From assembly GCF_013265555.1 (NCBI RefSeq), contig NZ_CP041345.1:852581-916580 (forward strand): 64,000 nt of DNA. Direction: 5' to 3'. This document shows positions 1-64,000 of this stretch, piece after piece. The notes under the pieces were generated by a model. It was not told the DNA's origin. It was given only the letters and a program-made list of their open reading frames with translations, and did not search any database. Both the position numbers and the translations under genes were made by a program. The first letter of the stretch is position 1. Each line of letters opens with the position of its first letter. The stretch comes from Tenuifilum thalassicum (GTDB lineage: Bacteria; Bacteroidota; Bacteroidia; Bacteroidales; Tenuifilaceae).

Positions 1-944
1 AAGGCCGTAGCGATGCTGAAATTATGCGTTTCTGCCAATCGTTTATGCTAGAACTTTGGAAGCACATTGGCCCTGAAACCGATGTACCTGCCGGTGATAT
101 AGGTGTTGGTGGTCGCGAAATAGGTTTCCTCTATGGAATGTACAAGAAACTTGCAAGCGAAAACACTGGCGTTCTAACAGGTAAAGGTATTAACTGGGGT
201 GGATCATTAATCCGTCCTGAGGCTACTGGTTTTGGTGCTACTTATTTTGCTCAGGAAATGCTTGCTACTAAAGGTATGTCGTTTGCTGGTAAGCGTGTTG
301 CCCTTTCTGGTTTCGGTAATGTTGCCTGGGGTGCTGCTCTTAAGGTAACTGAGCTCGGTGGTAAAGTTGTTACCATTTCTGGTCCTGATGGTTATATTCT
401 TGATGAGGACGGAATTAGTGGCGAAAAGATTGACTACCTACTTGAGCTTCGTGCTTCGAACCAGGATATCGTTGAGCCTTATGCTAAGAAATTCCCTAAC
501 GCTAAGTTCTTTGCTGGTAAGCGTCCTTGGGAAGTTAAAGTTGACGTTGCTATGCCTTGCGCAACTCAAAATGAGCTTGGTAAAGAAGATGCCGAAGCTC
601 TTGTTAAGAATGGCTGCGTTTGTGTAGCAGAAGGTGCCAATATGCCTTGTACTCCTGAAGCTATTGAAGTTTTACAACAAAATAAAATCTTATTCGCTCC
701 TGGTAAAGCTGTTAATGCTGGTGGTGTTGCTACCTCTGGTCTTGAAATGACTCAAAATAGCATGAAGCTAAGCTGGTCTCGCGAAGAGGTTGATGCTCGC
801 TTACAGCAAATCATGAAAAACATACATGAGGCTTGCGTTAAACATGGTACCGAAAAGGATGGTTACGTTAACTACGTTAAAGGTGCTAACATAGCAGGTT
901 TCTTGAAAGTTGCAAATGCAATGTTAGATCAAGGAATTCTTTAA
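1..944 (+). CDS. gdhA: NADP-type glutamate dehydrogenase, 5' end cut by window
   Basis: Interconverts glutamate and 2-oxoglutarate plus ammonia in the cytoplasm. The reading frame is already open at base 3 (GRSDAEIMRFC), so the start and about the first third lie outside the window; 313 codons are visible of a family length near 445. Recognisable blocks are KGINWGGSLIRPEATGFG, the Rossmann-type GFGNVAWGAA and the C-terminal NAGGVATSGLEM stretch of hexameric bacterial GDH. A strong hairpin terminator follows, so it ends its transcript. Assignment to the NADP(H) type rests on overall resemblance to the hexameric family, not on a cofactor residue I could prove. Confidence 0.95.
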   Translation, partial: GRSDAEIMRFCQSFMLELWKHIGPETDVPAGDIGVGGREIGFLYGMYKKLASENTGVLTGKGINWGGSLIRPEATGFGATYFAQEMLATKGMSFAGKRVALSGFGNVAWGAALKVTELGGKVVTISGPDGYILDEDGISGEKIDYLLELRASNQDIVEPYAKKFPNAKFFAGKRPWEVKVDVAMPCATQNELGKEDAEALVKNGCVCVAEGANMPCTPEAIEVLQQNKILFAPGKAVNAGGVATSGLEMTQNSMKLSWSREEVDARLQQIMKNIHEACVKHGTEKDGYVNYVKGANIAGFLKVANAMLDQGIL

Positions 945-970
945 ATCTAAGTTTTGATATACAGTTTATT

Positions 971-1000
971 AAGGGCTCTTTTTGGAGCCCTTAATTTTTA
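971..1000 (+). terminator. Rho-independent terminator after gdhA
   Basis: Stem AAGGGCTC/GAGCCCTT with a short T-rich loop, followed by a T-rich stretch, 27 bases after the gdhA stop codon. Confidence 0.85.
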
Positions 1001-1012
1001 AAACTTACTAAA

Positions 1013-1426
1013 ATGGGGAAAACATCAACAATTATTTATAAAGGTGATTTAAGAACCGAGGCAACTCATACTCGTTCTGGCGTTACCATTACAACCGATG
1101 CTCCTGTTGATAATCAGGGAAAAGGCGAATGTTTTTCGCCTACCGACTTACTTGCAACCTCACTTGGCGCATGTATGATAACCATTATGGGAATTGCTGC
1201 CCAAACACATGGATTCAATATTGATGGAACTAAGATTGATGTTGAGAAAATTATGGGGACCAACCCTCGTAGAGTTGTTGAGGTTGTTATCGATTTATAT
1301 TTCCCTCATAATAATTACACGGAGAAGGAGCGTAAACTAATTGCAGCAGCTGCTAATGAGTGTCCTGTTGCTCAAAGCTTGCATCCTGATTTAAAACAAA
1401 CCTTCCGGTTTCACTTTCCAGAATAA
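1013..1426 (+). CDS. OsmC/Ohr-family protein
   Basis: Small thiol-peroxidase-fold protein of 137 residues. OsmC and Ohr reduce organic hydroperoxides with two conserved cysteines, and both are visible: Cys54 in LGACMITIMG and Cys117 in NECPVAQSL. The helix motif around Cys54 and the length fit the OsmC branch better than Ohr, but the substrate cannot be read from sequence. It has its own short leader after the gdhA terminator and is followed at once by a symmetrical terminator shared with the convergent fabD. It probably acts in the cytoplasm against peroxides or reactive electrophiles. Confidence 0.85.
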   Translation: MGKTSTIIYKGDLRTEATHTRSGVTITTDAPVDNQGKGECFSPTDLLATSLGACMITIMGIAAQTHGFNIDGTKIDVEKIMGTNPRRVVEVVIDLYFPHNNYTEKERKLIAAAANECPVAQSLHPDLKQTFRFHFPE

Positions 1427-1452
1427 AAAAACGCCCCTGAGGGCGTTTTTTA
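1425..1452. terminator. Bidirectional terminator between OsmC gene and fabD
   Basis: Stem ACGCCC/GGGCGT with a CTGA loop, flanked by an A run on the left and a T run on the right. It can end transcription from the OsmC-family gene (+) and from fabD (-). Confidence 0.85.
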
Positions 1453-1470
1453 TTGAGACTCTATGATATA

Positions 1471-2355
1471 CTACAAACTTTGTTTACTTTCTGCTTCTAC
1501 TTCTTTACTTACTTTCTTAATAAGTCCCTGAAGTACATTGCCTGGACCAAGCTCAATAAAATGTGTGGCGCCATCGGTTATCATATTCTGTACGGTTTGG
1601 GTCCAACGTACAGGTGCAGTAAGCTGAGCAATTAGGTTCTTCTTTATCTCCTCTGGGTTAGTTGTTGGCTTAGCATTAACATTTTGGTAAATTGGACAAA
1701 CAGGAACATTAAACTGAGTATTATTTATTGCTTCCTCAAGTTCCTTGCGTGCAGGCTCCATCAGTGGGGAGTGGAATGCACCACCAACTGCAAGTTTGAG
1801 CGCTCTCTTTGCACCCGCTTCCTTTAACTTTTCACAGGCCAAGTCAATTCCTTCAATAGAACCAGAGATGACAAGCTGACCAGGACAGTTGTAGTTTGCA
1901 GGAACTACAACCTCATCTATAGACGCACATATCTCTTCAACTTTATTATCATCTAATCCTAACACTGCAGCCATTGTTGAAGGTTGAATCTCGCATGCCT
2001 TCTGCATAGCCATTGCACGTGCATAAACTAGTTTCAGCCCATCTTCAAAGTTCAAGGCTCCTGCTGTAACCAATGCAGAAAATTCACCTAATGAGTGGCC
2101 TGCAACCATTTCTGGTTTAAAGTCATCACCTAACACTTTGGCTAAAATAACTGAATGTAAGAAAATAGCAGGCTGGGTTACTTTTGTTTGTTTAAGATCT
2201 TCGGCGGTACCCGAAAACATTAAATCGGTAATTCTGAATCCTAAAATTTGATTAGCCTGTTCAAAAAGTTCTTTTGCAATGGGAGAGTTATCGTATAAAT
2301 CCTTTCCCATGCCTACAAATTGGGCACCTTGTCCTGGAAAAACATATGCTTTCAT
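1471..2355 (-). CDS. fabD: Malonyl-CoA:ACP transacylase FabD
   Basis: Transfers malonyl from CoA to acyl carrier protein to feed fatty-acid elongation. The 294-residue length is typical. The nucleophile elbow GHSLGEFSA places the catalytic serine at Ser88, the catalytic histidine is His195 in GGAFHSPLM, and the N-terminal FPGQGAQ loop is intact. It is transcribed alone, away from the ilv/leu operon, with a possible Bacteroidota -7 element upstream. ATG start at 2355 is followed directly by the conserved YVFPGQG, so the start is secure. Confidence 0.96.
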   Translation of the reverse strand: MKAYVFPGQGAQFVGMGKDLYDNSPIAKELFEQANQILGFRITDLMFSGTAEDLKQTKVTQPAIFLHSVILAKVLGDDFKPEMVAGHSLGEFSALVTAGALNFEDGLKLVYARAMAMQKACEIQPSTMAAVLGLDDNKVEEICASIDEVVVPANYNCPGQLVISGSIEGIDLACEKLKEAGAKRALKLAVGGAFHSPLMEPARKELEEAINNTQFNVPVCPIYQNVNAKPTTNPEEIKKNLIAQLTAPVRWTQTVQNMITDGATHFIELGPGNVLQGLIKKVSKEVEAESKQSL

Positions 2356-2381
2356 AGTTTTTTGTTATTGTTAAGCATTGG

Positions 2382-2410
2382 CAAATGTAAAGTAATTTTA
2401 TTTTTTCACA
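2382..2410 (-). promoter_or_regulatory. Possible fabD promoter
   Basis: On the minus strand TACATTTG (2389-2382) matches the Bacteroidota -7 consensus TAnnTTTG. The upstream element TGTG is 17 bases away, which is weak and short, so only the -7 match is convincing. Confidence 0.4.
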
Positions 2411-2566
2411 TAATGAATGTGTTAATTGTTAGGTGTATGCTTTTACAATATAAAATGCATTTAATAAAAACAAATCAGAAGAAATTTCTAAAAAGATGTA
2501 TAACAAGTAGATGTGACAGGAGAATGATATTTAAAATCAGGGTCATATAGAAAAAAAAAAAAAAAG

Positions 2567-2598
2567 TTTGGCTATTTAAAAAAAACAAAATAGTTTTG
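2567..2598 (+). promoter_or_regulatory. Promoter of the ilv-leu operon
   Basis: TTTG at 2567-2570, a 20-base spacer, then TAGTTTTG at 2591-2598: a full match to the Bacteroidota sigma-ABfr consensus TTTG-N19/20-TAnnTTTG. Transcription should start near 2604-2606, just ahead of the first leader-peptide start at 2619. A run of A residues (2551-2565) lies just upstream and could act as an UP-like element. From 2356 to 2550 I see nothing else. Confidence 0.8.
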
Positions 2599-2618
2599 CA
2601 ATGTAAACAAGAGTAAAA

Positions 2619-2684
2619 GTGAAAAATATCTATCTACATATTATTTCCATTATTCTCCTAGTCCTTATAATACAAGGATTATGA
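2619..2684 (+). CDS. First branched-chain leader peptide (21 aa)
   Basis: Small ORF with GTG start and TGA stop. Residues 6-21 read LHIISIILLVLIIQGL, so 11 of these 16 are Ile, Leu or Val. There is no ATG in frame after the upstream stop at 2604, so GTG is the only usual start. The peptide ends immediately before CCGGGAAGT, the antiterminator arm. This is the layout of a classical ribosome-mediated attenuator that senses charged Ile/Leu/Val tRNAs. The peptide itself is not expected to have a function after translation. Confidence 0.75.
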   Translation: MKNIYLHIISIILLVLIIQGL

Positions 2685-2762
2685 CCGGGAAGTAGTATGT
2701 AGTAGCCAATAGTATTAAATTACAGAAACTTTCCGGGGCAAATCTCGGAAAGTTTTTTTTTG
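2685..2762 (+). promoter_or_regulatory. Attenuator 1: antiterminator/terminator switch
   Basis: CCGGGAAGT (2685-2693), directly after the leader stop codon, can pair over 9 bp (one G-U) with ACTTTCCGG (2728-2736). ACTTTCCGG is also the left arm of the terminator AAACTTTCCG/CGGAAAGTTT (2726-2735 with 2746-2755), which is followed by a T run. A ribosome reaching the TGA would cover 2685-2693 and let the terminator form. A ribosome stalled on Ile/Leu/Val codons would leave it free to make the antiterminator. The pairings are seen in the sequence; the mechanism is inferred from known amino-acid attenuators. Confidence 0.8.
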
Positions 2763-2799
2763 TATAAATGTGATTAAATGTGATAGAATATAAATTAAG

Positions 2800-2865
2800 A
2801 TGATTAAAACTTGCCTACATATTATTTCCATTATTCTCCTAGTCCTTATAATACAAGGATTATGA
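2800..2865 (+). CDS. Second branched-chain leader peptide (21 aa)
   Basis: ATG-started copy of the first leader peptide with the same length. Residues 6-21 are identical to copy 1 (LHIISIILLVLIIQGL) and only the first five residues differ. A 60-base block (2815-2874) is identical to 2634-2693. It sits between terminator 1 and terminator 2, so it is only transcribed when the first terminator is read through. ATG start is preceded by an AT-rich, unstructured stretch, normal for this phylum. Confidence 0.75.
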   Translation: MIKTCLHIISIILLVLIIQGL

Positions 2866-2941
2866 CCGGGAAGTTATGTAGCAGTTAATAGTATTAAATT
2901 ACAGAAACTTTCCGGGGCTAACCTCGGAAAGTTTTTTTTTA
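2866..2941 (+). promoter_or_regulatory. Attenuator 2: antiterminator/terminator switch
   Basis: Same arrangement as attenuator 1. CCGGGAAGT (2866-2874) can pair with ACTTTCCGG (2907-2915), and the competing terminator stem is 2905-2914 with 2925-2934 followed by nine T residues. Its T run ends 12 bases before the ilvD start codon, so ilvD expression must pass both terminators in series. Confidence 0.8.
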
Positions 2942-2952
2942 AACCTAAACCA

Positions 2953-4782
2953 ATGAAAAAAAAGTTAAGAAGTTCGGTAACTACAATTGGAAGGAACATG
3001 GCTGGTGCCAGAAGCCTATGGAGGGCAAATGGAATGAAAAGTGAACAAATTGGACGGCCAGTAATAGCTATTGTTAATTCCTTTACCCAATTTGTTCCTG
3101 GGCATGTACATCTACATGAAGTAGGTCAATTTGTGAAAAGTTGCATAGAAAAGCATGGGCTCTTTGCAGCTGAATTTAACACCATTGCCATTGACGATGG
3201 AATTGCCATGGGGCATTCAGGTATGCTCTACTCGCTACCTTCCAGGGAACTAATTGCCGATAGTGTAGAGTATATGTTAAATGCTCATATGGCCGACGCC
3301 ATGATTTGCATCAGTAATTGTGATAAAATAACTCCTGGAATGCTAATGGCCGCTATGCGGTTGAATATTCCTACCGTGTTTGTTTCTGGCGGACCAATGG
3401 AGGCCGGAACATATAATTCAAAACATCTCGATTTGGTAGATGCTATGGTTGCTGCTGCCGATAGCGATGTTTCTGACCAGGAACTGGCACAAATTGAGAA
3501 TGCTGCCTGTCCTACTTGTGGGTCATGCTCTGGAATGTTTACGGCAAACTCCATGAATTGTTTAGCTGAAGCTATCGGCCTGGCACTTCCTGGGAATGGA
3601 ACTATTCTAGCTACTCATGAGAACAGAAAGACTTTGTTCCAAAAGGCTGCTGATACAATTGCATATATTACAAAACGATACTATTTTGAGGGCGATGACT
3701 CTGTGCTTCCTAGATCCATTGCCACGCGTGAAGCATTCATGAATGCAATGGCTTTGGATATAGCCATGGGAGGTTCAACTAATACTGTCTTGCACCTTTT
3801 AGCAATTGCTCAAGAGGCAGGTGTCGATTTTACTTTGTCAGATATCGACCAACTGTCAAGAAAAGTACCAAATATTTGTAAGGTTGCACCTAGCTCTAGT
3901 TATCATATCCAAGATGTTAATCGCGCTGGCGGTGTTATTTCAATTTTAGGTGAGCTTGAAAGACATCAGCTAATAGACACACAGGTAAAAAGAGTTGATT
4001 ACCAAAACTTAAAACAGGCCATCTCTTTTTGGGACATTATGAGTCCTAATGTGTCCGATGAGGCTATTAGTTTTTGGAAAAGTGCACCTTCTGGCAAAAA
4101 TAGCAGTAAGGGGTGGGTGTCTAATGCTCAATATGACGAACTTGACACTGATAGGGTGAGTGGTTGCATTCGCAATTATCAAAACGCATACAATAAGGAC
4201 GGAGGCTTAGCAGTGCTTTATGGTAATATAGCAAAGGATGGTTGTATTGTTAAAACTGCGGGTGTTAACAGCTCTTTGTTTACTTTTCGCGGCCCTGCCA
4301 TTGTATTTGAGTCTCAGGAGGAAGCAGTTGATGGTATTTTGAATGATAAAGTAAAGGCGGGCGATGTGGTTGTTATTCGTTATGAGGGTCCCAAAGGAGG
4401 CCCAGGAATGCAGGAGATGCTGTACCCAACCTCTTATCTTAAGTCTAAAGGCCTCGCAACTAAGTGTGCTCTAATAACCGATGGACGATTCTCGGGGGGA
4501 ACTTCTGGTTTATCAATTGGTCATATCTCTCCCGAAGCTGCCTCTCAAGGTGAAATTGCTCTTATTAAAAATGGGGATATTGTCGAAATTAATATTCCTG
4601 AACGAACTATTAACGTTTTGTTGCGAGAGTCTGAACTTGAGAGGCGTAGGTCTGAAGAAGAGGGCAGGGGTGAGATGGCATATAAGCCTCAAAAGCGTTC
4701 CCGAAAAGTCTCCACAACGCTAAAGTTGTATGCACAGCATATCTCATCAGCCGATAAGGGCGCTGTTCGGTTAATTAAATAG
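2953..4782 (+). CDS. ilvD: Dihydroxy-acid dehydratase IlvD
   Basis: Dehydrates 2,3-dihydroxy-isovalerate and -methylvalerate to the 2-oxo acids of valine and isoleucine. At 609 residues it is full length. Fe-S ligands are visible in [10 protein letters not shown] (Cys123) and [12 protein letters not shown] (Cys186-192), and the C-terminal block [20 protein letters not shown] is intact. It is the first gene of the operon, 12 bases behind the second attenuator. Being an oxygen-sensitive Fe-S enzyme, it is one possible reason to control this operon tightly. Confidence 0.97.
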
Positions 4783-4812
4783 TAATATACGATAAGTAAA
4801 TGGTTTAAGGTT

Positions 4813-6558
4813 ATGGAAACTAAAATATTAACACATCAAGCAAACGTTTGTACTATTCATTCGTCATTAAATAAAATTACTGGTTCAGAAGCAATACTTC
4901 GCTGTTTAATAGAGGAGGGTGTTGATACTGTTTTTGGGTATCCTGGAGGTGCCATAATGCCTATTTACGACAAATTACTTGATTACAAAAAACATATTAA
5001 GCATATTCTAACTCGACACGAGCAAGGGGCTGCTCATGCAGCACAGGCATATGCTATGGTTGCAGGAAAACCTGGGGTGTGCTTTGCTACTTCTGGTCCT
5101 GGTGCAACAAATCTGATTACTGGTATTGCAAATGCCTATATGGACTCTGTTCCAGTTGTTTTTATCACTGCTCAAGTTAGTTCAAACTTAATAGGAACTG
5201 ATGCCTTTCAGGAAACAGACATAATAGGAATTTCAATGCCTGTTGTGAAGTGGAATTATCAGGTTAAAAAAGCAGATGATATACCAGAGATTTTTGCTAA
5301 AGCCTTTTACATTGCCAAAACAGGTCGCCCTGGTCCTGTTCTTATTGATGTTACCAAAGATGCACAGCTAGGCTTGCTTAGGTTTAAGTACAATTCGTGT
5401 TCTGGTATAAGGGGTTATTATCCTAATAAACCAGCAAAAGAAAAAGAAATTGAAGTTGCTTCAACTCTAATTAATAACTCTAAGCGTCCTCTAATACTAA
5501 CTGGCCATGGGGTTAGCATCTCAAGAGCAGAAAAAGAGCTGAGGTTGCTTGCCGAAAAAGCAAACATTCCTGTTGCCGTAACATTATTGGGGTTATCTAG
5601 CTTCCCAACTGACCATGAGCTGTATGCTGGAATGCTTGGCATGCATGGAAACCTTGGTCCAAATAAGTTGACCAATGAAGCCGATGTCATCATTGCTATT
5701 GGAATGCGATTCGATGACAGAGTTACTGGCCGACTAAATGATTATGCAAAAAAATCTAGAATTATTCACATCGATATCGATGAAGCTGAGATAAATAAGG
5801 TTGTAAACGTTGATGTTCAGATTAATAGTGATGCTAAAGAGGCTCTTAGCCAGATTATTCCAAAAGTTGAGCCAGCCTTACATGATGAATGGATTAAGAA
5901 ATTCAAAGATTATGAGAATCAAGAATTCGAAACTGTTATTAAAAAAGCTGTTAAGCCAGATACAGGAGCTATAACCATAGCTGAAGTTATTAATGAGCTA
6001 TCGAAGAAGACTAACGGTGAAGCAATTGTTGCTACGGATGTAGGTCAACATCAGATGCTGGCTGCCCGGTACTACAGATTTAAGAGCATAAGTTCTTTCA
6101 TTACTTCTGGCGGAATGGGAACTATGGGGTTTGGACTCCCTGCGGCAATTGGCGCAAAGATTGGATGTCCCAATAGAACTGTGTTGGCTGTACTAGGAGA
6201 TGGTGGATTCCAGATGACTATTCAGGAACTTGGTACCATCCTTCACCACAATATACCTATAAAAATTATTGTTCTTAACAATTCTTTCCTTGGTATGGTT
6301 CGACAGTGGCAGCAGTTATTCTTTGATAAGCGGTATTCAGAAACCGAACTAGTAAACCCCGATTTTATCACCATTGCAAGTGGATATAATATTCCTGCTC
6401 TGAAAGTAACTGAAAGACAAAATCTTGATGAAGCATTAACCCGGTTATTGGAGACAAATGGCCCATTTCTTTTAGAGGTGGTTGTTGAAAAGGAAGAGAA
6501 TGTCCTCCCAATGGTTGAACCTGGTTCATCAATTTCAGAAATCAGATTAAAAGAATAA
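4813..6558 (+). CDS. ilvB: Acetolactate synthase large (catalytic) subunit
   Basis: TPP-dependent enzyme that condenses two pyruvates to acetolactate, or pyruvate with 2-oxobutyrate for isoleucine. The 581 residues contain [13 protein letters not shown], the activating glutamate Glu70 in [11 protein letters not shown], and the TPP/Mg motif GDGGFQM at about residue 463 ending in [14 protein letters not shown]. The first 20 or so residues are not conserved in the family and the true start could be slightly later, but no internal ATG before the conserved [10 protein letters not shown] block is evident. It lies 30 bases after ilvD and 3 bases before the small subunit. Confidence 0.96.
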
Positions 6559-6561
6559 GTT

Positions 6562-7131
6562 ATGAACGAAAAAGAATTTACTATCTCAATTTTTACAGAG
6601 AACCGTGTTGGTATTTTAAACCATATCACAATAGTTCTCACCAGACGTCAGCTCAATATCGAGAGCGTTACAACATCTGAATCTGCTGTTGAGGGGGTTC
6701 AGCTTATTAACCTTGTGGTTAAGACTACCTACGAAAAGGTTAGGAAAGTTGCCAAGCAGATTGAAAAGATTATTGAGGTTATTAAGGTCTTTGTGAACTC
6801 ATCAAACGATGTCATTAGTCGGGAAATAGCATTGTTCAAACTATCGGCAAAGGTTATTCTTTCCAACGATGTGGTTGATTTAATCATGAAAACACATAAT
6901 GCAAAGTTTATTGAGATAAACTCAGAGTTTATGGTGGTTGAAAAGGTAGGAAGTGTTGATGAAATAAAGAAGTTGTTTTGTGCATTAAAGCCTTTCGGGA
7001 TACTTCAGTTTGCTAGATCGGGTAGGGTTGCTGTTACAAGACAAGTAAAAGAATTTCAGGATTATCTCAGTGAAGTAGATAGCGCTTTTAACTGTAAGGA
7101 GTATAAGAATGCAACTGTTGAATTATTGTAA
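6562..7131 (+). CDS. ilvN: Acetolactate synthase small (regulatory) subunit
   Basis: Activates and confers valine feedback inhibition on the large subunit. The N-terminal ACT domain is clear (about residues 6-75: ISIFTENRVGILNHITIVL and RQLNIESVTTSES), followed by the ALS small-subunit C-terminal domain with FARSGRVAVTR. At 189 residues it resembles the longer small subunits (IlvH/IlvN) of this phylum. It begins 3 bases after ilvB, so the two subunits are translationally coupled and made in matched amounts. Confidence 0.95.
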   Translation: MNEKEFTISIFTENRVGILNHITIVLTRRQLNIESVTTSESAVEGVQLINLVVKTTYEKVRKVAKQIEKIIEVIKVFVNSSNDVISREIALFKLSAKVILSNDVVDLIMKTHNAKFIEINSEFMVVEKVGSVDEIKKLFCALKPFGILQFARSGRVAVTRQVKEFQDYLSEVDSAFNCKEYKNATVELL

Positions 7132-7178
7132 ACAGAGTAATAGTACAATTTATGTTTAACTAAAAAAAGAAAAAGAAA

Positions 7179-8231
7179 ATGGCAAAAATTGATTTTGGAG
7201 GAGTAATTGAAGATGTAGTAACTCGAGAGGAGTTTACTCTTGAAAAAGCACGAGAGGTACTTAAAAATGAAACCATCGCTGTAATTGGCTATGGTGTTCA
7301 AGGCCCAGCTCAGGCACTAAACATGAGGGACCAAGGGTTTAACGTAATAGTTGGTCAATCGCCAGAATTTAAAAGTGATTGGGATAAAGCAATAGCCGAT
7401 GGCTTTGTACCAGGCGAAACCCTTTTTCCTGTTGCCGATGCAGCAAAGAAAGGAACCATTGTTCAATACCTTGTTTCCGATGCTGCACAGCGAATACTTT
7501 GGCCTGAGCTAAAGGAATGTTTAAACGAAGGTGATGCCCTATACTTTTCTCATGGATTCTCTGTAACATACAAAGAGCAAACGGGTGTAATCCCTCCATC
7601 AAATATCGATGTTATTCTATGTGCACCCAAAGGGTCTGGTACAAGTGTAAGGCGTAATTTCTTGGCAGGTGCAGGAATAAATTCAAGCTATTCTGTATTT
7701 CAGGATTACACAGGTAGAGCAACCGAGAGAGTTTTAGCTTTAGGTATAGCAATTGGTTCGGGGTATCTTTTCCCAACAACATTTGAGAAAGAGGTTTATA
7801 GCGATTTAACTGGAGAAAGAGGAGTTCTAATGGGAGCTTTGGCTGGAATTATGGATGCACAGTATAAGGTTTTGCGTGAAAATGGGCACTCGCCTTCTGA
7901 GGCATTTAACGAAACTGTTGAGGAGCTAACCCAAAGCCTTATCCGTTTAGTCGATGAGAAAGGTATGGATTGGATGTATGCTAATTGTAGCGCTACAGCT
8001 CAGCGTGGCGCTTTAGACTGGATGCCTCGATTTAGGGATGCAGTTTTACCCGTTTTCAAACAGCTTTACGAAAACGTAAAATCTGGTAAAGAGACACAAC
8101 GTGTAATTCAAGCCCTTAGCCAACCCGATTATAGAAATGTTCTTGAGGCTGAGTTGAATGAGTTGGGCAATTCTGAGATATGGAAAGCTGGACAAGCAGT
8201 TAGAAAGCTTAGACCAAATCATAAAGAGTAA
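7179..8231 (+). CDS. ilvC: Ketol-acid reductoisomerase IlvC
   Basis: Isomerises and reduces acetolactate or acetohydroxybutyrate to the dihydroxy acids used by IlvD. The 350 residues give a short (class I) enzyme, with the Rossmann motif IGYGVQGPAQALNMRD. The cofactor loop reads VGQSPEFKSDWDKA. The aspartate before Trp lies where the E. coli enzyme has the NADPH-binding Ser78, which suggests NADH preference (inference). Conserved metal/substrate segments such as SDLTGERGVLMGALAG are intact. It is separated from ilvN by 47 bases, the largest gap in the first half of the operon. Confidence 0.96.
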   Translation: MAKIDFGGVIEDVVTREEFTLEKAREVLKNETIAVIGYGVQGPAQALNMRDQGFNVIVGQSPEFKSDWDKAIADGFVPGETLFPVADAAKKGTIVQYLVSDAAQRILWPELKECLNEGDALYFSHGFSVTYKEQTGVIPPSNIDVILCAPKGSGTSVRRNFLAGAGINSSYSVFQDYTGRATERVLALGIAIGSGYLFPTTFEKEVYSDLTGERGVLMGALAGIMDAQYKVLRENGHSPSEAFNETVEELTQSLIRLVDEKGMDWMYANCSATAQRGALDWMPRFRDAVLPVFKQLYENVKSGKETQRVIQALSQPDYRNVLEAELNELGNSEIWKAGQAVRKLRPNHKE

Positions 8232-8237
8232 TCGGTT

Positions 8238-9740
8238 ATGAATAATGAGATAATTATTTTCGATACAACTCTTCGCGATGGAGAGCAGGTGCCCGGTTGT
8301 CAGCTTAATACCATTGAAAAAATTGAGGTGGCAAAGGCACTTGAAGAGCTGGGCGTTGATGTAATTGAAGCAGGCTTCCCTATATCTAGTCCTGGTGATT
8401 TTAAATCTGTAGTTGAAATTTCTAAGGCAGTGACAAAACCAACTATCTGCGCTCTAACTCGTGCAGTAAAAAAGGATATAGAGGTGGCTGCTGATGCACT
8501 CCAATATGCAAAGCTTAAAAGAATCCATACGGGTATTGGAGTTTCTCCTTGGCATATTGAACATAAGATTAGAACAACCCCCGAAGAAATAATTCTTCGG
8601 GCGGTTGAAGCGGTTAAATACGCAAAAAAATTCGTTGAAGATGTTGAGTTTTATGCCGAGGATGCGGGTAGAGCCGATAATGAATACCTTGCTAGAGTAA
8701 TTGAGGCAGTTATTAAAGCTGGTGCTACTGTTGTAAACATTCCCGATACAACTGGTTACTGCCTACCCGAAGAGTATGCCGAGAAGATAAAATTCCTTAA
8801 GGCTAACGTAAAGAATATAGATAAGGTTATAATCTCTACCCATTGTCATAATGACCTTGGAATGGCTACTGCTAACACTATTATGGGGGTGTTAAATGGT
8901 GCCCGTCAGGTTGAGGTGACCCTTAACGGAATTGGAGAAAGGGCAGGTAATACTTCGTTGGAGGAGGTTGTGATGACCCTTAAAAGCCATAGCTACCTAA
9001 ATCTACACACTAATATTAATACCAAGCTAATATACAAAACAAGTAGGCTTGTATCTACCTTAATGAATATGCCTGTTCAGCCCAATAAAGCTATTGTTGG
9101 CCGTAACGCTTTTGCCCACTCATCGGGAATCCATCAAGATGGAGTTCTAAAAAAAAGAGAGAACTATGAAATTATCAATCCTGTCGATGTAGGGATTAAT
9201 GAATCAGCAATAATTCTTACCGCAAGGAGTGGACGTGCAGCCTTAAAACATAGAATCGAGGCGTTAGGTTACAAGTTGTCAAAAGATGAACTTGATGGTA
9301 TTTATTCCCGCTTTCTAGATTTAGCTGATAAAAAAAAGGTAGTTAATGATGATGATATAAGAATCCTTATTGGAGAGGCTGCCCAAGGAGAACAACCATT
9401 AGAGTTAGAACTTCTACAAGTATCTTGTGGAAAATCAATGATGCCTGTCGCAACAGTGGGCATACGAATAAATGGTGAAGTTCATGTTTCTACAGCAACT
9501 GGTAATGGGCCTATTGATGCTTCCTTTACCGCTGTTAAACAGCTTATCAGAAAAAACTTTCTGCTCGAGGAATTCCTAATTCAAGCTATTACACGAGGTA
9601 GCGATGATTTAGGTAAAGTGCATGTTCAACTTGAATATAAAGGGAATAATTACTACGGGTTTTCTGCAGATACCGATATTGTTACGGCTTCGGTTAAGGC
9701 GCTGGTTAATGCATTAGCTAAAATAAATAACAGAGATTAA
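8238..9740 (+). CDS. leuA: 2-isopropylmalate synthase LeuA
   Basis: Condenses acetyl-CoA with 2-oxoisovalerate, the first leucine-specific step. The 500 residues carry the catalytic DTTLRDGEQ motif (Asp9, Arg13, Asp14), the metal ligands His202 and His204 in STHCHNDLG, the [14 protein letters not shown] block, and a C-terminal LeuA allosteric domain from about residue 385 that normally binds leucine. [11 protein letters not shown] is typical of true isopropylmalate synthase, which separates it from the cimA product further down. Its stop codon directly abuts the leuC start. Confidence 0.95.
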
Positions 9741-11144
9741 ATGGAACCAAAAACATTATTCGAAAAGATCTGGGATTCACATGTGGTGTCCTCAATAGAT
9801 AGTAATACGGATATAATATATATCGACCAGCATTACATTCATGAGGTTACCAGTCCTCAAGCCTTTGAGGGGCTAAGAAAGAGAAACATCAAAGTTTTTA
9901 GGCCAAAGCAAACCCTTGCAACCGCCGATCATAATATCCCAACCCAAAATCAGCATTTGCCAATTCCTGACGAGATTTCAAGAGGTCAGGTTAATACGCT
10001 TGACGAAAATTGTAAAGAACACGGTATTACCTATTTTGGCATGCAACATCCCAATAATGGTATTGTTCATGTAATAGGCCCAGAACTTGGATATACTCGT
10101 CCTGGCATGACAATTGTTTGCGGCGATAGCCACACTTCTACTCATGGCGCTTTTGGAGCAATTGCTTTTGGGATTGGAACCTCAGAGGTGGAAATGGTTT
10201 TTGCTTCGCAATGTATTCCTCAGGTTCGCCCTAAAACCATGAGAATTAATTTAAATGGTGAAACCCCTAAAGGGGTAACCGCTAAAGATATCATTATGTA
10301 TATCATTGCTGAACTCTCTTCGGGTGGGGCAACTGGGTACTTTGTTGAGTATGCTGGACAGGTTATTGAAAAGCTCAATATGGAGGAGCGTATGACTATT
10401 TGTAATATGAGCATCGAAATGGGGGCTCGTGGTGGCCTCATTGCTCCCGATAGTGTTACGTTTGAATATGTTGAAAATGCAACAAAACTTAGCGGCTTTA
10501 AAATCTCCCCAAAAGAACGTGAGTATTGGAATACCCTTAAAACTGACCCAGGAGCTGTATTTGATAAAGAAATTGGGATTGACGCTACAAAGATTCATCC
10601 TATGATAACTTATGGTACAAATCCAGGAATGGCCATTCCTGTCGATGGGGTAATTCCTAATCCTCCATCTAGCAAAAAGGAGAAGGAAAGTTTTTTGAAG
10701 TCCCTTGATTATATGGGATTTAAGCCTGGGATGAAGCTATTAGGACAAAAGATAGACTATGTTTTTCTTGGAAGCTGTACAAATGGTAGGATTGAGGATT
10801 TTAGGGCATTTGCATCCATTATTAAGGGTCGTAAAAAAGCCTCTAATGTTACTGCTTATATAGTTCCAGGCTCAAAAAATGTTGAAGAACAAATTTATAG
10901 CGAAGGGCTTGATAGAGTGTTTAACGAGGCTGGATTTGAAATTAGACAGCCTGGTTGTTCGGCTTGTCTTGCTATGAATGAAGATAAAATCCCTGCTGGT
11001 AAGTATGCCGTATCAACTTCAAATCGAAATTTCGAAGGACGACAGGGACCTGGTGCACGAACTCTCTTGGCAAGCCCTCTAACAGCTGCAGCATGTGCTA
11101 TTACAGGTGAAATTGTGAACCCTATGCAATTTTTTAATAATTAA
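9741..11144 (+). CDS. leuC: 3-isopropylmalate dehydratase large subunit LeuC
   Basis: Aconitase-family Fe-S enzyme; with LeuD it isomerises 2- to 3-isopropylmalate, and in this operon probably citramalate to methylmalate too. The 467-residue length is usual. Motifs are [20 protein letters not shown] and the cluster cysteines in GSCTNGR and [11 protein letters not shown]. There is no gap at all to leuA (TAA then ATG), implying translational coupling, and 14 bases to leuD. Confidence 0.96.
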
Positions 11145-11158
11145 AAAGTACTAATATT

Positions 11159-11758
11159 ATGGCGTTCAGAAAGTTTACATATTTGGAATCGACATGCATA
11201 CCTCTTCCTGTTGAAAATGTTGATACAGACCAGATTATTCCTGCCAGATTTCTAAATGCTACAACGAGAGAAGGTTTTGGAGAAAAACTTTTTTACGATT
11301 GGCGGTTCCTAAAGAATGGCACCCCAAATCCAGATTTTATCCTTAATAATAAAGCATTTTCTGGTAGTGTTTTGGTAGTTGGAACTAATTTTGGTTGTGG
11401 CTCAAGCCGTGAACATGCAGTTTGGGCGCTAACCGATTATGGATTTAGAGTTGTTATCTCTAGTTTTTTTGCCGATATCTTTAAAAATAATGCCCTCAAT
11501 AATGGGTTGCTACCTATTGTTGTTTCAGACGATAGGCTTAAAGTTCTATTGAAGGGTATTATGGATAATCCTAGAGTATATGTTAAAATTGATTTAGAGA
11601 AACAGTTACTACAAGTACCTAGTTTAGAAATATTGGAAACTTTCGAAATCAGTCCGTGGAAAAAAGAGTGCCTTCTGAAAGGCCTTGATGATGTCGACTA
11701 TCTTCTTAGGCTTAAAGATAAAATTGTACAGTTTGAAAAACAAAGGGCATGGTTATGA
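11159..11758 (+). CDS. leuD: 3-isopropylmalate dehydratase small subunit LeuD
   Basis: Swivelling-domain partner of LeuC, 199 residues, the usual length. It shows DTDQIIPARFL at the N terminus and the substrate-binding loop GTNFGCGSSREHAVWAL. The last codons overlap the start of cimA by the ATGA pattern, so dehydratase and citramalate synthase are coupled in translation. This agrees with LeuCD serving both the leucine and the isoleucine branch. Confidence 0.96.
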   Translation: MAFRKFTYLESTCIPLPVENVDTDQIIPARFLNATTREGFGEKLFYDWRFLKNGTPNPDFILNNKAFSGSVLVVGTNFGCGSSREHAVWALTDYGFRVVISSFFADIFKNNALNNGLLPIVVSDDRLKVLLKGIMDNPRVYVKIDLEKQLLQVPSLEILETFEISPWKKECLLKGLDDVDYLLRLKDKIVQFEKQRAWL

Positions 11759-13314
11759 AGGTCGAGGTAATGGATACAACTTTGCGCGATGGTGAGCAAA
11801 TGCAAGGTGTTGCATACTCTCCAGTTGAGAAACTTCATATAGCAACTTTACTTTTAAAAGAGCTTAAAGTTGATCGCATTGAAGTGGCCTCTGCACGCGT
11901 TTCAAAGGGAGAGTTTGAAGCAGCCAAAAAGGTTGCTGAATGGGCACAAGCTAATAACCTAATAGACAAAGTAGAAGTGCTCGGTTTTATTGATGGTGAC
12001 AAATCAATAGAATGGATTAGAGATGCAGGTTTGCGTGTTATAAACTTGCTTTGCAAGGGCTCTCCCCTTCATTTGGAAAAACAGCTGCGAAAAACACCCG
12101 ACCAACACATCGATGAAATTCGATACGTGATTAAAAAGGCACAGTCTCTAAATATCGATGTTAACCTATATTTTGAGGATTGGTCCAATGGCATCTTGCA
12201 ATCTCCAGACTATATTTTCTATTTGATTGATGCTTTGAGAAATGCCCCTGTAAAACGCTTCATGCTTCCCGATACATTGGGGGTGTTTAATCCCGATCGG
12301 GCATTTGACTGTTGCAAAATAATGACAAGTCGATATCCAGATTTACACTTCGATTTTCACGCTCATAACGATTATGACCTGGCTGTTGCTAATACTTTCG
12401 CAGCCCTTAAAGCAGGTATCAAGGGAGTTCATGTAACGGTAAACGGCCTCGGTGAAAGAGCAGGGAATACACCATTGGCAAGTGCTATTGCTGTTATTCA
12501 CGATCAATTATCGTTTAGAACAAACATTCAGGAAAATAAAATTTACAAGGTGGGTAAAATTGTTGAATCATATAGTGGTGTTAGGGTTCCTATTAATAAA
12601 CCTATCGTGGGTGAAAACTCTTTTACACAAACATCTGGAGTACATGCCGATGGGGATAGTAAAGCCAACCTTTACTTTAACAACTTATTGCCTGAACGTT
12701 TTGGTAGGAAAAGACAATATGCACTCGGGAAACTTTCTGGTAAGGCGTCAGTAACGAAAAATCTCGAAGAATTAGGCTTAGAACTTTCGCCTGATATCAT
12801 TAAAACAGTTACTCAGCGTGTAATTGAGTTAGGTGATAAAAAGGAAAGTGTAACAGTGGAAGATTTACCATTTATCATTTCCGATGTTATTGGACGCAGC
12901 AACAGTAATTCCCGGGTTTGCATTAAAAACTATACGCTTGGGCTTACTTGTGGCATGCAACCAATGGCAAGCGTTCAAATCGAAATACATGGTGACATTT
13001 ATCAGGAAACGGCTTCTGGCGATGGACAATACGATGCCTTTATGAAAGCAGTTAAAAAGATCTATGAAAGCATTGGAGAGGAACTTCCCTATCTTGTCGA
13101 CTACTTTGTAACAATTCCACCAGGCGGTAAAACCGATGCACTTGTCGAAACTGTAATTTCTTGGGAGCATAAAGGGAGAGTCTTTAAAACAAGAGGGCTC
13201 GATGCCGATCAAACGGAGTCGGCTATTAAGGCTACCGAGAAAATGCTTAACATCATCGAGAACGAAAAAAACTTCAGTAATGTAAATAAATTGTTTCAAT
13301 CAGAAAACGAGTAA
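11755..13314 (+). CDS. cimA: (R)-citramalate synthase (LeuA paralogue)
   Basis: Condenses pyruvate with acetyl-CoA to citramalate, opening the threonine-independent route to 2-oxobutyrate and isoleucine. About 519 residues with DTTLRDGEQ (Asp7, Arg11, Asp12), metal ligands His202/His204 in FHAHNDYDL, the NGLGERAGNTPL block and a C-terminal regulatory domain. Segments such as VASARVSKGE, NLLCKGSPLHLEKQL, YFEDWSNG, GVHADGDSKANLY and IPPGGKTDALVET match what I recall of Leptospira CimA and differ from the LeuA next door. I chose ATG 11755 because it overlaps the leuD stop as ATGA; an ATG two codons upstream (11749) is possible. No ilvA is present in the operon, which supports this role. Confidence 0.88.
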   Translation: MKVEVMDTTLRDGEQMQGVAYSPVEKLHIATLLLKELKVDRIEVASARVSKGEFEAAKKVAEWAQANNLIDKVEVLGFIDGDKSIEWIRDAGLRVINLLCKGSPLHLEKQLRKTPDQHIDEIRYVIKKAQSLNIDVNLYFEDWSNGILQSPDYIFYLIDALRNAPVKRFMLPDTLGVFNPDRAFDCCKIMTSRYPDLHFDFHAHNDYDLAVANTFAALKAGIKGVHVTVNGLGERAGNTPLASAIAVIHDQLSFRTNIQENKIYKVGKIVESYSGVRVPINKPIVGENSFTQTSGVHADGDSKANLYFNNLLPERFGRKRQYALGKLSGKASVTKNLEELGLELSPDIIKTVTQRVIELGDKKESVTVEDLPFIISDVIGRSNSNSRVCIKNYTLGLTCGMQPMASVQIEIHGDIYQETASGDGQYDAFMKAVKKIYESIGEELPYLVDYFVTIPPGGKTDALVETVISWEHKGRVFKTRGLDADQTESAIKATEKMLNIIENEKNFSNVNKLFQSENE

Positions 13315-13329
13315 ATTAAAATAATCTGA

Positions 13330-13335
13330 AAGGAG
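13330..13335 (+). promoter_or_regulatory. Strong Shine-Dalgarno before leuB
   Basis: AAGGAG lies 5 bases before the leuB ATG and complements the CCTCC at the 3' end of the window's own 16S gene. Such sites are rare in Bacteroidota and no other gene of this operon has one as good. Confidence 0.6.
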
Positions 13336-13340
13336 TTTTT

Positions 13341-14402
13341 ATGAGTAAAACTTATAAAATTGCTTTAATCCCAGGCGACGGAACAGGACCTGAGGTTACC
13401 AGAGAGAGTGTAAAAGTATTGAAAGCAGCAGCGGCTAAATTTGGATTTAATCTCGAATTCATAAATTACGATTTTGGTGGCGACCGATATCTAAGAACTG
13501 GAGAGGTCCTTCCCGACTCTGCAATCAAAGAGTTAAAACAGGCCGATGCAATACTGTTGGGTGCAATCGGACATCCAGATGTGAAACCTGGTATTCTTGA
13601 GAAAGGGATTCTCCTAAAAATTAGGTTTGAACTGGATCAGTATATCAACTTACGTCCAGTTAAGTTATACCCAGGTGTTGACACTCCCTTGAAAGATAAA
13701 GGCCCTGAACATATCGATTATGTTGTTATAAGAGAAAATTCTGGGGATGTTTATACTGGTGCCGGAGGTGTCACTTTAAAAAACACACCTCATGAAATTG
13801 CTGTTCAAAATATGATGTACAATAGAATGCAGGTTGATAGATGCCTGAAATTTGCTTTTGAGTATACACGTAAAAGAAACAAAAAAAACACCCTGGCCCT
13901 TTGCGGAAAAACTAATGTACTTACCTATGTTTTTGACCTTTGGGAAAGAGCCTTTCACGAAATGGGTGAAACTCATTTTGCAGATATTAAGCGTGAGTAC
14001 TATCATGTTGATGCTACTTGTATGTGGATGGTTAAAAACCCAGAGTGGTTCGATGTTATCGTAACCACAAACATGTTTGGTGATATTATTACTGATCTTG
14101 GCGCTATAACCCAAGGTGGAATGGGAATTGCTGCAGGTGGAAATTTGAACCCCGAAGGGGTTTCGATGTTTGAACCAATTGGTGGTTCTGCTCCTAAGTA
14201 TACTGGTATGAACGTTATTAATCCTCTTGCAGCAATTGCAGCAGGCGGAATGCTTCTTGAGCATTTGGGCGAAAATGAAGCCGCTAGTGCAATTGAAGAT
14301 GCCATTAAGTTTGTTACCGCTTATAAGCTTAAGAGTCTTGCAGCTGGGAGAATGGGATATTCAACTTCGGAAACAGGGGACTTGGTGGCTGAACACATTT
14401 AG
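13341..14402 (+). CDS. leuB: 3-isopropylmalate dehydrogenase LeuB
   Basis: NAD-dependent oxidative decarboxylase giving 2-oxoisocaproate; it also acts on methylmalate in citramalate-pathway organisms. The 353 residues show IPGDGTGPEV, the substrate/metal segment TTNMFGDIITDLGA and the NAD-binding EPIGGSAPKYTG loop. It is the last gene of the operon, 26 bases after cimA, and is followed by a long stem-loop terminator. The family also contains tartrate and isocitrate dehydrogenases, but operon context makes LeuB secure. Confidence 0.94.
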   Translation: MSKTYKIALIPGDGTGPEVTRESVKVLKAAAAKFGFNLEFINYDFGGDRYLRTGEVLPDSAIKELKQADAILLGAIGHPDVKPGILEKGILLKIRFELDQYINLRPVKLYPGVDTPLKDKGPEHIDYVVIRENSGDVYTGAGGVTLKNTPHEIAVQNMMYNRMQVDRCLKFAFEYTRKRNKKNTLALCGKTNVLTYVFDLWERAFHEMGETHFADIKREYYHVDATCMWMVKNPEWFDVIVTTNMFGDIITDLGAITQGGMGIAAGGNLNPEGVSMFEPIGGSAPKYTGMNVINPLAAIAAGGMLLEHLGENEAASAIEDAIKFVTAYKLKSLAAGRMGYSTSETGDLVAEHI

Positions 14403-14414
14403 TTAAAAAACATC

Positions 14415-14499
14415 AGAGGGGAGGAATAACATGTTTGATTTAACAAATCTAACTTTTGCCTTTTTATTTAGATTAGTGTTTCCCTCCCCTTTATTTTTA
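14415..14499 (+). terminator. Terminator of the ilv-leu operon
   Basis: AGGGGAGG (14417-14424) pairs with CCTCCCCT (14483-14490), enclosing a smaller AATCTA/TAGATT hairpin, followed by a T-rich tail. Confidence 0.7.
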
Positions 14500-14627
14500 A
14501 TAATTTTAGTTTAGAGTGTAATACTGTTTGATAATTGATAAAAATTTATAAGTAAATTATCTAAAATAAATCAAAAACTTGCTTAATACACATTAAATTA
14601 GTTAATTTGATATAAAATGATATCAAA

Positions 14628-15374
14628 ATGAAACGAATATTAATTTTTGTACTTGCCATTACCTTAGGAGTAACTCAAACAAATGCGCAACTTTTTAAAG
14701 TATTTGGTCACGATGTTGGTTTCGTGTATGTTGGACCAAAGGTGGGGATGAACCTTTCAAAGTTTAGCCAATGGTCATACAGTAATTATACTGTTAAGAA
14801 CCGATTGGGTTATCAGCTGGGTGTTGTTGGTGAATTAGGTTTCACCAATAGGTTTTCTGTTCAAAGCGAAATTGTTCTAATATCTAAGGGAGCAATAGGC
14901 GAAACAGCAGGAATTACTGAAACTAAAAGAATGCCTTCTATTCAAATTCCAATCCTGGCTCGATATACGTTTAGCCTTCTTGGGTTAAGAAAGGTTTATG
15001 CTAATGGTGGAGTTTACTCTACCACACGTGTTGGTAGTGGAACTGTTATTTATAGCGATGGAATGTCTTATAACGATTATCATTGGACAAGATTCGATTG
15101 GGGATTTTCATTTGGTTGTGGTGCAGAGTATCCAACAAAAGATGGAATATGGGGATTAGATTTACGTTATGACTTAGGTGCTGTTGACGTTTACCGTCAG
15201 CTCGATGAAAGCACAAAATCAAGGTTCCGCTCTTTTCAGTTTTCAGTCACATATAAGTTTGACCTAGTTGATATTTACTTCAAGTATAAAAACAAGAAAA
15301 ATAGAAATGATGAGGTGGAGTCTGAACAGGGTGTTCAGCGTCCCAATGGGCTTAAAATTCAACAACGAGATTAG
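14628..15374 (+). CDS. Outer-membrane beta-barrel protein (PorT/OMP_b-brl family type)
   Basis: 248 residues with a clear Sec signal peptide (MKRILIFVLAITLGVTQTNA, cleavage before Q). The mature part is full of alternating aromatic/polar strands (VGPKVGMNLSKF, YQLGVVGELGF, FGCGAEYPT, FQFSVTYKF), typical of the eight-stranded outer-membrane barrels common in Bacteroidota. The C-terminal 30 residues are basic and acidic and probably periplasmic. No specific function can be assigned. It has its own terminator and lies alone between the ilv-leu operon and the convergent folE. Confidence 0.75.
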   Translation: MKRILIFVLAITLGVTQTNAQLFKVFGHDVGFVYVGPKVGMNLSKFSQWSYSNYTVKNRLGYQLGVVGELGFTNRFSVQSEIVLISKGAIGETAGITETKRMPSIQIPILARYTFSLLGLRKVYANGGVYSTTRVGSGTVIYSDGMSYNDYHWTRFDWGFSFGCGAEYPTKDGIWGLDLRYDLGAVDVYRQLDESTKSRFRSFQFSVTYKFDLVDIYFKYKNKKNRNDEVESEQGVQRPNGLKIQQRD

Positions 15375-15393
15375 AACGTTGAAATAATTAGTA

Positions 15394-15425
15394 AGGGGGC
15401 CAGTGGTTAAGCCCCCTTTTATTTT
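15394..15425 (+). terminator. Terminator after the barrel gene
   Basis: AAGGGGGC/GCCCCCTT stem with an 8-9 base loop and a T-rich 3' tail that runs into the end of folE. Confidence 0.8.
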
Positions 15426-16062
15426 AATGAAGTTTTACACCAATTAAATGGATAAATTCTTCGCGCGTTTCGTTGTGTGTTAGAAATGCTCCAGTAAATG
15501 CCGAAGTAGTTGTTACCGAGTTCTGTTTTTGAACGCCCCTCATCTGCATACACATATGAGCAGCCTCAATAACAACAGCAACGCCCAATGGATTTAGGGT
15601 TTCTTGCAGGCAATCGCGAATCTGAACGGTTAAACGTTCCTGTACCTGAAGTCGCCTTGCATAAGCTTCTACAACCCTTGCCACTTTGCTGAGCCCTGTG
15701 ATGTAACCATTTGGAATGTATGCAACGTGTGCTTTCCCATAAAAAGGTATCATATGGTGTTCGCATAAGGAGTAGAGTTCAATATCCTTAACAAGAACCA
15801 TCTGCTTATACTCCTCGTGGAATTTGGCACTCCTAACCATGGCGTGAGGGTCGATGTTATACCCATGAGTTAAAAATTGGATTGCTTTGGCAACCCTTGT
15901 TGGAGTTTGCAGCAATCCCTCCCTGTCCACATCCTCGCCAATGAGCTTCAGTATCTCTTTGTAATGGTAGGCTAATTTTTCAGTTGTTTCTGGGTTCCAC
16001 TTATCAATTCTTATGTAACCCTCATCATCATTTAACGATGCGTTGTGATTAATAACTTCCAT
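15424..16062 (-). CDS. folE: GTP cyclohydrolase I FolE
   Basis: Converts GTP to dihydroneopterin triphosphate, the entry to folate and to queuosine/7-deazaguanine. The 212-residue length is typical. Zinc ligands are visible as the Cys-His pair in [11 protein letters not shown] and the second Cys in [10 protein letters not shown], followed by the catalytic [14 protein letters not shown] block. It is transcribed 5 bases behind queD, so the pair supplies the queuosine precursor, while FolE also feeds folate. Confidence 0.95.
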
Positions 16063-16067
16063 TTTTT

Positions 16068-16487
16068 TTAATCTCCGTAGTATTCAACAAAATTATTCTC
16101 TGTTTCCTTAATCTTCACACAGTGCAAAGTTGCACCAATTTTTTGAATAGGCACCTCAAGTTCTTTCCAAATTCCAATGGCTAGATTCTCTGTTGTTGCT
16201 AATACCCCCTTCATGAAATCTACATCAACATTGATATTCTTATGGTCAAGTTTTTGAATTATATGAGTTCTAATTATTTCGCTAATCTTTTTGAGGTTAA
16301 CCACATACCCCAAGCTTGGATTAACATTACCTTTTACAGTAACAAAAAGCTCGTAGTTGTGCCCATGCCAGTTCGGGTGTGAGCATTGCCCAAATAGTTC
16401 AAGGTTTTCTTCATCACTCAGCTCCGATTTGAAAAGCCTATGAGCTGAACTAAAACGTTCTCTTCTTGTTAAGTATACTGTTGGCAT
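16068..16487 (-). CDS. queD: 6-carboxytetrahydropterin synthase QueD (PTPS family)
   Basis: Makes 6-carboxytetrahydropterin from FolE product for queuosine tRNA modification. The 139 residues carry the zinc histidines in RFSSAHRLF and [15 protein letters not shown], the catalytic Cys in FGQCSHP and the C-terminal glutamate in KIKETENN. The family includes eukaryotic-type 6-pyruvoyl-tetrahydropterin synthases, so QueD rather than PTPS is the likely but not proven member. It is first gene of the queD-folE pair, divergent from mqnB. Confidence 0.9.
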
Positions 16488-16597
16488 ATCTTTTTTGATA
16501 TTCTTAGCGAACTTTGCCTCGCTTATTTTTGATAAATTTACAAATCAAATTCCATTTAACAATTTTATCTTACTTATGTTTAGTAAACTTTAAAGAA

Positions 16598-17266
16598 TTG
16601 AGTACGCAAAAGAGAATATTGTTGGTTTTGGCCTCAAAAAATGAGGTTCCATTTTCCTTATCTGATGGAGCCCAAAGTTTGTATACTATTTCCCTAAATG
16701 ATATTTACGTTGATGTTTTAATTTCTGGGATTGGTGCTGTGCCCACAATTTTTAACCTTTGTAATGTTGCTAATAATTACGATTTCATAGTAAATGCAGG
16801 TATTGCTGGGAGTTATAATTTAGATATTCCTTTAGGAAGTGTTGTTTTAGTCTCCCAAGATTCGCTTGCCGACTATGGTATCGACAGTAATGGGAACTAT
16901 GTTCATATTGATGAAACACAGTTTTCAAATCCGTCGCAACCTTTAAGGTATTTAACCTGCCCTTATGTAAATAGATTTAACAAAGTTTTTCCAGAAGTAT
17001 ACGGTATTACGCTTTCTACCGTTTCAGGCTCGCTGGAAAGAATTCGTTCTCTTCAGGAAAAGTGGAATGCCGATATCGAAACCATGGAATCGGCAGCAGT
17101 TTTTTACTATTGTCTAAATCGTAACATTCCATTTATAGGTGTAAGGGCTATTTCTAACTATGTGGAAACTAGAAATAGGAATGCCTGGAAAGTAGAGCTA
17201 GCTGTAAAGAATCTATGGAATGCCTTACCCGATATTGTTAACACAATTATTTTAAATGATTTCTAA
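16598..17266 (+). CDS. mqnB: Futalosine hydrolase MqnB
   Basis: Releases hypoxanthine from futalosine in the alternative menaquinone pathway. The sequence has the nucleosidase features NAGIAGSYNLDIPLGSVVLVSQD, ESAAVFYYCLNRNIPFIGVRAISN and a C-terminal WKVELAVKNLW. The frame is open back to 16514, but the conserved protein begins with the RILLVLAS strand, so TTG at 16598 (222 aa) is the best start; no in-frame ATG is available. It ends 3 bases before mqnD, giving a two-gene menaquinone unit. Confidence 0.85.
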   Translation: MSTQKRILLVLASKNEVPFSLSDGAQSLYTISLNDIYVDVLISGIGAVPTIFNLCNVANNYDFIVNAGIAGSYNLDIPLGSVVLVSQDSLADYGIDSNGNYVHIDETQFSNPSQPLRYLTCPYVNRFNKVFPEVYGITLSTVSGSLERIRSLQEKWNADIETMESAAVFYYCLNRNIPFIGVRAISNYVETRNRNAWKVELAVKNLWNALPDIVNTIILNDF

Positions 17267-17269
17267 ACT

Positions 17270-18094
17270 ATGAAGCTTACCCTTAACTTTTCAACTTGTC
17301 CAAACGATACCTTTATGTTTTATGCCATGGTAAATGGGATAGTTAATTCAATATTTGAGTTTGAAACCACTCTTGAAGATATTGAGGACCTGAATGTTAT
17401 GGCATTAAAAGGAGAGCCTGATATAACTAAAATAAGTTTTGGAGTTTATCCTCAATTATACAACGATTACCAGCTCCTCGATGCTGGTAGTGCCTTAGGT
17501 GAAGGTGTTGGCCCTCTTTTAGTTTCAAAAAGTGATATAGACATAGAAAATTTACACAGCTACACTATTGCTCTACCTGGTAAGCATACTACAGCGCATC
17601 TCCTTTTTAATTTGGCTTTCCCTAAAGTTAAAAATAAAAAGTTCATGTTGTTTTCAAAGGTTGAGGATGCGATATTGGCTGGCGATGTTGATGCCGGAGT
17701 CATTATTCATGAATCGCGATTCACCTATGCACAAAAAGGGCTCATTAAGCTAGCAGATTTAGGTGACTTATGGGAAAAGCAATCTGGACTACCTACACCA
17801 CTTGGTGGAATTGCAGTTCGTCGGTCCTTGCCCGAACAGGTTAAATCCCAAATAAATAAAATGCTCCGCGAAAGCATTGAATTCGCTTTTAAGCACCCCG
17901 AAAGCACCTTTGAATTTGTTAGAAAATATGCCCAGGAAATGGACCTTGAGGTTATGAAAAATCATATTGAACTTTATGTTAACAAGTACTCAATCTCATT
18001 GGAAAATCAGGGAAGAAAGGCCATTGTTGAGCTCCTGAAAAGATCAATTAGCAATTCTAGCAATATTGATGTAAGTAGCATCTTCATTGTTTAG
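17270..18094 (+). CDS. mqnD: 1,4-dihydroxy-6-naphthoate synthase MqnD
   Basis: Converts cyclic dehypoxanthinyl futalosine to 1,4-dihydroxy-6-naphthoate. It is a periplasmic-binding-protein fold enzyme used in the cytoplasm, without a signal peptide. The family signature STCPNDTFMFYAMVNG is at the N terminus, with DITKISFGVYPQL, the GSALGEGVGPLLVSK loop and the catalytic-histidine helix region GVIIHESRF. The 274-residue length is standard. It is coupled to mqnB; the remaining mqn genes are outside the window. The pathway indicates menaquinone-based respiration. Confidence 0.95.
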   Translation: MKLTLNFSTCPNDTFMFYAMVNGIVNSIFEFETTLEDIEDLNVMALKGEPDITKISFGVYPQLYNDYQLLDAGSALGEGVGPLLVSKSDIDIENLHSYTIALPGKHTTAHLLFNLAFPKVKNKKFMLFSKVEDAILAGDVDAGVIIHESRFTYAQKGLIKLADLGDLWEKQSGLPTPLGGIAVRRSLPEQVKSQINKMLRESIEFAFKHPESTFEFVRKYAQEMDLEVMKNHIELYVNKYSISLENQGRKAIVELLKRSISNSSNIDVSSIFIV

Positions 18095-18235
18095 GGCATT
18101 ATTTAATCATGTTTAGGAAATATATATCTTTTTAGGCAATTGTTTTAATGAATTGGTTTGCTGTTTAATAAAATCTTTTTAATTTTATTATAAATATCAG
18201 GACGATGTGGAATTTATAAGTTTGATGTGAATTTG

Positions 18236-18424
18236 ATGAAAACACCTTTTATTGGAAAAAGAAAATTTTTAAAAGATACAATTTTATCATTGGACCAAAA
18301 GTGGTATGTTGAGTATTGGGTAATTCGTTATTACTTCCTTGGTATTGAAGTATATAGGATAAAACGAGAAAAGTTAAAGTACGCCAACGGTAAGAATCAC
18401 CAGGCAGAAAATAAAAAAAGTTAA
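18236..18424 (+). CDS. Small basic hypothetical protein (62 aa)
   Basis: Short ORF starting at ATG 18236 (a GTG three codons upstream is also possible). The product is rich in Lys, Arg, Tyr and Trp (WYVEYWVIRYYFLGIEVYR) with a hydrophilic Lys/Asn tail. I recognise no family. It is supported by a perfect terminator palindrome overlapping its stop codon and by a spacing that fits neither neighbour. It could also be a chance ORF in front of the mqnD terminator. Confidence 0.45.
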   Translation: MKTPFIGKRKFLKDTILSLDQKWYVEYWVIRYYFLGIEVYRIKREKLKYANGKNHQAENKKS

Positions 18425-18448
18425 ATGTTCATTTGAACATTTTTTTTT
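18423..18448 (+). terminator. Terminator after the 62-aa ORF
   Basis: Perfect inverted repeat AAATGTTCA/TGAACATTT with a two-base loop, followed by a run of T. Confidence 0.75.
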
Positions 18449-18490
18449 GTGCCGTGTTTGTAATTTGGAAACAATCTAAATAATAAAAAT

Positions 18491-19102
18491 ATGGCTTTTC
18501 AACTACCAAAGTTAAAATACGATTATAAGGCTTTAGAACCTTATATCGATGCAATGACCATGGATATTCATTATAATAAACACCATGGTGGTTATACAAA
18601 CAATTTAAATAATGCTATTGCGGGTTCATCTCTTGAATCACTACCTATTGAAGAAATCCTAAAAGATGCATCTAAGCATTCAGCCGCAGTTAGAAATAAT
18701 GGTGGTGGATTTTACAACCACACTCTATTCTGGGATATTATGGGACCCAATGGTGGTGGATCACCATCAGGTGAACTTTTAAAGCAAATTGAAAAACACT
18801 TTGGAAGTTTCGATGAGTTCAAAGAAACGTTTTCTAACGCTGCAGCAACTCGTTTTGGTTCTGGATGGGCTTGGTTGGTATGGACTGGTGAAAACCTAAA
18901 GGTTTTCTCTACACCAAACCAGGATAACCCTTTAATGGATGTTGTTGATATTAAAGGTACTCCTATTCTTGGTTTAGACGTTTGGGAACATGCTTATTAC
19001 CTTAAATATCAGAACCGAAGACCTGAGTATATTCAGAATTTCTGGAATGTAATCGATTGGAAATCAGTTGAAGAAAAATTTATCATTGCTACTAGTAAAT
19101 AG
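18491..19102 (+). CDS. sodA: Superoxide dismutase, Mn-type
   Basis: Dismutates superoxide in the cytoplasm. The 203 residues have all four metal ligands of the Fe/Mn family: His in MDIHYNKHHGGY, His in YNHTLFWDIM, and Asp and His in LDVWEHAYYL. The metal-selectivity positions look Mn-like: NGGGFYNHTLFW in place of the AAQVWNH of FeSOD, and TPNQDNPLM with GTPILGLDVWEH as in E. coli SodA. It stands alone with its own terminator, separate from the Fe-type paralogue 2.5 kb downstream. Cambialistic use cannot be excluded. Confidence 0.9.
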   Translation: MAFQLPKLKYDYKALEPYIDAMTMDIHYNKHHGGYTNNLNNAIAGSSLESLPIEEILKDASKHSAAVRNNGGGFYNHTLFWDIMGPNGGGSPSGELLKQIEKHFGSFDEFKETFSNAAATRFGSGWAWLVWTGENLKVFSTPNQDNPLMDVVDIKGTPILGLDVWEHAYYLKYQNRRPEYIQNFWNVIDWKSVEEKFIIATSK

Positions 19103-19142
19103 ATAGCTATGGTTTAAGTTTGGTTTGGTTTATGTTTTGGTA

Positions 19143-19178
19143 AGCGATCGGATAGTTTTATTCGGTCGCTTTTTTTTG
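19143..19178 (+). terminator. Terminator after sodA
   Basis: AGCGATCG/CGGTCGCT stem (one G-T pair), 12-base loop and T run. Confidence 0.8.
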
Positions 19179-19207
19179 TATTTTTATTGGAAAATTATTT
19201 TTTACAC

Positions 19208-21646
19208 ATGCGGAGCACATTCTTTATAACCTATTTGGTTGCTTTTATTTTTCAATTATTTAATAATCCAAGCATTGCCCAGCAGAGCGATGAGAAAGTC
19301 GATACTGCATATATCAACTCTAAAATTGATATTGTAAAATCGTTAATTGATGTAAGAGAGTTTAATGCTGCAATAAAACTGGCAAAAGAAGCTCGCAAAC
19401 TTGCAAAACGAATTGATTATACCGATGGTGTTGCATGGTGTGAGTATTACATTGGCGTTTCATATTTTGAGATTACTCCTGTTGATTCTGCTTTTAGCTG
19501 GTTACGAAAGGCAAAATCGCACTTTCTATTTTCGGGAAATATTGAGGGGCTTGTATATCTTTACAATCAATTAGGACTTTGCTACAGAAGGACAAACTAT
19601 AACGATAGTGCAATTTATTACTATAGAGGTGCTGTTGAAAAGGCTGCAACTTTAAACGACTCTGTTAATATATCACAGGGGTTGTATGGGTTGGGGATGG
19701 TTTACGTACAGCAAAGTAAATACCCCGAAGCCCTTAAATTATTTCAGGATGCATTTGAAATCCGTCAAAGGCTTGGCGACAAGTATGGGATTGCAGCTGT
19801 TTATAATAGTATTGGCCTCTTATTCTGGGAGCAGGGTGTTTATTCTACTTCTTTGGAGATGTTCTACAAAGCCTTACCTCTTCGAGTTGAGCTTAACGAC
19901 AAAAAAGGTGAGGCTTATCAGCACAATAATATAGGGTTGGTATATAGGGATTTAGGTTATTACGATAAGGCCCTTGAACATCTCAGAAAGTCATGGCAGC
20001 TAAAAAGGGAGGTAAACGATACTCGTGGCATTTCAAATACCGTAATGAATATTGGTTCTGTATTCTTACTTCAGGATAAAATTGATAGCGCTTTGTTATA
20101 TTTTAAGAATGCCCTTGATTTAAAGCAACTGGTTAAAGATAGAGCTGGTATAGCACACATTAATCTCTACCTTGGGGAATCTTACTGTAAACTTAAACTA
20201 TTTGATAAAGCTGAGTTATACATAAAAGAAGCAATTGAAAATTATAAAGAATTAAATGAGCCTAGGGGTGTAGCCGATGCTCAATTCCATTATGCACTTC
20301 TTCTAAAAAGGACAGATAGAACGAGTAAGGCTATAAATCTTTTACTTAAAATTAAAGATGATGCAGAAAAACTTGGTGTTTTAAATATTGCATCAAAAAG
20401 TTATAAAGTGTTGTACGATATTTACTCTGAAAAGAATGATTGCAATAACGCTTTAAAATATTACCAAAATTATATTGCCCTAAGAGATTCAATTAATAGT
20501 TCTGATGCAATGAGAAAAATTTATGCAACTCAGCTGCAATCAGAATACGATAAAATTGTAAAGCAGCACTTAGAGCAATTCAATAAGCAACTACAAGCCG
20601 TTGAGGAACAAAAACAAGCAAGAACTTACTTACTAGTAATAGTTTCTGTGGCTTTTGTAGCACTACTTGGTTTGCTCATTGGTCTGATTTATACCATGAA
20701 ACAACGTAGGAAGGCTGTTGAAGATAAAGAAAGACAACGGGTTTCAGTTGAAAATCAGCAGAAAGAGTTAATGGAACAGCGCGATGAAATTGAGCGCCAA
20801 CGAAATCTTGTTATTTACCAACGCGATAGGATTATTAATATGCTAACTGATTTGGGGGAATCTATGGAATATGCCCGAAAAATTCAGCAAGCAATATTCC
20901 CTTCCGATAAACAGCTTAGTGAACTATTCCGCGGCTTTTTTGTACTATACCTCCCCAAAGAAACTGTTGGTGGCGATTTTTATTGGGTTGGAAATATATC
21001 TGGTAAAATTGGATTTGCTATTGCCGATTGTACTGGTCATGGCGTTCCTGGTGGTTTTATGAGTATGTTGGGAATGTCAATGCTTAATGATATTACTGCT
21101 AACTTAAAAGGTGCTACGCCCGGAACGGTTTTGGGAATGCTTCGTGAAAATATTATTAACGCCCTACGCCAAAAAGGTCATGAAGACGACAGCCACGATG
21201 GTATGGATATTGCTCTTTGTGCAATCGACCGTGAATCAAGAAATCTTACCTACGCTGGAGCCAATATGTCTATCATTATTAGCACCAATTCAGATGTTGA
21301 GGAAAACGAAAGAATTATAAAAATAAGTGATGGGCTTCTTGAGTTTCGACCCGATAGAATGCCAATTGCTTACCATGAGAAAATGGATAAGTTTAACGAG
21401 ATCTCTATAACTATTCAACCTAACGATACCGTTTACCTCTTTTCCGATGGATATGCCGATCAATTCGGCGGTCAAAAACCAACCAAAAAATTTGGATACC
21501 ATGCCTTCCGTAAATTAATAGCGGATGTTAAGGATAAACCGCTATATGAACAGAAGAAGATTTTTTACCAAACCCTTGAAAGATGGAAGGGCGAGGAGGA
21601 ATCCCAAACCGACGATATTCTCATTATTGGTATAAAACCATTTTAA
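19208..21646 (+). CDS. TPR-transmembrane SpoIIE-type serine phosphatase
   Basis: 812 residues from ATG 19208 (a TTG seven codons earlier is less likely). Order: signal peptide (RSTFFITYLVAFIFQLF, ending SIAQQ), about ten tetratricopeptide repeats to about residue 420, coiled coil, one membrane helix near 472-496, a second coiled coil, and a PP2C-like SpoIIE domain from about 555. Metal-binding motifs are intact: GGDFYWVG, ADCTGHGVPGGFMS, HDGMDIALC, SDGYADQFGG and QTDDILII. It should sense something in the periplasm through the repeats and dephosphorylate a cytoplasmic target, classically an anti-sigma antagonist. No kinase or anti-sigma gene is adjacent. It heads a likely operon with sodB and the nitroreductase. 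Confidence 0.88.
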   Translation: MRSTFFITYLVAFIFQLFNNPSIAQQSDEKVDTAYINSKIDIVKSLIDVREFNAAIKLAKEARKLAKRIDYTDGVAWCEYYIGVSYFEITPVDSAFSWLRKAKSHFLFSGNIEGLVYLYNQLGLCYRRTNYNDSAIYYYRGAVEKAATLNDSVNISQGLYGLGMVYVQQSKYPEALKLFQDAFEIRQRLGDKYGIAAVYNSIGLLFWEQGVYSTSLEMFYKALPLRVELNDKKGEAYQHNNIGLVYRDLGYYDKALEHLRKSWQLKREVNDTRGISNTVMNIGSVFLLQDKIDSALLYFKNALDLKQLVKDRAGIAHINLYLGESYCKLKLFDKAELYIKEAIENYKELNEPRGVADAQFHYALLLKRTDRTSKAINLLLKIKDDAEKLGVLNIASKSYKVLYDIYSEKNDCNNALKYYQNYIALRDSINSSDAMRKIYATQLQSEYDKIVKQHLEQFNKQLQAVEEQKQARTYLLVIVSVAFVALLGLLIGLIYTMKQRRKAVEDKERQRVSVENQQKELMEQRDEIERQRNLVIYQRDRIINMLTDLGESMEYARKIQQAIFPSDKQLSELFRGFFVLYLPKETVGGDFYWVGNISGKIGFAIADCTGHGVPGGFMSMLGMSMLNDITANLKGATPGTVLGMLRENIINALRQKGHEDDSHDGMDIALCAIDRESRNLTYAGANMSIIISTNSDVEENERIIKISDGLLEFRPDRMPIAYHEKMDKFNEISITIQPNDTVYLFSDGYADQFGGQKPTKKFGYHAFRKLIADVKDKPLYEQKKIFYQTLERWKGEEESQTDDILIIGIKPF

Positions 21647-21659
21647 AAATTTTTTAGAT

Positions 21660-22247
21660 ATGAAACATGAATTACCAAAACTAAGCTACAACCTTAACGA
21701 TTTGGGTGTAGCAATTTCAGAAAGAACAATGGAGTTTCATTATGGGAAACACCACCAAGGTTATGTTAACAACCTTAACAATCTAATTCCTGGTACTAAA
21801 TTCGAGAATGCTTCCCTTGAACAAATTATCATGGAAGCAGATGGGGGAATTTACAACAATGGTGCACAGGTATGGAATCATACCTTTTATTTTGAGGCTT
21901 TTAGCCCAAATCCAAAAGAAAAACCCGAGGGGGAATTGCTCAGGGCTTTAGAAAGTAATTTTGGTTCATTTGAGAAGTTTATTGAGGATTTCTCTAAGGC
22001 CGCTGCAACTCTTTTTGGTTCGGGTTGGGCATGGCTTGTTGTTAAAAACGATGGTAAACTATCTATTTTGCAAGAGTCAAACGCTGGAAACCCTTTAAGA
22101 AATGGGTATAAACCCTTGCTTACTTGCGATGTATGGGAGCATGCCTATTACCTGGATTATCAAAACAGACGTCCTGATTATGTTAAGGAGTTTTGGAAGA
22201 TTTTAGATTGGAAAGTTATTGAGGAACGGTTTCAAAAACTAAAATAG
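21660..22247 (+). CDS. sodB: Superoxide dismutase, Fe-type
   Basis: 195-residue second dismutase. Metal ligands are His in MEFHYGKHHQGY, His in VWNHTFYF, and Asp/His in CDVWEHAYYL. NNGAQVWNHTFYF carries the FeSOD-type glutamine, and SNAGNPL and PLLTCDVWEH also match SodB rather than SodA. One deviation is Phe in place of the usual Trp after WNHTFY. It lies 13 bases behind the phosphatase gene and 1 base ahead of the nitroreductase, so it is probably cotranscribed with both. Confidence 0.9.
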   Translation: MKHELPKLSYNLNDLGVAISERTMEFHYGKHHQGYVNNLNNLIPGTKFENASLEQIIMEADGGIYNNGAQVWNHTFYFEAFSPNPKEKPEGELLRALESNFGSFEKFIEDFSKAAATLFGSGWAWLVVKNDGKLSILQESNAGNPLRNGYKPLLTCDVWEHAYYLDYQNRRPDYVKEFWKILDWKVIEERFQKLK

Positions 22248-22248
22248 T

Positions 22249-22830
22249 ATGCTTAGAGAGTTACTTATTCGCAATAGAAGTTACCGGAGATTTCAGCAGA
22301 ATAAGTTAATTGATATTGATACTCTTAAGGAATTGGTTGAACATACTAGGTTTTGCCCCTCGGGGCGAAACCTACAACCATTAAAATACATCCTTGTTAA
22401 TACCCCCGATCTTTGTTCAAAGGTTTTTCCAAATCTTGCATGGGCTGGTTATTTAAATGATTGGGACGGTCCATCAGTAGGTGAACAGCCTTCAGCATAT
22501 ATCATTATATTAGAAGACCAGCGACTGACTAAGAGTTCGCAGTGGGATCAAGGAATTGCTGCACAAACAATTATGCTTGGCGCTGTTGAACATAACCTAG
22601 GTGGCTGTATAATTGCCTCAGTAAAGAAGGATAGCTTAAGTGCGGTTTTGAAACTACCAGATTATATTGAAATTGTACTTGTTTTGGCCATAGGTTATCC
22701 TATTGAAAAGGTGGTTGTTGATGATATAGATTTAAGCGGTGATATTAAGTATTGGCGCGATAATGAGCAAGTTCATCACGTACCTAAACGAAAACTTGAC
22801 GACTTAATTTGGGCAGTTAATCCAGATTAG
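22249..22830 (+). CDS. Nitroreductase-family flavoprotein
   Basis: 193 residues with the FMN-binding RNRSYRRFQQN start, CPSGRNLQPLKYILV and the GAVEHNLGGCIIAS block of the nitroreductase superfamily. Such proteins use NAD(P)H to reduce nitro compounds, quinones or flavins; the natural substrate is unknown. It directly follows sodB, and its 3' end overlaps the convergent amrS by 14 bases. I infer a redox-stress role from the neighbourhood. Confidence 0.85.
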   Translation: MLRELLIRNRSYRRFQQNKLIDIDTLKELVEHTRFCPSGRNLQPLKYILVNTPDLCSKVFPNLAWAGYLNDWDGPSVGEQPSAYIIILEDQRLTKSSQWDQGIAAQTIMLGAVEHNLGGCIIASVKKDSLSAVLKLPDYIEIVLVLAIGYPIEKVVVDDIDLSGDIKYWRDNEQVHHVPKRKLDDLIWAVNPD

Positions 22831-23827
22831 CTATCGGTCCGTAACCGCAATTCTTACAGTTTCCTAGGGCATTTAACATTTTAATTTGTGTTGAATAACC
22901 AATCCTTTCAATAACCTTTGTTTTACAGGAAGGACAATAGGTGGTTGTTCCTTTTTTAGCATTTTGCAAATTCCCAATATAAACGTATTTTAGATATTGA
23001 ATAGCAATTTCAAAAAGTTCTTCCAATTTTTCAGCTGGTGTTACGGGCTTATCTAATTTATATGAAGGATAATATCGATTTATATGAAGTGGTGTGTCAT
23101 CACCTAAATTCTCGGCAATCCATTTAAACATGTTTTTGCACTCCTCAATTGAATCGTTTAGCTCAGGGATGACAAGAAAAGCAATTTCAAGGTGATTCCC
23201 ATTTTTCTTGATTTTTTCTAAATTTTTCAGTACTGGCTCAATAGTCCCACCAGTAATAGTTTTGTAAAAGTCATCTCTAAATGCTTTTAGGTCAATATTA
23301 AATGCATCAATTACATCAAGTAGCTTCATCAATGGTTTTGGGTTGATAAAACCATTTGAAACCATCACGTTTTTTAGCCCTTTCTCCTTTGCAAGAATTG
23401 CTGTTTCATACATTAACTCATAAAAAACTGTTGGCTCGTTATAGGTATAGGCTATCCCAATATTTTGAGAAAGCTGACTTGCTCTTTGAACTATCTCTGT
23501 TGGAGCCAATTCTCTTGGAGGAATGTTGTGGCCCGGTGTATATTGCGAAATTTCGTAGTTCTGACAAAACTTGCATTTAAGGTTGCAGCCATAACCCCCA
23601 ATTGAAAATATTTTACTACCAGGGTAAAAATGGTATAGCGGTTTTTTTTCAATAGGATCTAATCCCGCCGATGCAATCACACCAAAATTTAATAGCTTCA
23701 TCCTTCCCATTTCATTTATTCGGGTTTGGCAAATGCCTTTTTGCCCTACTTTTAGAGAACATTCATGGGGACAGAGTTCGCATATTATTTTATCATTTCC
23801 TATTTTTCTAAAGTGTAATGCATCCAT
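22817..23827 (-). CDS. amrS: AmmeMemoRadiSam-system radical SAM enzyme AmrS
   Basis: 336 residues. The radical SAM cluster motif CNLKCKFCQN is in the context GGYGCNLKCKFCQNYEIS, preceded by an N-terminal cysteine group (CELCPHECSLKVGQKGICQTR) and followed by a C-terminal CPSC...CKNCGYG pair that may bind metal. Layout and SIGGYGC...YTYNEPTVFYE match AmrS, a PflA-like activase usually found with Memo and AMMECR1 proteins. Neither partner is in the window. It is a single-gene unit divergent from the putP-like symporter. The substrate is unknown. Confidence 0.9.
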   Translation of the reverse strand: MDALHFRKIGNDKIICELCPHECSLKVGQKGICQTRINEMGRMKLLNFGVIASAGLDPIEKKPLYHFYPGSKIFSIGGYGCNLKCKFCQNYEISQYTPGHNIPPRELAPTEIVQRASQLSQNIGIAYTYNEPTVFYELMYETAILAKEKGLKNVMVSNGFINPKPLMKLLDVIDAFNIDLKAFRDDFYKTITGGTIEPVLKNLEKIKKNGNHLEIAFLVIPELNDSIEECKNMFKWIAENLGDDTPLHINRYYPSYKLDKPVTPAEKLEELFEIAIQYLKYVYIGNLQNAKKGTTTYCPSCKTKVIERIGYSTQIKMLNALGNCKNCGYGPIANLD

Positions 23828-23887
23828 ATAATAAGCATTTCTAAAGCCAATTTAATAAAATCATTTTGAGAAAATCAAATTATTAAG

Positions 23888-23919
23888 TTGGAATTAACAA
23901 TCAGGTTTTAATAACTTTA
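23888..23919 (+). promoter_or_regulatory. Probable promoter of the symporter gene
   Basis: TTGG, 20-base spacer, TAACTTTA: one mismatch from the Bacteroidota consensus in each element, 26 bases ahead of the ATG. Confidence 0.5.
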
Positions 23920-23945
23920 TGGGGCTAACCTAAAACTAAACCGTT

Positions 23946-25394
23946 ATGTCTGAAAATTTACAACTTGCCAGCGTGATGATTGGCTATATGGCTTTGCTTA
24001 TTGGATGGGGAGTTTTTCATGGTAGAAAGGTAAAAAATAATGCTGATTTTGCAATTGCGGGACGAACGCTACCTGGATGGGTTGCTGCTCTTTCCGAGAG
24101 AGCAACCGGAGAATCATCTTGGGCATTGCTTGGCCTTCCTGGAGCCGCTTATGCTATGGGAATTGCTGAGTTATGGACTGCAATTGGGTGTGTATTGGGA
24201 ATTATAGCGGCCTGGTGGCTTCTTGCCTGGCGTCTTCGCGATGAGGCCGAAAAGTACTCTGCTAATACCTTTTCCGATTATCTGGCCAAACGCCATGGTG
24301 AAATGGGAAAATGGATTAGGTTGGTTAGTAGTTCAACCATTGTTTTCTTTTTCTTTCTATATGTTGGTGCACAGTTTTTGGGTGGTGGAAAAACGCTTGA
24401 TACCATGTTTGGGATTGATCCCAAGTGGGGAATGCTCATCACTGCTTTGGTAATAATCCCTTATACTATATATGGTGGGTTTCAAAGCGTAGTTTACACC
24501 GATGTTATTCAGTCGTTGGTTATGATTTTAACGCTTACCGTTGGGCCAATAGTTGGCTTTATTTACCTGGCAAATCACCCTGAGGTTTACTCCCAGTCAA
24601 TTGTTGTTGCTCTTGAAAATGCAAGCCCTACCCATGCATCCCTTTTTAATGGGCTAAAAGGAGCTGCTGCTGGTATGTTTTTGGTTGGCGGTTTTAGCTG
24701 GTTCTTTGGTTATTTGGGAGGGATGCCTCAACTAACAATGCGTTTTATGGCAATTAAAGATGCTAAACAAGCTAAAATGGCTAGGAATATTGGTATTTCA
24801 TGGACAGTGGTGGCTTATATTGGCGCAATGCTTCTTGGAATGATAGGTCTAGCAATTTTTGGCCCCAATACATTAACCGACAGGGAGTACGTAATGCCTG
24901 CTACAATACTTAAGATCTTTCCTCCTGCAATTGCATCTTTGCTTATCACTGGTGCTATAGCTGCAATGATATCAACAGCCGATTCTTTGCTAATACTTTC
25001 ATCAACAGAACTTAGTGAAAATATTGTTAAACAGTTCAGAAAGGTTTCCGATTCTAAAATAGTACTTCGTCAATCAAGGATTATTACTGCTTTGTTGGCC
25101 ATTATTGCATTAACAGTTGCTTACATATCGCCTCAAAAAATAATTTTCACCCTTGTAAGCTATGTCTGGGCTGGGATTGGATGCACCTTTTCGGTAGTAA
25201 TCCTTCTAACACTTTTCTGGAAGAAATTTCATGGTAGAGCTGCTTTATCTGCAATGGTTGCTGGACTAGTTTTTACGATTGTTTGGATAAGCACAGGGAT
25301 GGATAAAGTGGTTACGGCTAAGCTTGTTAATTTTATTTTTACTGGTTTAGTTGCGGTTATAGCTACTTTTATCTTTAAATCTGAAATCAAATAG
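23946..25394 (+). CDS. putP: Sodium:solute symporter, PutP-like
   Basis: 482 residues with about 13 hydrophobic segments of the SSS family. The N-terminal helix is followed by FAIAGRTLPGWVAALSERATGESSW, very like the sodium/proline symporter PutP, and by GAIAAMISTADSLLILSSTELSENI, the sodium-site helix. It probably imports proline with sodium across the inner membrane; a proline dehydrogenase sits 17 kb away in the window. Other SSS substrates cannot be excluded. A bidirectional terminator follows. Confidence 0.85.
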   Translation: MSENLQLASVMIGYMALLIGWGVFHGRKVKNNADFAIAGRTLPGWVAALSERATGESSWALLGLPGAAYAMGIAELWTAIGCVLGIIAAWWLLAWRLRDEAEKYSANTFSDYLAKRHGEMGKWIRLVSSSTIVFFFFLYVGAQFLGGGKTLDTMFGIDPKWGMLITALVIIPYTIYGGFQSVVYTDVIQSLVMILTLTVGPIVGFIYLANHPEVYSQSIVVALENASPTHASLFNGLKGAAAGMFLVGGFSWFFGYLGGMPQLTMRFMAIKDAKQAKMARNIGISWTVVAYIGAMLLGMIGLAIFGPNTLTDREYVMPATILKIFPPAIASLLITGAIAAMISTADSLLILSSTELSENIVKQFRKVSDSKIVLRQSRIITALLAIIALTVAYISPQKIIFTLVSYVWAGIGCTFSVVILLTLFWKKFHGRAALSAMVAGLVFTIVWISTGMDKVVTAKLVNFIFTGLVAVIATFIFKSEIK

Positions 25395-25403
25395 AGCTTC
25401 TAT

Positions 25404-25438
25404 CAAAAAAAGAGCCCCAAAATGAGGCTCTTTTTTTT
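25404..25438. terminator. Bidirectional terminator
   Basis: AAAAAAAGAGCC/GGCTCTTTTTTT hairpin between the convergent symporter and barrel-protein genes; A and T runs on both sides let it act in both directions. Confidence 0.85.
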
Positions 25439-25446
25439 GTTTTGGG

Positions 25447-27012
25447 TTAGAACGTCACTGCTGTTCTAAAACTAATTGTTTTAAAGGTTTCGTCGCTACC
25501 TTTAATTGTTCCGTCACCGTTTATATCCTGGAATGTCCATCTATAGTCTATCCCAACAACAGCCCCCTTGTAGTTATAGCCAATGTTGAACCCCATTAAT
25601 GTACTTGGGGTTTTCCATTGTCTAAAATCTTGAACGTTGTTTTGGATATAATATCCTTTAAGATCGGCAAAGTGAAGCATTTTCTTCAGAGTCTCGCCCA
25701 TTCTAACTTCTCCGTGTAGAGAGCGAACATGCATTTGATCAGTCCCCATTAGATCTTGATAACCTGCATAACCAACGATGTATCCAAACATGTTCAGCTC
25801 AAGGCTGGCGTATATACCATTTAGTTCCTGCTGAATGCTAAGTAGTTTATGCTGTTTGGTTACCACGCTATCTCTTCCAATAAATTGTGCCCTTTCAAGT
25901 TCATAGGTGTTGTTGAAGTATCCAAAAAGGAACTCTTTTGATGACCGACGGTACTCTGCCTTAAAGGTTAAAAAGTTTTGTACGTTGCTTGTTCCAAAAA
26001 TCATTCTAATACCAGGAAGTGCAGCACCCCAACCATATGTTCTATCCTGACCGCGAAGTTGAGTGATGTGAGAGTAAATGTCAAATTTAAAACGCTCTTT
26101 TCTTGCAATGGGGATGCCTATATCGAAGCTATAAGCATACATTTTTGAAGCTTGGTTGTTAAGGTTGAAAAGATCAGCCATTCGGGTAGTATCAGATGGA
26201 ACAAGACCTAACGCAAGGAGTTTCTGATAAGCCTCTTCTCTAGTTGCCCCCCAGAATGGATCGCTTAAAAGATGGTCCCACTGATCAGGGGCTATTTTAT
26301 CCATCTCTGTTGCCAAAAGTTTGTCTTTAGGAAACAAATCAATGAGATTAGGTACCCCATCTCCGTCTCTATCCTCAAACGCATTGTATTCATTAAGGTC
26401 AGCTGCAACCGAAACTCCTAATTCAAGAAATCTTATGGGTCTGTAGAATAGTCGTGTACCAAGTACCATGGCTGGTTTTCGAGGTGATTCAACGAACATT
26501 TCTTTCATATCGTTGAAGAAAAACTCACCACCAGCAATAGGCATTCCTTTGTAACGCTCTGCTGGTATCCAGAACGACATTTCACCACCATAACGTCTGC
26601 GGGATGGATATTGAACCATGTTTGAATAGCCATTGACAATGTTGGCGTAACCTAGGTAAGTATAATCTAACCCACCAAGCCGGATGTAGAAAGGATCATC
26701 TCTTTTCCCGTAGCGGATGTAGTAAATTTTATCAATATAATCCTGCCATTCGTCCCACTCATCCTTTCTGATTTGTCCGTTTTCGTCAAAAAGTAGTTGA
26801 ATATCCAAACCAAAACCGAACTTTCCTATTGGGATATCAGTTCTTAAAGCAAATTGCTGGTAGTTTTTGCCATCAATATTAACGGCACCAATAATAGCAC
26901 CTCCCGTTACTCCTGCAGTATCACTCTTTGGTAGTTCTTCCATTTGAGCAAATGCTGCATTAAGCATAAAAACTGAGATGCTAGTAAACAATACGTTTCT
27001 GATTGCTCTCAT
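25447..27012 (-). CDS. Large outer-membrane barrel protein, function unknown
   Basis: About 521 residues from the ATG at 27012, chosen because MRAIRNVLFTSISVFMLNAAFA is a clean signal peptide; the frame is open 10 codons further. The mature sequence has many amphipathic beta strands (FALRTDIPIGKFGFGLDIQLLF, FYRPIRFLELGVSVAADL, TFKAEYRRSSKEFLFGYF) and ends in TISFRTAVTF with a C-terminal Phe, as outer-membrane barrels do. An insert FEDRDGDGVPNLIDLFP resembles a thrombospondin type-3 calcium-binding repeat. No specific family is recognised. It is downstream of serS but behind that gene's terminator. Confidence 0.7.
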   Translation of the reverse strand: MRAIRNVLFTSISVFMLNAAFAQMEELPKSDTAGVTGGAIIGAVNIDGKNYQQFALRTDIPIGKFGFGLDIQLLFDENGQIRKDEWDEWQDYIDKIYYIRYGKRDDPFYIRLGGLDYTYLGYANIVNGYSNMVQYPSRRRYGGEMSFWIPAERYKGMPIAGGEFFFNDMKEMFVESPRKPAMVLGTRLFYRPIRFLELGVSVAADLNEYNAFEDRDGDGVPNLIDLFPKDKLLATEMDKIAPDQWDHLLSDPFWGATREEAYQKLLALGLVPSDTTRMADLFNLNNQASKMYAYSFDIGIPIARKERFKFDIYSHITQLRGQDRTYGWGAALPGIRMIFGTSNVQNFLTFKAEYRRSSKEFLFGYFNNTYELERAQFIGRDSVVTKQHKLLSIQQELNGIYASLELNMFGYIVGYAGYQDLMGTDQMHVRSLHGEVRMGETLKKMLHFADLKGYYIQNNVQDFRQWKTPSTLMGFNIGYNYKGAVVGIDYRWTFQDINGDGTIKGSDETFKTISFRTAVTF

Positions 27013-27110
27013 ATTTGTTAGTTTTAGGTTGAGTTTTAGCATTAGCCATAAGTGCTCTCAAAAATAGATTTAAAATCATTTAACACAAATCTTAGGCCAA
27101 AATATAGCAT

Positions 27111-27144
27111 AAAAAAACTCCTTGAGAAATCAAGGAGTTTTTTT
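27111..27144 (-). terminator. Terminator after serS
   Basis: Strong hairpin AAAAAAACTCCTT/AAGGAGTTTTTTT with an 8-base loop, between serS and the barrel gene. Confidence 0.85.
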
Positions 27145-27155
27145 AATGGTGGTTT

Positions 27156-28433
27156 TTAAAGGCTAATCTTATCAAATCCGCAATATGATTGTAATGCTTT
27201 TGGTATTTTAATTCCTTCAGGTGTTTGGTTGTTTTCAAGTAATGCGGCAACAATCCTAGGAAGAGCAAGCGAACTCCCATTTAATGTGTGGGCAAGTTGT
27301 GCTTTTTTATCACCTTCCTTTTTAAAGCGAAGCATCATCCTGTTTGCCTGGTACGATTCAAAGTTAGAAACTGAACTTACCTCAAGCCATTTATGCTGTG
27401 CTGCCGAGAAAACTTCAAAATCGTAAGTCAGGGCCGATGTAAAGCTCATGTCTCCACCGCAAAGTTTAACAATTCTATAAGGAAGTTCAAGTTTCTGAAG
27501 TAACCCTTCTACGTGTTGAACCATTTCCTCTAATGCCTCATACGATTTATCTGGGTGCTGAATTTGAACAATTTCAACTTTATCAAATTGGTGCAGCCTG
27601 TTTAACCCCCTTACATCTTTTCCGTACGACCCTGCTTCACGTCTAAAACAAGGGGTGTAAGCGGTAAGCTTTATGGGTAACATTGCTTCGTGCAATATTA
27701 CATCGCGGTACATATTAGTTACAGGAACTTCTGCTGTTGGAATCATATAAAAACCATCGGCTGTTATATGGTACATTTGCCCATCTTTGTCAGGTAATTG
27801 TCCTGTACCGTAAGCAGAATCCTCGTTTACCATATGAGGGGGCTCTACCTCCTCATAGCCTGCATTGGTATTATAATCAAGAAAAAAGTTTATTAGTGAG
27901 CGCTGTAATCTTGCACCTTTACCTCTGTAAACGGGAAATCCACTTCCTGTAATCTTAACACCTAATTCAAAGTCAATTAGATTATATTTTGATGCTAAGT
28001 CCCAATGGGGTAGGGCTTCTTCGTGCAGTTCAGGTTCTACTCCTCCTGTACGAATAACAACGTTGTCTTGTGCGCCAACACCTTCAGGTACCGATTTGTG
28101 AGGCAGATTTGGTATTTGTAAAAGAAGATTTCTTAGCTCTTCTTCTACTCCTTTTAGCTCTTCCGATAACTTTTTGGATGTTTCCTTTAGTTCTACTGTT
28201 TTAACTTTAGCTTCGTTAGCCTCCTCTTTTTTCCCTTCTGCAAAAAGTTTACCTATCTCTTTAGCTATTTTATTCTGCTCTGCTTGAGTTGAATCAAGTT
28301 GTAGTTGTATAGCTTTTCGATTGTCGTCAAGCTCTATTATCTTATTAATAATAACTGTGCCATCGAAGTGCTTTACGGCAAGCCTTCGGATAACCTCATC
28401 GGTGTTTTCTCTAATTTGTTTTAGGGTTAGCAT
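27156..28433 (-). CDS. serS: Seryl-tRNA synthetase
   Basis: Charges tRNA-Ser. The 425 residues consist of the N-terminal coiled-coil arm (about 30-100, rich in Glu/Lys/Leu) and the class II core, with motif 2 (CFRREAGSYGKDVRGLNRLHQF) broken only by normal variation and motif 3 as LNGSSLALPRIVAALLEN. TAEVPVTNMY contributes to serine/ATP binding. It is separated from rplU-rpmA upstream by a terminator, so it likely has its own promoter. Confidence 0.97.
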   Translation of the reverse strand: MLTLKQIRENTDEVIRRLAVKHFDGTVIINKIIELDDNRKAIQLQLDSTQAEQNKIAKEIGKLFAEGKKEEANEAKVKTVELKETSKKLSEELKGVEEELRNLLLQIPNLPHKSVPEGVGAQDNVVIRTGGVEPELHEEALPHWDLASKYNLIDFELGVKITGSGFPVYRGKGARLQRSLINFFLDYNTNAGYEEVEPPHMVNEDSAYGTGQLPDKDGQMYHITADGFYMIPTAEVPVTNMYRDVILHEAMLPIKLTAYTPCFRREAGSYGKDVRGLNRLHQFDKVEIVQIQHPDKSYEALEEMVQHVEGLLQKLELPYRIVKLCGGDMSFTSALTYDFEVFSAAQHKWLEVSSVSNFESYQANRMMLRFKKEGDKKAQLAHTLNGSSLALPRIVAALLENNQTPEGIKIPKALQSYCGFDKISL

Positions 28434-28451
28434 AGCCTTCTAATTTAGTTA

Positions 28452-28493
28452 AAACAAAAATCTCCTGTCAATACATAGGCATTGCACAGGAGA
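28452..28493 (-). terminator. Terminator of the rplU-rpmA unit
   Basis: TCTCCTGT (28461-28468) pairs with ACAGGAGA (28486-28493); read on the minus strand the stem is followed by a T-rich tract. Confidence 0.75.
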
Positions 28494-28522
28494 TCAAAAT
28501 TATGCAAATTTTAGAAAATAAA

Positions 28523-28783
28523 CTACTGCTCAACTGGTAAAACAGAAACGTAAGATTTGTTGTCGGCTTTTTTCCTAAAAGTAACCACACCGTCAACCAA
28601 TGCATATAGGGTGTGATCCTTACCTATACCAACGTTTAATCCTGGGTTATGCTTAGTTCCTCTTTGGCGAACAATAATGTTACCAGCTTTTGCAAACTGA
28701 CCACCAAATAGTTTTACACCTAAACGTTTGCTGTGCGATTCACGACCATTTCGGGAACTACCAACTCCTTTTTTGTGTGCCAT
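28523..28783 (-). CDS. rpmA: 50S ribosomal protein L27
   Basis: 86 residues beginning [19 protein letters not shown], the standard L27 N terminus that reaches the peptidyl-transferase centre, with [21 protein letters not shown]. No N-terminal cleavable extension is present, unlike in Firmicutes. It lies 18 bases behind rplU, the usual pair. Confidence 0.98.
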
Positions 28784-28801
28784 GGCTTAGAATATTTTTT
28801 G

Positions 28802-29113
28802 TTATGCTACAATTTCAGAAATTTGAATTTGGGTGTAATTCTGACGATGACCCCTTTTTACCTTATAACCTTTACGGCGTTTTTTCTTGAAAACGATAAC
28901 CTTATCGCCTTTTACATGACCAAGTATTTTTGCAGTTACTGAAGCATTTTCAACCTCAGGGGTACCTACAAGAACCTTACCCTCATTTTCAACTAGCAAA
29001 ACCTTGTCGAATTTTACCTCAGCACCTTCCTCTCCTTCAAGAAGGTTTACAAAGATCTTCTGATCTTTTTCTACTTTAAACTGCTGTCCTGCAATATCTA
29101 CAATAGCGTACAT
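28802..29113 (-). CDS. rplU: 50S ribosomal protein L21
   Basis: 103 residues, MYAIVDIAGQQFKVEKDQ with the conserved VIVFKKKRRKGYKVKRGHRQ rRNA-binding loop. It is first gene of rplU-rpmA, with a consensus promoter 38 bases upstream of its start. Confidence 0.98.
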   Translation of the reverse strand: MYAIVDIAGQQFKVEKDQKIFVNLLEGEEGAEVKFDKVLLVENEGKVLVGTPEVENASVTAKILGHVKGDKVIVFKKKRRKGYKVKRGHRQNYTQIQISEIVA

Positions 29114-29151
29114 CGTATTTAGTATGAATTGTTTGACAATAATTTGGGCTG

Positions 29152-29182
29152 CAAAGGTATGAAAGATTAATTAATTGTCAAA
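29152..29182 (-). promoter_or_regulatory. Promoter of rplU-rpmA
   Basis: On the minus strand TTTG (29182-29179), 19-base spacer, TACCTTTG (29159-29152): a full Bacteroidota consensus match. Confidence 0.8.
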
Positions 29183-29218
29183 TATATAGTAAAACTTTTT
29201 TCTAGTTTATGTAATTTT

Positions 29219-29971
29219 CTATTCATTATACTTATTTGGGGCCAAACGCTCATGCTCTTCTCTAATGATTTGGTTTACTTGTTTTGTAAGCTGATCTGTT
29301 GTGAGTGAAAGAATTTGTTCAACAGGAATGGGGTCTAAAACTTTTATTGTTAGCTTTTGAAAAAGGTTAACAATACCTGGTTTTGGGAGTATATCTTTTG
29401 AACCCTCTATTACAATAGGTACAATTGGAACCTTTGCTCTCTGTGCTATTAAGAATGCACCCTCTTTGAAACGTCCTACTTTGCCATCTTTTGATCGAGT
29501 TCCTTCAGGGAAAATAAGGATTGAACTACCTCTATTTATGTGCTTCAAACTATCTAAAACCATTTTTTTTGCGCTTGCTGCACTAGCTCGGTCAATTAAG
29601 ATACATCTATTCAGTATGAGGTTCCAACCAATTACAGGGACCCTTGATAGTTCTCTCTTTGCAACCCACTTGAAATGCCTATTAATTCGATATAAGAGAA
29701 CAATGTCAAATGCACTTTGATGATTAGATACTATAACATATGGCCTATCCTTAGAAATCTTCTGTAGACCTATTACATTTATTTTCCAGCCTGGATTTAT
29801 CCAGACATAAAACAGTGCCCATACGGTAGAGTACTTGTGCAGCCAAAACAGTCGTTTGTCCCACCAAAATGTTAGCAACCAAACAATAAAATCGCCTATG
29901 AATAGTATTGTTGCTGTAATGGCAACAAAAACCCATAAAAGAAATGATATTAAATAGTTAAGGACATTCAT
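29219..29971 (-). CDS. plsC: 1-acylglycerol-3-phosphate acyltransferase (PlsC family)
   Basis: Second acylation of glycerol-3-phosphate in phospholipid synthesis. About 250 residues from ATG 29971, preferred because MNVLNYLISFLLWVF starts a membrane anchor; the frame is open 8 codons further. The NHQSAFD catalytic motif (HX4D) and FPEGTRSKDGKVGRFKEGA substrate motif are both present, as is the VPIVPIVIEGS strand. It is a stand-alone gene at the inner membrane. Confidence 0.9.
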   Translation of the reverse strand: MNVLNYLISFLLWVFVAITATILFIGDFIVWLLTFWWDKRLFWLHKYSTVWALFYVWINPGWKINVIGLQKISKDRPYVIVSNHQSAFDIVLLYRINRHFKWVAKRELSRVPVIGWNLILNRCILIDRASAASAKKMVLDSLKHINRGSSILIFPEGTRSKDGKVGRFKEGAFLIAQRAKVPIVPIVIEGSKDILPKPGIVNLFQKLTIKVLDPIPVEQILSLTTDQLTKQVNQIIREEHERLAPNKYNE

Positions 29972-30202
29972 CTTTAGTGCATTTTGACACCACAAAAATA
30001 GCGATGTTTTACAAGTTTGCCATTCTTTTCTTAAATTAGCTGTTAATATTTTGATGTGTTCATGTCATAAAATTAACACATTGATTGATTTTGAACTTTC
30101 ATGACAGCATTTCTTAAGAACCTAATATATAAGGAGTTGTTTTCTGATTAAAGGGTATTTGTATAAATATTGATGATCAATAAGAATAATAAACACTAAC
30201 CA

Positions 30203-30541
30203 ATGAAACCATTAAAGTTTTTAGAACCTTTTTCTTACTGGTTATCTCGATTGGCACTTGCAGCCTATCTTATATTCACTAGTGTTAAAGCTTTAACTGA
30301 AACTCCAATAAACCGCTTGAGTTTTTACATCTCACTTGTAATGATAATACTTGCAACTTGTATTGTAATAGGTAGTTTTTTAAGAAAGCAGAGTTTAACC
30401 GTTCTTGCTGCAATATCTATAGCTATCATTCTAATCTATAACTTTGTAATTGCTTGGCCAATTGTTTTGAATAGCATCTCCATATTAAAATTTCTGGTTT
30501 TAGCGTCTGTTCTTTCAATAGCTAGTAGGGGAAACAATTAA
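30203..30541 (+). CDS. Small membrane protein, unknown
   Basis: 112 residues with four predicted membrane helices (about 10-30, 40-60, 64-84, 88-108) and no soluble domain. I recognise no specific family; DoxX-like or other short four-helix proteins are possible. The 207-base gap before it holds no gene; I see only AT-rich sequence there. Confidence 0.6.
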   Translation: MKPLKFLEPFSYWLSRLALAAYLIFTSVKALTETPINRLSFYISLVMIILATCIVIGSFLRKQSLTVLAAISIAIILIYNFVIAWPIVLNSISILKFLVLASVLSIASRGNN

Positions 30542-30553
30542 TTTTTCTATTTT

Positions 30554-30584
30554 TTTGATGATTAACATTATGGCATTACCTTTG
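30554..30584 (+). promoter_or_regulatory. Promoter of the 30606 gene
   Basis: TTTG (30554-30557), 19-base spacer, TACCTTTG (30577-30584): full consensus. The inferred transcription start, near 30590, lies after the TTG at 30588 and so argues for the ATG at 30606. Confidence 0.75.
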
Positions 30585-30605
30585 TAGTTGAAAATAAAAA
30601 GAGTA

Positions 30606-31154
30606 ATGATGGTTAGATTAGTAATTAGTTTTTGTTTAGTTTTTATGAGTCTAGCTTCTTTTTCGCAAGAAGTTTTAGATACTGTTATATTAGTTAGTAA
30701 TAGAAAAATCGTTTGTAACGTTAAGTCAGTAAGTTCAAGTAAAATAACAATAGTACGCAAGGATAAAACTACCCCTGAATCATTATCTAGAAAGCAAATT
30801 CATAAGATTCTTTACTCTAATGGTCGCGTTGAAAAATTCAACGATTTAGCCTTTGCAATGATTGATGAAACAAGTTTCCAGGCTGTCGTAATAACAGACA
30901 ACCCTGCAGATGTTGATGGGCTATACGTATATGGTAAAGTTGAGGCCGTATCAAGTAAAAGAAGCAGAAATGCGAAATCGGCTGAGAAAAATGCACGAAT
31001 AAGATTACAGCGAAGAGCTGCAGCCCTGGGAGCAAACTATGTCCTTGTCACTAAAAGTGAGAGTAGGGGAGGTTATCGCGAAGTACCAACTCACTACTAC
31101 GAAGGTATTGCTTATGGATTTGAACCCCCTAAAAAAGAAAATAATACACCATAG
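30606..31154 (+). CDS. Secreted hypothetical protein with basic C-terminal domain
   Basis: About 182 residues starting MMVRLVISFCLVFMSLASFSQE, a signal peptide ending before Gln. The N-terminal half (ILVSNRKIVCNVKSVSSSKITIVRKD...SRKQIHKILYSNGRVEKF) resembles the small beta domain found in many Bacteroidota secreted proteins. The C-terminal part (KNARIRLQRRAAALGANYVLVTKSES) looks like an YbjQ/heavy-metal-binding-like strand-helix module in which basic residues abound. Function unknown. It meets the convergent lplA with no gap. Confidence 0.6.
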   Translation: MMVRLVISFCLVFMSLASFSQEVLDTVILVSNRKIVCNVKSVSSSKITIVRKDKTTPESLSRKQIHKILYSNGRVEKFNDLAFAMIDETSFQAVVITDNPADVDGLYVYGKVEAVSSKRSRNAKSAEKNARIRLQRRAAALGANYVLVTKSESRGGYREVPTHYYEGIAYGFEPPKKENNTP

Positions 31155-32099
31155 CTAGATAAGATTTTCTGATTTTAAACCATTAATCTGAAAATCGGAT
31201 AAAATCTTTTCAACACTTTCAAGTGTATGCTCTTTGCCAATTAGGTTTGCAAAGAGTTTTTTTAAGCTACTATTATTGATTTCAGAATTGTTCAACTGAA
31301 TCTCTGAAATTATACCATCTTGTATGATGATTTTAACAGGATTTCCATTGATCTTGGTTATGTACTCATAGTTAGAGTTGTAGCCGTAATTCCATTCAAA
31401 CTTTTTGTATTTTGACTCAATTAGCTCATTTATTGCTTTTACGTCATTTTGGTTCAGTTTGTGGTTGCTTGTTATTCCATACCACTCCATTAGATGATTA
31501 GCCAATAGACTAGTAAATGCTTCGCAGCTTAGCTTGTTTGAAAGCAATTCTTTTATATTTTCGGTTTTCGATCTATTTGAACGAACCGCTTTGTCGTTAT
31601 AGTTGTTTTCATTTGATTTCAATGACTGTTCTAAGTTATATAGATTGGTTTCATATAGTAAAGTTCCATGATGCAGCACCCTGTTTTTATATACGTGTTC
31701 TGCGTTACCCGAAACCTTTAGGCCATTTATTGATATCTCATTCTTTGGGCCTAATGTTGCATCTAAACTTAAAGATTTCAGAAAATCAATTACTGGGCTA
31801 GTGTATTTTTGAAAATTTATCAGGTTGCCTGTTTCTCCGTTATGAATAAAGCTAAAGTTCACATTACCTAAGTCGTGGTAAACTGCACCTCCACCTGAGA
31901 TTCTTCGAACAACTTGAATACCATTCTCTTTAATGAACTTATGGTTAACTTCTGCCATTGTGTTTTGGTGTTTCCCAACAATTACAGATGGATAATTGCG
32001 ATAAAGAATAACAAATTCTTCATTATAATTTTTTAATAGATGTTCTTCTGTGGCTATGTTAAAATATGGGTCAGTTGATTCCTGTAGAAATATTTTCAT
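31155..32099 (-). CDS. lplA: Lipoate-protein ligase
   Basis: Attaches lipoate to 2-oxoacid dehydrogenase and GcvH lysines. The 314 residues have RRISGGGAVYHDLGNVNFSF, the lipoyl-AMP binding signature, KVSGNAEHVYKNRVLHHGTLLY and a C-terminal accessory domain from about 235, so it looks like a complete bacterial LplA. It is a single gene, divergent from the SRPBCC gene. Confidence 0.92.
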   Translation of the reverse strand: MKIFLQESTDPYFNIATEEHLLKNYNEEFVILYRNYPSVIVGKHQNTMAEVNHKFIKENGIQVVRRISGGGAVYHDLGNVNFSFIHNGETGNLINFQKYTSPVIDFLKSLSLDATLGPKNEISINGLKVSGNAEHVYKNRVLHHGTLLYETNLYNLEQSLKSNENNYNDKAVRSNRSKTENIKELLSNKLSCEAFTSLLANHLMEWYGITSNHKLNQNDVKAINELIESKYKKFEWNYGYNSNYEYITKINGNPVKIIIQDGIISEIQLNNSEINNSSLKKLFANLIGKEHTLESVEKILSDFQINGLKSENLI

Positions 32100-32204
32100 T
32101 TCAACAATTTACTTTGTGTTCTCAGAACATAAAACGAAAAACCTAATTAAATGGTTCGATAACTCTTTATTGTTTTCTATTTTTGCATGGCAAAACTAGA
32201 AAAC

Positions 32205-32612
32205 ATGACAACCTACGAAAGCAAGATAGTTGCAGTAAAAAAGAGGGCGGAAGATATATTTAGAGTCTTAGCCGATTTTAGAAACTTTTCTCCTATTGCC
32301 CAGGATAAGTTGGAGAATTGGAGTGCCAATGAGGATAGTTGCTCCTTTTCATATAAGGGCATGGGGCCATTTGGCATTAAAATTATTGAACGCGAAGAGT
32401 TTAAAACCATTAAATTTACCGGTGACGAAAAGTTGCCAATGCAATTTTTCATGTGGATTCAACTTAAAGAGGTTGCCCCTTACGATACGCGTTTAAAAAT
32501 AACAGTGAAAGCTGAGCTGAATATGATGATGAAAATGATGGTGGGAAAAAAGTTGCAGGAAGGCATTGACGCGCTAGCCGATGGTATTGCTACTGCTTTT
32601 AATGCTTTATAG
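32205..32612 (+). CDS. SRPBCC-family (START-like) protein
   Basis: About 135 residues (ATG 32205; an ATG 6 codons upstream is in frame). MTTYESKIVAVKKRAEDIFRVLADFRNF followed by beta strands and a C-terminal long helix (LQEGIDALADGIATAFNAL) is the SRPBCC layout, a hydrophobic-ligand cavity. A -7-like TATTTTTG at 32178-32185 would start the transcript after the upstream ATG, which favours 32205. The ligand is unknown. It is convergent with birA. Confidence 0.75.
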   Translation: MTTYESKIVAVKKRAEDIFRVLADFRNFSPIAQDKLENWSANEDSCSFSYKGMGPFGIKIIEREEFKTIKFTGDEKLPMQFFMWIQLKEVAPYDTRLKITVKAELNMMMKMMVGKKLQEGIDALADGIATAFNAL

Positions 32613-32623
32613 TTTTAAGGTAA

Positions 32624-33361
32624 TCAGATAACAAAGCCAATCTCTTTAAAGGCAAAACGTTTAACTTCGCCACTTTTAGTTTGAAGCACTAGTTCTCCTG
32701 TTGGCTCAACATCAACAATTTTTGCTTCAAACTTTGTAGTTCCTGAAAGGTATGTGAAATATTTATCTTTCCGGTAGATCCTATTAAGATAATCTTTGTC
32801 AATATCATAATTTTGCCCTTGCTCTAGCATGGCAAATCTTCCCTTAAAACATTCTAGGATTTCTGCTAAGCATAATTCTAAATCTATTTCGTTACCATTC
32901 TCAACTTTGAGTGAAGTTGGATTTGGCAGTTCATCTGAAAATTCATCTTGATTAATATTAATCCCAATCCCTATAATTGATGTATTGATATATTGTGTGC
33001 TAAAACTGTTCTCAATAAGTATTCCTGCTATCTTTTTGTCATCTACATATATATCGTTTGGCCATTTGATTTTAACTCTGTTTTTTTCAATGTATGCCGA
33101 AATCCAATCGGTTACAGATAGAGCTGTTATCTTAGAAAGGTAAAACTGCTCAACTACTGATAAAAAAGTTGGACGGGTAAGTATGCTAAATGTTAGGTTT
33201 TTTGACTTTTCGCTCTCCCAAGTATTCCCTCTTTGTCCTCTGCCAAATTCTTGATATTCAGAAACAACTACTGTACCGTGAGCAGCTCCTTCGCTAGCCA
33301 GGTTTTGACATACATCGTTTGTTGATGTTACCTTTTTGTATCTAATAACTTTGAAAACCAC
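32624..33361 (-). CDS. birA: Biotin--[acetyl-CoA-carboxylase] ligase
   Basis: Biotinylates the BCCP subunit of acetyl-CoA carboxylase. The 245 residues consist only of the catalytic and C-terminal domains, without the DNA-binding N-terminal domain of E. coli BirA, so no repressor role. GRGQRGNTWES and KWPNDIYVDDKKIAGILIE are the biotinyl-AMP and ligand motifs. The start is GTG at 33361 (VFKVIRYKKVTSTND). Confidence 0.9.
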   Translation of the reverse strand: MVFKVIRYKKVTSTNDVCQNLASEGAAHGTVVVSEYQEFGRGQRGNTWESEKSKNLTFSILTRPTFLSVVEQFYLSKITALSVTDWISAYIEKNRVKIKWPNDIYVDDKKIAGILIENSFSTQYINTSIIGIGININQDEFSDELPNPTSLKVENGNEIDLELCLAEILECFKGRFAMLEQGQNYDIDKDYLNRIYRKDKYFTYLSGTTKFEAKIVDVEPTGELVLQTKSGEVKRFAFKEIGFVI

Positions 33362-33520
33362 AAGTTCAAATTTAAATCATTTCCCATGCTACGAAAAATT
33401 TATCACCTTGTTACATCGCGTCTAGCTTTTATTAGATGTTTTAAAGCATTAACGCTTCAGATTAATGTGCGTTAAATTTTATATCTTTAGGGCAATTATA
33501 AACTAATAAACTTTAAAGGT

Positions 33521-34981
33521 ATGAACAAGGAAATATTTAAGCTTGAACCTCAAGCTTTATGGAAACATTTTTATAGTTTGACACAAATTCCACGACCATC
33601 AAAAAAAGAGAAAGCTGTAATTGATTTCGTGGTGGATTTTGGCAAGAAATTAGGCCTTGAGACAATTGTCGACGAGGTTGGTAACGTAATTATAAGGAAG
33701 CCTGCTACTCCAGGAATGGAAAATAGGAAGGGAGTTGTCCTACAAGGCCATCTAGATATGGTTCCACAGAAAAACAGCGATAAGGTTCACGATTTTGAAA
33801 AAGATCCCATTGAGGCTTATGTTGATGGCGAATGGGTTACAGCCAATGGAACTACACTTGGTGCCGATAATGGAATCGGCGTTGCTGCAGCAATGGCTGT
33901 TCTTGAGGCTACCGATTTACAACATGGCCCTATTGAAGCCCTGTTTACAATTGATGAAGAAACTGGAATGACTGGCGCTTTCGGTTTAAAACCTGGTTTA
34001 CTTCAAGGCGATATTCTTATCAACATGGATTCAGAAGATGAGGGTGAGCTATATGTTGGTTGCGCTGGTGGCTTAGATGCTAATATTGAATTCGAGGTGA
34101 AGCATGATAAAATGCCTAGCGGTTTTACATCATATAAACTGGCTGTCACTGGTTTGAAAGGTGGACACTCTGGCATGGATATTAGCCTAGGTCGTGCTAA
34201 CTCTATTAAGCTACTTTTCCGTTTCCTATATAATGCCGAGAAGGATTTTGGTGTGAAAGTAGCATCAATTGACGGAGGAAGTCTTCGAAATGCAATACCT
34301 AGGGAAGCTTTTGCTGTTGTGGCTGTTCCATCTGAAAAAGCCGCTGAATTTGAAAAGGCTGTGAGTGAATTTGAGAAGATATTCAAAGCCGAGTTTGCTT
34401 TAACAGAACCAACTCTTGCGTTTAATGTTGAAAAGGCGGATAGCCCCGAGATGATTTTTGATTCCGAATCCCAATCAAAAATAGTAAGAGCATTCTTCGG
34501 CTGTCCTAATGGTGTGGTTAGAATGAGCGATGCAATGCCTGGCTTAGTTGAAACTTCAACCAACCTTGCTCGCGTTTATTCTGAGGGTGACAAAGTTTAT
34601 GGGCAATGTCTTTTAAGGAGTTCTGTAGATTCAGCTAAAGATGCTTTAGCTCAAAAAATAGCTGCAATTTTTGAACTTGCTGGAGCCAAAATTGATTTTG
34701 ACGGCGGTTATCCAGGTTGGAAACCAAATCCCGATTCAGTTATATTAAAGGTGATGCAGAATGTTTATAATGATATGTATGGCAAAATCCCTGAGATCAA
34801 AGCCATACATGCTGGCCTTGAGTGTGGATTGCTTGGTGGTGTTTATCCAAATTGGGATATGATTTCATTTGGTCCTACTATTAGGTTCCCTCATTCACCA
34901 GATGAGAAAGTGCATATTGAATCGGTTAAAAAATTCTGGGATTTCTTAGTTGAAACTTTAAAGAATATTCCTGAAAAATAA
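33521..34981 (+). CDS. pepD: Aminoacyl-histidine dipeptidase (M20 family)
   Basis: 486-residue zinc dipeptidase, beta-Ala-His type. M20 metal motifs are visible: GHLDMVPQ (His and Asp), GADNGIGVAAA, and the catalytic/metal Glu pair in DEETGMTGAFGL. The end (HAGLECGLLGG...FGPTIRFPHSPDEKVHIES) matches PepD. It is cytoplasmic and has its own terminator. Confidence 0.93.
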   Translation: MNKEIFKLEPQALWKHFYSLTQIPRPSKKEKAVIDFVVDFGKKLGLETIVDEVGNVIIRKPATPGMENRKGVVLQGHLDMVPQKNSDKVHDFEKDPIEAYVDGEWVTANGTTLGADNGIGVAAAMAVLEATDLQHGPIEALFTIDEETGMTGAFGLKPGLLQGDILINMDSEDEGELYVGCAGGLDANIEFEVKHDKMPSGFTSYKLAVTGLKGGHSGMDISLGRANSIKLLFRFLYNAEKDFGVKVASIDGGSLRNAIPREAFAVVAVPSEKAAEFEKAVSEFEKIFKAEFALTEPTLAFNVEKADSPEMIFDSESQSKIVRAFFGCPNGVVRMSDAMPGLVETSTNLARVYSEGDKVYGQCLLRSSVDSAKDALAQKIAAIFELAGAKIDFDGGYPGWKPNPDSVILKVMQNVYNDMYGKIPEIKAIHAGLECGLLGGVYPNWDMISFGPTIRFPHSPDEKVHIESVKKFWDFLVETLKNIPEK

Positions 34982-35000
34982 AGATGTTATTATCGTTTTT

Positions 35001-35025
35001 AAGGGGGCTTTTAGCCCCTTTTTTT
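35001..35025 (+). terminator. Terminator after pepD
   Basis: AAGGGG/CCCCTT hairpin followed by a T run. Confidence 0.75.
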
Positions 35026-35031
35026 GAATGA

Positions 35032-35063
35032 ATTGCTCTTTTTTTGATTTGATGTTATATTTG
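35032..35063 (+). promoter_or_regulatory. Promoter of the desaturase gene
   Basis: ATTG (35032-35035), 20-base spacer, TATATTTG (35056-35063): -7 is perfect, -33 has one mismatch. The start codon follows 19 bases after the -7 element. Confidence 0.65.
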
Positions 35064-35082
35064 TGTATTAAAAGTAGATATT

Positions 35083-36075
35083 ATGCAAAATTGGGTTGAT
35101 GTTGTCTCAAAATACAATTATCCCGATCATTCCAAAAGTTGGTGGCAGGTGGTGAATTCTGTTATTCCATACTTGGCTTTATGGGGAGCAATGTACCATT
35201 CTTTAAAAATTTCTTACTTGTTAACACTTGCTCTTGCCCTTTTAGCCGCTGGATTTTTGGTACGTATATTTATTATTTTTCACGATTGCGGTCATGGTTC
35301 TTTTTTTAAAGACGATAAGTTAAATAGGCTTGTTGGAATCCCTTTAGGACTTCTTGTTTTCACCCCTTATCATCGCTGGCATCGTGATCACTTAATCCAT
35401 CACCAAACTGTTGGTAATTTGGATAAACGAGGCTTTGGTGATGTTGAAACTCTTACAGTTGACGAATACCTTAATCTCTCCAAATGGGGTAAATTAAAGT
35501 ATCGAATATATAGACACCCTTTATTCCTTTTTGGACTCGCACCTATCCTGCTGTTTCTTATTCAGCATCGAATTCCAAAGTCATATATGAACTTTAAACA
35601 GCACGTTTATTTACAGCTATCAAACATTGCAATTATTGGTATTATTGTCCTTTTGATGTGGTTGATTGGTTGGCGAGAATTTATTCTAATTCAACTACCT
35701 GTAATTTATTTCGCTTCTATTGCAGGCGTTTGGCTCTTTTATGTTCAACATCAGTTTGAAAGGGTTATTTGGAAGCGAAGTAAAGACTGGAACTATCAAG
35801 AAGTGGCACTTAACGGGTCGTCTTTTTTAAAATTACCTAAAGTTCTACAGTGGTTTAGTGGCAATATAGGTTACCATCACATTCATCATCTGAGTCCTCG
35901 AATCCCTAATTACAAGCTACAAAAATGTCATGAGGAGAACGAGCTATTTTCTAACATCAAACCTCTCTCCTTGAAAGAAATTCTTCGTGCTTTCAACTTA
36001 AGACTTTGGGATGAGCAAAATAGTAAACTTATTTCTTTTGATGAGCTAAAAAACTCCGAAACAAAAACTTCTTAA
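35083..36075 (+). CDS. Membrane fatty-acid desaturase
   Basis: 330 residues with three His boxes for the di-iron site: HDCGHG, HRWHRDHLIHHQ and HHIHHL, and two pairs of membrane helices (about 25-65, 150-205). This is the acyl-lipid/omega-6 desaturase-like branch (DesA/Des). It introduces double bases-of-fluidity bonds into membrane fatty acids using oxygen, so the host must meet oxygen. The position of the double bond is unknown. It lies just upstream of the rRNA operon but is transcribed independently. Confidence 0.9.
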   Translation: MQNWVDVVSKYNYPDHSKSWWQVVNSVIPYLALWGAMYHSLKISYLLTLALALLAAGFLVRIFIIFHDCGHGSFFKDDKLNRLVGIPLGLLVFTPYHRWHRDHLIHHQTVGNLDKRGFGDVETLTVDEYLNLSKWGKLKYRIYRHPLFLFGLAPILLFLIQHRIPKSYMNFKQHVYLQLSNIAIIGIIVLLMWLIGWREFILIQLPVIYFASIAGVWLFYVQHQFERVIWKRSKDWNYQEVALNGSSFLKLPKVLQWFSGNIGYHHIHHLSPRIPNYKLQKCHEENELFSNIKPLSLKEILRAFNLRLWDEQNSKLISFDELKNSETKTS

Positions 36076-36155
36076 ATCTCCTAAAGTTTTTCTACCTGAC
36101 TAGCAGGCCGATAGGGTTCATTTTGAAAAAAAGTGTAATTTTTTTTGCACAATGG

Positions 36156-36187
36156 CTTGCGTAATTAAAAACGATGCCCTACTTTTG
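36156..36187 (+). promoter_or_regulatory. rRNA operon promoter P1
   Basis: CTTG (36156-36159), 20-base spacer, TACTTTTG (36180-36187): consensus Bacteroidota -7 and near-consensus -33. Confidence 0.8.
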
Positions 36188-36276
36188 CACCCGCTTTCGG
36201 AAGGGAAGCGCCGCGAGGAGGGGGGGAAGTGAGAGAGGAGACAGGATTTTGGGGCAGAAAAAAATTTTGAAAACCC

Positions 36277-36308
36277 CTTGCGCGGAACGAAAAAAGTATT
36301 TACCTTTG
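36277..36308 (+). promoter_or_regulatory. rRNA operon promoter P2
   Basis: CTTG (36277-36280), 20-base spacer, TACCTTTG (36301-36308). Same core as P1: CTTGCG at -33 and TACnTTTGCA at -7, identical spacing, 121 bases further downstream. Confidence 0.8.
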
Positions 36309-36528
36309 CAGCCCGTTTCGGTTAGAGGCGGGGATGTACTGAGAGAGGTAATCCGGACCAGCCCGGAGGGGCGGGTCAGCAAGATAGGATTGAGGGAGTT
36401 CTTTGACGCGATGGTACCGAATTAGGAAGTAAGCAGCAAGATAAAGAAGTAAGTCAGCCTGAGAGTGACCCCCGTGGCGAAGAGCCGCGGACGGGGTGGA
36501 CAGGAAATAAAAAAGGACAGCTTTCTGT
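36309..36528 (+). other. 16S leader with boxA-like site and processing stem
   Basis: GTTCTTTGACG at 36398-36408 is repeated at 38243-38253 in the spacer and resembles boxA antitermination sites. CCCCCGTGGC (36469-36478) can pair with GCCGCGGGGG (38078-38087) beyond the 16S 3' end to form the RNase III-type processing stem. No protein gene is seen from 36076 to 36528. Confidence 0.65.
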
Positions 36529-38060
<1,532 letters not shown>

Positions 38061-38146
38061 GGGGCCTGCGTTCGCGGGCCGCGGGGGAAGATGGCTGATG
38101 GAGTTACTTGCTACAGAAAACTTTTCGGTACTAAAGCGTTAATTTT
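38061..38146 (+). other. 16S-23S spacer, first part
   Basis: Carries the right arm of the 16S processing stem (38078-38087). No tRNA-Ile is present before the tRNA-Ala. Confidence 0.7.
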
Positions 38147-38220
38147 GGGGAATTAGCTCAGTTGGCTAGAGCGCCTGCTTTGCAAGCAGGAGGTCATCGG
38201 TTCGATTCCGATATTCTCCA
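38147..38220 (+). tRNA. tRNA-Ala (anticodon TGC)
   Basis: Acceptor stem GGGGAAT/ATTCTCC, D-arm AGCTCAGTTGGCTAGAGC, anticodon stem CCTGC/GCAGG around TTTGCAA with the TGC anticodon at 38181-38183, T-arm with GGTTCGATTCC. 3' CCA is not encoded. It is the only tRNA in the spacer. Confidence 0.97.
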
Positions 38221-38385
38221 CGTGTGTGTAAATGCACAAAGCGTTCTTTGACGTGGTGGTGGTGAGAAACAGAAATTAGAATAGAGAAAGAAGCGAAAGA
38301 GGCAGGCACGCGCGAGCGTGCGGGCCCCGAGCGAGATAGAGATTTGAAGGCGCGATACCGGGGTGTCCGGTACCGTGCCGGGGAA
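38221..38385 (+). other. tRNA-Ala to 23S spacer
   Basis: Holds the second boxA-like GTTCTTTGACG (38243-38253) and the left arm of the 23S processing stem, GCCGGGGAAGT (38377-38387), which is exactly complementary to ACTTCCCCGGC (41211-41221). Confidence 0.65.
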
Positions 38386-41214
<2,829 letters not shown>

Positions 41215-41295
41215 CCCCGGCGCGGTGCGGGTCACCGCGCCGCGCGCTCACCACCGCCACGTTCACGATATCACCCCTGGGATCAGGGGAACAGG

Positions 41296-41405
41296 TCTTG
41301 GGTGGCTACAGCGGCGGGGATCACCCCTTCCCATTCCGAACAGGGCAGTTAAGCCCGCCAGCGCCGATGGTACTGCGTAACAGCGGGAGAGTAGGTCGCC
41401 GCCCC
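41296..41405 (+). rRNA. rrf: 5S ribosomal RNA
   Basis: About 110 bases with CCATTCCGAACAGGGCAGTT, AAGCCCGCCAGCGCCGATGG and TACTGC...GGGAGAGTAGGTCGCCGCC; the first and last segments pair as the terminal helix. Ends are approximate. Confidence 0.93.
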
Positions 41406-41411
41406 CCTTTC

Positions 41412-41443
41412 GCCACGTCCAGTTTTTGGGCGTGGCTTTTTTA
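41412..41443 (+). terminator. Terminator of the rRNA operon
   Basis: GCCACGTCC/GGGCGTGGC 9-bp stem (one G-T pair) and T run directly after 5S. Confidence 0.9.
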
Positions 41444-41498
41444 TTTATTACCCTAAACTTTATTCCAATTTTATCGTCTAATGGAATAAAGAACAAAT

Positions 41499-42644
41499 AT
41501 GAATCGATTCTCCCATTATCTTATTTCTGCTCTAACTATTTTAATTTTATCTTCTTGGGGTGGGACTGGTCATTATATAATTAGCTATGGAGCGAGCTTC
41601 TCATTTAATGCTGAAATGAGTCAGTTTAGCAATTGGACAAATTATTTAGCTGATCATGCTTCCGATGCAGATTATAGAAAAAATGATGATCCAAATGAAG
41701 GCCCTAAGCACTATATAGATATTGACAATTATAATGAGTTTGTTAATGAAGAGCCCTTACCATACACCTTTGTTCAAGCAGTAAATAGGTACGGTTACGA
41801 TTTTGTTATCAGCAATGGAACATTACCATGGTCAACTAAAAATACTTATGATTCTTTAGTCCTAGCTCTGAAAGATTTGAATATAGAAAAGGCAAAATCA
41901 TTTGCTGCCGATTTAGGGCATTATGTGGCCGATGGGCATATGCCATTACATCTTACTAAAAATTATAATGGTCAGCTAACTAATAATTATGGAATTCATT
42001 CTCGATATGAATCAACCATGATTAATAGCTACGAAAATGAGCTTAAAGACTATCAATCATTTACTATTTCGCACATTGACGATGTTCAAAAGTATGTGTT
42101 TGAGTATATCAGTGACAACTATAAGTATGTAGATTCGATACTTATTGCTGATAATTATGCAAGAAGTCTCAATTCTGATTACAATTCATGGGAATACAAC
42201 AATGCCCTTTGGTTAAAAACTAAAGTATTTACCATGATTCTTTTTGCAAATGCTTCTAAACGATTTGCTGAACTAATTTATAGTGCATGGATTGATGCTG
42301 GTCGCCCATCGTTTACGAATACTGGTGTTTATGACTATGAGCCAATAAGTTTTAGTGTATATCCTAACCCAACTACAGGAATCTACAATATCAACATATA
42401 TTCTAAAATCAATGATTTAATCTCTGTAAGAGTGTTTGACTTATCAGGGAAGATTGTTTCTGAAAAGAGGATTAAATGTTATCCTAATCAATTTATTAAT
42501 TATTCAGATGATTTGAGATACAGTAATGGGGGTTATATAGTAAACTTTTCAGGAAAAGATTTTTCCAAAAACACAAAAATTATTTTAATGAAAAAACTGA
42601 TAGAAATCAGTAATTTGTGTAACAAATTTCAGATATTTTTGTGA
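41499..42644 (+). CDS. T9SS-exported phospholipase C / S1-P1 nuclease-like protein
   Basis: 381 residues: signal peptide (about 1-20), then a zinc phospholipase C/S1-P1 nuclease-like domain. SSWGGTGHYII supplies the N-terminal Trp and His seen in this fold, and DLGHYVADGHMPLH is the central zinc motif. From about residue 285 a type IX sorting domain follows: FSVYPNPTTGIYNI, VRVFDLSGKIV, GGYIVNFSGKDF, KIILMKK. It should be carried across the outer membrane. The last 15 residues after ILMKK are unusual for such domains, see findings. Whether it cuts phospholipid or nucleic acid cannot be told. Confidence 0.85.
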   Translation: MNRFSHYLISALTILILSSWGGTGHYIISYGASFSFNAEMSQFSNWTNYLADHASDADYRKNDDPNEGPKHYIDIDNYNEFVNEEPLPYTFVQAVNRYGYDFVISNGTLPWSTKNTYDSLVLALKDLNIEKAKSFAADLGHYVADGHMPLHLTKNYNGQLTNNYGIHSRYESTMINSYENELKDYQSFTISHIDDVQKYVFEYISDNYKYVDSILIADNYARSLNSDYNSWEYNNALWLKTKVFTMILFANASKRFAELIYSAWIDAGRPSFTNTGVYDYEPISFSVYPNPTTGIYNINIYSKINDLISVRVFDLSGKIVSEKRIKCYPNQFINYSDDLRYSNGGYIVNFSGKDFSKNTKIILMKKLIEISNLCNKFQIFL

Positions 42645-42708
42645 AAATTCTATATGGTCAATTTATATTGATTAGAATTCTTAATGTCAAACCTAAAAAA
42701 GTAAAAAT

Positions 42709-43620
42709 ATGTTTAACAAAATGATTGCTGGAATCCTACCTTATTTTCCAAAAAAATTGGTATGGATCTTTTCAAAGCGTTATATAGCAGGCGAAACAAT
42801 TGAGGATGCTATTCGAGTTTCAAAAGAGCTAAATGCACAAGGCATTAAAGTTACCATTGATATCCTAGGTGAGTTTATTAAAGATTTAAGTGAAGCGGAG
42901 CGTAACAAAGTTGAATATTTGGAATTAATTGATACTATTCAAAAAGAAAATATAGATGGTAATTACTCGTTAAAACCTACTTCATTTGGCTTGTTAATAG
43001 ATAAGGAAGTTAGTTATAATCATATTCGAGAGATTGTTGCCAAAGCTGCATCGTATGGAAATTTCATTCGTGTGGATATGGAAGACTCGCCCTGCACAGA
43101 TATGGAGATTGAACTTTTCCGTAGGTTAAAGGCAGAATTTCCCGATAATGTTGGGCTAGTTTTTCAAGCATACCTTAAAAGGACTTTATCAGATTTACAA
43201 AACCTTATGGATATTCACTCAGATGAACATCCAAATAATTATAGGCTTTGTAAAGGAATTTATGTTGAGCCCGCCGAAATTGCGTATAAAAAGTACGAAG
43301 AGATAAACCAACACTTTCTTGAAGATTTAGAATTCCTTTTAAAGAATGGAAACTATGTTGGTATTGCTACTCATGATAAACCAATTATAGAGGGAGCATA
43401 CAAACTAATAGAAAAGTACAATGTACCTAAAGATAAGTATGAGTTCCAAATGTTATATGGTGTTACTCCCGAATTAAGAAAATCAATTATAGAGAAAGGG
43501 CATACAATGAGGGTATATGTTCCTTTTGGAAAGGAATGGTTTGGCTACTCAACTCGCAGGCTTAAAGAGAACCCTAAAATGGCTAGCCATATTATTAAGG
43601 CGCTATTTTATAGAGGATAA
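42709..43620 (+). CDS. Proline dehydrogenase (single domain)
   Basis: 303-residue FAD enzyme oxidising proline to pyrroline-5-carboxylate. The barrel motifs are present: VTIDILGEFI, FIRVDMEDSPCTDMEIE, GLVFQAYLKRT, RLCKGIYVEP, VGIATHDKPII, EFQMLYGV and the C-terminal RVYVPFGKEWFGYSTRRLKENP. It is monofunctional; no P5C dehydrogenase is nearby. Together with the PutP-like symporter and glutamate dehydrogenase in the window it suggests proline use via glutamate. Confidence 0.93.
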   Translation: MFNKMIAGILPYFPKKLVWIFSKRYIAGETIEDAIRVSKELNAQGIKVTIDILGEFIKDLSEAERNKVEYLELIDTIQKENIDGNYSLKPTSFGLLIDKEVSYNHIREIVAKAASYGNFIRVDMEDSPCTDMEIELFRRLKAEFPDNVGLVFQAYLKRTLSDLQNLMDIHSDEHPNNYRLCKGIYVEPAEIAYKKYEEINQHFLEDLEFLLKNGNYVGIATHDKPIIEGAYKLIEKYNVPKDKYEFQMLYGVTPELRKSIIEKGHTMRVYVPFGKEWFGYSTRRLKENPKMASHIIKALFYRG

Positions 43621-43805
43621 GCATCTTGTCAGATATATTCCGAACTTAATAAATGGTGAATGTTTCAGAATGTCAGGCTAATAAATAGTATTGATTGTAT
43701 AGATTATTACTTGTTGTGCTTAACATTCTTTATAACATGTTGTTTTAGCTTTTAGATTCCTTTTTTTAGTGGTAATTTTACATCCATAACTTTAAAAGTG
43801 TAACA

Positions 43806-45086
43806 ATGAAACGCGATACTCAAATTTTTGAATTAATTGAAAAGGAGCGCCAGCGCCAGATGCATGGCATTGAGCTTATTGCTTCTGAAAATTTTGTGAG
43901 CCCACAAGTTCTTGAAGCCATGGGGTCAGTAATGACAAATAAGTATGCTGAGGGGTATCCTGGTGCACGATATTATGGTGGTTGTGAGGTAGTTGACCAG
44001 TCGGAGCAACTAGCAATTGATAGGCTAAAACAGCTTTTTGGTGCTGAGTATGCTAATGTTCAACCCCATTCAGGTGCTCAAGCAAATATGGCCGTGTTTA
44101 TGGCAGTGTTAAAACCTGGGGATACTTTTCTTGGCTTAGATTTATCACATGGTGGTCATCTATCACATGGATCGCCCGTTAACTTTTCTGGTATGTGGTA
44201 TAAGGCTGTTTCGTACGGCGTTAAAGAAGATACCGGAATGGTTGATTATGATATGATGGAGCGCATGGCAATTGAGCATAAACCTAAACTTATAGTAGGT
44301 GGCGCATCGGCGTATTCTCGCGAATGGGATTATAAAAGAATGCGTGAAATTGCCGATAAAGTTGGTGCATTCCTAATGATTGATATGGCTCATCCTGCAG
44401 GATTAATTGCAGCTGGCTTGCTTGATAATCCTGTGAAATATGCACACTTTGTAACTTCTACCACTCATAAAACGCTTCGTGGTCCTCGTGGTGGTATCAT
44501 ATTAATGGGTAAAGATTTTGAGAATCCTTGGGGGTTAACAACACCTAAAGGAAAGGTTAAAATGATGTCTCAAATCTTAAATTCTAGTGTTTTCCCAGGA
44601 GTTCAAGGTGGTCCGCTAGAGCACGTAATTGCTGCAAAAGCCGTTGCTTTTGGCGAAGCACTTCAACCAGAGTTTAAAGAGTATCAAACCCAAGTAAAAA
44701 AGAATGCTGCTGCCATGGCACAAGCATTTATCGATAAGGGTTATAAGGTAATTTCTGGAGGAACAGACAATCACTCAATGCTTATCGATTTACGCTCTAA
44801 GTTCCCTGAAATAACTGGGAAAAAGGTAGAGAACACCCTTGTACTAGCCGATATCACTATTAATAAGAATATGGTTCCTTTTGATAGCCGCTCTCCTTTC
44901 CAAACCTCTGGTATTAGAGTAGGAACACCTGCTATTACCACTCGTGGCTTAAAAGAGCAGCACATGCCTATTATTGTTGATTTAATTGATCGCGTTATCT
45001 CTAACATTGATGATGAAAAGGTAATTGCTGAGGTTAAAGCCGAGGTTAATAAGCTGATGAAAGATTTACCTCTATTTGCTTGGTAG
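43806..45086 (+). CDS. glyA: Serine hydroxymethyltransferase
   Basis: PLP enzyme interconverting serine and glycine with tetrahydrofolate. The 426 residues contain [33 protein letters not shown], the PLP lysine in [14 protein letters not shown], and [17 protein letters not shown]. It is monocistronic with its own terminator. The preceding 185-base gap shows no clear riboswitch. Confidence 0.97.
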
Positions 45087-45106
45087 ATCATTTTTCATAA
45101 TATTTG

Positions 45107-45140
45107 ACCCCAATAGTATTTTTACTGTTGGGGTTTTTTA
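45107..45140 (+). terminator. Terminator after glyA
   Basis: ACCCCAATAGTA/TACTGTTGGGGT stem with a short T loop and T run. Confidence 0.85.
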
Positions 45141-45160
45141 TTTAAATTGCATTAAAAAAT

Positions 45161-45640
45161 ATGGAAACCTTTAGTATAGAATTAAATGAGATTAGCCACA
45201 AGAGATCAAAGTTGATTCGACTGTGGATAGTTGGAGCAGTTATACTAATTGCTTCTATTTTCCTATCTTTCCTACTTATTGGGGATGATTTTAAAAAATT
45301 GGCAGTTGTTTTGCCTCTTCTTATTCAAGTTTCAATATATATCTACTTTGCATATGTAACATATAATGCAAGGATTTTTATTCAGTCCGATAGCTATGCC
45401 CTTGAGTATAAGTTTGGATTAGTATCTAAAATGCCTAAATCTATCATTTGGGAAACCGTTAAAAAAATTAAGTTTGGTCCAACTTATATTTCTTTCAATA
45501 AAAAATCAGGTAAGAAAGTAACAATTAGTTTAGGTTGGTTACCCTATGCTAAATTAAAGGAAATTAAAGAGAAAGTTTATCAGGTGGCTCAGAGCAAGAG
45601 CATACCTTGTGAATGGGCAGAATTTAAAAAGTATTCTTAA
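45161..45640 (+). CDS. Membrane protein with C-terminal PH-like domain, unknown
   Basis: 159 residues: short cytoplasmic N terminus, two membrane helices (about 21-40 and 48-68), then about 90 residues of alternating strands ending in a helix (LKEIKEKVYQVAQ), like the bacterial PH-like domains. Function unknown. Stop codon abuts the start of the TSUP gene, so they are probably cotranscribed. Confidence 0.6.
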   Translation: METFSIELNEISHKRSKLIRLWIVGAVILIASIFLSFLLIGDDFKKLAVVLPLLIQVSIYIYFAYVTYNARIFIQSDSYALEYKFGLVSKMPKSIIWETVKKIKFGPTYISFNKKSGKKVTISLGWLPYAKLKEIKEKVYQVAQSKSIPCEWAEFKKYS

Positions 45641-46390
45641 ATGGATTTTTGGTTGTACCCCATAGTTGCCTTAGTTGGAGCAATTGCGGGTTTTATTAAT
45701 ACTCTTGCAGGTAGCGGTTCATTACTTACTCTTCCTGTACTTATTTTTTTAGGATTGCCAGCTAATGTGGCAAATGGAACAAATAGGGTAGGTATATTTA
45801 TGCAGAGCATTGCTGCAGTTGGAGGTTTTAAGAAAAAAAAGGTATTTGAATGGAATGAAGGTATTTGGCTAACTATTCCTGCAGCAATAGGTGCTTTAGT
45901 TGGATCAATGGTGGCTGTAGACATTGATGAGCAACTGATGAATAAAATTATTGGGGCTCTTTTAGTTTTCATGTTCATTTTACTTCTTGTAAAACCAGAG
46001 CGATGGCTTAAGCAGCAAACCGAGAAATTGAATACAAAACTTACTCCGCTTCGTTTTATAATTTTCCTAGCAATTGGATTCTATGGAGGCTTTATCCAAG
46101 CAGGAGTAGGCTATTTTTTGCTTTCGGGATTAGTACTTGGTGTAGGAGTAGATCTTGTAAAAGCTAATGCCTTAAAAGTGCTTATAACCTTTGTTTTCAC
46201 CATACTCGCTTTAGGGGTTTTTATATACAATAGTCAGGTTGATTACGTTTTAGGAATAACTATGGGATTAGGAAATATGGTTGGTGCTTGGATTGCTACT
46301 CATGTTGCAGTAAAAAAAGGAGCAGTATTTATTCGTTGGTTTTTATTGGGTTGCGTTCTGGTCTTCGCCTTTAAACTTTTGCTTTTTTAG
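45641..46390 (+). CDS. TauE/SafE-family (TSUP) anion exporter
   Basis: 249 residues, seven to eight membrane helices. The family repeats are visible: GAIAGFINTLAGSGSLLTLPVLIFLGLPANVANGTNR near the N terminus and GFYGGFIQAGVGYFLLSGLVLGVGVDLVKANALKVLI in the second half. TSUP proteins export sulfite, sulfoacetate and related anions; the substrate here is open. It meets the convergent tonB-like gene with no gap. Confidence 0.88.
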   Translation: MDFWLYPIVALVGAIAGFINTLAGSGSLLTLPVLIFLGLPANVANGTNRVGIFMQSIAAVGGFKKKKVFEWNEGIWLTIPAAIGALVGSMVAVDIDEQLMNKIIGALLVFMFILLLVKPERWLKQQTEKLNTKLTPLRFIIFLAIGFYGGFIQAGVGYFLLSGLVLGVGVDLVKANALKVLITFVFTILALGVFIYNSQVDYVLGITMGLGNMVGAWIATHVAVKKGAVFIRWFLLGCVLVFAFKLLLF

Positions 46391-47212
46391 CTATTGTAGT
46401 TTGAAAATATAGGTTATTGTTCCAATTTGCGAGGCTGGTGCATTCGGAGCAACATCAAATCGTGCATTTAATGCTGCTTTTTCTGCAGCTCTAAGCAGCT
46501 GGTTATCTAACGTGGTAGAACCTTTTACACCTGCAACTGCCTTAACAACTCTACCCTGGTTATCTACGGTTACTTCTACTACTACTTTCCCTGATTTAAG
46601 TGAGGGATACTCAGGCTTAGGCAACCTAAGTGCAACCCTACCATTGAGATTAGCAATAATTCCATTATCGGCATTTCCTCCACCCCCATCGGAACCTGTA
46701 CGGTTGGTAGACTCGGAAGAACCTTCTAAACTCCCTTGATTGCCTTTTACACCCGTTTCTCCTTCGCCAGTATTGCTCCCTGTATTTATTTGTCCAGGGA
46801 ACAGCGCTTTCTTGTTTATTTTGGGCTGCTTTTCAGTGTTTGTTTCTTCCTTCTTGGTTTCTGATGTGCTATTATTGTTAGTTGTTTCAGTTTTACTTTT
46901 TGTGTTCTCTTTTTTGGTCGATTCTTTTTTTACATTAGGCAAGGAAGGGGCTTCTTCATGGGTTTGGGTCATTGGCGATTCATCTTGAGGTCTACTTGAC
47001 ATCTCCTGCTTTGGAGGATTATACGACTCTTGAATTTTGGGTTCTTCAAAACCAGAGCCGTTTTCGGAATTGCCAAAGTTTATCAGTATCCCTTTTTCTG
47101 CAGGGAGGGGTAATGGTGTTGAAAAACCAAAAATAAAAAGTAGGAATACAAGTAAAGCATGGAGCAAAATTGTTCCAATTATTCCTTTTATCTTGTATTC
47201 AGTATTGGGCAT
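46391..47212 (-). CDS. tonB: TonB-family energy transducer
   Basis: 273 residues: an inner-membrane anchor (IGTILLHALLVFLLFIFGF), a long low-complexity linker of Asn/Lys/Glu/Thr/Ser/Gly (about 60-190) in place of the Pro-Lys linker of enteric TonB, and a C-terminal TonB domain (LPKPEYPSLKSGKVVVEVTVDNQGRVVKAVAG). It should transfer proton-motive energy to outer-membrane transporters. It is last in an exbB-exbD-tonB unit, 4 bases behind exbD. TolA is the alternative name for this layout. Confidence 0.85.
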   Translation of the reverse strand: MPNTEYKIKGIIGTILLHALLVFLLFIFGFSTPLPLPAEKGILINFGNSENGSGFEEPKIQESYNPPKQEMSSRPQDESPMTQTHEEAPSLPNVKKESTKKENTKSKTETTNNNSTSETKKEETNTEKQPKINKKALFPGQINTGSNTGEGETGVKGNQGSLEGSSESTNRTGSDGGGGNADNGIIANLNGRVALRLPKPEYPSLKSGKVVVEVTVDNQGRVVKAVAGVKGSTTLDNQLLRAAEKAALNARFDVAPNAPASQIGTITYIFKLQ

Positions 47213-47216
47213 TGTT

Positions 47217-47618
47217 TTATTTTCTTGATAAGGGTTGGGTTGCCAATATTAGCTTATATTTATTATCCTTGGCAATATTCATCACTTTAACCACATCCTC
47301 CATTGGAACTGTCCTGTCAACATGAAGTGCTATGGTAGGTTCATCTTGTCCTTGCATTTTTTGCTGCAAAAGGTATTCCAATTGGCCAAGGGTAACAGGT
47401 ACAGTTTCTAAATAAAAGTTTCTATCTGCAGTAATAGAAACAGATGTAATAGGTTTTGCTGAGACTTGACTATTGCTCTGTGGCAAAAGTAGTTTTAGAG
47501 CATTGGGGTGAATGAGAGTAGATGACACCATGAAAAAGATTAGTAAAAGAAAAACTATATCTGTCATGGATGACATGCTAAAGCTTGCGTCAACTTTTGA
47601 TCTTCGTTTAAGTGCCAT
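47217..47618 (-). CDS. exbD: ExbD/TolR-family protein
   Basis: 133 residues: short cytoplasmic N terminus, one membrane helix with the proton-path aspartate (SSMTDIVFLLLIFFMVSSTLI), and a periplasmic domain. It works with the ExbB protein coded 12 bases upstream. Confidence 0.92.
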   Translation of the reverse strand: MALKRRSKVDASFSMSSMTDIVFLLLIFFMVSSTLIHPNALKLLLPQSNSQVSAKPITSVSITADRNFYLETVPVTLGQLEYLLQQKMQGQDEPTIALHVDRTVPMEDVVKVMNIAKDNKYKLILATQPLSRK

Positions 47619-47630
47619 AGCGATAGTGTT

Positions 47631-48323
47631 TTACGATACTGGTTCGTAGAGTAGATCCATAAATTCGCTGGTATTGGCTTCTAGGTTAAATACAACTTTC
47701 TCAATACGAGCTACTAAAAAGTTGTAACCAAAGTATGCGAAAATACCAACAACAAGACCTGCAACAGTTGTGACCATTGCCGTGTAAATTCCATTTGATA
47801 GCAAACCAACGTCAATATTATTACCTGCCATCGACATATCGTAGAATGCTCTAATCATACCAATAACAGTACCTAAGAACCCTAGCATAGGGGCACCACC
47901 AGCAATTGTAGCAAGGAACGGAAGACTTTCTTCTAGTTTCGAAATTTCAAGATTACCAACATTTTCAATGGCTGCATTTACATCGGGTAGTGGGCGACCG
48001 ATTCGCTGTATACCTTTTTCAATCATTCTTGCTACTGGTGTGTTTTGCGAGCGGCATAAAGCAAGTGCAGCATCGATTTTATCTTCATGGATATATTCCC
48101 TAATCCTATTCATGAAGTTGGAGTCGGTTTTAGATGCTTTTCGAATGGCAAAATAACGTTCAACGAAAATGTATACTGCTGTAACCGATAAAAGAAACAA
48201 TGGAATCATAATCCAACCGCCCTTTAGGGCTAAGTCAAGAAAACTTAATGTAACTTCGCCTTGCTCCTCAGCAACATCGGTAGTAACCTGTAGTAGAGTA
48301 AACATGGTTATCATTGTATTCAT
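47631..48323 (-). CDS. exbB: ExbB/TolQ-family (MotA-like) proton channel
   Basis: 230 residues, three membrane helices (about 27-50, 130-155, 175-200) with the cytoplasmic loop between helices 1 and 2. LPFLATIAGGAPMLGFLGTVIGMIRAF and the YTAMVTTVAGLVVGIFAYFGYNF helix are family signatures. Forms the proton channel with ExbD that powers TonB. Its upstream 77-base gap separates it from the TamB-like gene, which may or may not share its transcript. Confidence 0.92.
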   Translation of the reverse strand: MNTMITMFTLLQVTTDVAEEQGEVTLSFLDLALKGGWIMIPLFLLSVTAVYIFVERYFAIRKASKTDSNFMNRIREYIHEDKIDAALALCRSQNTPVARMIEKGIQRIGRPLPDVNAAIENVGNLEISKLEESLPFLATIAGGAPMLGFLGTVIGMIRAFYDMSMAGNNIDVGLLSNGIYTAMVTTVAGLVVGIFAYFGYNFLVARIEKVVFNLEANTSEFMDLLYEPVS

Positions 48324-48400
48324 AGTTTTATAAAATTTTCCGAAAATTACTAAAAAAACGCAATGTTTAAATGTATATTGTAATTATCGTTCAGGTTGAT

Positions 48401-51400
48401 CTAATTTATTTTTATAAAGCTGCTGTCATTTTTGTTTTTTTTAATAGAATCACTATCGGGTAAAGGTAAGCTATTTTCTAAACTGTCTTTTGAACTTTTA
48501 TTAAATAGTGATTTGAAAAGTTCGCTAAATGAATTAAAGTCTTCCCGATAAACTATCCCAGCACCGGTGGTATAGTTGTTTTGCTGGGTTGTAGGTAGTA
48601 TGTCGTTATTATTTCTTGCAAAGGCCTTCCCCCGAAGTTTGCCGCTTTTATTAAGTTTTACGTCAACTGTAAAGTCCCCAACAAAAGTGTTATTGTTGTT
48701 TCGGTTTCCTCCAACGTCAACATTGCTGTTTATCGTCACCCTGTCGTCTAGAATTTGTGTTGAGAATGCAAGTTCAAGCTGGTCGGAACTTAGCTCACTC
48801 TCTAACCCTGGACGATAGTTTATCCCTATGTCGAAGTTTTTGCTCCATTGCGATAGCCAGTTACTTAGCTGGTTCGATAGCATCTCACTTGCAGTGTTGT
48901 ATATTCCTGTAGTACCTAAGTTGTTATTGGAACTTGATGTGGATCCGCTTGTTAAGCTTGGGTCGGAAATAAAGCTGTTTATGACAAGTAACCCCAAAAA
49001 TTGGGTATTTATCTTTTCCTCGGTATTGAGAACACCCTCTGTTAGAAGTCGCGTTTGTTGGTCTAAGTTTGGAAATTCAATTCCAAATTTAATTGATGGA
49101 GATAGTAGTTTTTGCGAAAGCATAATTTTGCAATCTACAGGAACCCTTGTGGAATAGCTATCGTCTAAAAGTAGCTGTTTTAGCGATGTTTTTACTCTGT
49201 ATATTGCATTAATGTCAAGGGTTGCATCTAAAGGGTCTCCATTCCAGTCGATATAGCTACCCTCTGCAATTTTAAAACGTTTGTTGATAACACCAGAAAG
49301 TGTAAAGAGATAGTCCCCTTGGCTTATTGTGTAACGGCCAAACATGTTAAAAATATCTTTTGATGGGTTTATCTCCATGCGTAAATTCCCGCTACCACTA
49401 GCTTTAATAATATCGCCAAGCTTTTTATCAATAATAATCTGAGCTTCAGCTTCTGGTGTAACTTGTAGTTCAATGGATATGTTAATATTGGCCGATGAGG
49501 ATGGTTGCGCGATGTTTTCTTCCTCTATAATAATAAGGTCTGGATCGTTATTAACAAACGAGAGAAATTTTGATTCTTCAACAGTGCTTGTGGTTGAAAG
49601 TGGTAGGTATATTGCGGTTTTATTCTCAGTTTTAAGGTTGATATTTAAATGTAAATCATCAGGATTACCAATAAAATCAACAAAACCAGACCCAAAAACA
49701 GTACCATAAAACGACTCGTTGTCAAATTCTCTAGTATTCATGCAAAGAAAATTACTAAACCCTAATCTGAGTCCTAGATTAAAGTTTTTGAAGAAACTAG
49801 TTTTAATACTTCCGTTTAATGTGGCAATTTGACCAAACTGGTCGGATAGTTTGAAGTTCTTAAAAAATAAATCGCTATTGGTTATCTCAACTAAATCATT
49901 AATCCGGTAACGAGTATTTAGAAAACCAACAATAGCTTCAGTTTCGTTAAATTTAATTATACCGTCAACAGCTGGTTTGTCTGTGTTTCCATTAATCTTT
50001 AGTTTTCCATCAATAGTTCCTTTGATATTTGAAACGTTACCTTCAAGAATGGGTTCAATGAGTTTAAGTTTTGCCTTATTGACGTTTAAATTAAAATCAA
50101 GTCTTTTTGATTCTATAAAATAGTCGCCTGCTAGTAAAAAGGTTGATGTGTCATGCCTTTCATTCAAAGCGTAGACAGATATCTTTTTTTCATCGTTGGA
50201 CCAAGTGCTTCTAAATGTTGCTTTCCCAACCAATGAGTTATTAACTTGAAAATTGTCAATAATAATATCGGTTTCTAATGAAGGGTTTGAAAGTATTGAG
50301 GTTGACAGTGCTTCGCCATTAATGATACCCTTTAAGTTATAGCCAAAATCATGTAAGTAAAGGTTAATGAATGAGATATCAATATTTCTAAGAGAGAGTG
50401 ATAGAGTGTCGGAACTATTTTTTGAAGCCCTACCAGATAAAATAATATGCTGTCGTTTATTTGATATTTTAAAGTTTTGAAAATCTAACTTTGAGGAATC
50501 GATCAAAATGGTGGAATGTGCTAAATTCCATGATGTATCATTAATTGTTATTTCCGATGGGTTAAAGGTTACAGAAATAGTTTTAGCAGAATCGGTATAG
50601 CTGTTAAAATCGGTTAGTATGTTAATATTTCCTTTAGTTGTTGGTTTAGAGTAATTGTTCCAGCTGATGTTACTACTAATTTTATTGTTTGAAGCAGTAG
50701 TGCTTAGCTTGAGGTTTTTAATAAAACCAGAACCAATCTTAATAAGTGGTGTGGAAATGTTTGCTATAAAAATACTATCATGAGTTTCTCCGTTTATGCT
50801 AACATCTTTAAGGTAGGTTGTTCCTGAAGATGCCTCCAGTATTTTAACCTTAAAGGTAAGCGTTTCGTCTTTGGGGTTCAAAATACCAAAGAGTGATGAA
50901 TTTGCTGCTATTTTAAGTTCAGGAGCAATAACTCTTGTTATCTTGTCGGTTTTTTTAAGACGGAATTTTATAAGAAAATCGTTAAATGCTTCATCAAGAA
51001 GGAAATCGTTTTGACTATTGTTTGTTGTTTGTTTTTCTTTAAGGGCTGGGATATGTCGCGATAGCACCTTGTTTAAGTAGTATGGGAATCTTGAAAAACT
51101 CAGCCTACTTCGAATTTCTCCTTCGGCAATATCCGATTTTAAAGTGATTACTTTACTCTCTTTTGTATTATCGGCATGAATTGTTAAATCTGCAATTTTA
51201 AACTCACCTCTATGATTCCTATAGGTTGAGTTAAGGAGTTTTATTTCTCCTTTGCTATTGTCAAGGCTATTCCCGCTGAATTTTGCATTTAGCAGGAAGG
51301 AGGCAGTAGACAAAGAATCTGTTTTATTAAAATTAAGTTTTACGAGGTTAATATGCGAAGCAAGTAGAGAAAAGTCAAATATGGGAATACTGTCCGTAAA

Positions 51401-52906
51401 GTCAACATTTCCTAAAAAATTAATCTTACAGTTTGGATCGTTTAAATTAATTATTCCAGAATAGGATGTTTCGCTAAGGTTTCCCGAAATAGAGATGTCT
51501 TTGTATTGATAGCTATTTGCTTCTAGGAGGTTAATTTTAGCATCTGTTTTTGCTTTTAAATGGCCACTCTTGTCAAGGCTACCCAATATCTTAGAGTTAA
51601 TTGAAATAGAACCGATAAGCGTATCATTTAAAAATTTTCCTAGGTTGAAATTTTTTGTATGAAACTTTCCTTTGAAATCATTTTTATTATCATTTGATGG
51701 TTTCATCCATACATCGAAATTTGCTTTACCAAGAGCAGTTGTCAGCTCGCCATAGGTTATAAAATCGCTAAGGTATCCAGAGAACTTTCCTACATATTCA
51801 ATCTGTCCGAGCCTATCAAACATTTTTGGCAGCGAAATTATTGAAGCATTTTTACTGCTACCTTTTAGGAATTCAATGTCCTGTTTGGATGTTTTAAGTT
51901 TTTTTAAATCAATTGAGAAAAGAGTGTTTTCTATGTCGGGCAGCCCAACCAGGTTTGCATTGGCAATTATTTTGGTTTGTGAACCAAAATCTATTTCAAG
52001 GTTTCGGGCACGAATGTCGTTGATTCTTCCTTTAAGCTGACCATTAATACTTATTCCGAAAGAATATTTTTTGAAAGTAGGAACTATATAGCTCAATGCT
52101 TTGGTGTTAATATAGGTTCCTTCAAGATTTGCGTTAATTTTGACATCAGAGGTAAAATTGCTAAAACTCTTCCAGCTGCTATAATCAAGATAGATCTTGT
52201 TAGCAGATATACTTGAGCCATGTGCTCGAAACCTAAGATTATCAAAATGCATAAAAGAGCTACAAAGAGCAAAGCGTGCCCTTAGATTATCAATATTGAA
52301 TCCAGAGTGATCTAATGCTTTCAGGGTGTTTATTGTAAGACTAATAGTATCGTTATTGATGGTAAAATCCTTTGCCGCCAATTGTAAATTCAACAAATTT
52401 AAATTCTGAAAATTGATTGAACCATAACTTATTGAATCAGCGCTTTGTTGCTTAAGTTTAAAGTTCAAGTTATTTAGCAAAATCTTATCTATGGAAAGAG
52501 AAAAATTTCCTGATGTAGAATCTTTAGGTTCGCCGCTAACTTTTTGTAACAGCGCTGTTAAATTCATCACTCCAGTAGAATCTGTTTGGAGAAAGAATTT
52601 TGAGTTTTCGATGCTTGCTTTTCCAAATTTATATAAACCAAGCTTGCTATTAATTTCAAAGATTGATGCTGAGATTTGATTTGCGAATAGAAGGGTATCG
52701 TTGTTTAAATCTGCAACAAATACATCCTTTAGAATAATGCTTTTAATTGGACGGAAATCGATTCTTCTTATTGTTATGTTAATGCCAGTCCTACTGTGAA
52801 TAAACGTGGTTGTTTTATGAATAAGATAGGTTTGTACCTGAGGGCTTTGAATTAAAAGCCAGGTAAATACAGGAACGGCAAGAAGAGTTATTCCTGCCCA
52901 AATCAA
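48401..52906 (-). CDS. tamB: TamB-like (DUF490) outer-membrane assembly protein
   Basis: About 1500 residues: N-terminal signal anchor (ILIWAGITLLAVPVFTWLLI), an AsmA-like start (TGINITIRRIDFRPIKSIILKDVFV), then very long repetitive beta-rich sequence that in this family forms a hydrophobic groove bridging the membranes, and a C-terminal DUF490 domain (about 1030-1420: GDYLFTLSGVINKRFKIAEGSYIDWNGDPLDATLDINA). TamB-like proteins carry phospholipids or help barrel insertion. The only usual start codon is TTG at 52906, but the frame is open upstream through KKLRK and an ATT, see findings. Confidence 0.85.
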   Translation of the reverse strand: MIWAGITLLAVPVFTWLLIQSPQVQTYLIHKTTTFIHSRTGINITIRRIDFRPIKSIILKDVFVADLNNDTLLFANQISASIFEINSKLGLYKFGKASIENSKFFLQTDSTGVMNLTALLQKVSGEPKDSTSGNFSLSIDKILLNNLNFKLKQQSADSISYGSINFQNLNLLNLQLAAKDFTINNDTISLTINTLKALDHSGFNIDNLRARFALCSSFMHFDNLRFRAHGSSISANKIYLDYSSWKSFSNFTSDVKINANLEGTYINTKALSYIVPTFKKYSFGISINGQLKGRINDIRARNLEIDFGSQTKIIANANLVGLPDIENTLFSIDLKKLKTSKQDIEFLKGSSKNASIISLPKMFDRLGQIEYVGKFSGYLSDFITYGELTTALGKANFDVWMKPSNDNKNDFKGKFHTKNFNLGKFLNDTLIGSISINSKILGSLDKSGHLKAKTDAKINLLEANSYQYKDISISGNLSETSYSGIINLNDPNCKINFLGNVDFTDSIPIFDFSLLASHINLVKLNFNKTDSLSTASFLLNAKFSGNSLDNSKGEIKLLNSTYRNHRGEFKIADLTIHADNTKESKVITLKSDIAEGEIRSRLSFSRFPYYLNKVLSRHIPALKEKQTTNNSQNDFLLDEAFNDFLIKFRLKKTDKITRVIAPELKIAANSSLFGILNPKDETLTFKVKILEASSGTTYLKDVSINGETHDSIFIANISTPLIKIGSGFIKNLKLSTTASNNKISSNISWNNYSKPTTKGNINILTDFNSYTDSAKTISVTFNPSEITINDTSWNLAHSTILIDSSKLDFQNFKISNKRQHIILSGRASKNSSDTLSLSLRNIDISFINLYLHDFGYNLKGIINGEALSTSILSNPSLETDIIIDNFQVNNSLVGKATFRSTWSNDEKKISVYALNERHDTSTFLLAGDYFIESKRLDFNLNVNKAKLKLIEPILEGNVSNIKGTIDGKLKINGNTDKPAVDGIIKFNETEAIVGFLNTRYRINDLVEITNSDLFFKNFKLSDQFGQIATLNGSIKTSFFKNFNLGLRLGFSNFLCMNTREFDNESFYGTVFGSGFVDFIGNPDDLHLNINLKTENKTAIYLPLSTTSTVEESKFLSFVNNDPDLIIIEEENIAQPSSSANINISIELQVTPEAEAQIIIDKKLGDIIKASGSGNLRMEINPSKDIFNMFGRYTISQGDYLFTLSGVINKRFKIAEGSYIDWNGDPLDATLDINAIYRVKTSLKQLLLDDSYSTRVPVDCKIMLSQKLLSPSIKFGIEFPNLDQQTRLLTEGVLNTEEKINTQFLGLLVINSFISDPSLTSGSTSSSNNNLGTTGIYNTASEMLSNQLSNWLSQWSKNFDIGINYRPGLESELSSDQLELAFSTQILDDRVTINSNVDVGGNRNNNNTFVGDFTVDVKLNKSGKLRGKAFARNNNDILPTTQQNNYTTGAGIVYREDFNSFSELFKSLFNKSSKDSLENSLPLPDSDSIKKNKNDSSFIKIN

Positions 52907-53049
52907 TATTTTCCTTAGTTTTTTAATACCTTTGTCCTGTTTTATAAAGTGGGTTCAAAATTTGTTCCTAAATTATAGAATTGCTTGGGGTTTTTAAATA
53001 GTAATTGAGAGGATTTAACGATTTTTTTGCATTCAACACTTTTTTATTG

Positions 53050-54066
53050 ATGAGCATAACAATTTTAGGGATAGAATCATCGTGTGATGATACTTCGGCA
53101 GCAGTTATAAAAGATCAATGGCTTTTGTCGAATGTGATTAGTAGTCAGGATGTTCACAAAAGTTATGGCGGGGTTGTTTCTGAGTTAGCATCTCGGGCGC
53201 ATCAGGCCAATATTATACCAGTTGTTGAAACTGCGTTAAGCAAAGCAGGTGTATTCATTTCTGATATTGATGCCATTGCTTATACCCGTGGACCAGGTTT
53301 GTTAGGTTCGCTTCTTGTAGGGTCATCGTTTGCCAAAGGATTAGCTCTCTCATTAGGAATCCCTATTATTTCAGTAAACCATTTGCAAGGGCATGTCCTT
53401 TCCCATTTTGTACTGGAAGACTCTAAAAGTCAGTTGCCTAAGTTGCCATTCATTTGCCTTTTAGTTTCAGGTGGTCATACGCAGATAATTTTGGTACGTA
53501 GTCCTCTGGATATGGAGGTGGTTGGTCAAACCATTGATGATGCGGCAGGGGAGGCCTTCGACAAGTGTGCTAAGGTAATAGGTTTACCATACCCTGGTGG
53601 TCCTATGATTGATAAGCTAGCTGCTGAAGGAGATCCTAAATTTATCAAATTTTCAAAACCTAAAATCCCTAACCTTAATTTTAGCTTTAGCGGGTTAAAA
53701 ACTTCGTTTTTATATACCTTACGCGATAAGCAAGAGGAAGATAAAGATTTTATAAATAATCATTTAGCTGACATTTGCGCATCGCTACAAAGTACCATCA
53801 TTGAAATACTGCTTTCAAAACTAGAAAAGGCTGTACATACCTACAAAGTATATGATGTGGCTATAGCAGGTGGAGTTGCCGCAAATTCGGGTCTTCGAAG
53901 CGCACTTTCTGAGTTAGGTAAAAGAAAAGGTTGGAATATTTTTCTTCCGAAAAAACAGTTCACAACCGATAATGCAGCTATGATAGCAATTGCTGGGTAC
54001 TATAATTTTAAAAATGGGAAAGTATCACCTATTGATGAGCCACCCCTTGCTCGAATGCCTTTTTAG
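53050..54066 (+). CDS. tsaD: tRNA N6-threonylcarbamoyladenosine synthase subunit TsaD
   Basis: 338 residues from ATG 53050, chosen because family proteins begin with the ILGIESSCDDTSAAV strand; the frame is open 15 codons further back. HLQGHVLSHF gives the metal-binding histidines, and GGVAANSGLR plus the DNAAMIAIAGY block complete the ASKHA fold. It installs t6A at position 37 of ANN-reading tRNAs with TsaB and TsaE, which are not here. It overlaps the end of the convergent kinase gene by 4 bases. Confidence 0.96.
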   Translation: MSITILGIESSCDDTSAAVIKDQWLLSNVISSQDVHKSYGGVVSELASRAHQANIIPVVETALSKAGVFISDIDAIAYTRGPGLLGSLLVGSSFAKGLALSLGIPIISVNHLQGHVLSHFVLEDSKSQLPKLPFICLLVSGGHTQIILVRSPLDMEVVGQTIDDAAGEAFDKCAKVIGLPYPGGPMIDKLAAEGDPKFIKFSKPKIPNLNFSFSGLKTSFLYTLRDKQEEDKDFINNHLADICASLQSTIIEILLSKLEKAVHTYKVYDVAIAGGVAANSGLRSALSELGKRKGWNIFLPKKQFTTDNAAMIAIAGYYNFKNGKVSPIDEPPLARMPF

Positions 54067-56393
54067 GCTGTAAATTCATCCTTCAGAAGATATTTTCTAA
54101 GAATATTGAATAGGTCTATTCGGCTTATAGGTTTGGTGATAAAATCATTGCATCCTGCCTCGATACTCATATTAACCTTAACACCAGAACTATAAGCTGT
54201 TTGTGCAATAATGATAACTTGGGTATCCTGCTTTCTTATTTGCCGAGTAATCTCAATACCATCCATGTCTGCTAAACGTAAGTCCATAAGAATCAGATCG
54301 ATGTTCTGAAATTGCTTATGTTTGTCTAAAGCCTCTTTTCCATTTTTTGCATGGATTATAGTACATCCAGTTTCGCTAAGTAAACGGCTAAGAAGTATGT
54401 AGTTCGATTGTATATCTTCTACCACCAGAATAGTTTTCCCGTTTAGTTTTGGGGGATCTTGTTGAATATAAAATGGCGAAGACTTTAATTCTGGTTTTGC
54501 TTTTCTGTTTCCAATGGGAGTGTAGGGAATCTCAATGTTAACTGTTGTTCCCGTTCCCTCAGCAGTTTCCAACCATATACGGCCATCCATTAAATCTACT
54601 ATCCCCTTAACAATTGGGAGGCCCATTTTTATTGAGCCCTCATCTTTTTGTATATTATTAATCTTTAGGCTATCAAAAACATGTTTTGCTTTATCTGGTG
54701 ACATACCAGTGCCGCTGTCCTGAATCCAGAATAACAAATGGTTTTCCCTATCCGATTTCCTTAGTCCAATTTCGATGTATCCTTGCGAAGTATACTTTAC
54801 AGAGTTGTTAATAAGTCTTTGAAAGATACCTTTGAAAAGATTTCGATCCGATAAAATGTCAAAATCGATCTCATCATGATCAAGGAATGTTTTAATGGCG
54901 ATATGTTCTTTGTCCGATATCTTCAGCTCATTTAAAAGCATAATTTGGAACATTCCCATCAACTCGGTTAAATTGATGCGCTGATAAACCAGACGAAACT
55001 GGTTTGATTCTAACTTTGATAAATCAATTAGGTTGTCAATTTGATTTTGTAGTGTACGGCAGCTCTTGTTAATTTCTTTTGAGAACTGATATGCTTGAGC
55101 AAATTTTATTTTGGGATCATTCAGTAGTTCGCTGTAACCAATAATGTTATTCAATGGGGTTCTAATTTCAAATGATAAGTTTGAAAGTAACGATTCCTTA
55201 AATTTTTCAAGCTCTTTGTTTTTTTGAAGAGTTAAATCAAGTTGATTTGTTAGTACATTTAATTCTCTTTTAAACTCATTTATTTGTCTATTTAGCTCAT
55301 CCTGATTCGCCTTTACTCTCTGGTTCTTTCTGTGGGTTAGATAGTAATGAGTTATTCCAACGATTATTATCAGTAAACCTAAAAGGGTATAGAGTAGCTG
55401 GTTTTTGATAAATGCAAAGGGCTGTTTTTTAGGTTTGAAGATAAAATCGTCAAGGGGTTTGGTTTTGTTGATAATTCCAGCCTGGTATAAGGTTTCCATC
55501 ATTTGAAGCCAGCGACCTTTGTTGGAGTGTCCTATATTTACAAAATTTGGTTGAATAAACTCTTTCACTTTGCGTGCCTCGTATAATAGATGGTCAAGAG
55601 TTTTAGCTGTTTTGTATTTTGATTGAATTAATTGCGAGATTTCTTCTGGATGGTTAAGGGCATATTCCCAACCTTTTATTGTGGCTCTGATGAATGCTTC
55701 AACTATTTGGTAGTTCTTACGAACGTAATCTTTAGTTGTAAATAGACATTCTGCATAAAAGTCAACGCCATATTTTTTAGGTAAAATAGTATTATATGGT
55801 ATTCCAAACTTTTCTAAAAAATAGGTTTCGTTGGTAAGGTAAATTTCCGTAGCGTCAATTTGGTTATTTAATAACTTATTAAGCGAGAGTCCTGTTCCTA
55901 CAACCTTATATTCAGTTGGTTTTAAACCCTCTAAAGAGAGCATGGTAAGAATTTCGATTGAGCCGTTATTTCTAGGATTAATCTCAATGGTCTTACCCAT
56001 AAGGTCGTGGGGGCTGAGAATGTTTTTACTATCACGTGATACTAGGGCAACAGGGCTTTGTTGGAAAATGGGAGCAAGAACCACAAGTGGTGCACCATTA
56101 ATGTAGCTAGTAAGAATCTCTGCATTACCTACACCAAATTGTGCATTCCCTGAAAGAACCTCATCAATTACTGAAGATTTTTGCGGCAGCTCTCGTATTT
56201 CTACGTCAATACCTTCTTCGGCATAATATCCTTTTTCAATGGCAGCATAATACCCTGCAAATTGAAATTGATGTTTCCATTTAAGTTGTAAAACAACCTT
56301 TTCAGGCGAACCAGCTAAACTGTAGGTTGGGAATAGCATCATGCAAAACAACATGAAACTTAAAGCTGCTGTGGCAAATTTATTTTTTTTCAT
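54063..56393 (-). CDS. NMT1-type sensor hybrid kinase, phospho-His replaced by Phe
   Basis: 776 residues. Signal peptide about 1-27; NMT1/THI5-like substrate-binding domain about 30-300 (VVLQLKWKHQFQFAGYYAAIEKGYYAEEG); membrane helix near 340; coiled coil 355-400; HisKA-like helix, HATPase domain (DSGTGM, and GSIKMGLPIVKGIVDLM) and a C-terminal receiver with Asp704 in LILMDLRLADMDG, Thr732 and Lys754. At the H-box the sequence is NLSFEIRTPLNN: residue 408 is Phe (codon TTT at 55172-55170) where His is expected. The binding domain probably sees a pyrimidine- or thiamine-precursor-like ligand in the periplasm (inference). Confidence 0.85.
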   Translation of the reverse strand: MKKNKFATAALSFMLFCMMLFPTYSLAGSPEKVVLQLKWKHQFQFAGYYAAIEKGYYAEEGIDVEIRELPQKSSVIDEVLSGNAQFGVGNAEILTSYINGAPLVVLAPIFQQSPVALVSRDSKNILSPHDLMGKTIEINPRNNGSIEILTMLSLEGLKPTEYKVVGTGLSLNKLLNNQIDATEIYLTNETYFLEKFGIPYNTILPKKYGVDFYAECLFTTKDYVRKNYQIVEAFIRATIKGWEYALNHPEEISQLIQSKYKTAKTLDHLLYEARKVKEFIQPNFVNIGHSNKGRWLQMMETLYQAGIINKTKPLDDFIFKPKKQPFAFIKNQLLYTLLGLLIIIVGITHYYLTHRKNQRVKANQDELNRQINEFKRELNVLTNQLDLTLQKNKELEKFKESLLSNLSFEIRTPLNNIIGYSELLNDPKIKFAQAYQFSKEINKSCRTLQNQIDNLIDLSKLESNQFRLVYQRINLTELMGMFQIMLLNELKISDKEHIAIKTFLDHDEIDFDILSDRNLFKGIFQRLINNSVKYTSQGYIEIGLRKSDRENHLLFWIQDSGTGMSPDKAKHVFDSLKINNIQKDEGSIKMGLPIVKGIVDLMDGRIWLETAEGTGTTVNIEIPYTPIGNRKAKPELKSSPFYIQQDPPKLNGKTILVVEDIQSNYILLSRLLSETGCTIIHAKNGKEALDKHKQFQNIDLILMDLRLADMDGIEITRQIRKQDTQVIIIAQTAYSSGVKVNMSIEAGCNDFITKPISRIDLFNILRKYLLKDEFTA

Positions 56394-56507
56394 ATCTGGC
56401 TGAAAAGGTGTGCTTTATCCTCAAGTTTAAACAGAAACTTGTTAATATTGTTTACTAACTTAAAGATACTATAAATTTTAATTCTTTGCATATAAAAAGC
56501 TTTTTTT

Positions 56508-57275
56508 ATGAGTAAGCAAACAAACTTTAAAATCATTTTATCACCAGCCAAAAAAATTAACGATAAAGTTGAGTACAATGATTTGGAATACTCTAAACCT
56601 GAATTTCTTGAAGGGGCAAGAGATATTGTTAGATATATACAAACACTAAACCAGAATGAGCTTGGCAAGTTGTTGGGAGTTAGTCAAAAACTATTAGAAC
56701 TGAACTATATGCGTTACGCCATGTGGAATGAGTCCGCTTCAAACTCACATCCTGCAATTTTTGCTTTTGCTGGTGAGGTTTACCGAGGAATTAATGTTGC
56801 AGATTTTAGTAAAGAAGAGCTTCGCTTTATAAATGATACTGTTTTTATCCTGTCCGGTTTATATGGCGCCCTAAGACCATTAGATTTAATTCAGCCTTAC
56901 CGATTGGAAATGGGAACAAAGATTAAATTCAACAGATTTAACTCTTTGTACCAGTATTGGGGTAAAACCATTACAAACTTTATGTTACAACAGGTTGGAA
57001 ATGGCTATCTTGTAAATTTAGCATCCAATGAATACTCGCGAGTTGTAGATAAAAAAGTTTTTGGCGATAAGGTTATTAATATTGAGTTTAAAGAATATAA
57101 ACCCAATGGTTTAAAGGTAGTTCCTATTTACTCAAAACGAGCTAGGGGGTTAATGACTCGATTTGTAGCTAAAAATCAATTGACAGATGTAAATCAGCTT
57201 AAGTTATTCGATTTGGAGGGGTATTCATATAGCGACACTTTATCTAGTAAAAGTACATGGGTTTTTATTCGTTAA
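56508..57275 (+). CDS. yaaA: Peroxide stress protein YaaA (DUF328)
   Basis: 255 residues of the YaaA family, with ILSPAKKI, YRGINVADFSKEELRF, LSGLYGALRPLDLIQPYRLEMG and VKNQLTDVNQLKLFDLEGYSY-like C terminus. In E. coli YaaA limits Fenton damage by lowering free iron and has a DNA-binding fold. It is single, divergent from the sensor kinase, and overlaps the convergent methyltransferase by 4 bases. Confidence 0.93.
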   Translation: MSKQTNFKIILSPAKKINDKVEYNDLEYSKPEFLEGARDIVRYIQTLNQNELGKLLGVSQKLLELNYMRYAMWNESASNSHPAIFAFAGEVYRGINVADFSKEELRFINDTVFILSGLYGALRPLDLIQPYRLEMGTKIKFNRFNSLYQYWGKTITNFMLQQVGNGYLVNLASNEYSRVVDKKVFGDKVINIEFKEYKPNGLKVVPIYSKRARGLMTRFVAKNQLTDVNQLKLFDLEGYSYSDTLSSKSTWVFIR

Positions 57276-58459
57276 ATTATTCTTAGGATTAATCCTTTAA
57301 GGTATTCGCCTTCGGGGTGATAGATGTTAACGGGATGATCTGCTGGTTGTGTGAGCTGATGAATTATACTTGCATTCCTTCCAGAAATTGCACATGCAGA
57401 AAATACTGCATTTCTAAAATCCGTTTTACTAACAACCTGAGAGCAGGAGAACGTAAATAGAAGCCCTCCTGGTTTAATAAGCCGAATAGCGCTTAAATTT
57501 AATCGCTTATACGCTTGCAGAGCATTTCGTAATGCTTTGTTATGTTTTGCAAAAGCTGGTGGGTCAAGAACAATTACATCAAAAGTTTCATTGCACCTTT
57601 TTAGATATTCAAAAGCATCAGCAACAACTCCTTCGTGTGGTGCAGATTCTCCAAAATTAACTTTAACATTCTGGGTTGCAAGTTCAATTGCCGAGGCTGA
57701 GCTATCAACTGTTACAACTCTTTTAGCACCACCTCGTAAAGCTGCTACTGAAAAACCACCTGTATAGCCAAAGGTGTTAAGTACAGTTTTCCCTTTAGCA
57801 TATTTTTCTAAAAGGTAACGATTCTCTCTTTGATCGATAAAGAAACCAGTTTTTTGTCCAGTTTCCCAAGAAATTAGATACTCATTGCCATTCTCTATAA
57901 ACGTCGTTTGAGAGTTTCTCTCATCAATTAGATATTCATCGTTAGGTAAAAGCTCTTCCCTAAGAGGAACGGTCCCTGAACTTTTGTCAAATACGGCTTT
58001 AATTGAATTCTGAAAATTTCTTGTTATTGCACTTGCGATTTCTTTTCTTGAATTGTACATGCCTACCGAGTGGCATTGAAGAACTGCAGTATCGCCATAG
58101 ATATCAACAATTAGTCCAGGTAAGCCGTCACCCTCTCCATGTATTAGTCTGAAAATGTTTGTGTTATTGTTGCCAATCAATCCAATTCGCTTTCTTAAGT
58201 CAATAGCATTTTGAATTTTTTTATCCCAAAACTTGCTATCAATATTCTCCTGTTTGAAAGTTAAAATACGAACGGCAATAGACCCAGAAGCGTAATGTCC
58301 AGCTGCTAAAAACTCACCATTGGAACTGAATATGTCAACAAGTTGCCCCTCTTTTGGCTCAGGATTAATTGTTCTAATTGCGCCAGAAAATATCCACGGG
58401 TGGAAACGGAGCAATGATTTTTCTTTTCCAGCTTTTAGTATTATTCTAGGATTTTCCAT
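57272..58459 (-). CDS. rlmI: RlmI-like class I SAM-dependent rRNA methyltransferase
   Basis: 395 residues: PUA domain at 1-70 (ILKAGKEKSLLRFHPWIFSGAI), a central EEHEH-like linker and the methyltransferase Rossmann domain (NTFGYTGGFSVAALRGGAKRVVTVDSS, motif IV VIVLDPPAFAK). E. coli RlmI methylates C1962 of 23S rRNA; the close RlmK/other relatives make exact target inferred. A Cys in FTFSCSQV fits the m5C-type active site. It follows the 3'-5' exonuclease gene by 6 bases. Confidence 0.88.
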   Translation of the reverse strand: MENPRIILKAGKEKSLLRFHPWIFSGAIRTINPEPKEGQLVDIFSSNGEFLAAGHYASGSIAVRILTFKQENIDSKFWDKKIQNAIDLRKRIGLIGNNNTNIFRLIHGEGDGLPGLIVDIYGDTAVLQCHSVGMYNSRKEIASAITRNFQNSIKAVFDKSSGTVPLREELLPNDEYLIDERNSQTTFIENGNEYLISWETGQKTGFFIDQRENRYLLEKYAKGKTVLNTFGYTGGFSVAALRGGAKRVVTVDSSASAIELATQNVKVNFGESAPHEGVVADAFEYLKRCNETFDVIVLDPPAFAKHNKALRNALQAYKRLNLSAIRLIKPGGLLFTFSCSQVVSKTDFRNAVFSACAISGRNASIIHQLTQPADHPVNIYHPEGEYLKGLILRII

Positions 58460-58465
58460 TACTTG

Positions 58466-59050
58466 CTATAGTTGAGGGTTAGCCGTTTTAAGCTTGATGT
58501 AGATTTCTCTGCACACCCAAGCGTCGGTAGCTGCATAACTCACTTGCGCATCGGTTAGTATTTCTGCCTCCCAGTTGCTAAGCTGTTGGCGTTTTGAAAT
58601 TGTGCCTCCTAGTACAATTGCAGATAGCTTCTTGACACTTAGTTCTTCAATCCCAAATGTTGGAGCAATATGTTGTAAGTCGAAAAACCCTTTTGGCTCA
58701 AACTTCCTAAATTTTATAATCCCTTTTAAATCGTCATGTATAGCGGCTCCTACTTTTATGATATTGGGATTTTCTAATAAGTCTTTAAGCGAATCGGGAA
58801 TGCCCGTTTTTTTTAAACGTAATATTGCAGCAAGTTCACCTGTAGCTATCTGCATTATCGACACCCCATTTTGTTTTCCTTTCTTAAAGGAAGGTCTCGA
58901 TTCAGTATCGAACCCTAAAACTTCTTCCTTACTGAAAATTGGAATAAGGTTTTCGATATCCTCTATGGTGTTTGCAACGATAATCTGACCAGGAAATGTT
59001 ATTCTGGGCAGGTTTTTTAACTCATCCTTGTCAATATTCGGTTTAAACAT
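58466..59050 (-). CDS. 3'-5' exonuclease, RNase D-like DEDDy type
   Basis: 194 residues, single DnaQ-like domain. The catalytic acidic residues are visible: LGFDTESRPSF (Asp and Glu), KVGAAIHDDLKGI (Asp) and SYAATDAWVCREIY (Tyr-X3-Asp), which defines the DEDDy group. No HRDC domain, unlike full RNase D. Target nucleic acid unknown. Its ATG overlaps the stop codon of the DUF5063 gene by one base (TAATG), so the two are coupled, followed by the rlmI-like gene. Confidence 0.88.
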   Translation of the reverse strand: MFKPNIDKDELKNLPRITFPGQIIVANTIEDIENLIPIFSKEEVLGFDTESRPSFKKGKQNGVSIMQIATGELAAILRLKKTGIPDSLKDLLENPNIIKVGAAIHDDLKGIIKFRKFEPKGFFDLQHIAPTFGIEELSVKKLSAIVLGGTISKRQQLSNWEAEILTDAQVSYAATDAWVCREIYIKLKTANPQL

Positions 59051-59670
59051 TAAATAAGCTCGTTTTGATCGAAATCTTGTTGGCGTTTGGTGATAAACCA
59101 GTCCGATGTGTCCCTTTCCTGATTCTCTTCATCAGGGTGCTCAATCTTATCCAGATCAATGTTGTTATGAGCAAGAATGTGGAAGGCTCTTATTAGGTTT
59201 GCTAACCTAATTCCCCAATAATCTTTAAAATTAGAGATGCACTCCCAAAGAGCATCGTTCATTACATACTCATTTCCCTCGTGGTAACGAAGTACAAAGT
59301 TCTTTAGATCTTGATAAATGTCTGCAAGATATTCAGCTATACTAGCTGTGAAATATCCTGTAAGCTCATCGATACGTGGGTCATTAACCTCAACGTAATG
59401 GTTGTGTTGACCCAGAATAAACTCTACTTTATTTTCAATTGAGGAGTAATCAGCTTCAGTTACAAAACTTTCTGTATCTTCATCGTATAGTGGTTCTGTT
59501 TCAGGTAGTAGTGTGGCTTTGTAGTATAGTAATGGGAGTACTTTGTTGCATGCTCCAACAAATGATTTAGCAGTGTGATTCTCGCAACTTTCAAGGAAAG
59601 CACAAAATTCTTTTGCAACTGTAACGAATTCTACAACATTTCGATTGTAAACCAGGCTTTTAACGTCCAT
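59050..59670 (-). CDS. DUF5063-family protein
   Basis: 206 residues, almost wholly helical and acidic with no signal peptide, matching the DUF5063 proteins of Bacteroidota (MDVKSLVYNRNVVEFVTVAKEFCAFLE and FKDYWGIRLANLIRAFHILA). Function unknown; always seen close to the exonuclease in what I recall of related genomes, which should be checked. First gene of a three-gene unit. Confidence 0.7.
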   Translation of the reverse strand: MDVKSLVYNRNVVEFVTVAKEFCAFLESCENHTAKSFVGACNKVLPLLYYKATLLPETEPLYDEDTESFVTEADYSSIENKVEFILGQHNHYVEVNDPRIDELTGYFTASIAEYLADIYQDLKNFVLRYHEGNEYVMNDALWECISNFKDYWGIRLANLIRAFHILAHNNIDLDKIEHPDEENQERDTSDWFITKRQQDFDQNELI

Positions 59671-59767
59671 TATCGTGAATTTTTGATGTGCAAAGTTAGT
59701 TTAATTAATCAAAAACTGGTAGTTGCAACAATTACATTTAAGGCTTAATAGCTCTGATTTACAGTAA

Positions 59768-61549
59768 TTATTCTTTTGAAAATTGAATAAGTAGGTTACG
59801 GTAAACTGAAAATATTTTAGATTTTGATACAAAACCTACATATTTACCGCCATCAACTACAGGAAGATTCCACGCTTTAGTGTACTCAAATTTTTTCATT
59901 ACATCTTCCATGTGGTCATTAATATTGATAATTTCAGGTGGGATATTCATAAGTTCCTGTACTTTAATTGCATCGTATTGAGATGTGTCGAACATCACAG
60001 GTCGGATATCATCAAGTGAAACAACACCAACAAATTTGAAGTCATCGGTTATGACTGGAAAAATATTTCTTTTTGATTGGCTAACCTTTTTAACAAGGTT
60101 TCCTAAGGTTTCTGTTGGGCGAACTGGAATAAAATCCCTTTCAATAACTTTCTTAACGCTTAACAGTGTTAGCACTGCTTTGTCTTTGTGGTGTGTGATT
60201 AGCTCCCCCCTTTGGGCAAGCCTTTTTGTATATACGGAGTGTGGCTCAAAATACATAATGGTTAAAAAGGCGATTGTTGATGTTATCATAAGCGGAATAA
60301 AAAGAGCATAACCTCCTGTAATTTCAGCAATTAAAAATATTGCCATAAAGGGTGCATGCATAATACCAGCCATTGCACCTGCCATTCCAACAAGGGCAAA
60401 ATTGCTTTCAGAAATATTGATAAAGTCAAAAAGGTTTAGTATTCGGGCAAGGAAAAAGCCTGATACTCCTCCAATGAATAGGGCAGGGGCAAAAATACCA
60501 CCAACACCGCCTGCTCCGTTGGTTATTGAGCTGGCAATGGCTTTAAATGCCACAAGAAAGAATAAGGAAGTTAAAATTAACCAAATGTTATCTTGGAACT
60601 GGAATAATGGGCTATTATGAAAAATATAAGAAGATCTCCCGTCGAGCAAAGCCTGAAGGACATCGTATCCCTCGCCAAAAAGGGGTGGGAAAATGAAAAT
60701 TAAAATCCCTAAAACTAGGGAGCCAAAAAACCAACGCTTATATGGACTCCTTGTTTTCTTGAACAGTCGCTCAACAGTAAATGTTGTTCTAATGAAGTAC
60801 AATGAAACAAAGCCGCTAAAAATACCTAGCAAGATAAACCAAGGAATATTATGCAAAGTAAACGGACGAACTACTTCGTAAGCAAAAACTACGTTTCGTC
60901 CCATTAAAAAGTAGCTTACAGTTGATGCGGTAACTGCCGAAATTAGAAGTGGTACAATGGATGCGGTTGTTAGATCGAGCATTAGAACCTCAAGCGTGAA
61001 AATTATTCCTGCAATTGGTGCCTTAAAGATAGATGCAATAGCACCAGCGGCTCCACATCCTATTAGTAAGGTACGGGTTTGATAGTTAAGTCGAAAGAAC
61101 TTGCCTATGTTTGAGCCGATTGCTGAACCAGAATACACAATAGGCGCCTCAGCCCCCACAGAACCACCAAAACCAATGGTTAAAATACTACTTATAATGG
61201 AGCTGATCATATTATGGGGTTTAATCTGGCTGCCTTGTCTTGAGATTGAGTATAGTACTTTTGTTACTCCATGACTTAAATCGTCGTTAACAATGTATCG
61301 TACAAAAAGAATGGTGAAAAGTATGCCTATGGCAGGAAGCCCAAAGTACAAGGCATTCGTTGAGTCCATTGGCACAACACCTGCTATTAGATTACGGAAA
61401 TGATGTAGCGTGTTTTTTAGTAGCACGCCAGCTAATCCGCTAATAAGCCCAACTACAAAACTTAGAATGAGAGTTGTATTTTTTTCGCCTAATCTTCGGA
61501 ATCGTACCCATAGTTTTAGTAATGGTAAAACAAACTCCCTTTTTGTCAT
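59768..61549 (-). CDS. ClC-type chloride channel/exchanger with CBS pair
   Basis: 593 residues: 10-12 membrane segments of a ClC core and two C-terminal CBS domains (about 455-590) that bind adenine nucleotides. GFGGSVGAEAPIVYSGSAIG is the ClC anion-pore segment, where the gating glutamate (position of E. coli Glu148) is kept although the usual GREGP is GAEAP. GIIFTLEVLMLD keeps the proton-glutamate position (E. coli Glu203), and GGVGGIFAPALFIGG is the third pore loop. This favours a chloride/proton exchanger (inference). Confidence 0.9.
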   Translation of the reverse strand: MTKREFVLPLLKLWVRFRRLGEKNTTLILSFVVGLISGLAGVLLKNTLHHFRNLIAGVVPMDSTNALYFGLPAIGILFTILFVRYIVNDDLSHGVTKVLYSISRQGSQIKPHNMISSIISSILTIGFGGSVGAEAPIVYSGSAIGSNIGKFFRLNYQTRTLLIGCGAAGAIASIFKAPIAGIIFTLEVLMLDLTTASIVPLLISAVTASTVSYFLMGRNVVFAYEVVRPFTLHNIPWFILLGIFSGFVSLYFIRTTFTVERLFKKTRSPYKRWFFGSLVLGILIFIFPPLFGEGYDVLQALLDGRSSYIFHNSPLFQFQDNIWLILTSLFFLVAFKAIASSITNGAGGVGGIFAPALFIGGVSGFFLARILNLFDFINISESNFALVGMAGAMAGIMHAPFMAIFLIAEITGGYALFIPLMITSTIAFLTIMYFEPHSVYTKRLAQRGELITHHKDKAVLTLLSVKKVIERDFIPVRPTETLGNLVKKVSQSKRNIFPVITDDFKFVGVVSLDDIRPVMFDTSQYDAIKVQELMNIPPEIININDHMEDVMKKFEYTKAWNLPVVDGGKYVGFVSKSKIFSVYRNLLIQFSKE

Positions 61550-61659
61550 TTTTTTAACATTAAGATACCGTAATTAGCAAGGATGAATTAAAAATCTTAT
61601 AAGTTTGTAGTAAAAAACGTCAACAAAAATAGTTAATATTGAGGATATTTTTTAAAGTT

Positions 61660-62910
61660 ATGATAGATTTTAAGCGATTTAGATTAGAAAATGGATTGAT
61701 TCTTTTGGTTCATACCGACTATAGCACACCAATTGCGGCGGTAAATTTGCTTTATAAGGTAGGCGCAAAGCATGAAAATCCTGAGAAAACTGGTTTTGCT
61801 CACCTTTTTGAGCATTTAATGTTTGGTGGATCGGTAAACATTCCTGTTTTTGATGAACCATTAGAGAGGGTAGGGGGTGAAAATAATGCTTTTACAACGA
61901 ACGATTTAACAAATTACTATATTACAGTTCCAGTAGAAAATATAGAAACAGCCTTATGGCTTGAAAGCGATAGGATGCTAAGCCTAGCTTTCTCCCAAAA
62001 AAGTTTAGATGTTCAAAAAAGTGTCGTAATAGAAGAGTTTAACCAGAGATATCTAAATCAACCCTATGGCGATGTATGGTTAAACCTCCGACCTCTAGCA
62101 TATAAAGTACATCCTTACCGTTGGCCCACAATTGGCATGTCGGTTGAACATATCCAAAAGGCCACTCTCGATGATGTTAAGGAATTTTTTTATGGCCACT
62201 ATGCTCCAAATAATGCTATCTTATGTATAGCAGGACCAATTGATGATGTTAAGGCTCTTGAACTGACAAAAAGATGGTTTGGTTCAATTGAGCCACGAAA
62301 TATTGACCGTAAAGCTATTCCAAAAGAACCAGAACAGAATGAGCATAGGCGTTTGACCTTAGAGAGAGATGTGCCCTTTAATGCCATTTATAAGGCTTAC
62401 CATATGTGCAATCGGATGCATCCCGATTTTCCTATTACCGATTTATTATCAGATTTGCTCTCAAATGGCCGTTCTTCAAGACTTTATCAGCGCCTTGTTA
62501 AAGAAAAACAACTCTTCAGCTCTGTAAATGCCTACATTACAGGTGATGTTGATGAGGGGCTTTTTGTTTTAACCGGTCAGCTTTACGAGAATACTTCTTT
62601 TAAAATGGCCGAAGAAGCATTAAACCAGGAGCTGGAGGAGCTAAAAGTTAAATTAGTGAAAACCGATGAGCTTGATAAGGTTAAAAATAAGTTTGAGGCA
62701 AATTTCATTTTTGAACAGGAATCGGTTATGGTCAATGCTTTAAATCTTTGCTATTACGAAATGCTTTCCGATGCTAACTTATTAAATCTTGAACTTGATA
62801 GGTACAATGCTGTAACTGCCGAGGATATTAAACGAGTTGCGAATCAAGTTTTTGATGTGAAGAATTGCTCCACAGTTTACTACAAGTCTAATTTAATCAA
62901 TGAAAACTAA
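61660..62910 (+). CDS. M16-family zinc metalloprotease, active subunit
   Basis: 416 residues from ATG 61660. The inverted zinc motif HLFEH (His48, Glu51, His52) is present in FAHLFEHLMFGG, with the downstream Glu region VVIEEFNQRY. Size and layout are those of the two-chain M16B peptidases. It is followed after 8 bases by a second M16 gene without the motif, so the pair probably forms a heterodimer. No signal peptide is obvious, so cytoplasmic action is likely. Confidence 0.92.
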   Translation: MIDFKRFRLENGLILLVHTDYSTPIAAVNLLYKVGAKHENPEKTGFAHLFEHLMFGGSVNIPVFDEPLERVGGENNAFTTNDLTNYYITVPVENIETALWLESDRMLSLAFSQKSLDVQKSVVIEEFNQRYLNQPYGDVWLNLRPLAYKVHPYRWPTIGMSVEHIQKATLDDVKEFFYGHYAPNNAILCIAGPIDDVKALELTKRWFGSIEPRNIDRKAIPKEPEQNEHRRLTLERDVPFNAIYKAYHMCNRMHPDFPITDLLSDLLSNGRSSRLYQRLVKEKQLFSSVNAYITGDVDEGLFVLTGQLYENTSFKMAEEALNQELEELKVKLVKTDELDKVKNKFEANFIFEQESVMVNALNLCYYEMLSDANLLNLELDRYNAVTAEDIKRVANQVFDVKNCSTVYYKSNLINEN

Positions 62911-62918
62911 GTTGAAGT

Positions 62919-64000
62919 ATGGCAATAAAAGAGCTAGATAGAACTGTTCAACCAAATATTAAACCTGTTTCAAAAATTAATATTCCCAAACCCGAAATAA
63001 TAGAACTTTCCAACGGATTTAAAGTAATTTCGGCAAAGGCAGGCTCTCAGGATTTAATAAAAATTGAAGTAATTTTTAGGGCAGGTACTCGATATCAAAC
63101 GAAGTCACTGGTGGCTAAAGCATCAATTTCAAATTTACGTGAAGGAACTAAAAAGCGCTCATCAAAGCAAATAGCCGAAGAGTTAGACTTTTATGGAAGT
63201 TTCATTGAACCTTCTATTAATAGAGATTTTGCCTCTGTATCGTTTTACACTACAGGAAAACATTTCTTTAAATCTTTCGATGTATTTTCCGATTTGCTTC
63301 TTAATCCTACCTTTCCAGAACATGAATTAGACATTTTTAGGCAAAAAGGTAAACAGAATTTACTGGTAGAAATGGAGAAAGTTTCTACGCTATCCAGAAT
63401 GGGATTTTACAAGGCTCTTTTTGGGGATAATCATCCTTATGGAACCTTTGCATTACCGCACGATTATGAAATGATTGAGCGCGATGATCTGGTCAATTTT
63501 AGCAACAAGTTCTACAAAGGAAAAGGTGGTGCGATTGTTATTACGGGTAACTTTGATTCTGAACAACTTGATTTTATTAAAGGTAGTTTTGCCAGTTCCA
63601 GATTTGATGGTCAAACCGATGAAGAATATATTTTACCGAGGATTAAATCGAACGAGAAAAAAATATTTACGTATAAGAATGAAGCGGTACAGGCATCAAT
63701 ACGGATAGGGAGAATATTTCCAGAAAGAACCCATCCCGATATGCCAGCTTTGCAGATTTTAAATACTATTCTAGGCGGTTATTTTGGCTCAAGACTGATG
63801 CGCAATATTCGAGAAGATAAAGGATATACATATGGGATAAATTCTTTTATTGTACCACATTCTTACCTGTCGGTTTTTGTTGTTTCAACCGAAGTAGGGA
63901 ATAACTTTGTAGAACATACAATTAGCGAGATAAAAAAAGAGATACAAAGGCTTAAATCGGAACCCGTTAGCAACGATGAATTGAATTTGGTAAAGGGTTA
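62919..64000 (+). CDS. M16-family partner subunit, 3' end cut by window
   Basis: Open reading frame from ATG 62919 (MAIKELDRTVQPNIKPVSK) still open at the last base, at least 360 residues. Where the active subunit has HLFEH, this one reads KASISNLREGTKK, so zinc ligands are missing. The C-terminal substrate-handling signature GGYFGSRLMRNIREDKGYTYG is kept, as in the non-catalytic chain of M16B pairs. Overlaps nothing and begins 8 bases after the active subunit. Confidence 0.85.
   Translation, partial: MAIKELDRTVQPNIKPVSKINIPKPEIIELSNGFKVISAKAGSQDLIKIEVIFRAGTRYQTKSLVAKASISNLREGTKKRSSKQIAEELDFYGSFIEPSINRDFASVSFYTTGKHFFKSFDVFSDLLLNPTFPEHELDIFRQKGKQNLLVEMEKVSTLSRMGFYKALFGDNHPYGTFALPHDYEMIERDDLVNFSNKFYKGKGGAIVITGNFDSEQLDFIKGSFASSRFDGQTDEEYILPRIKSNEKKIFTYKNEAVQASIRIGRIFPERTHPDMPALQILNTILGGYFGSRLMRNIREDKGYTYGINSFIVPHSYLSVFVVSTEVGNNFVEHTISEIKKEIQRLKSEPVSNDELNLVKG

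Follow-up and report, generated by a model that had tools for sequence, protein, structure and literature searches.

Two putative Ile/Leu/Val attenuators in series ahead of ilvD in Tenuifilum thalassicum, and the recurrence of such pairs in related bacteria

An important question raised by the leader of ilvD in this genome is whether one biosynthetic operon can be governed by two complete attenuators placed in series, and what a second gate would then add to the first. Ribosome-mediated attenuators of amino-acid operons are known from E. coli trp, his, ilv and leu, normally one per operon, and leader-peptide attenuation has become a textbook switch that is usually drawn with one gate. In the window, by which we mean the whole stretch of 64,000 nucleotides analysed here, two pairs of direct repeats lie between the minus-strand fabD and ilvD. 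We consider it highly probable that they form, one after the other, two complete transcription attenuators of the ribosome-mediated kind, each responding to the supply of Ile, Leu and Val.

One pair of repeats is 60 nt long and 100% identical (2634-2693 and 2815-2874), the other is 66 nt long with 92% identity (2696-2761 and 2875-2940), and their spacing is 179-181 nt. Each repeat unit contains the end of a leader ORF, the arm CCGGGAAGT right after the TGA, a terminator hairpin and a T run, and the parts are assigned as follows.

2567..2598, + strand: promoter-like TTTG-N20-TAGTTTTG, a pattern match and the sole one ahead of both modules
2619..2684, + strand: leader ORF 1, GTG start, MKNIYLHIISIILLVLIIQGL, TGA at 2682-2684
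2634..2648, + strand: region 1 of copy 1 (protector), 15 bp with 2688-2702
2685..2693, + strand: antiterminator arm CCGGGAAGT of copy 1 (region 2), directly 3' of the TGA
2726..2755, + strand: terminator 1, made of regions 3 and 4; its T run extends to 2761
2800..2865, + strand: leader ORF 2, ATG start, MIKTCLHIISIILLVLIIQGL, TGA at 2863-2865
2815..2829, + strand: region 1 of copy 2, bulged pairing with region 2
2866..2874, + strand: antiterminator arm CCGGGAAGT of copy 2 (region 2), directly 3' of the TGA
2905..2934, + strand: terminator 2, made of regions 3 and 4; its T run extends to 2940

An earlier note on this DNA had proposed two complete modules of leader peptide, antiterminator arm and terminator, with a common peptide ending, one promoter and a cognate operon, and we have recovered all of these elements. 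Both leader peptides share the C-terminal end LHIISIILLVLIIQGL, and the arm directly after each stop can base-pair with the left terminator arm of the same copy, over 9 bp including one G-U in copy 1 (-15.0 kcal/mol, own 3:4 stem -18.6) and over 10 bp in copy 2 (-15.9 kcal/mol, own 3:4 stem -21.4). Per 21 codons, leader 1 has I7 L5 V2 and leader 2 has I7 L5 V1, and both carry the same Ile/Leu/Val codon run, ATT ATT TCC ATT ATT CTC CTA GTC CTT ATA ATA. The third pairing besides 2:3 and 3:4 is a 1:2 protector stem of CUACAUAUUAUUUCC with GGAAGUAGUAUGUAG, which forms 15 uninterrupted base pairs in copy 1 (-21.5 kcal/mol, extension included) and contains a bulge in copy 2 (-14.6 kcal/mol). Compared with dinucleotide shuffles, the arm-plus-terminator segment gave z -3.46 in copy 1 (0/200 shuffles as good) and z -3.02 in copy 2 (1/200). 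An automated terminator scan of the window listed terminator 1 and missed terminator 2. The leader starts and the stretch upstream differ between the copies; the arms, the codon run and the terminators are undiverged.

The promoter-like element follows TTTG/TAnnTTTG, the promoter consensus of Bacteroidota, and the promoter pattern occurs 10 times in the window against 3.4 expected. A pattern scan found no TAnnTTTG between the two window copies, consistent with one promoter serving both. From the end of the -7 motif to the GTG of leader 1 the distance is 20 nt, and the same motif lies 15-30 nt upstream in 72 of 115 single-leader loci with ATG (3 when the region was shuffled), so this matching distance supports the GTG as the start of leader 1. 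We checked 30 tandem loci; 29 have a -7 motif ahead of copy 1, and none has one between its copies. Across the large f106 clade (L203-L228), the motif stands about 73-117 nt before leader 1, not about 20 nt, so that a longer stretch separates the two.

A nine-gene ilv-leu-cimA-like operon is located 3' of the tandem leader, and its gene names were given by NCBIfam models above cut-off, the cimA-like gene excepted.

2953..4782, + strand: ilvD, dihydroxy-acid dehydratase
4813..6558, + strand: ilvB, acetolactate synthase large subunit
6562..7131, + strand: ilvN/ilvH, acetolactate synthase small subunit
7179..8231, + strand: ilvC, ketol-acid reductoisomerase
8238..9740, + strand: leuA, 2-isopropylmalate synthase
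9741..11144, + strand: leuC, 3-isopropylmalate dehydratase large subunit
11159..11758, + strand: leuD, 3-isopropylmalate dehydratase small subunit
11749..13314, + strand: cimA-like, best NCBIfam match citramalate synthase CimA, below cut-off (682 of 950 bits)
13341..14402, + strand: leuB, 3-isopropylmalate dehydrogenase

Judging from its gene content, the operon makes Leu and Val, and the citramalate-synthase-like gene could feed Ile. If the cimA-like product is a citramalate synthase, the operon covers most of the Ile/Leu/Val steps, in keeping with the mixture of Ile, Leu and Val codons in the leader.

The mechanism that we propose follows the order of synthesis. A ribosome waiting in the Ile/Leu/Val run would cover region 1 and leave region 2 free; the free region 2 would pair with region 3 before region 4 exists, and RNA polymerase would read on. 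A ribosome that has reached the last codon or the stop would cover region 2, so that 3:4 could pair and transcription would end. To reach ilvD, the polymerase would have to clear both gates.

Folding with the polymerase placed at the end of arm 3, and with an assumed ribosome footprint of 11 nt past the A-site codon, predicts such a ribosome-position switch in each copy. As long as the A-site lies between the fourth codon and position 2670 in copy 1, or 2851 in copy 2, the probability of the 2:3 pairing, P(2:3), is 0.89. At the next codon, CAA, it has dropped to 0.67, and at GGA to 0.03 in copy 1 and 0.13 in copy 2; once the ribosome has moved to the final TTA (Leu) or to the stop codon, it is 0 in either copy. 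The gate is thus predicted to close just past the Ile/Leu/Val run, and the final Leu codon would no longer keep it open. By a looser measure, in which every pairing of arm 3 with upstream sequence is counted, 0.4 remains in each window copy with the ribosome at the stop. Because 3:4 dominates at all ribosome positions (0.86-0.89) when the full transcript is folded at equilibrium, the model hinges on the order of synthesis, as it does in classical attenuators. In most of the 30 tandem loci scanned, the pairing drops after the Ile/Leu/Val run in both copies; the exceptions are L211.2 and L213.2, which stay at 0.8 up to the stop by the looser measure, and L170.1, which is irregular. Of 101 single modules, 56 were predicted to be open with the ribosome stalled at Ile/Leu/Val codons and closed with it at the stop; when the spacer was shuffled, 7 behaved in this way. 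Only 9 of the 56 also had low antiterminator pairing when ribosome-free.

If the decisions at the two gates are independent, the read-through would be the product of the two, giving a lower leak in fed cells and twice the logarithmic sensitivity. We infer that the gates act independently, so that the response would be multiplied and steeper. Cross-pairing in the window could couple them, since each region 2 has the arm 3 of either copy as an equally good partner. Another form of coupling that we have considered is the capture of arm 3 of copy 2 by a freed arm 4 of copy 1, a pairing computed at -16.6 kcal/mol. In the 29 pairs outside the window, region 2 prefers its own arm 3 in 29/29 for copy 2 and in 24/29 for copy 1.

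The comparison with relatives was based on IlvD searches of several scopes. IlvD was found in 1 of 7 genomes of the genus (the window's own), in 4 of 27 of the family (one only as weak pieces), and in at least 166 of 393 of an order sample at E up to 1e-150; further searches gave 4/6 for the genus and family of G240, 50/59 for the family of G137 and 33/56 for the family of G131. From a named collection of 33 loci, six were used (L002, L003, L004, L006, L008 and L017); the upstream stretch of L005, L007 and L031 was inspected and held no module, and the remaining loci, which were of other groups or partial, were left out. The orientation of L081 is uncertain, and it was entered as module-free. 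The IlvD of L007 and L031, whose records are titled Desulfobacula and Arcanobacterium bovis, is 68-71% identical to that of the window, possibly through contamination or transfer.

All module counts reported here come from a strict scan. A fixed-length hairpin scan had been dropped because known modules were lost and only 78/170 regions were positive, and a relaxed scan was dropped as noisy (149/170 positive, yet 50/170 reverse complements too). The strict detector found at least one module before ilvD in 141/172 regions, against 6/172 dinucleotide shuffles and 11/172 reverse complements, and in the deduplicated and extended set a module was present in 186/230 distinct regions against 14/230 reverse complements. 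The earlier note had named a lack of conserved leader ORFs in relatives as a result that would speak against it, and this result did not appear. The same note had described such attenuators as less well documented in Bacteroidota than in Proteobacteria, and the tandem form as not standard to its knowledge. Its picture can be refined in two ways: putative leader-peptide attenuators are the rule before ilvD in this order, and the tandem form recurs in other lineages, with single modules being the usual case.

Region 2 covaries with arm 3 across single modules, as judged by computed pairing energies. With its own arm 3 it pairs at a mean of -14.4 kcal/mol, against -9.7 kcal/mol with foreign arms, over 124 single modules; 0/2000 permutations were as low, and the own partner was best or tied-best in 12/124. 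The leader peptides of f106 appear to be weakly conserved; in a clade of 21 loci, pN/pS is 0.52 in leader 1 and reaches 0.92 in leader 2. When residues in the Ile/Leu/Val columns were replaced, they stayed Ile, Leu or Val in 5/6 and 5/7 cases, small numbers against about 0.7 expected to leave. These two observations together indicate that the codon class, not the sequence, is kept.

The tandem form was found in 30/230 regions scored, plus L274 by sequence reading. The holders are the window, 4/4 IlvD-bearing genomes of g125 (f117), 25/31 regions of f106, and L271 (G464), 1/47 in f112; terminator 1 of G142 (g125) has a poor tail, and three sampled f106 genera have the single form (L210 and L212; L226 and L227; L229). 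Tandem status was partly judged by eye. A first strict scan had scored 14 regions double; L145/L170, L087, L230, L271, L272 and L274 were added by sequence reading or other scans, and L002/L040, L111, L118, L183, L187 and L189 were rejected by eye because of a weak AT-rich hairpin, an unpaired arm or the terminator of the upstream gene. The recurrence in several related lineages suggests that the doubling of a classic attenuator is a repeated solution. On a quick IlvD tree (98 rows, LG+G4, SH-aLRT; L271, L272 and L274 outside it), the tandem label requires 6 changes, of which at least 4 are forced by starred branches.

The window IlvD groups with single-attenuator sequences of f112, within a 19-row set (99*) whose other 18/18 rows have a single module; to judge from the tree, the window pair is a duplication without counterpart in its nearest IlvD relatives. 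Two family members with a full IlvD (L036 and L037) have no module. In five genus-mates (L232, L233, L234, L235 and L237), the equivalents of window positions ~2400 and ~14680 are about 0.85 kb apart, so the operon and its leader constitute an extra ~12.3 kb in the window's genome (~2400-14680), beside fabD. In its place the genus-mates have another ORF, which encodes about 200 aa; a search for that ORF in the window did not find it. From the operon-free site in the five genus-mates and the grouping of its IlvD with f112, the operon looks horizontally acquired. The simplest account would be an f112-like source, with the attenuator duplicated on the branch of the window, before or after the move.

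A rival view is that the pair is a recent neutral duplication, in which one attenuator works and a redundant second adds a small constant loss. The 60-nt identical block common to both copies, the 18/18 single modules in the smallest 99% set of IlvD relatives, and the imperfections of each copy, namely the GTG start in copy 1 and the bulged 1:2 stem in copy 2, are all in its favour. We nevertheless regard it as improbable, because the flanks have diverged while arms, codon run and terminators have been kept, diverged pairs persist across f106 genera and in all four IlvD-bearing g125 genomes, and the predicted switch is retained in both copies of the f106 and g125 pairs. Far less credible still, and almost to be dismissed, is that a short upstream RNA ends at the hairpins as at any ordinary terminator and that the peptides are incidental. 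Both hairpins are strong intrinsic terminators and a small stable RNA could be made, but the Ile/Leu/Val-rich ORF, arm and terminator occur together in the 186/230 regions against the 14/230 reverse complements given above, region 2 covaries with arm 3, and replacements in the Ile/Leu/Val columns mostly stay in the set.

A division of labour between the copies has somewhat better prospects than either, though we think it unlikely: an untranslated copy 1 would terminate and copy 2 would read through, so that the pair would demand both starvation and active leader translation. The ribosome-free P(2:3) of 0.03 in copy 1 against 0.87 in copy 2 (0.65 against 1.0 by the looser measure) agrees with it, as do the stronger 1:2 stem of copy 1 and the lower value of copy 1 in L169, L171, L172 and L170 as well. 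The f106 pairs are without such a consistent difference between copies, and equilibrium values may mislead here because 1:2 precedes 2:3 in a growing transcript. Returning to two attenuators that sense one signal in series, a broader reading is quite possible and is put forward tentatively. Recurrent same-signal tandem attenuation in Bacteroidota would be a pseudo-cooperative starvation switch, which has arisen or been kept several times and whose old pairs drift to a preference for their own partners; the window would then hold a young cross-pairing pair with copy 1 off when untranslated, and may act as a two-condition gate.

Placed beside known systems, the same-signal tandem form is a recurrent variant of leader-peptide attenuation. 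The window shares with classic attenuators the product-rich leader peptide, the alternative 2:3 and 3:4 hairpins, the intrinsic terminator and the cognate operon, and differs in having two in series for the same signal where those have one per operon. The ilvBNC operon of Corynebacterium is described as having a ribosome-mediated attenuator (PMC11857589, PMC10272879). Tandem attenuators for different signals are described for Salmonella mgtCBR, which its authors termed a singular example (PMC3641672); there, too, a single transcript leader carries two leader ORFs that influence transcription into the operon, but the system is described as sensing ATP and proline additively, through stem-loops unlike intrinsic terminators. 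The window leaders share one Ile/Leu/Val codon run, and two signals of the mgtCBR type were not found. Mg transporters are cited in PMC4974804. In our literature search, to which subscription journals were out of reach, mgtCBR was the sole tandem leader-ORF attenuator found, and an earlier report of a tandem ilv form is possible.

Tandem riboswitches for the same ligand are also two complete same-signal switches in series, and a pseudo-cooperative, steeper and more 'digital' response has been predicted for them (PMC9481103); they differ in using ligand-binding aptamers instead of translated leaders, and the term 'leader peptide' has 0 occurrences in the main text of that paper. Sensitivity has elsewhere been attributed to many regulatory codons in one attenuator (PMC1183508). 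The rimP leader of Gammaproteobacteria has tandem terminators, with a second terminator upstream and a possible antiterminator, and its description in PMC2965389 includes no leader peptide; the view given there in 2010 was that leader-peptide systems were known only in Proteobacteria, Actinobacteria and the authors' own Firmicutes case. Within the same phylum as the window, short leader ORFs with suspected attenuation have been described as leader-peptide candidates among the sORFs of B. thetaiotaomicron (PMC7366714) and in amino-acid operons of F. psychrophilum (PMC9723704), where the main texts contain 'ilv' 0 times and describe no tandem form and no ilv operon. If the recurrent two-gate form is true, bacteria would tune steepness and leak by adding gates, in line with the argument made for tandem riboswitches. 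The question could be tested in nature on pairs that differ in age, from the almost identical copies of the window to the diverged ones of f106 and f117.

A search of 2500-2960 against Rfam gave no family at gathering score, so no recognised aptamer or T-box. The weak matches, to PyrR, His_leader, rliG and Termite-leu, had E-values of 0.003-0.68 and fell short of the gathering score in every case. That ilvD leaders are so widespread in the order shows that Rfam lacks a large set of attenuators. Elsewhere in the window, a complete rRNA operon with tRNA-Ala in its spacer is located at 36529-41407, and two superoxide-dismutase-like ORFs recognised by eye (18491-19102 and 21660-22247) flank a long repeat-bearing ORF at 19187-21646.
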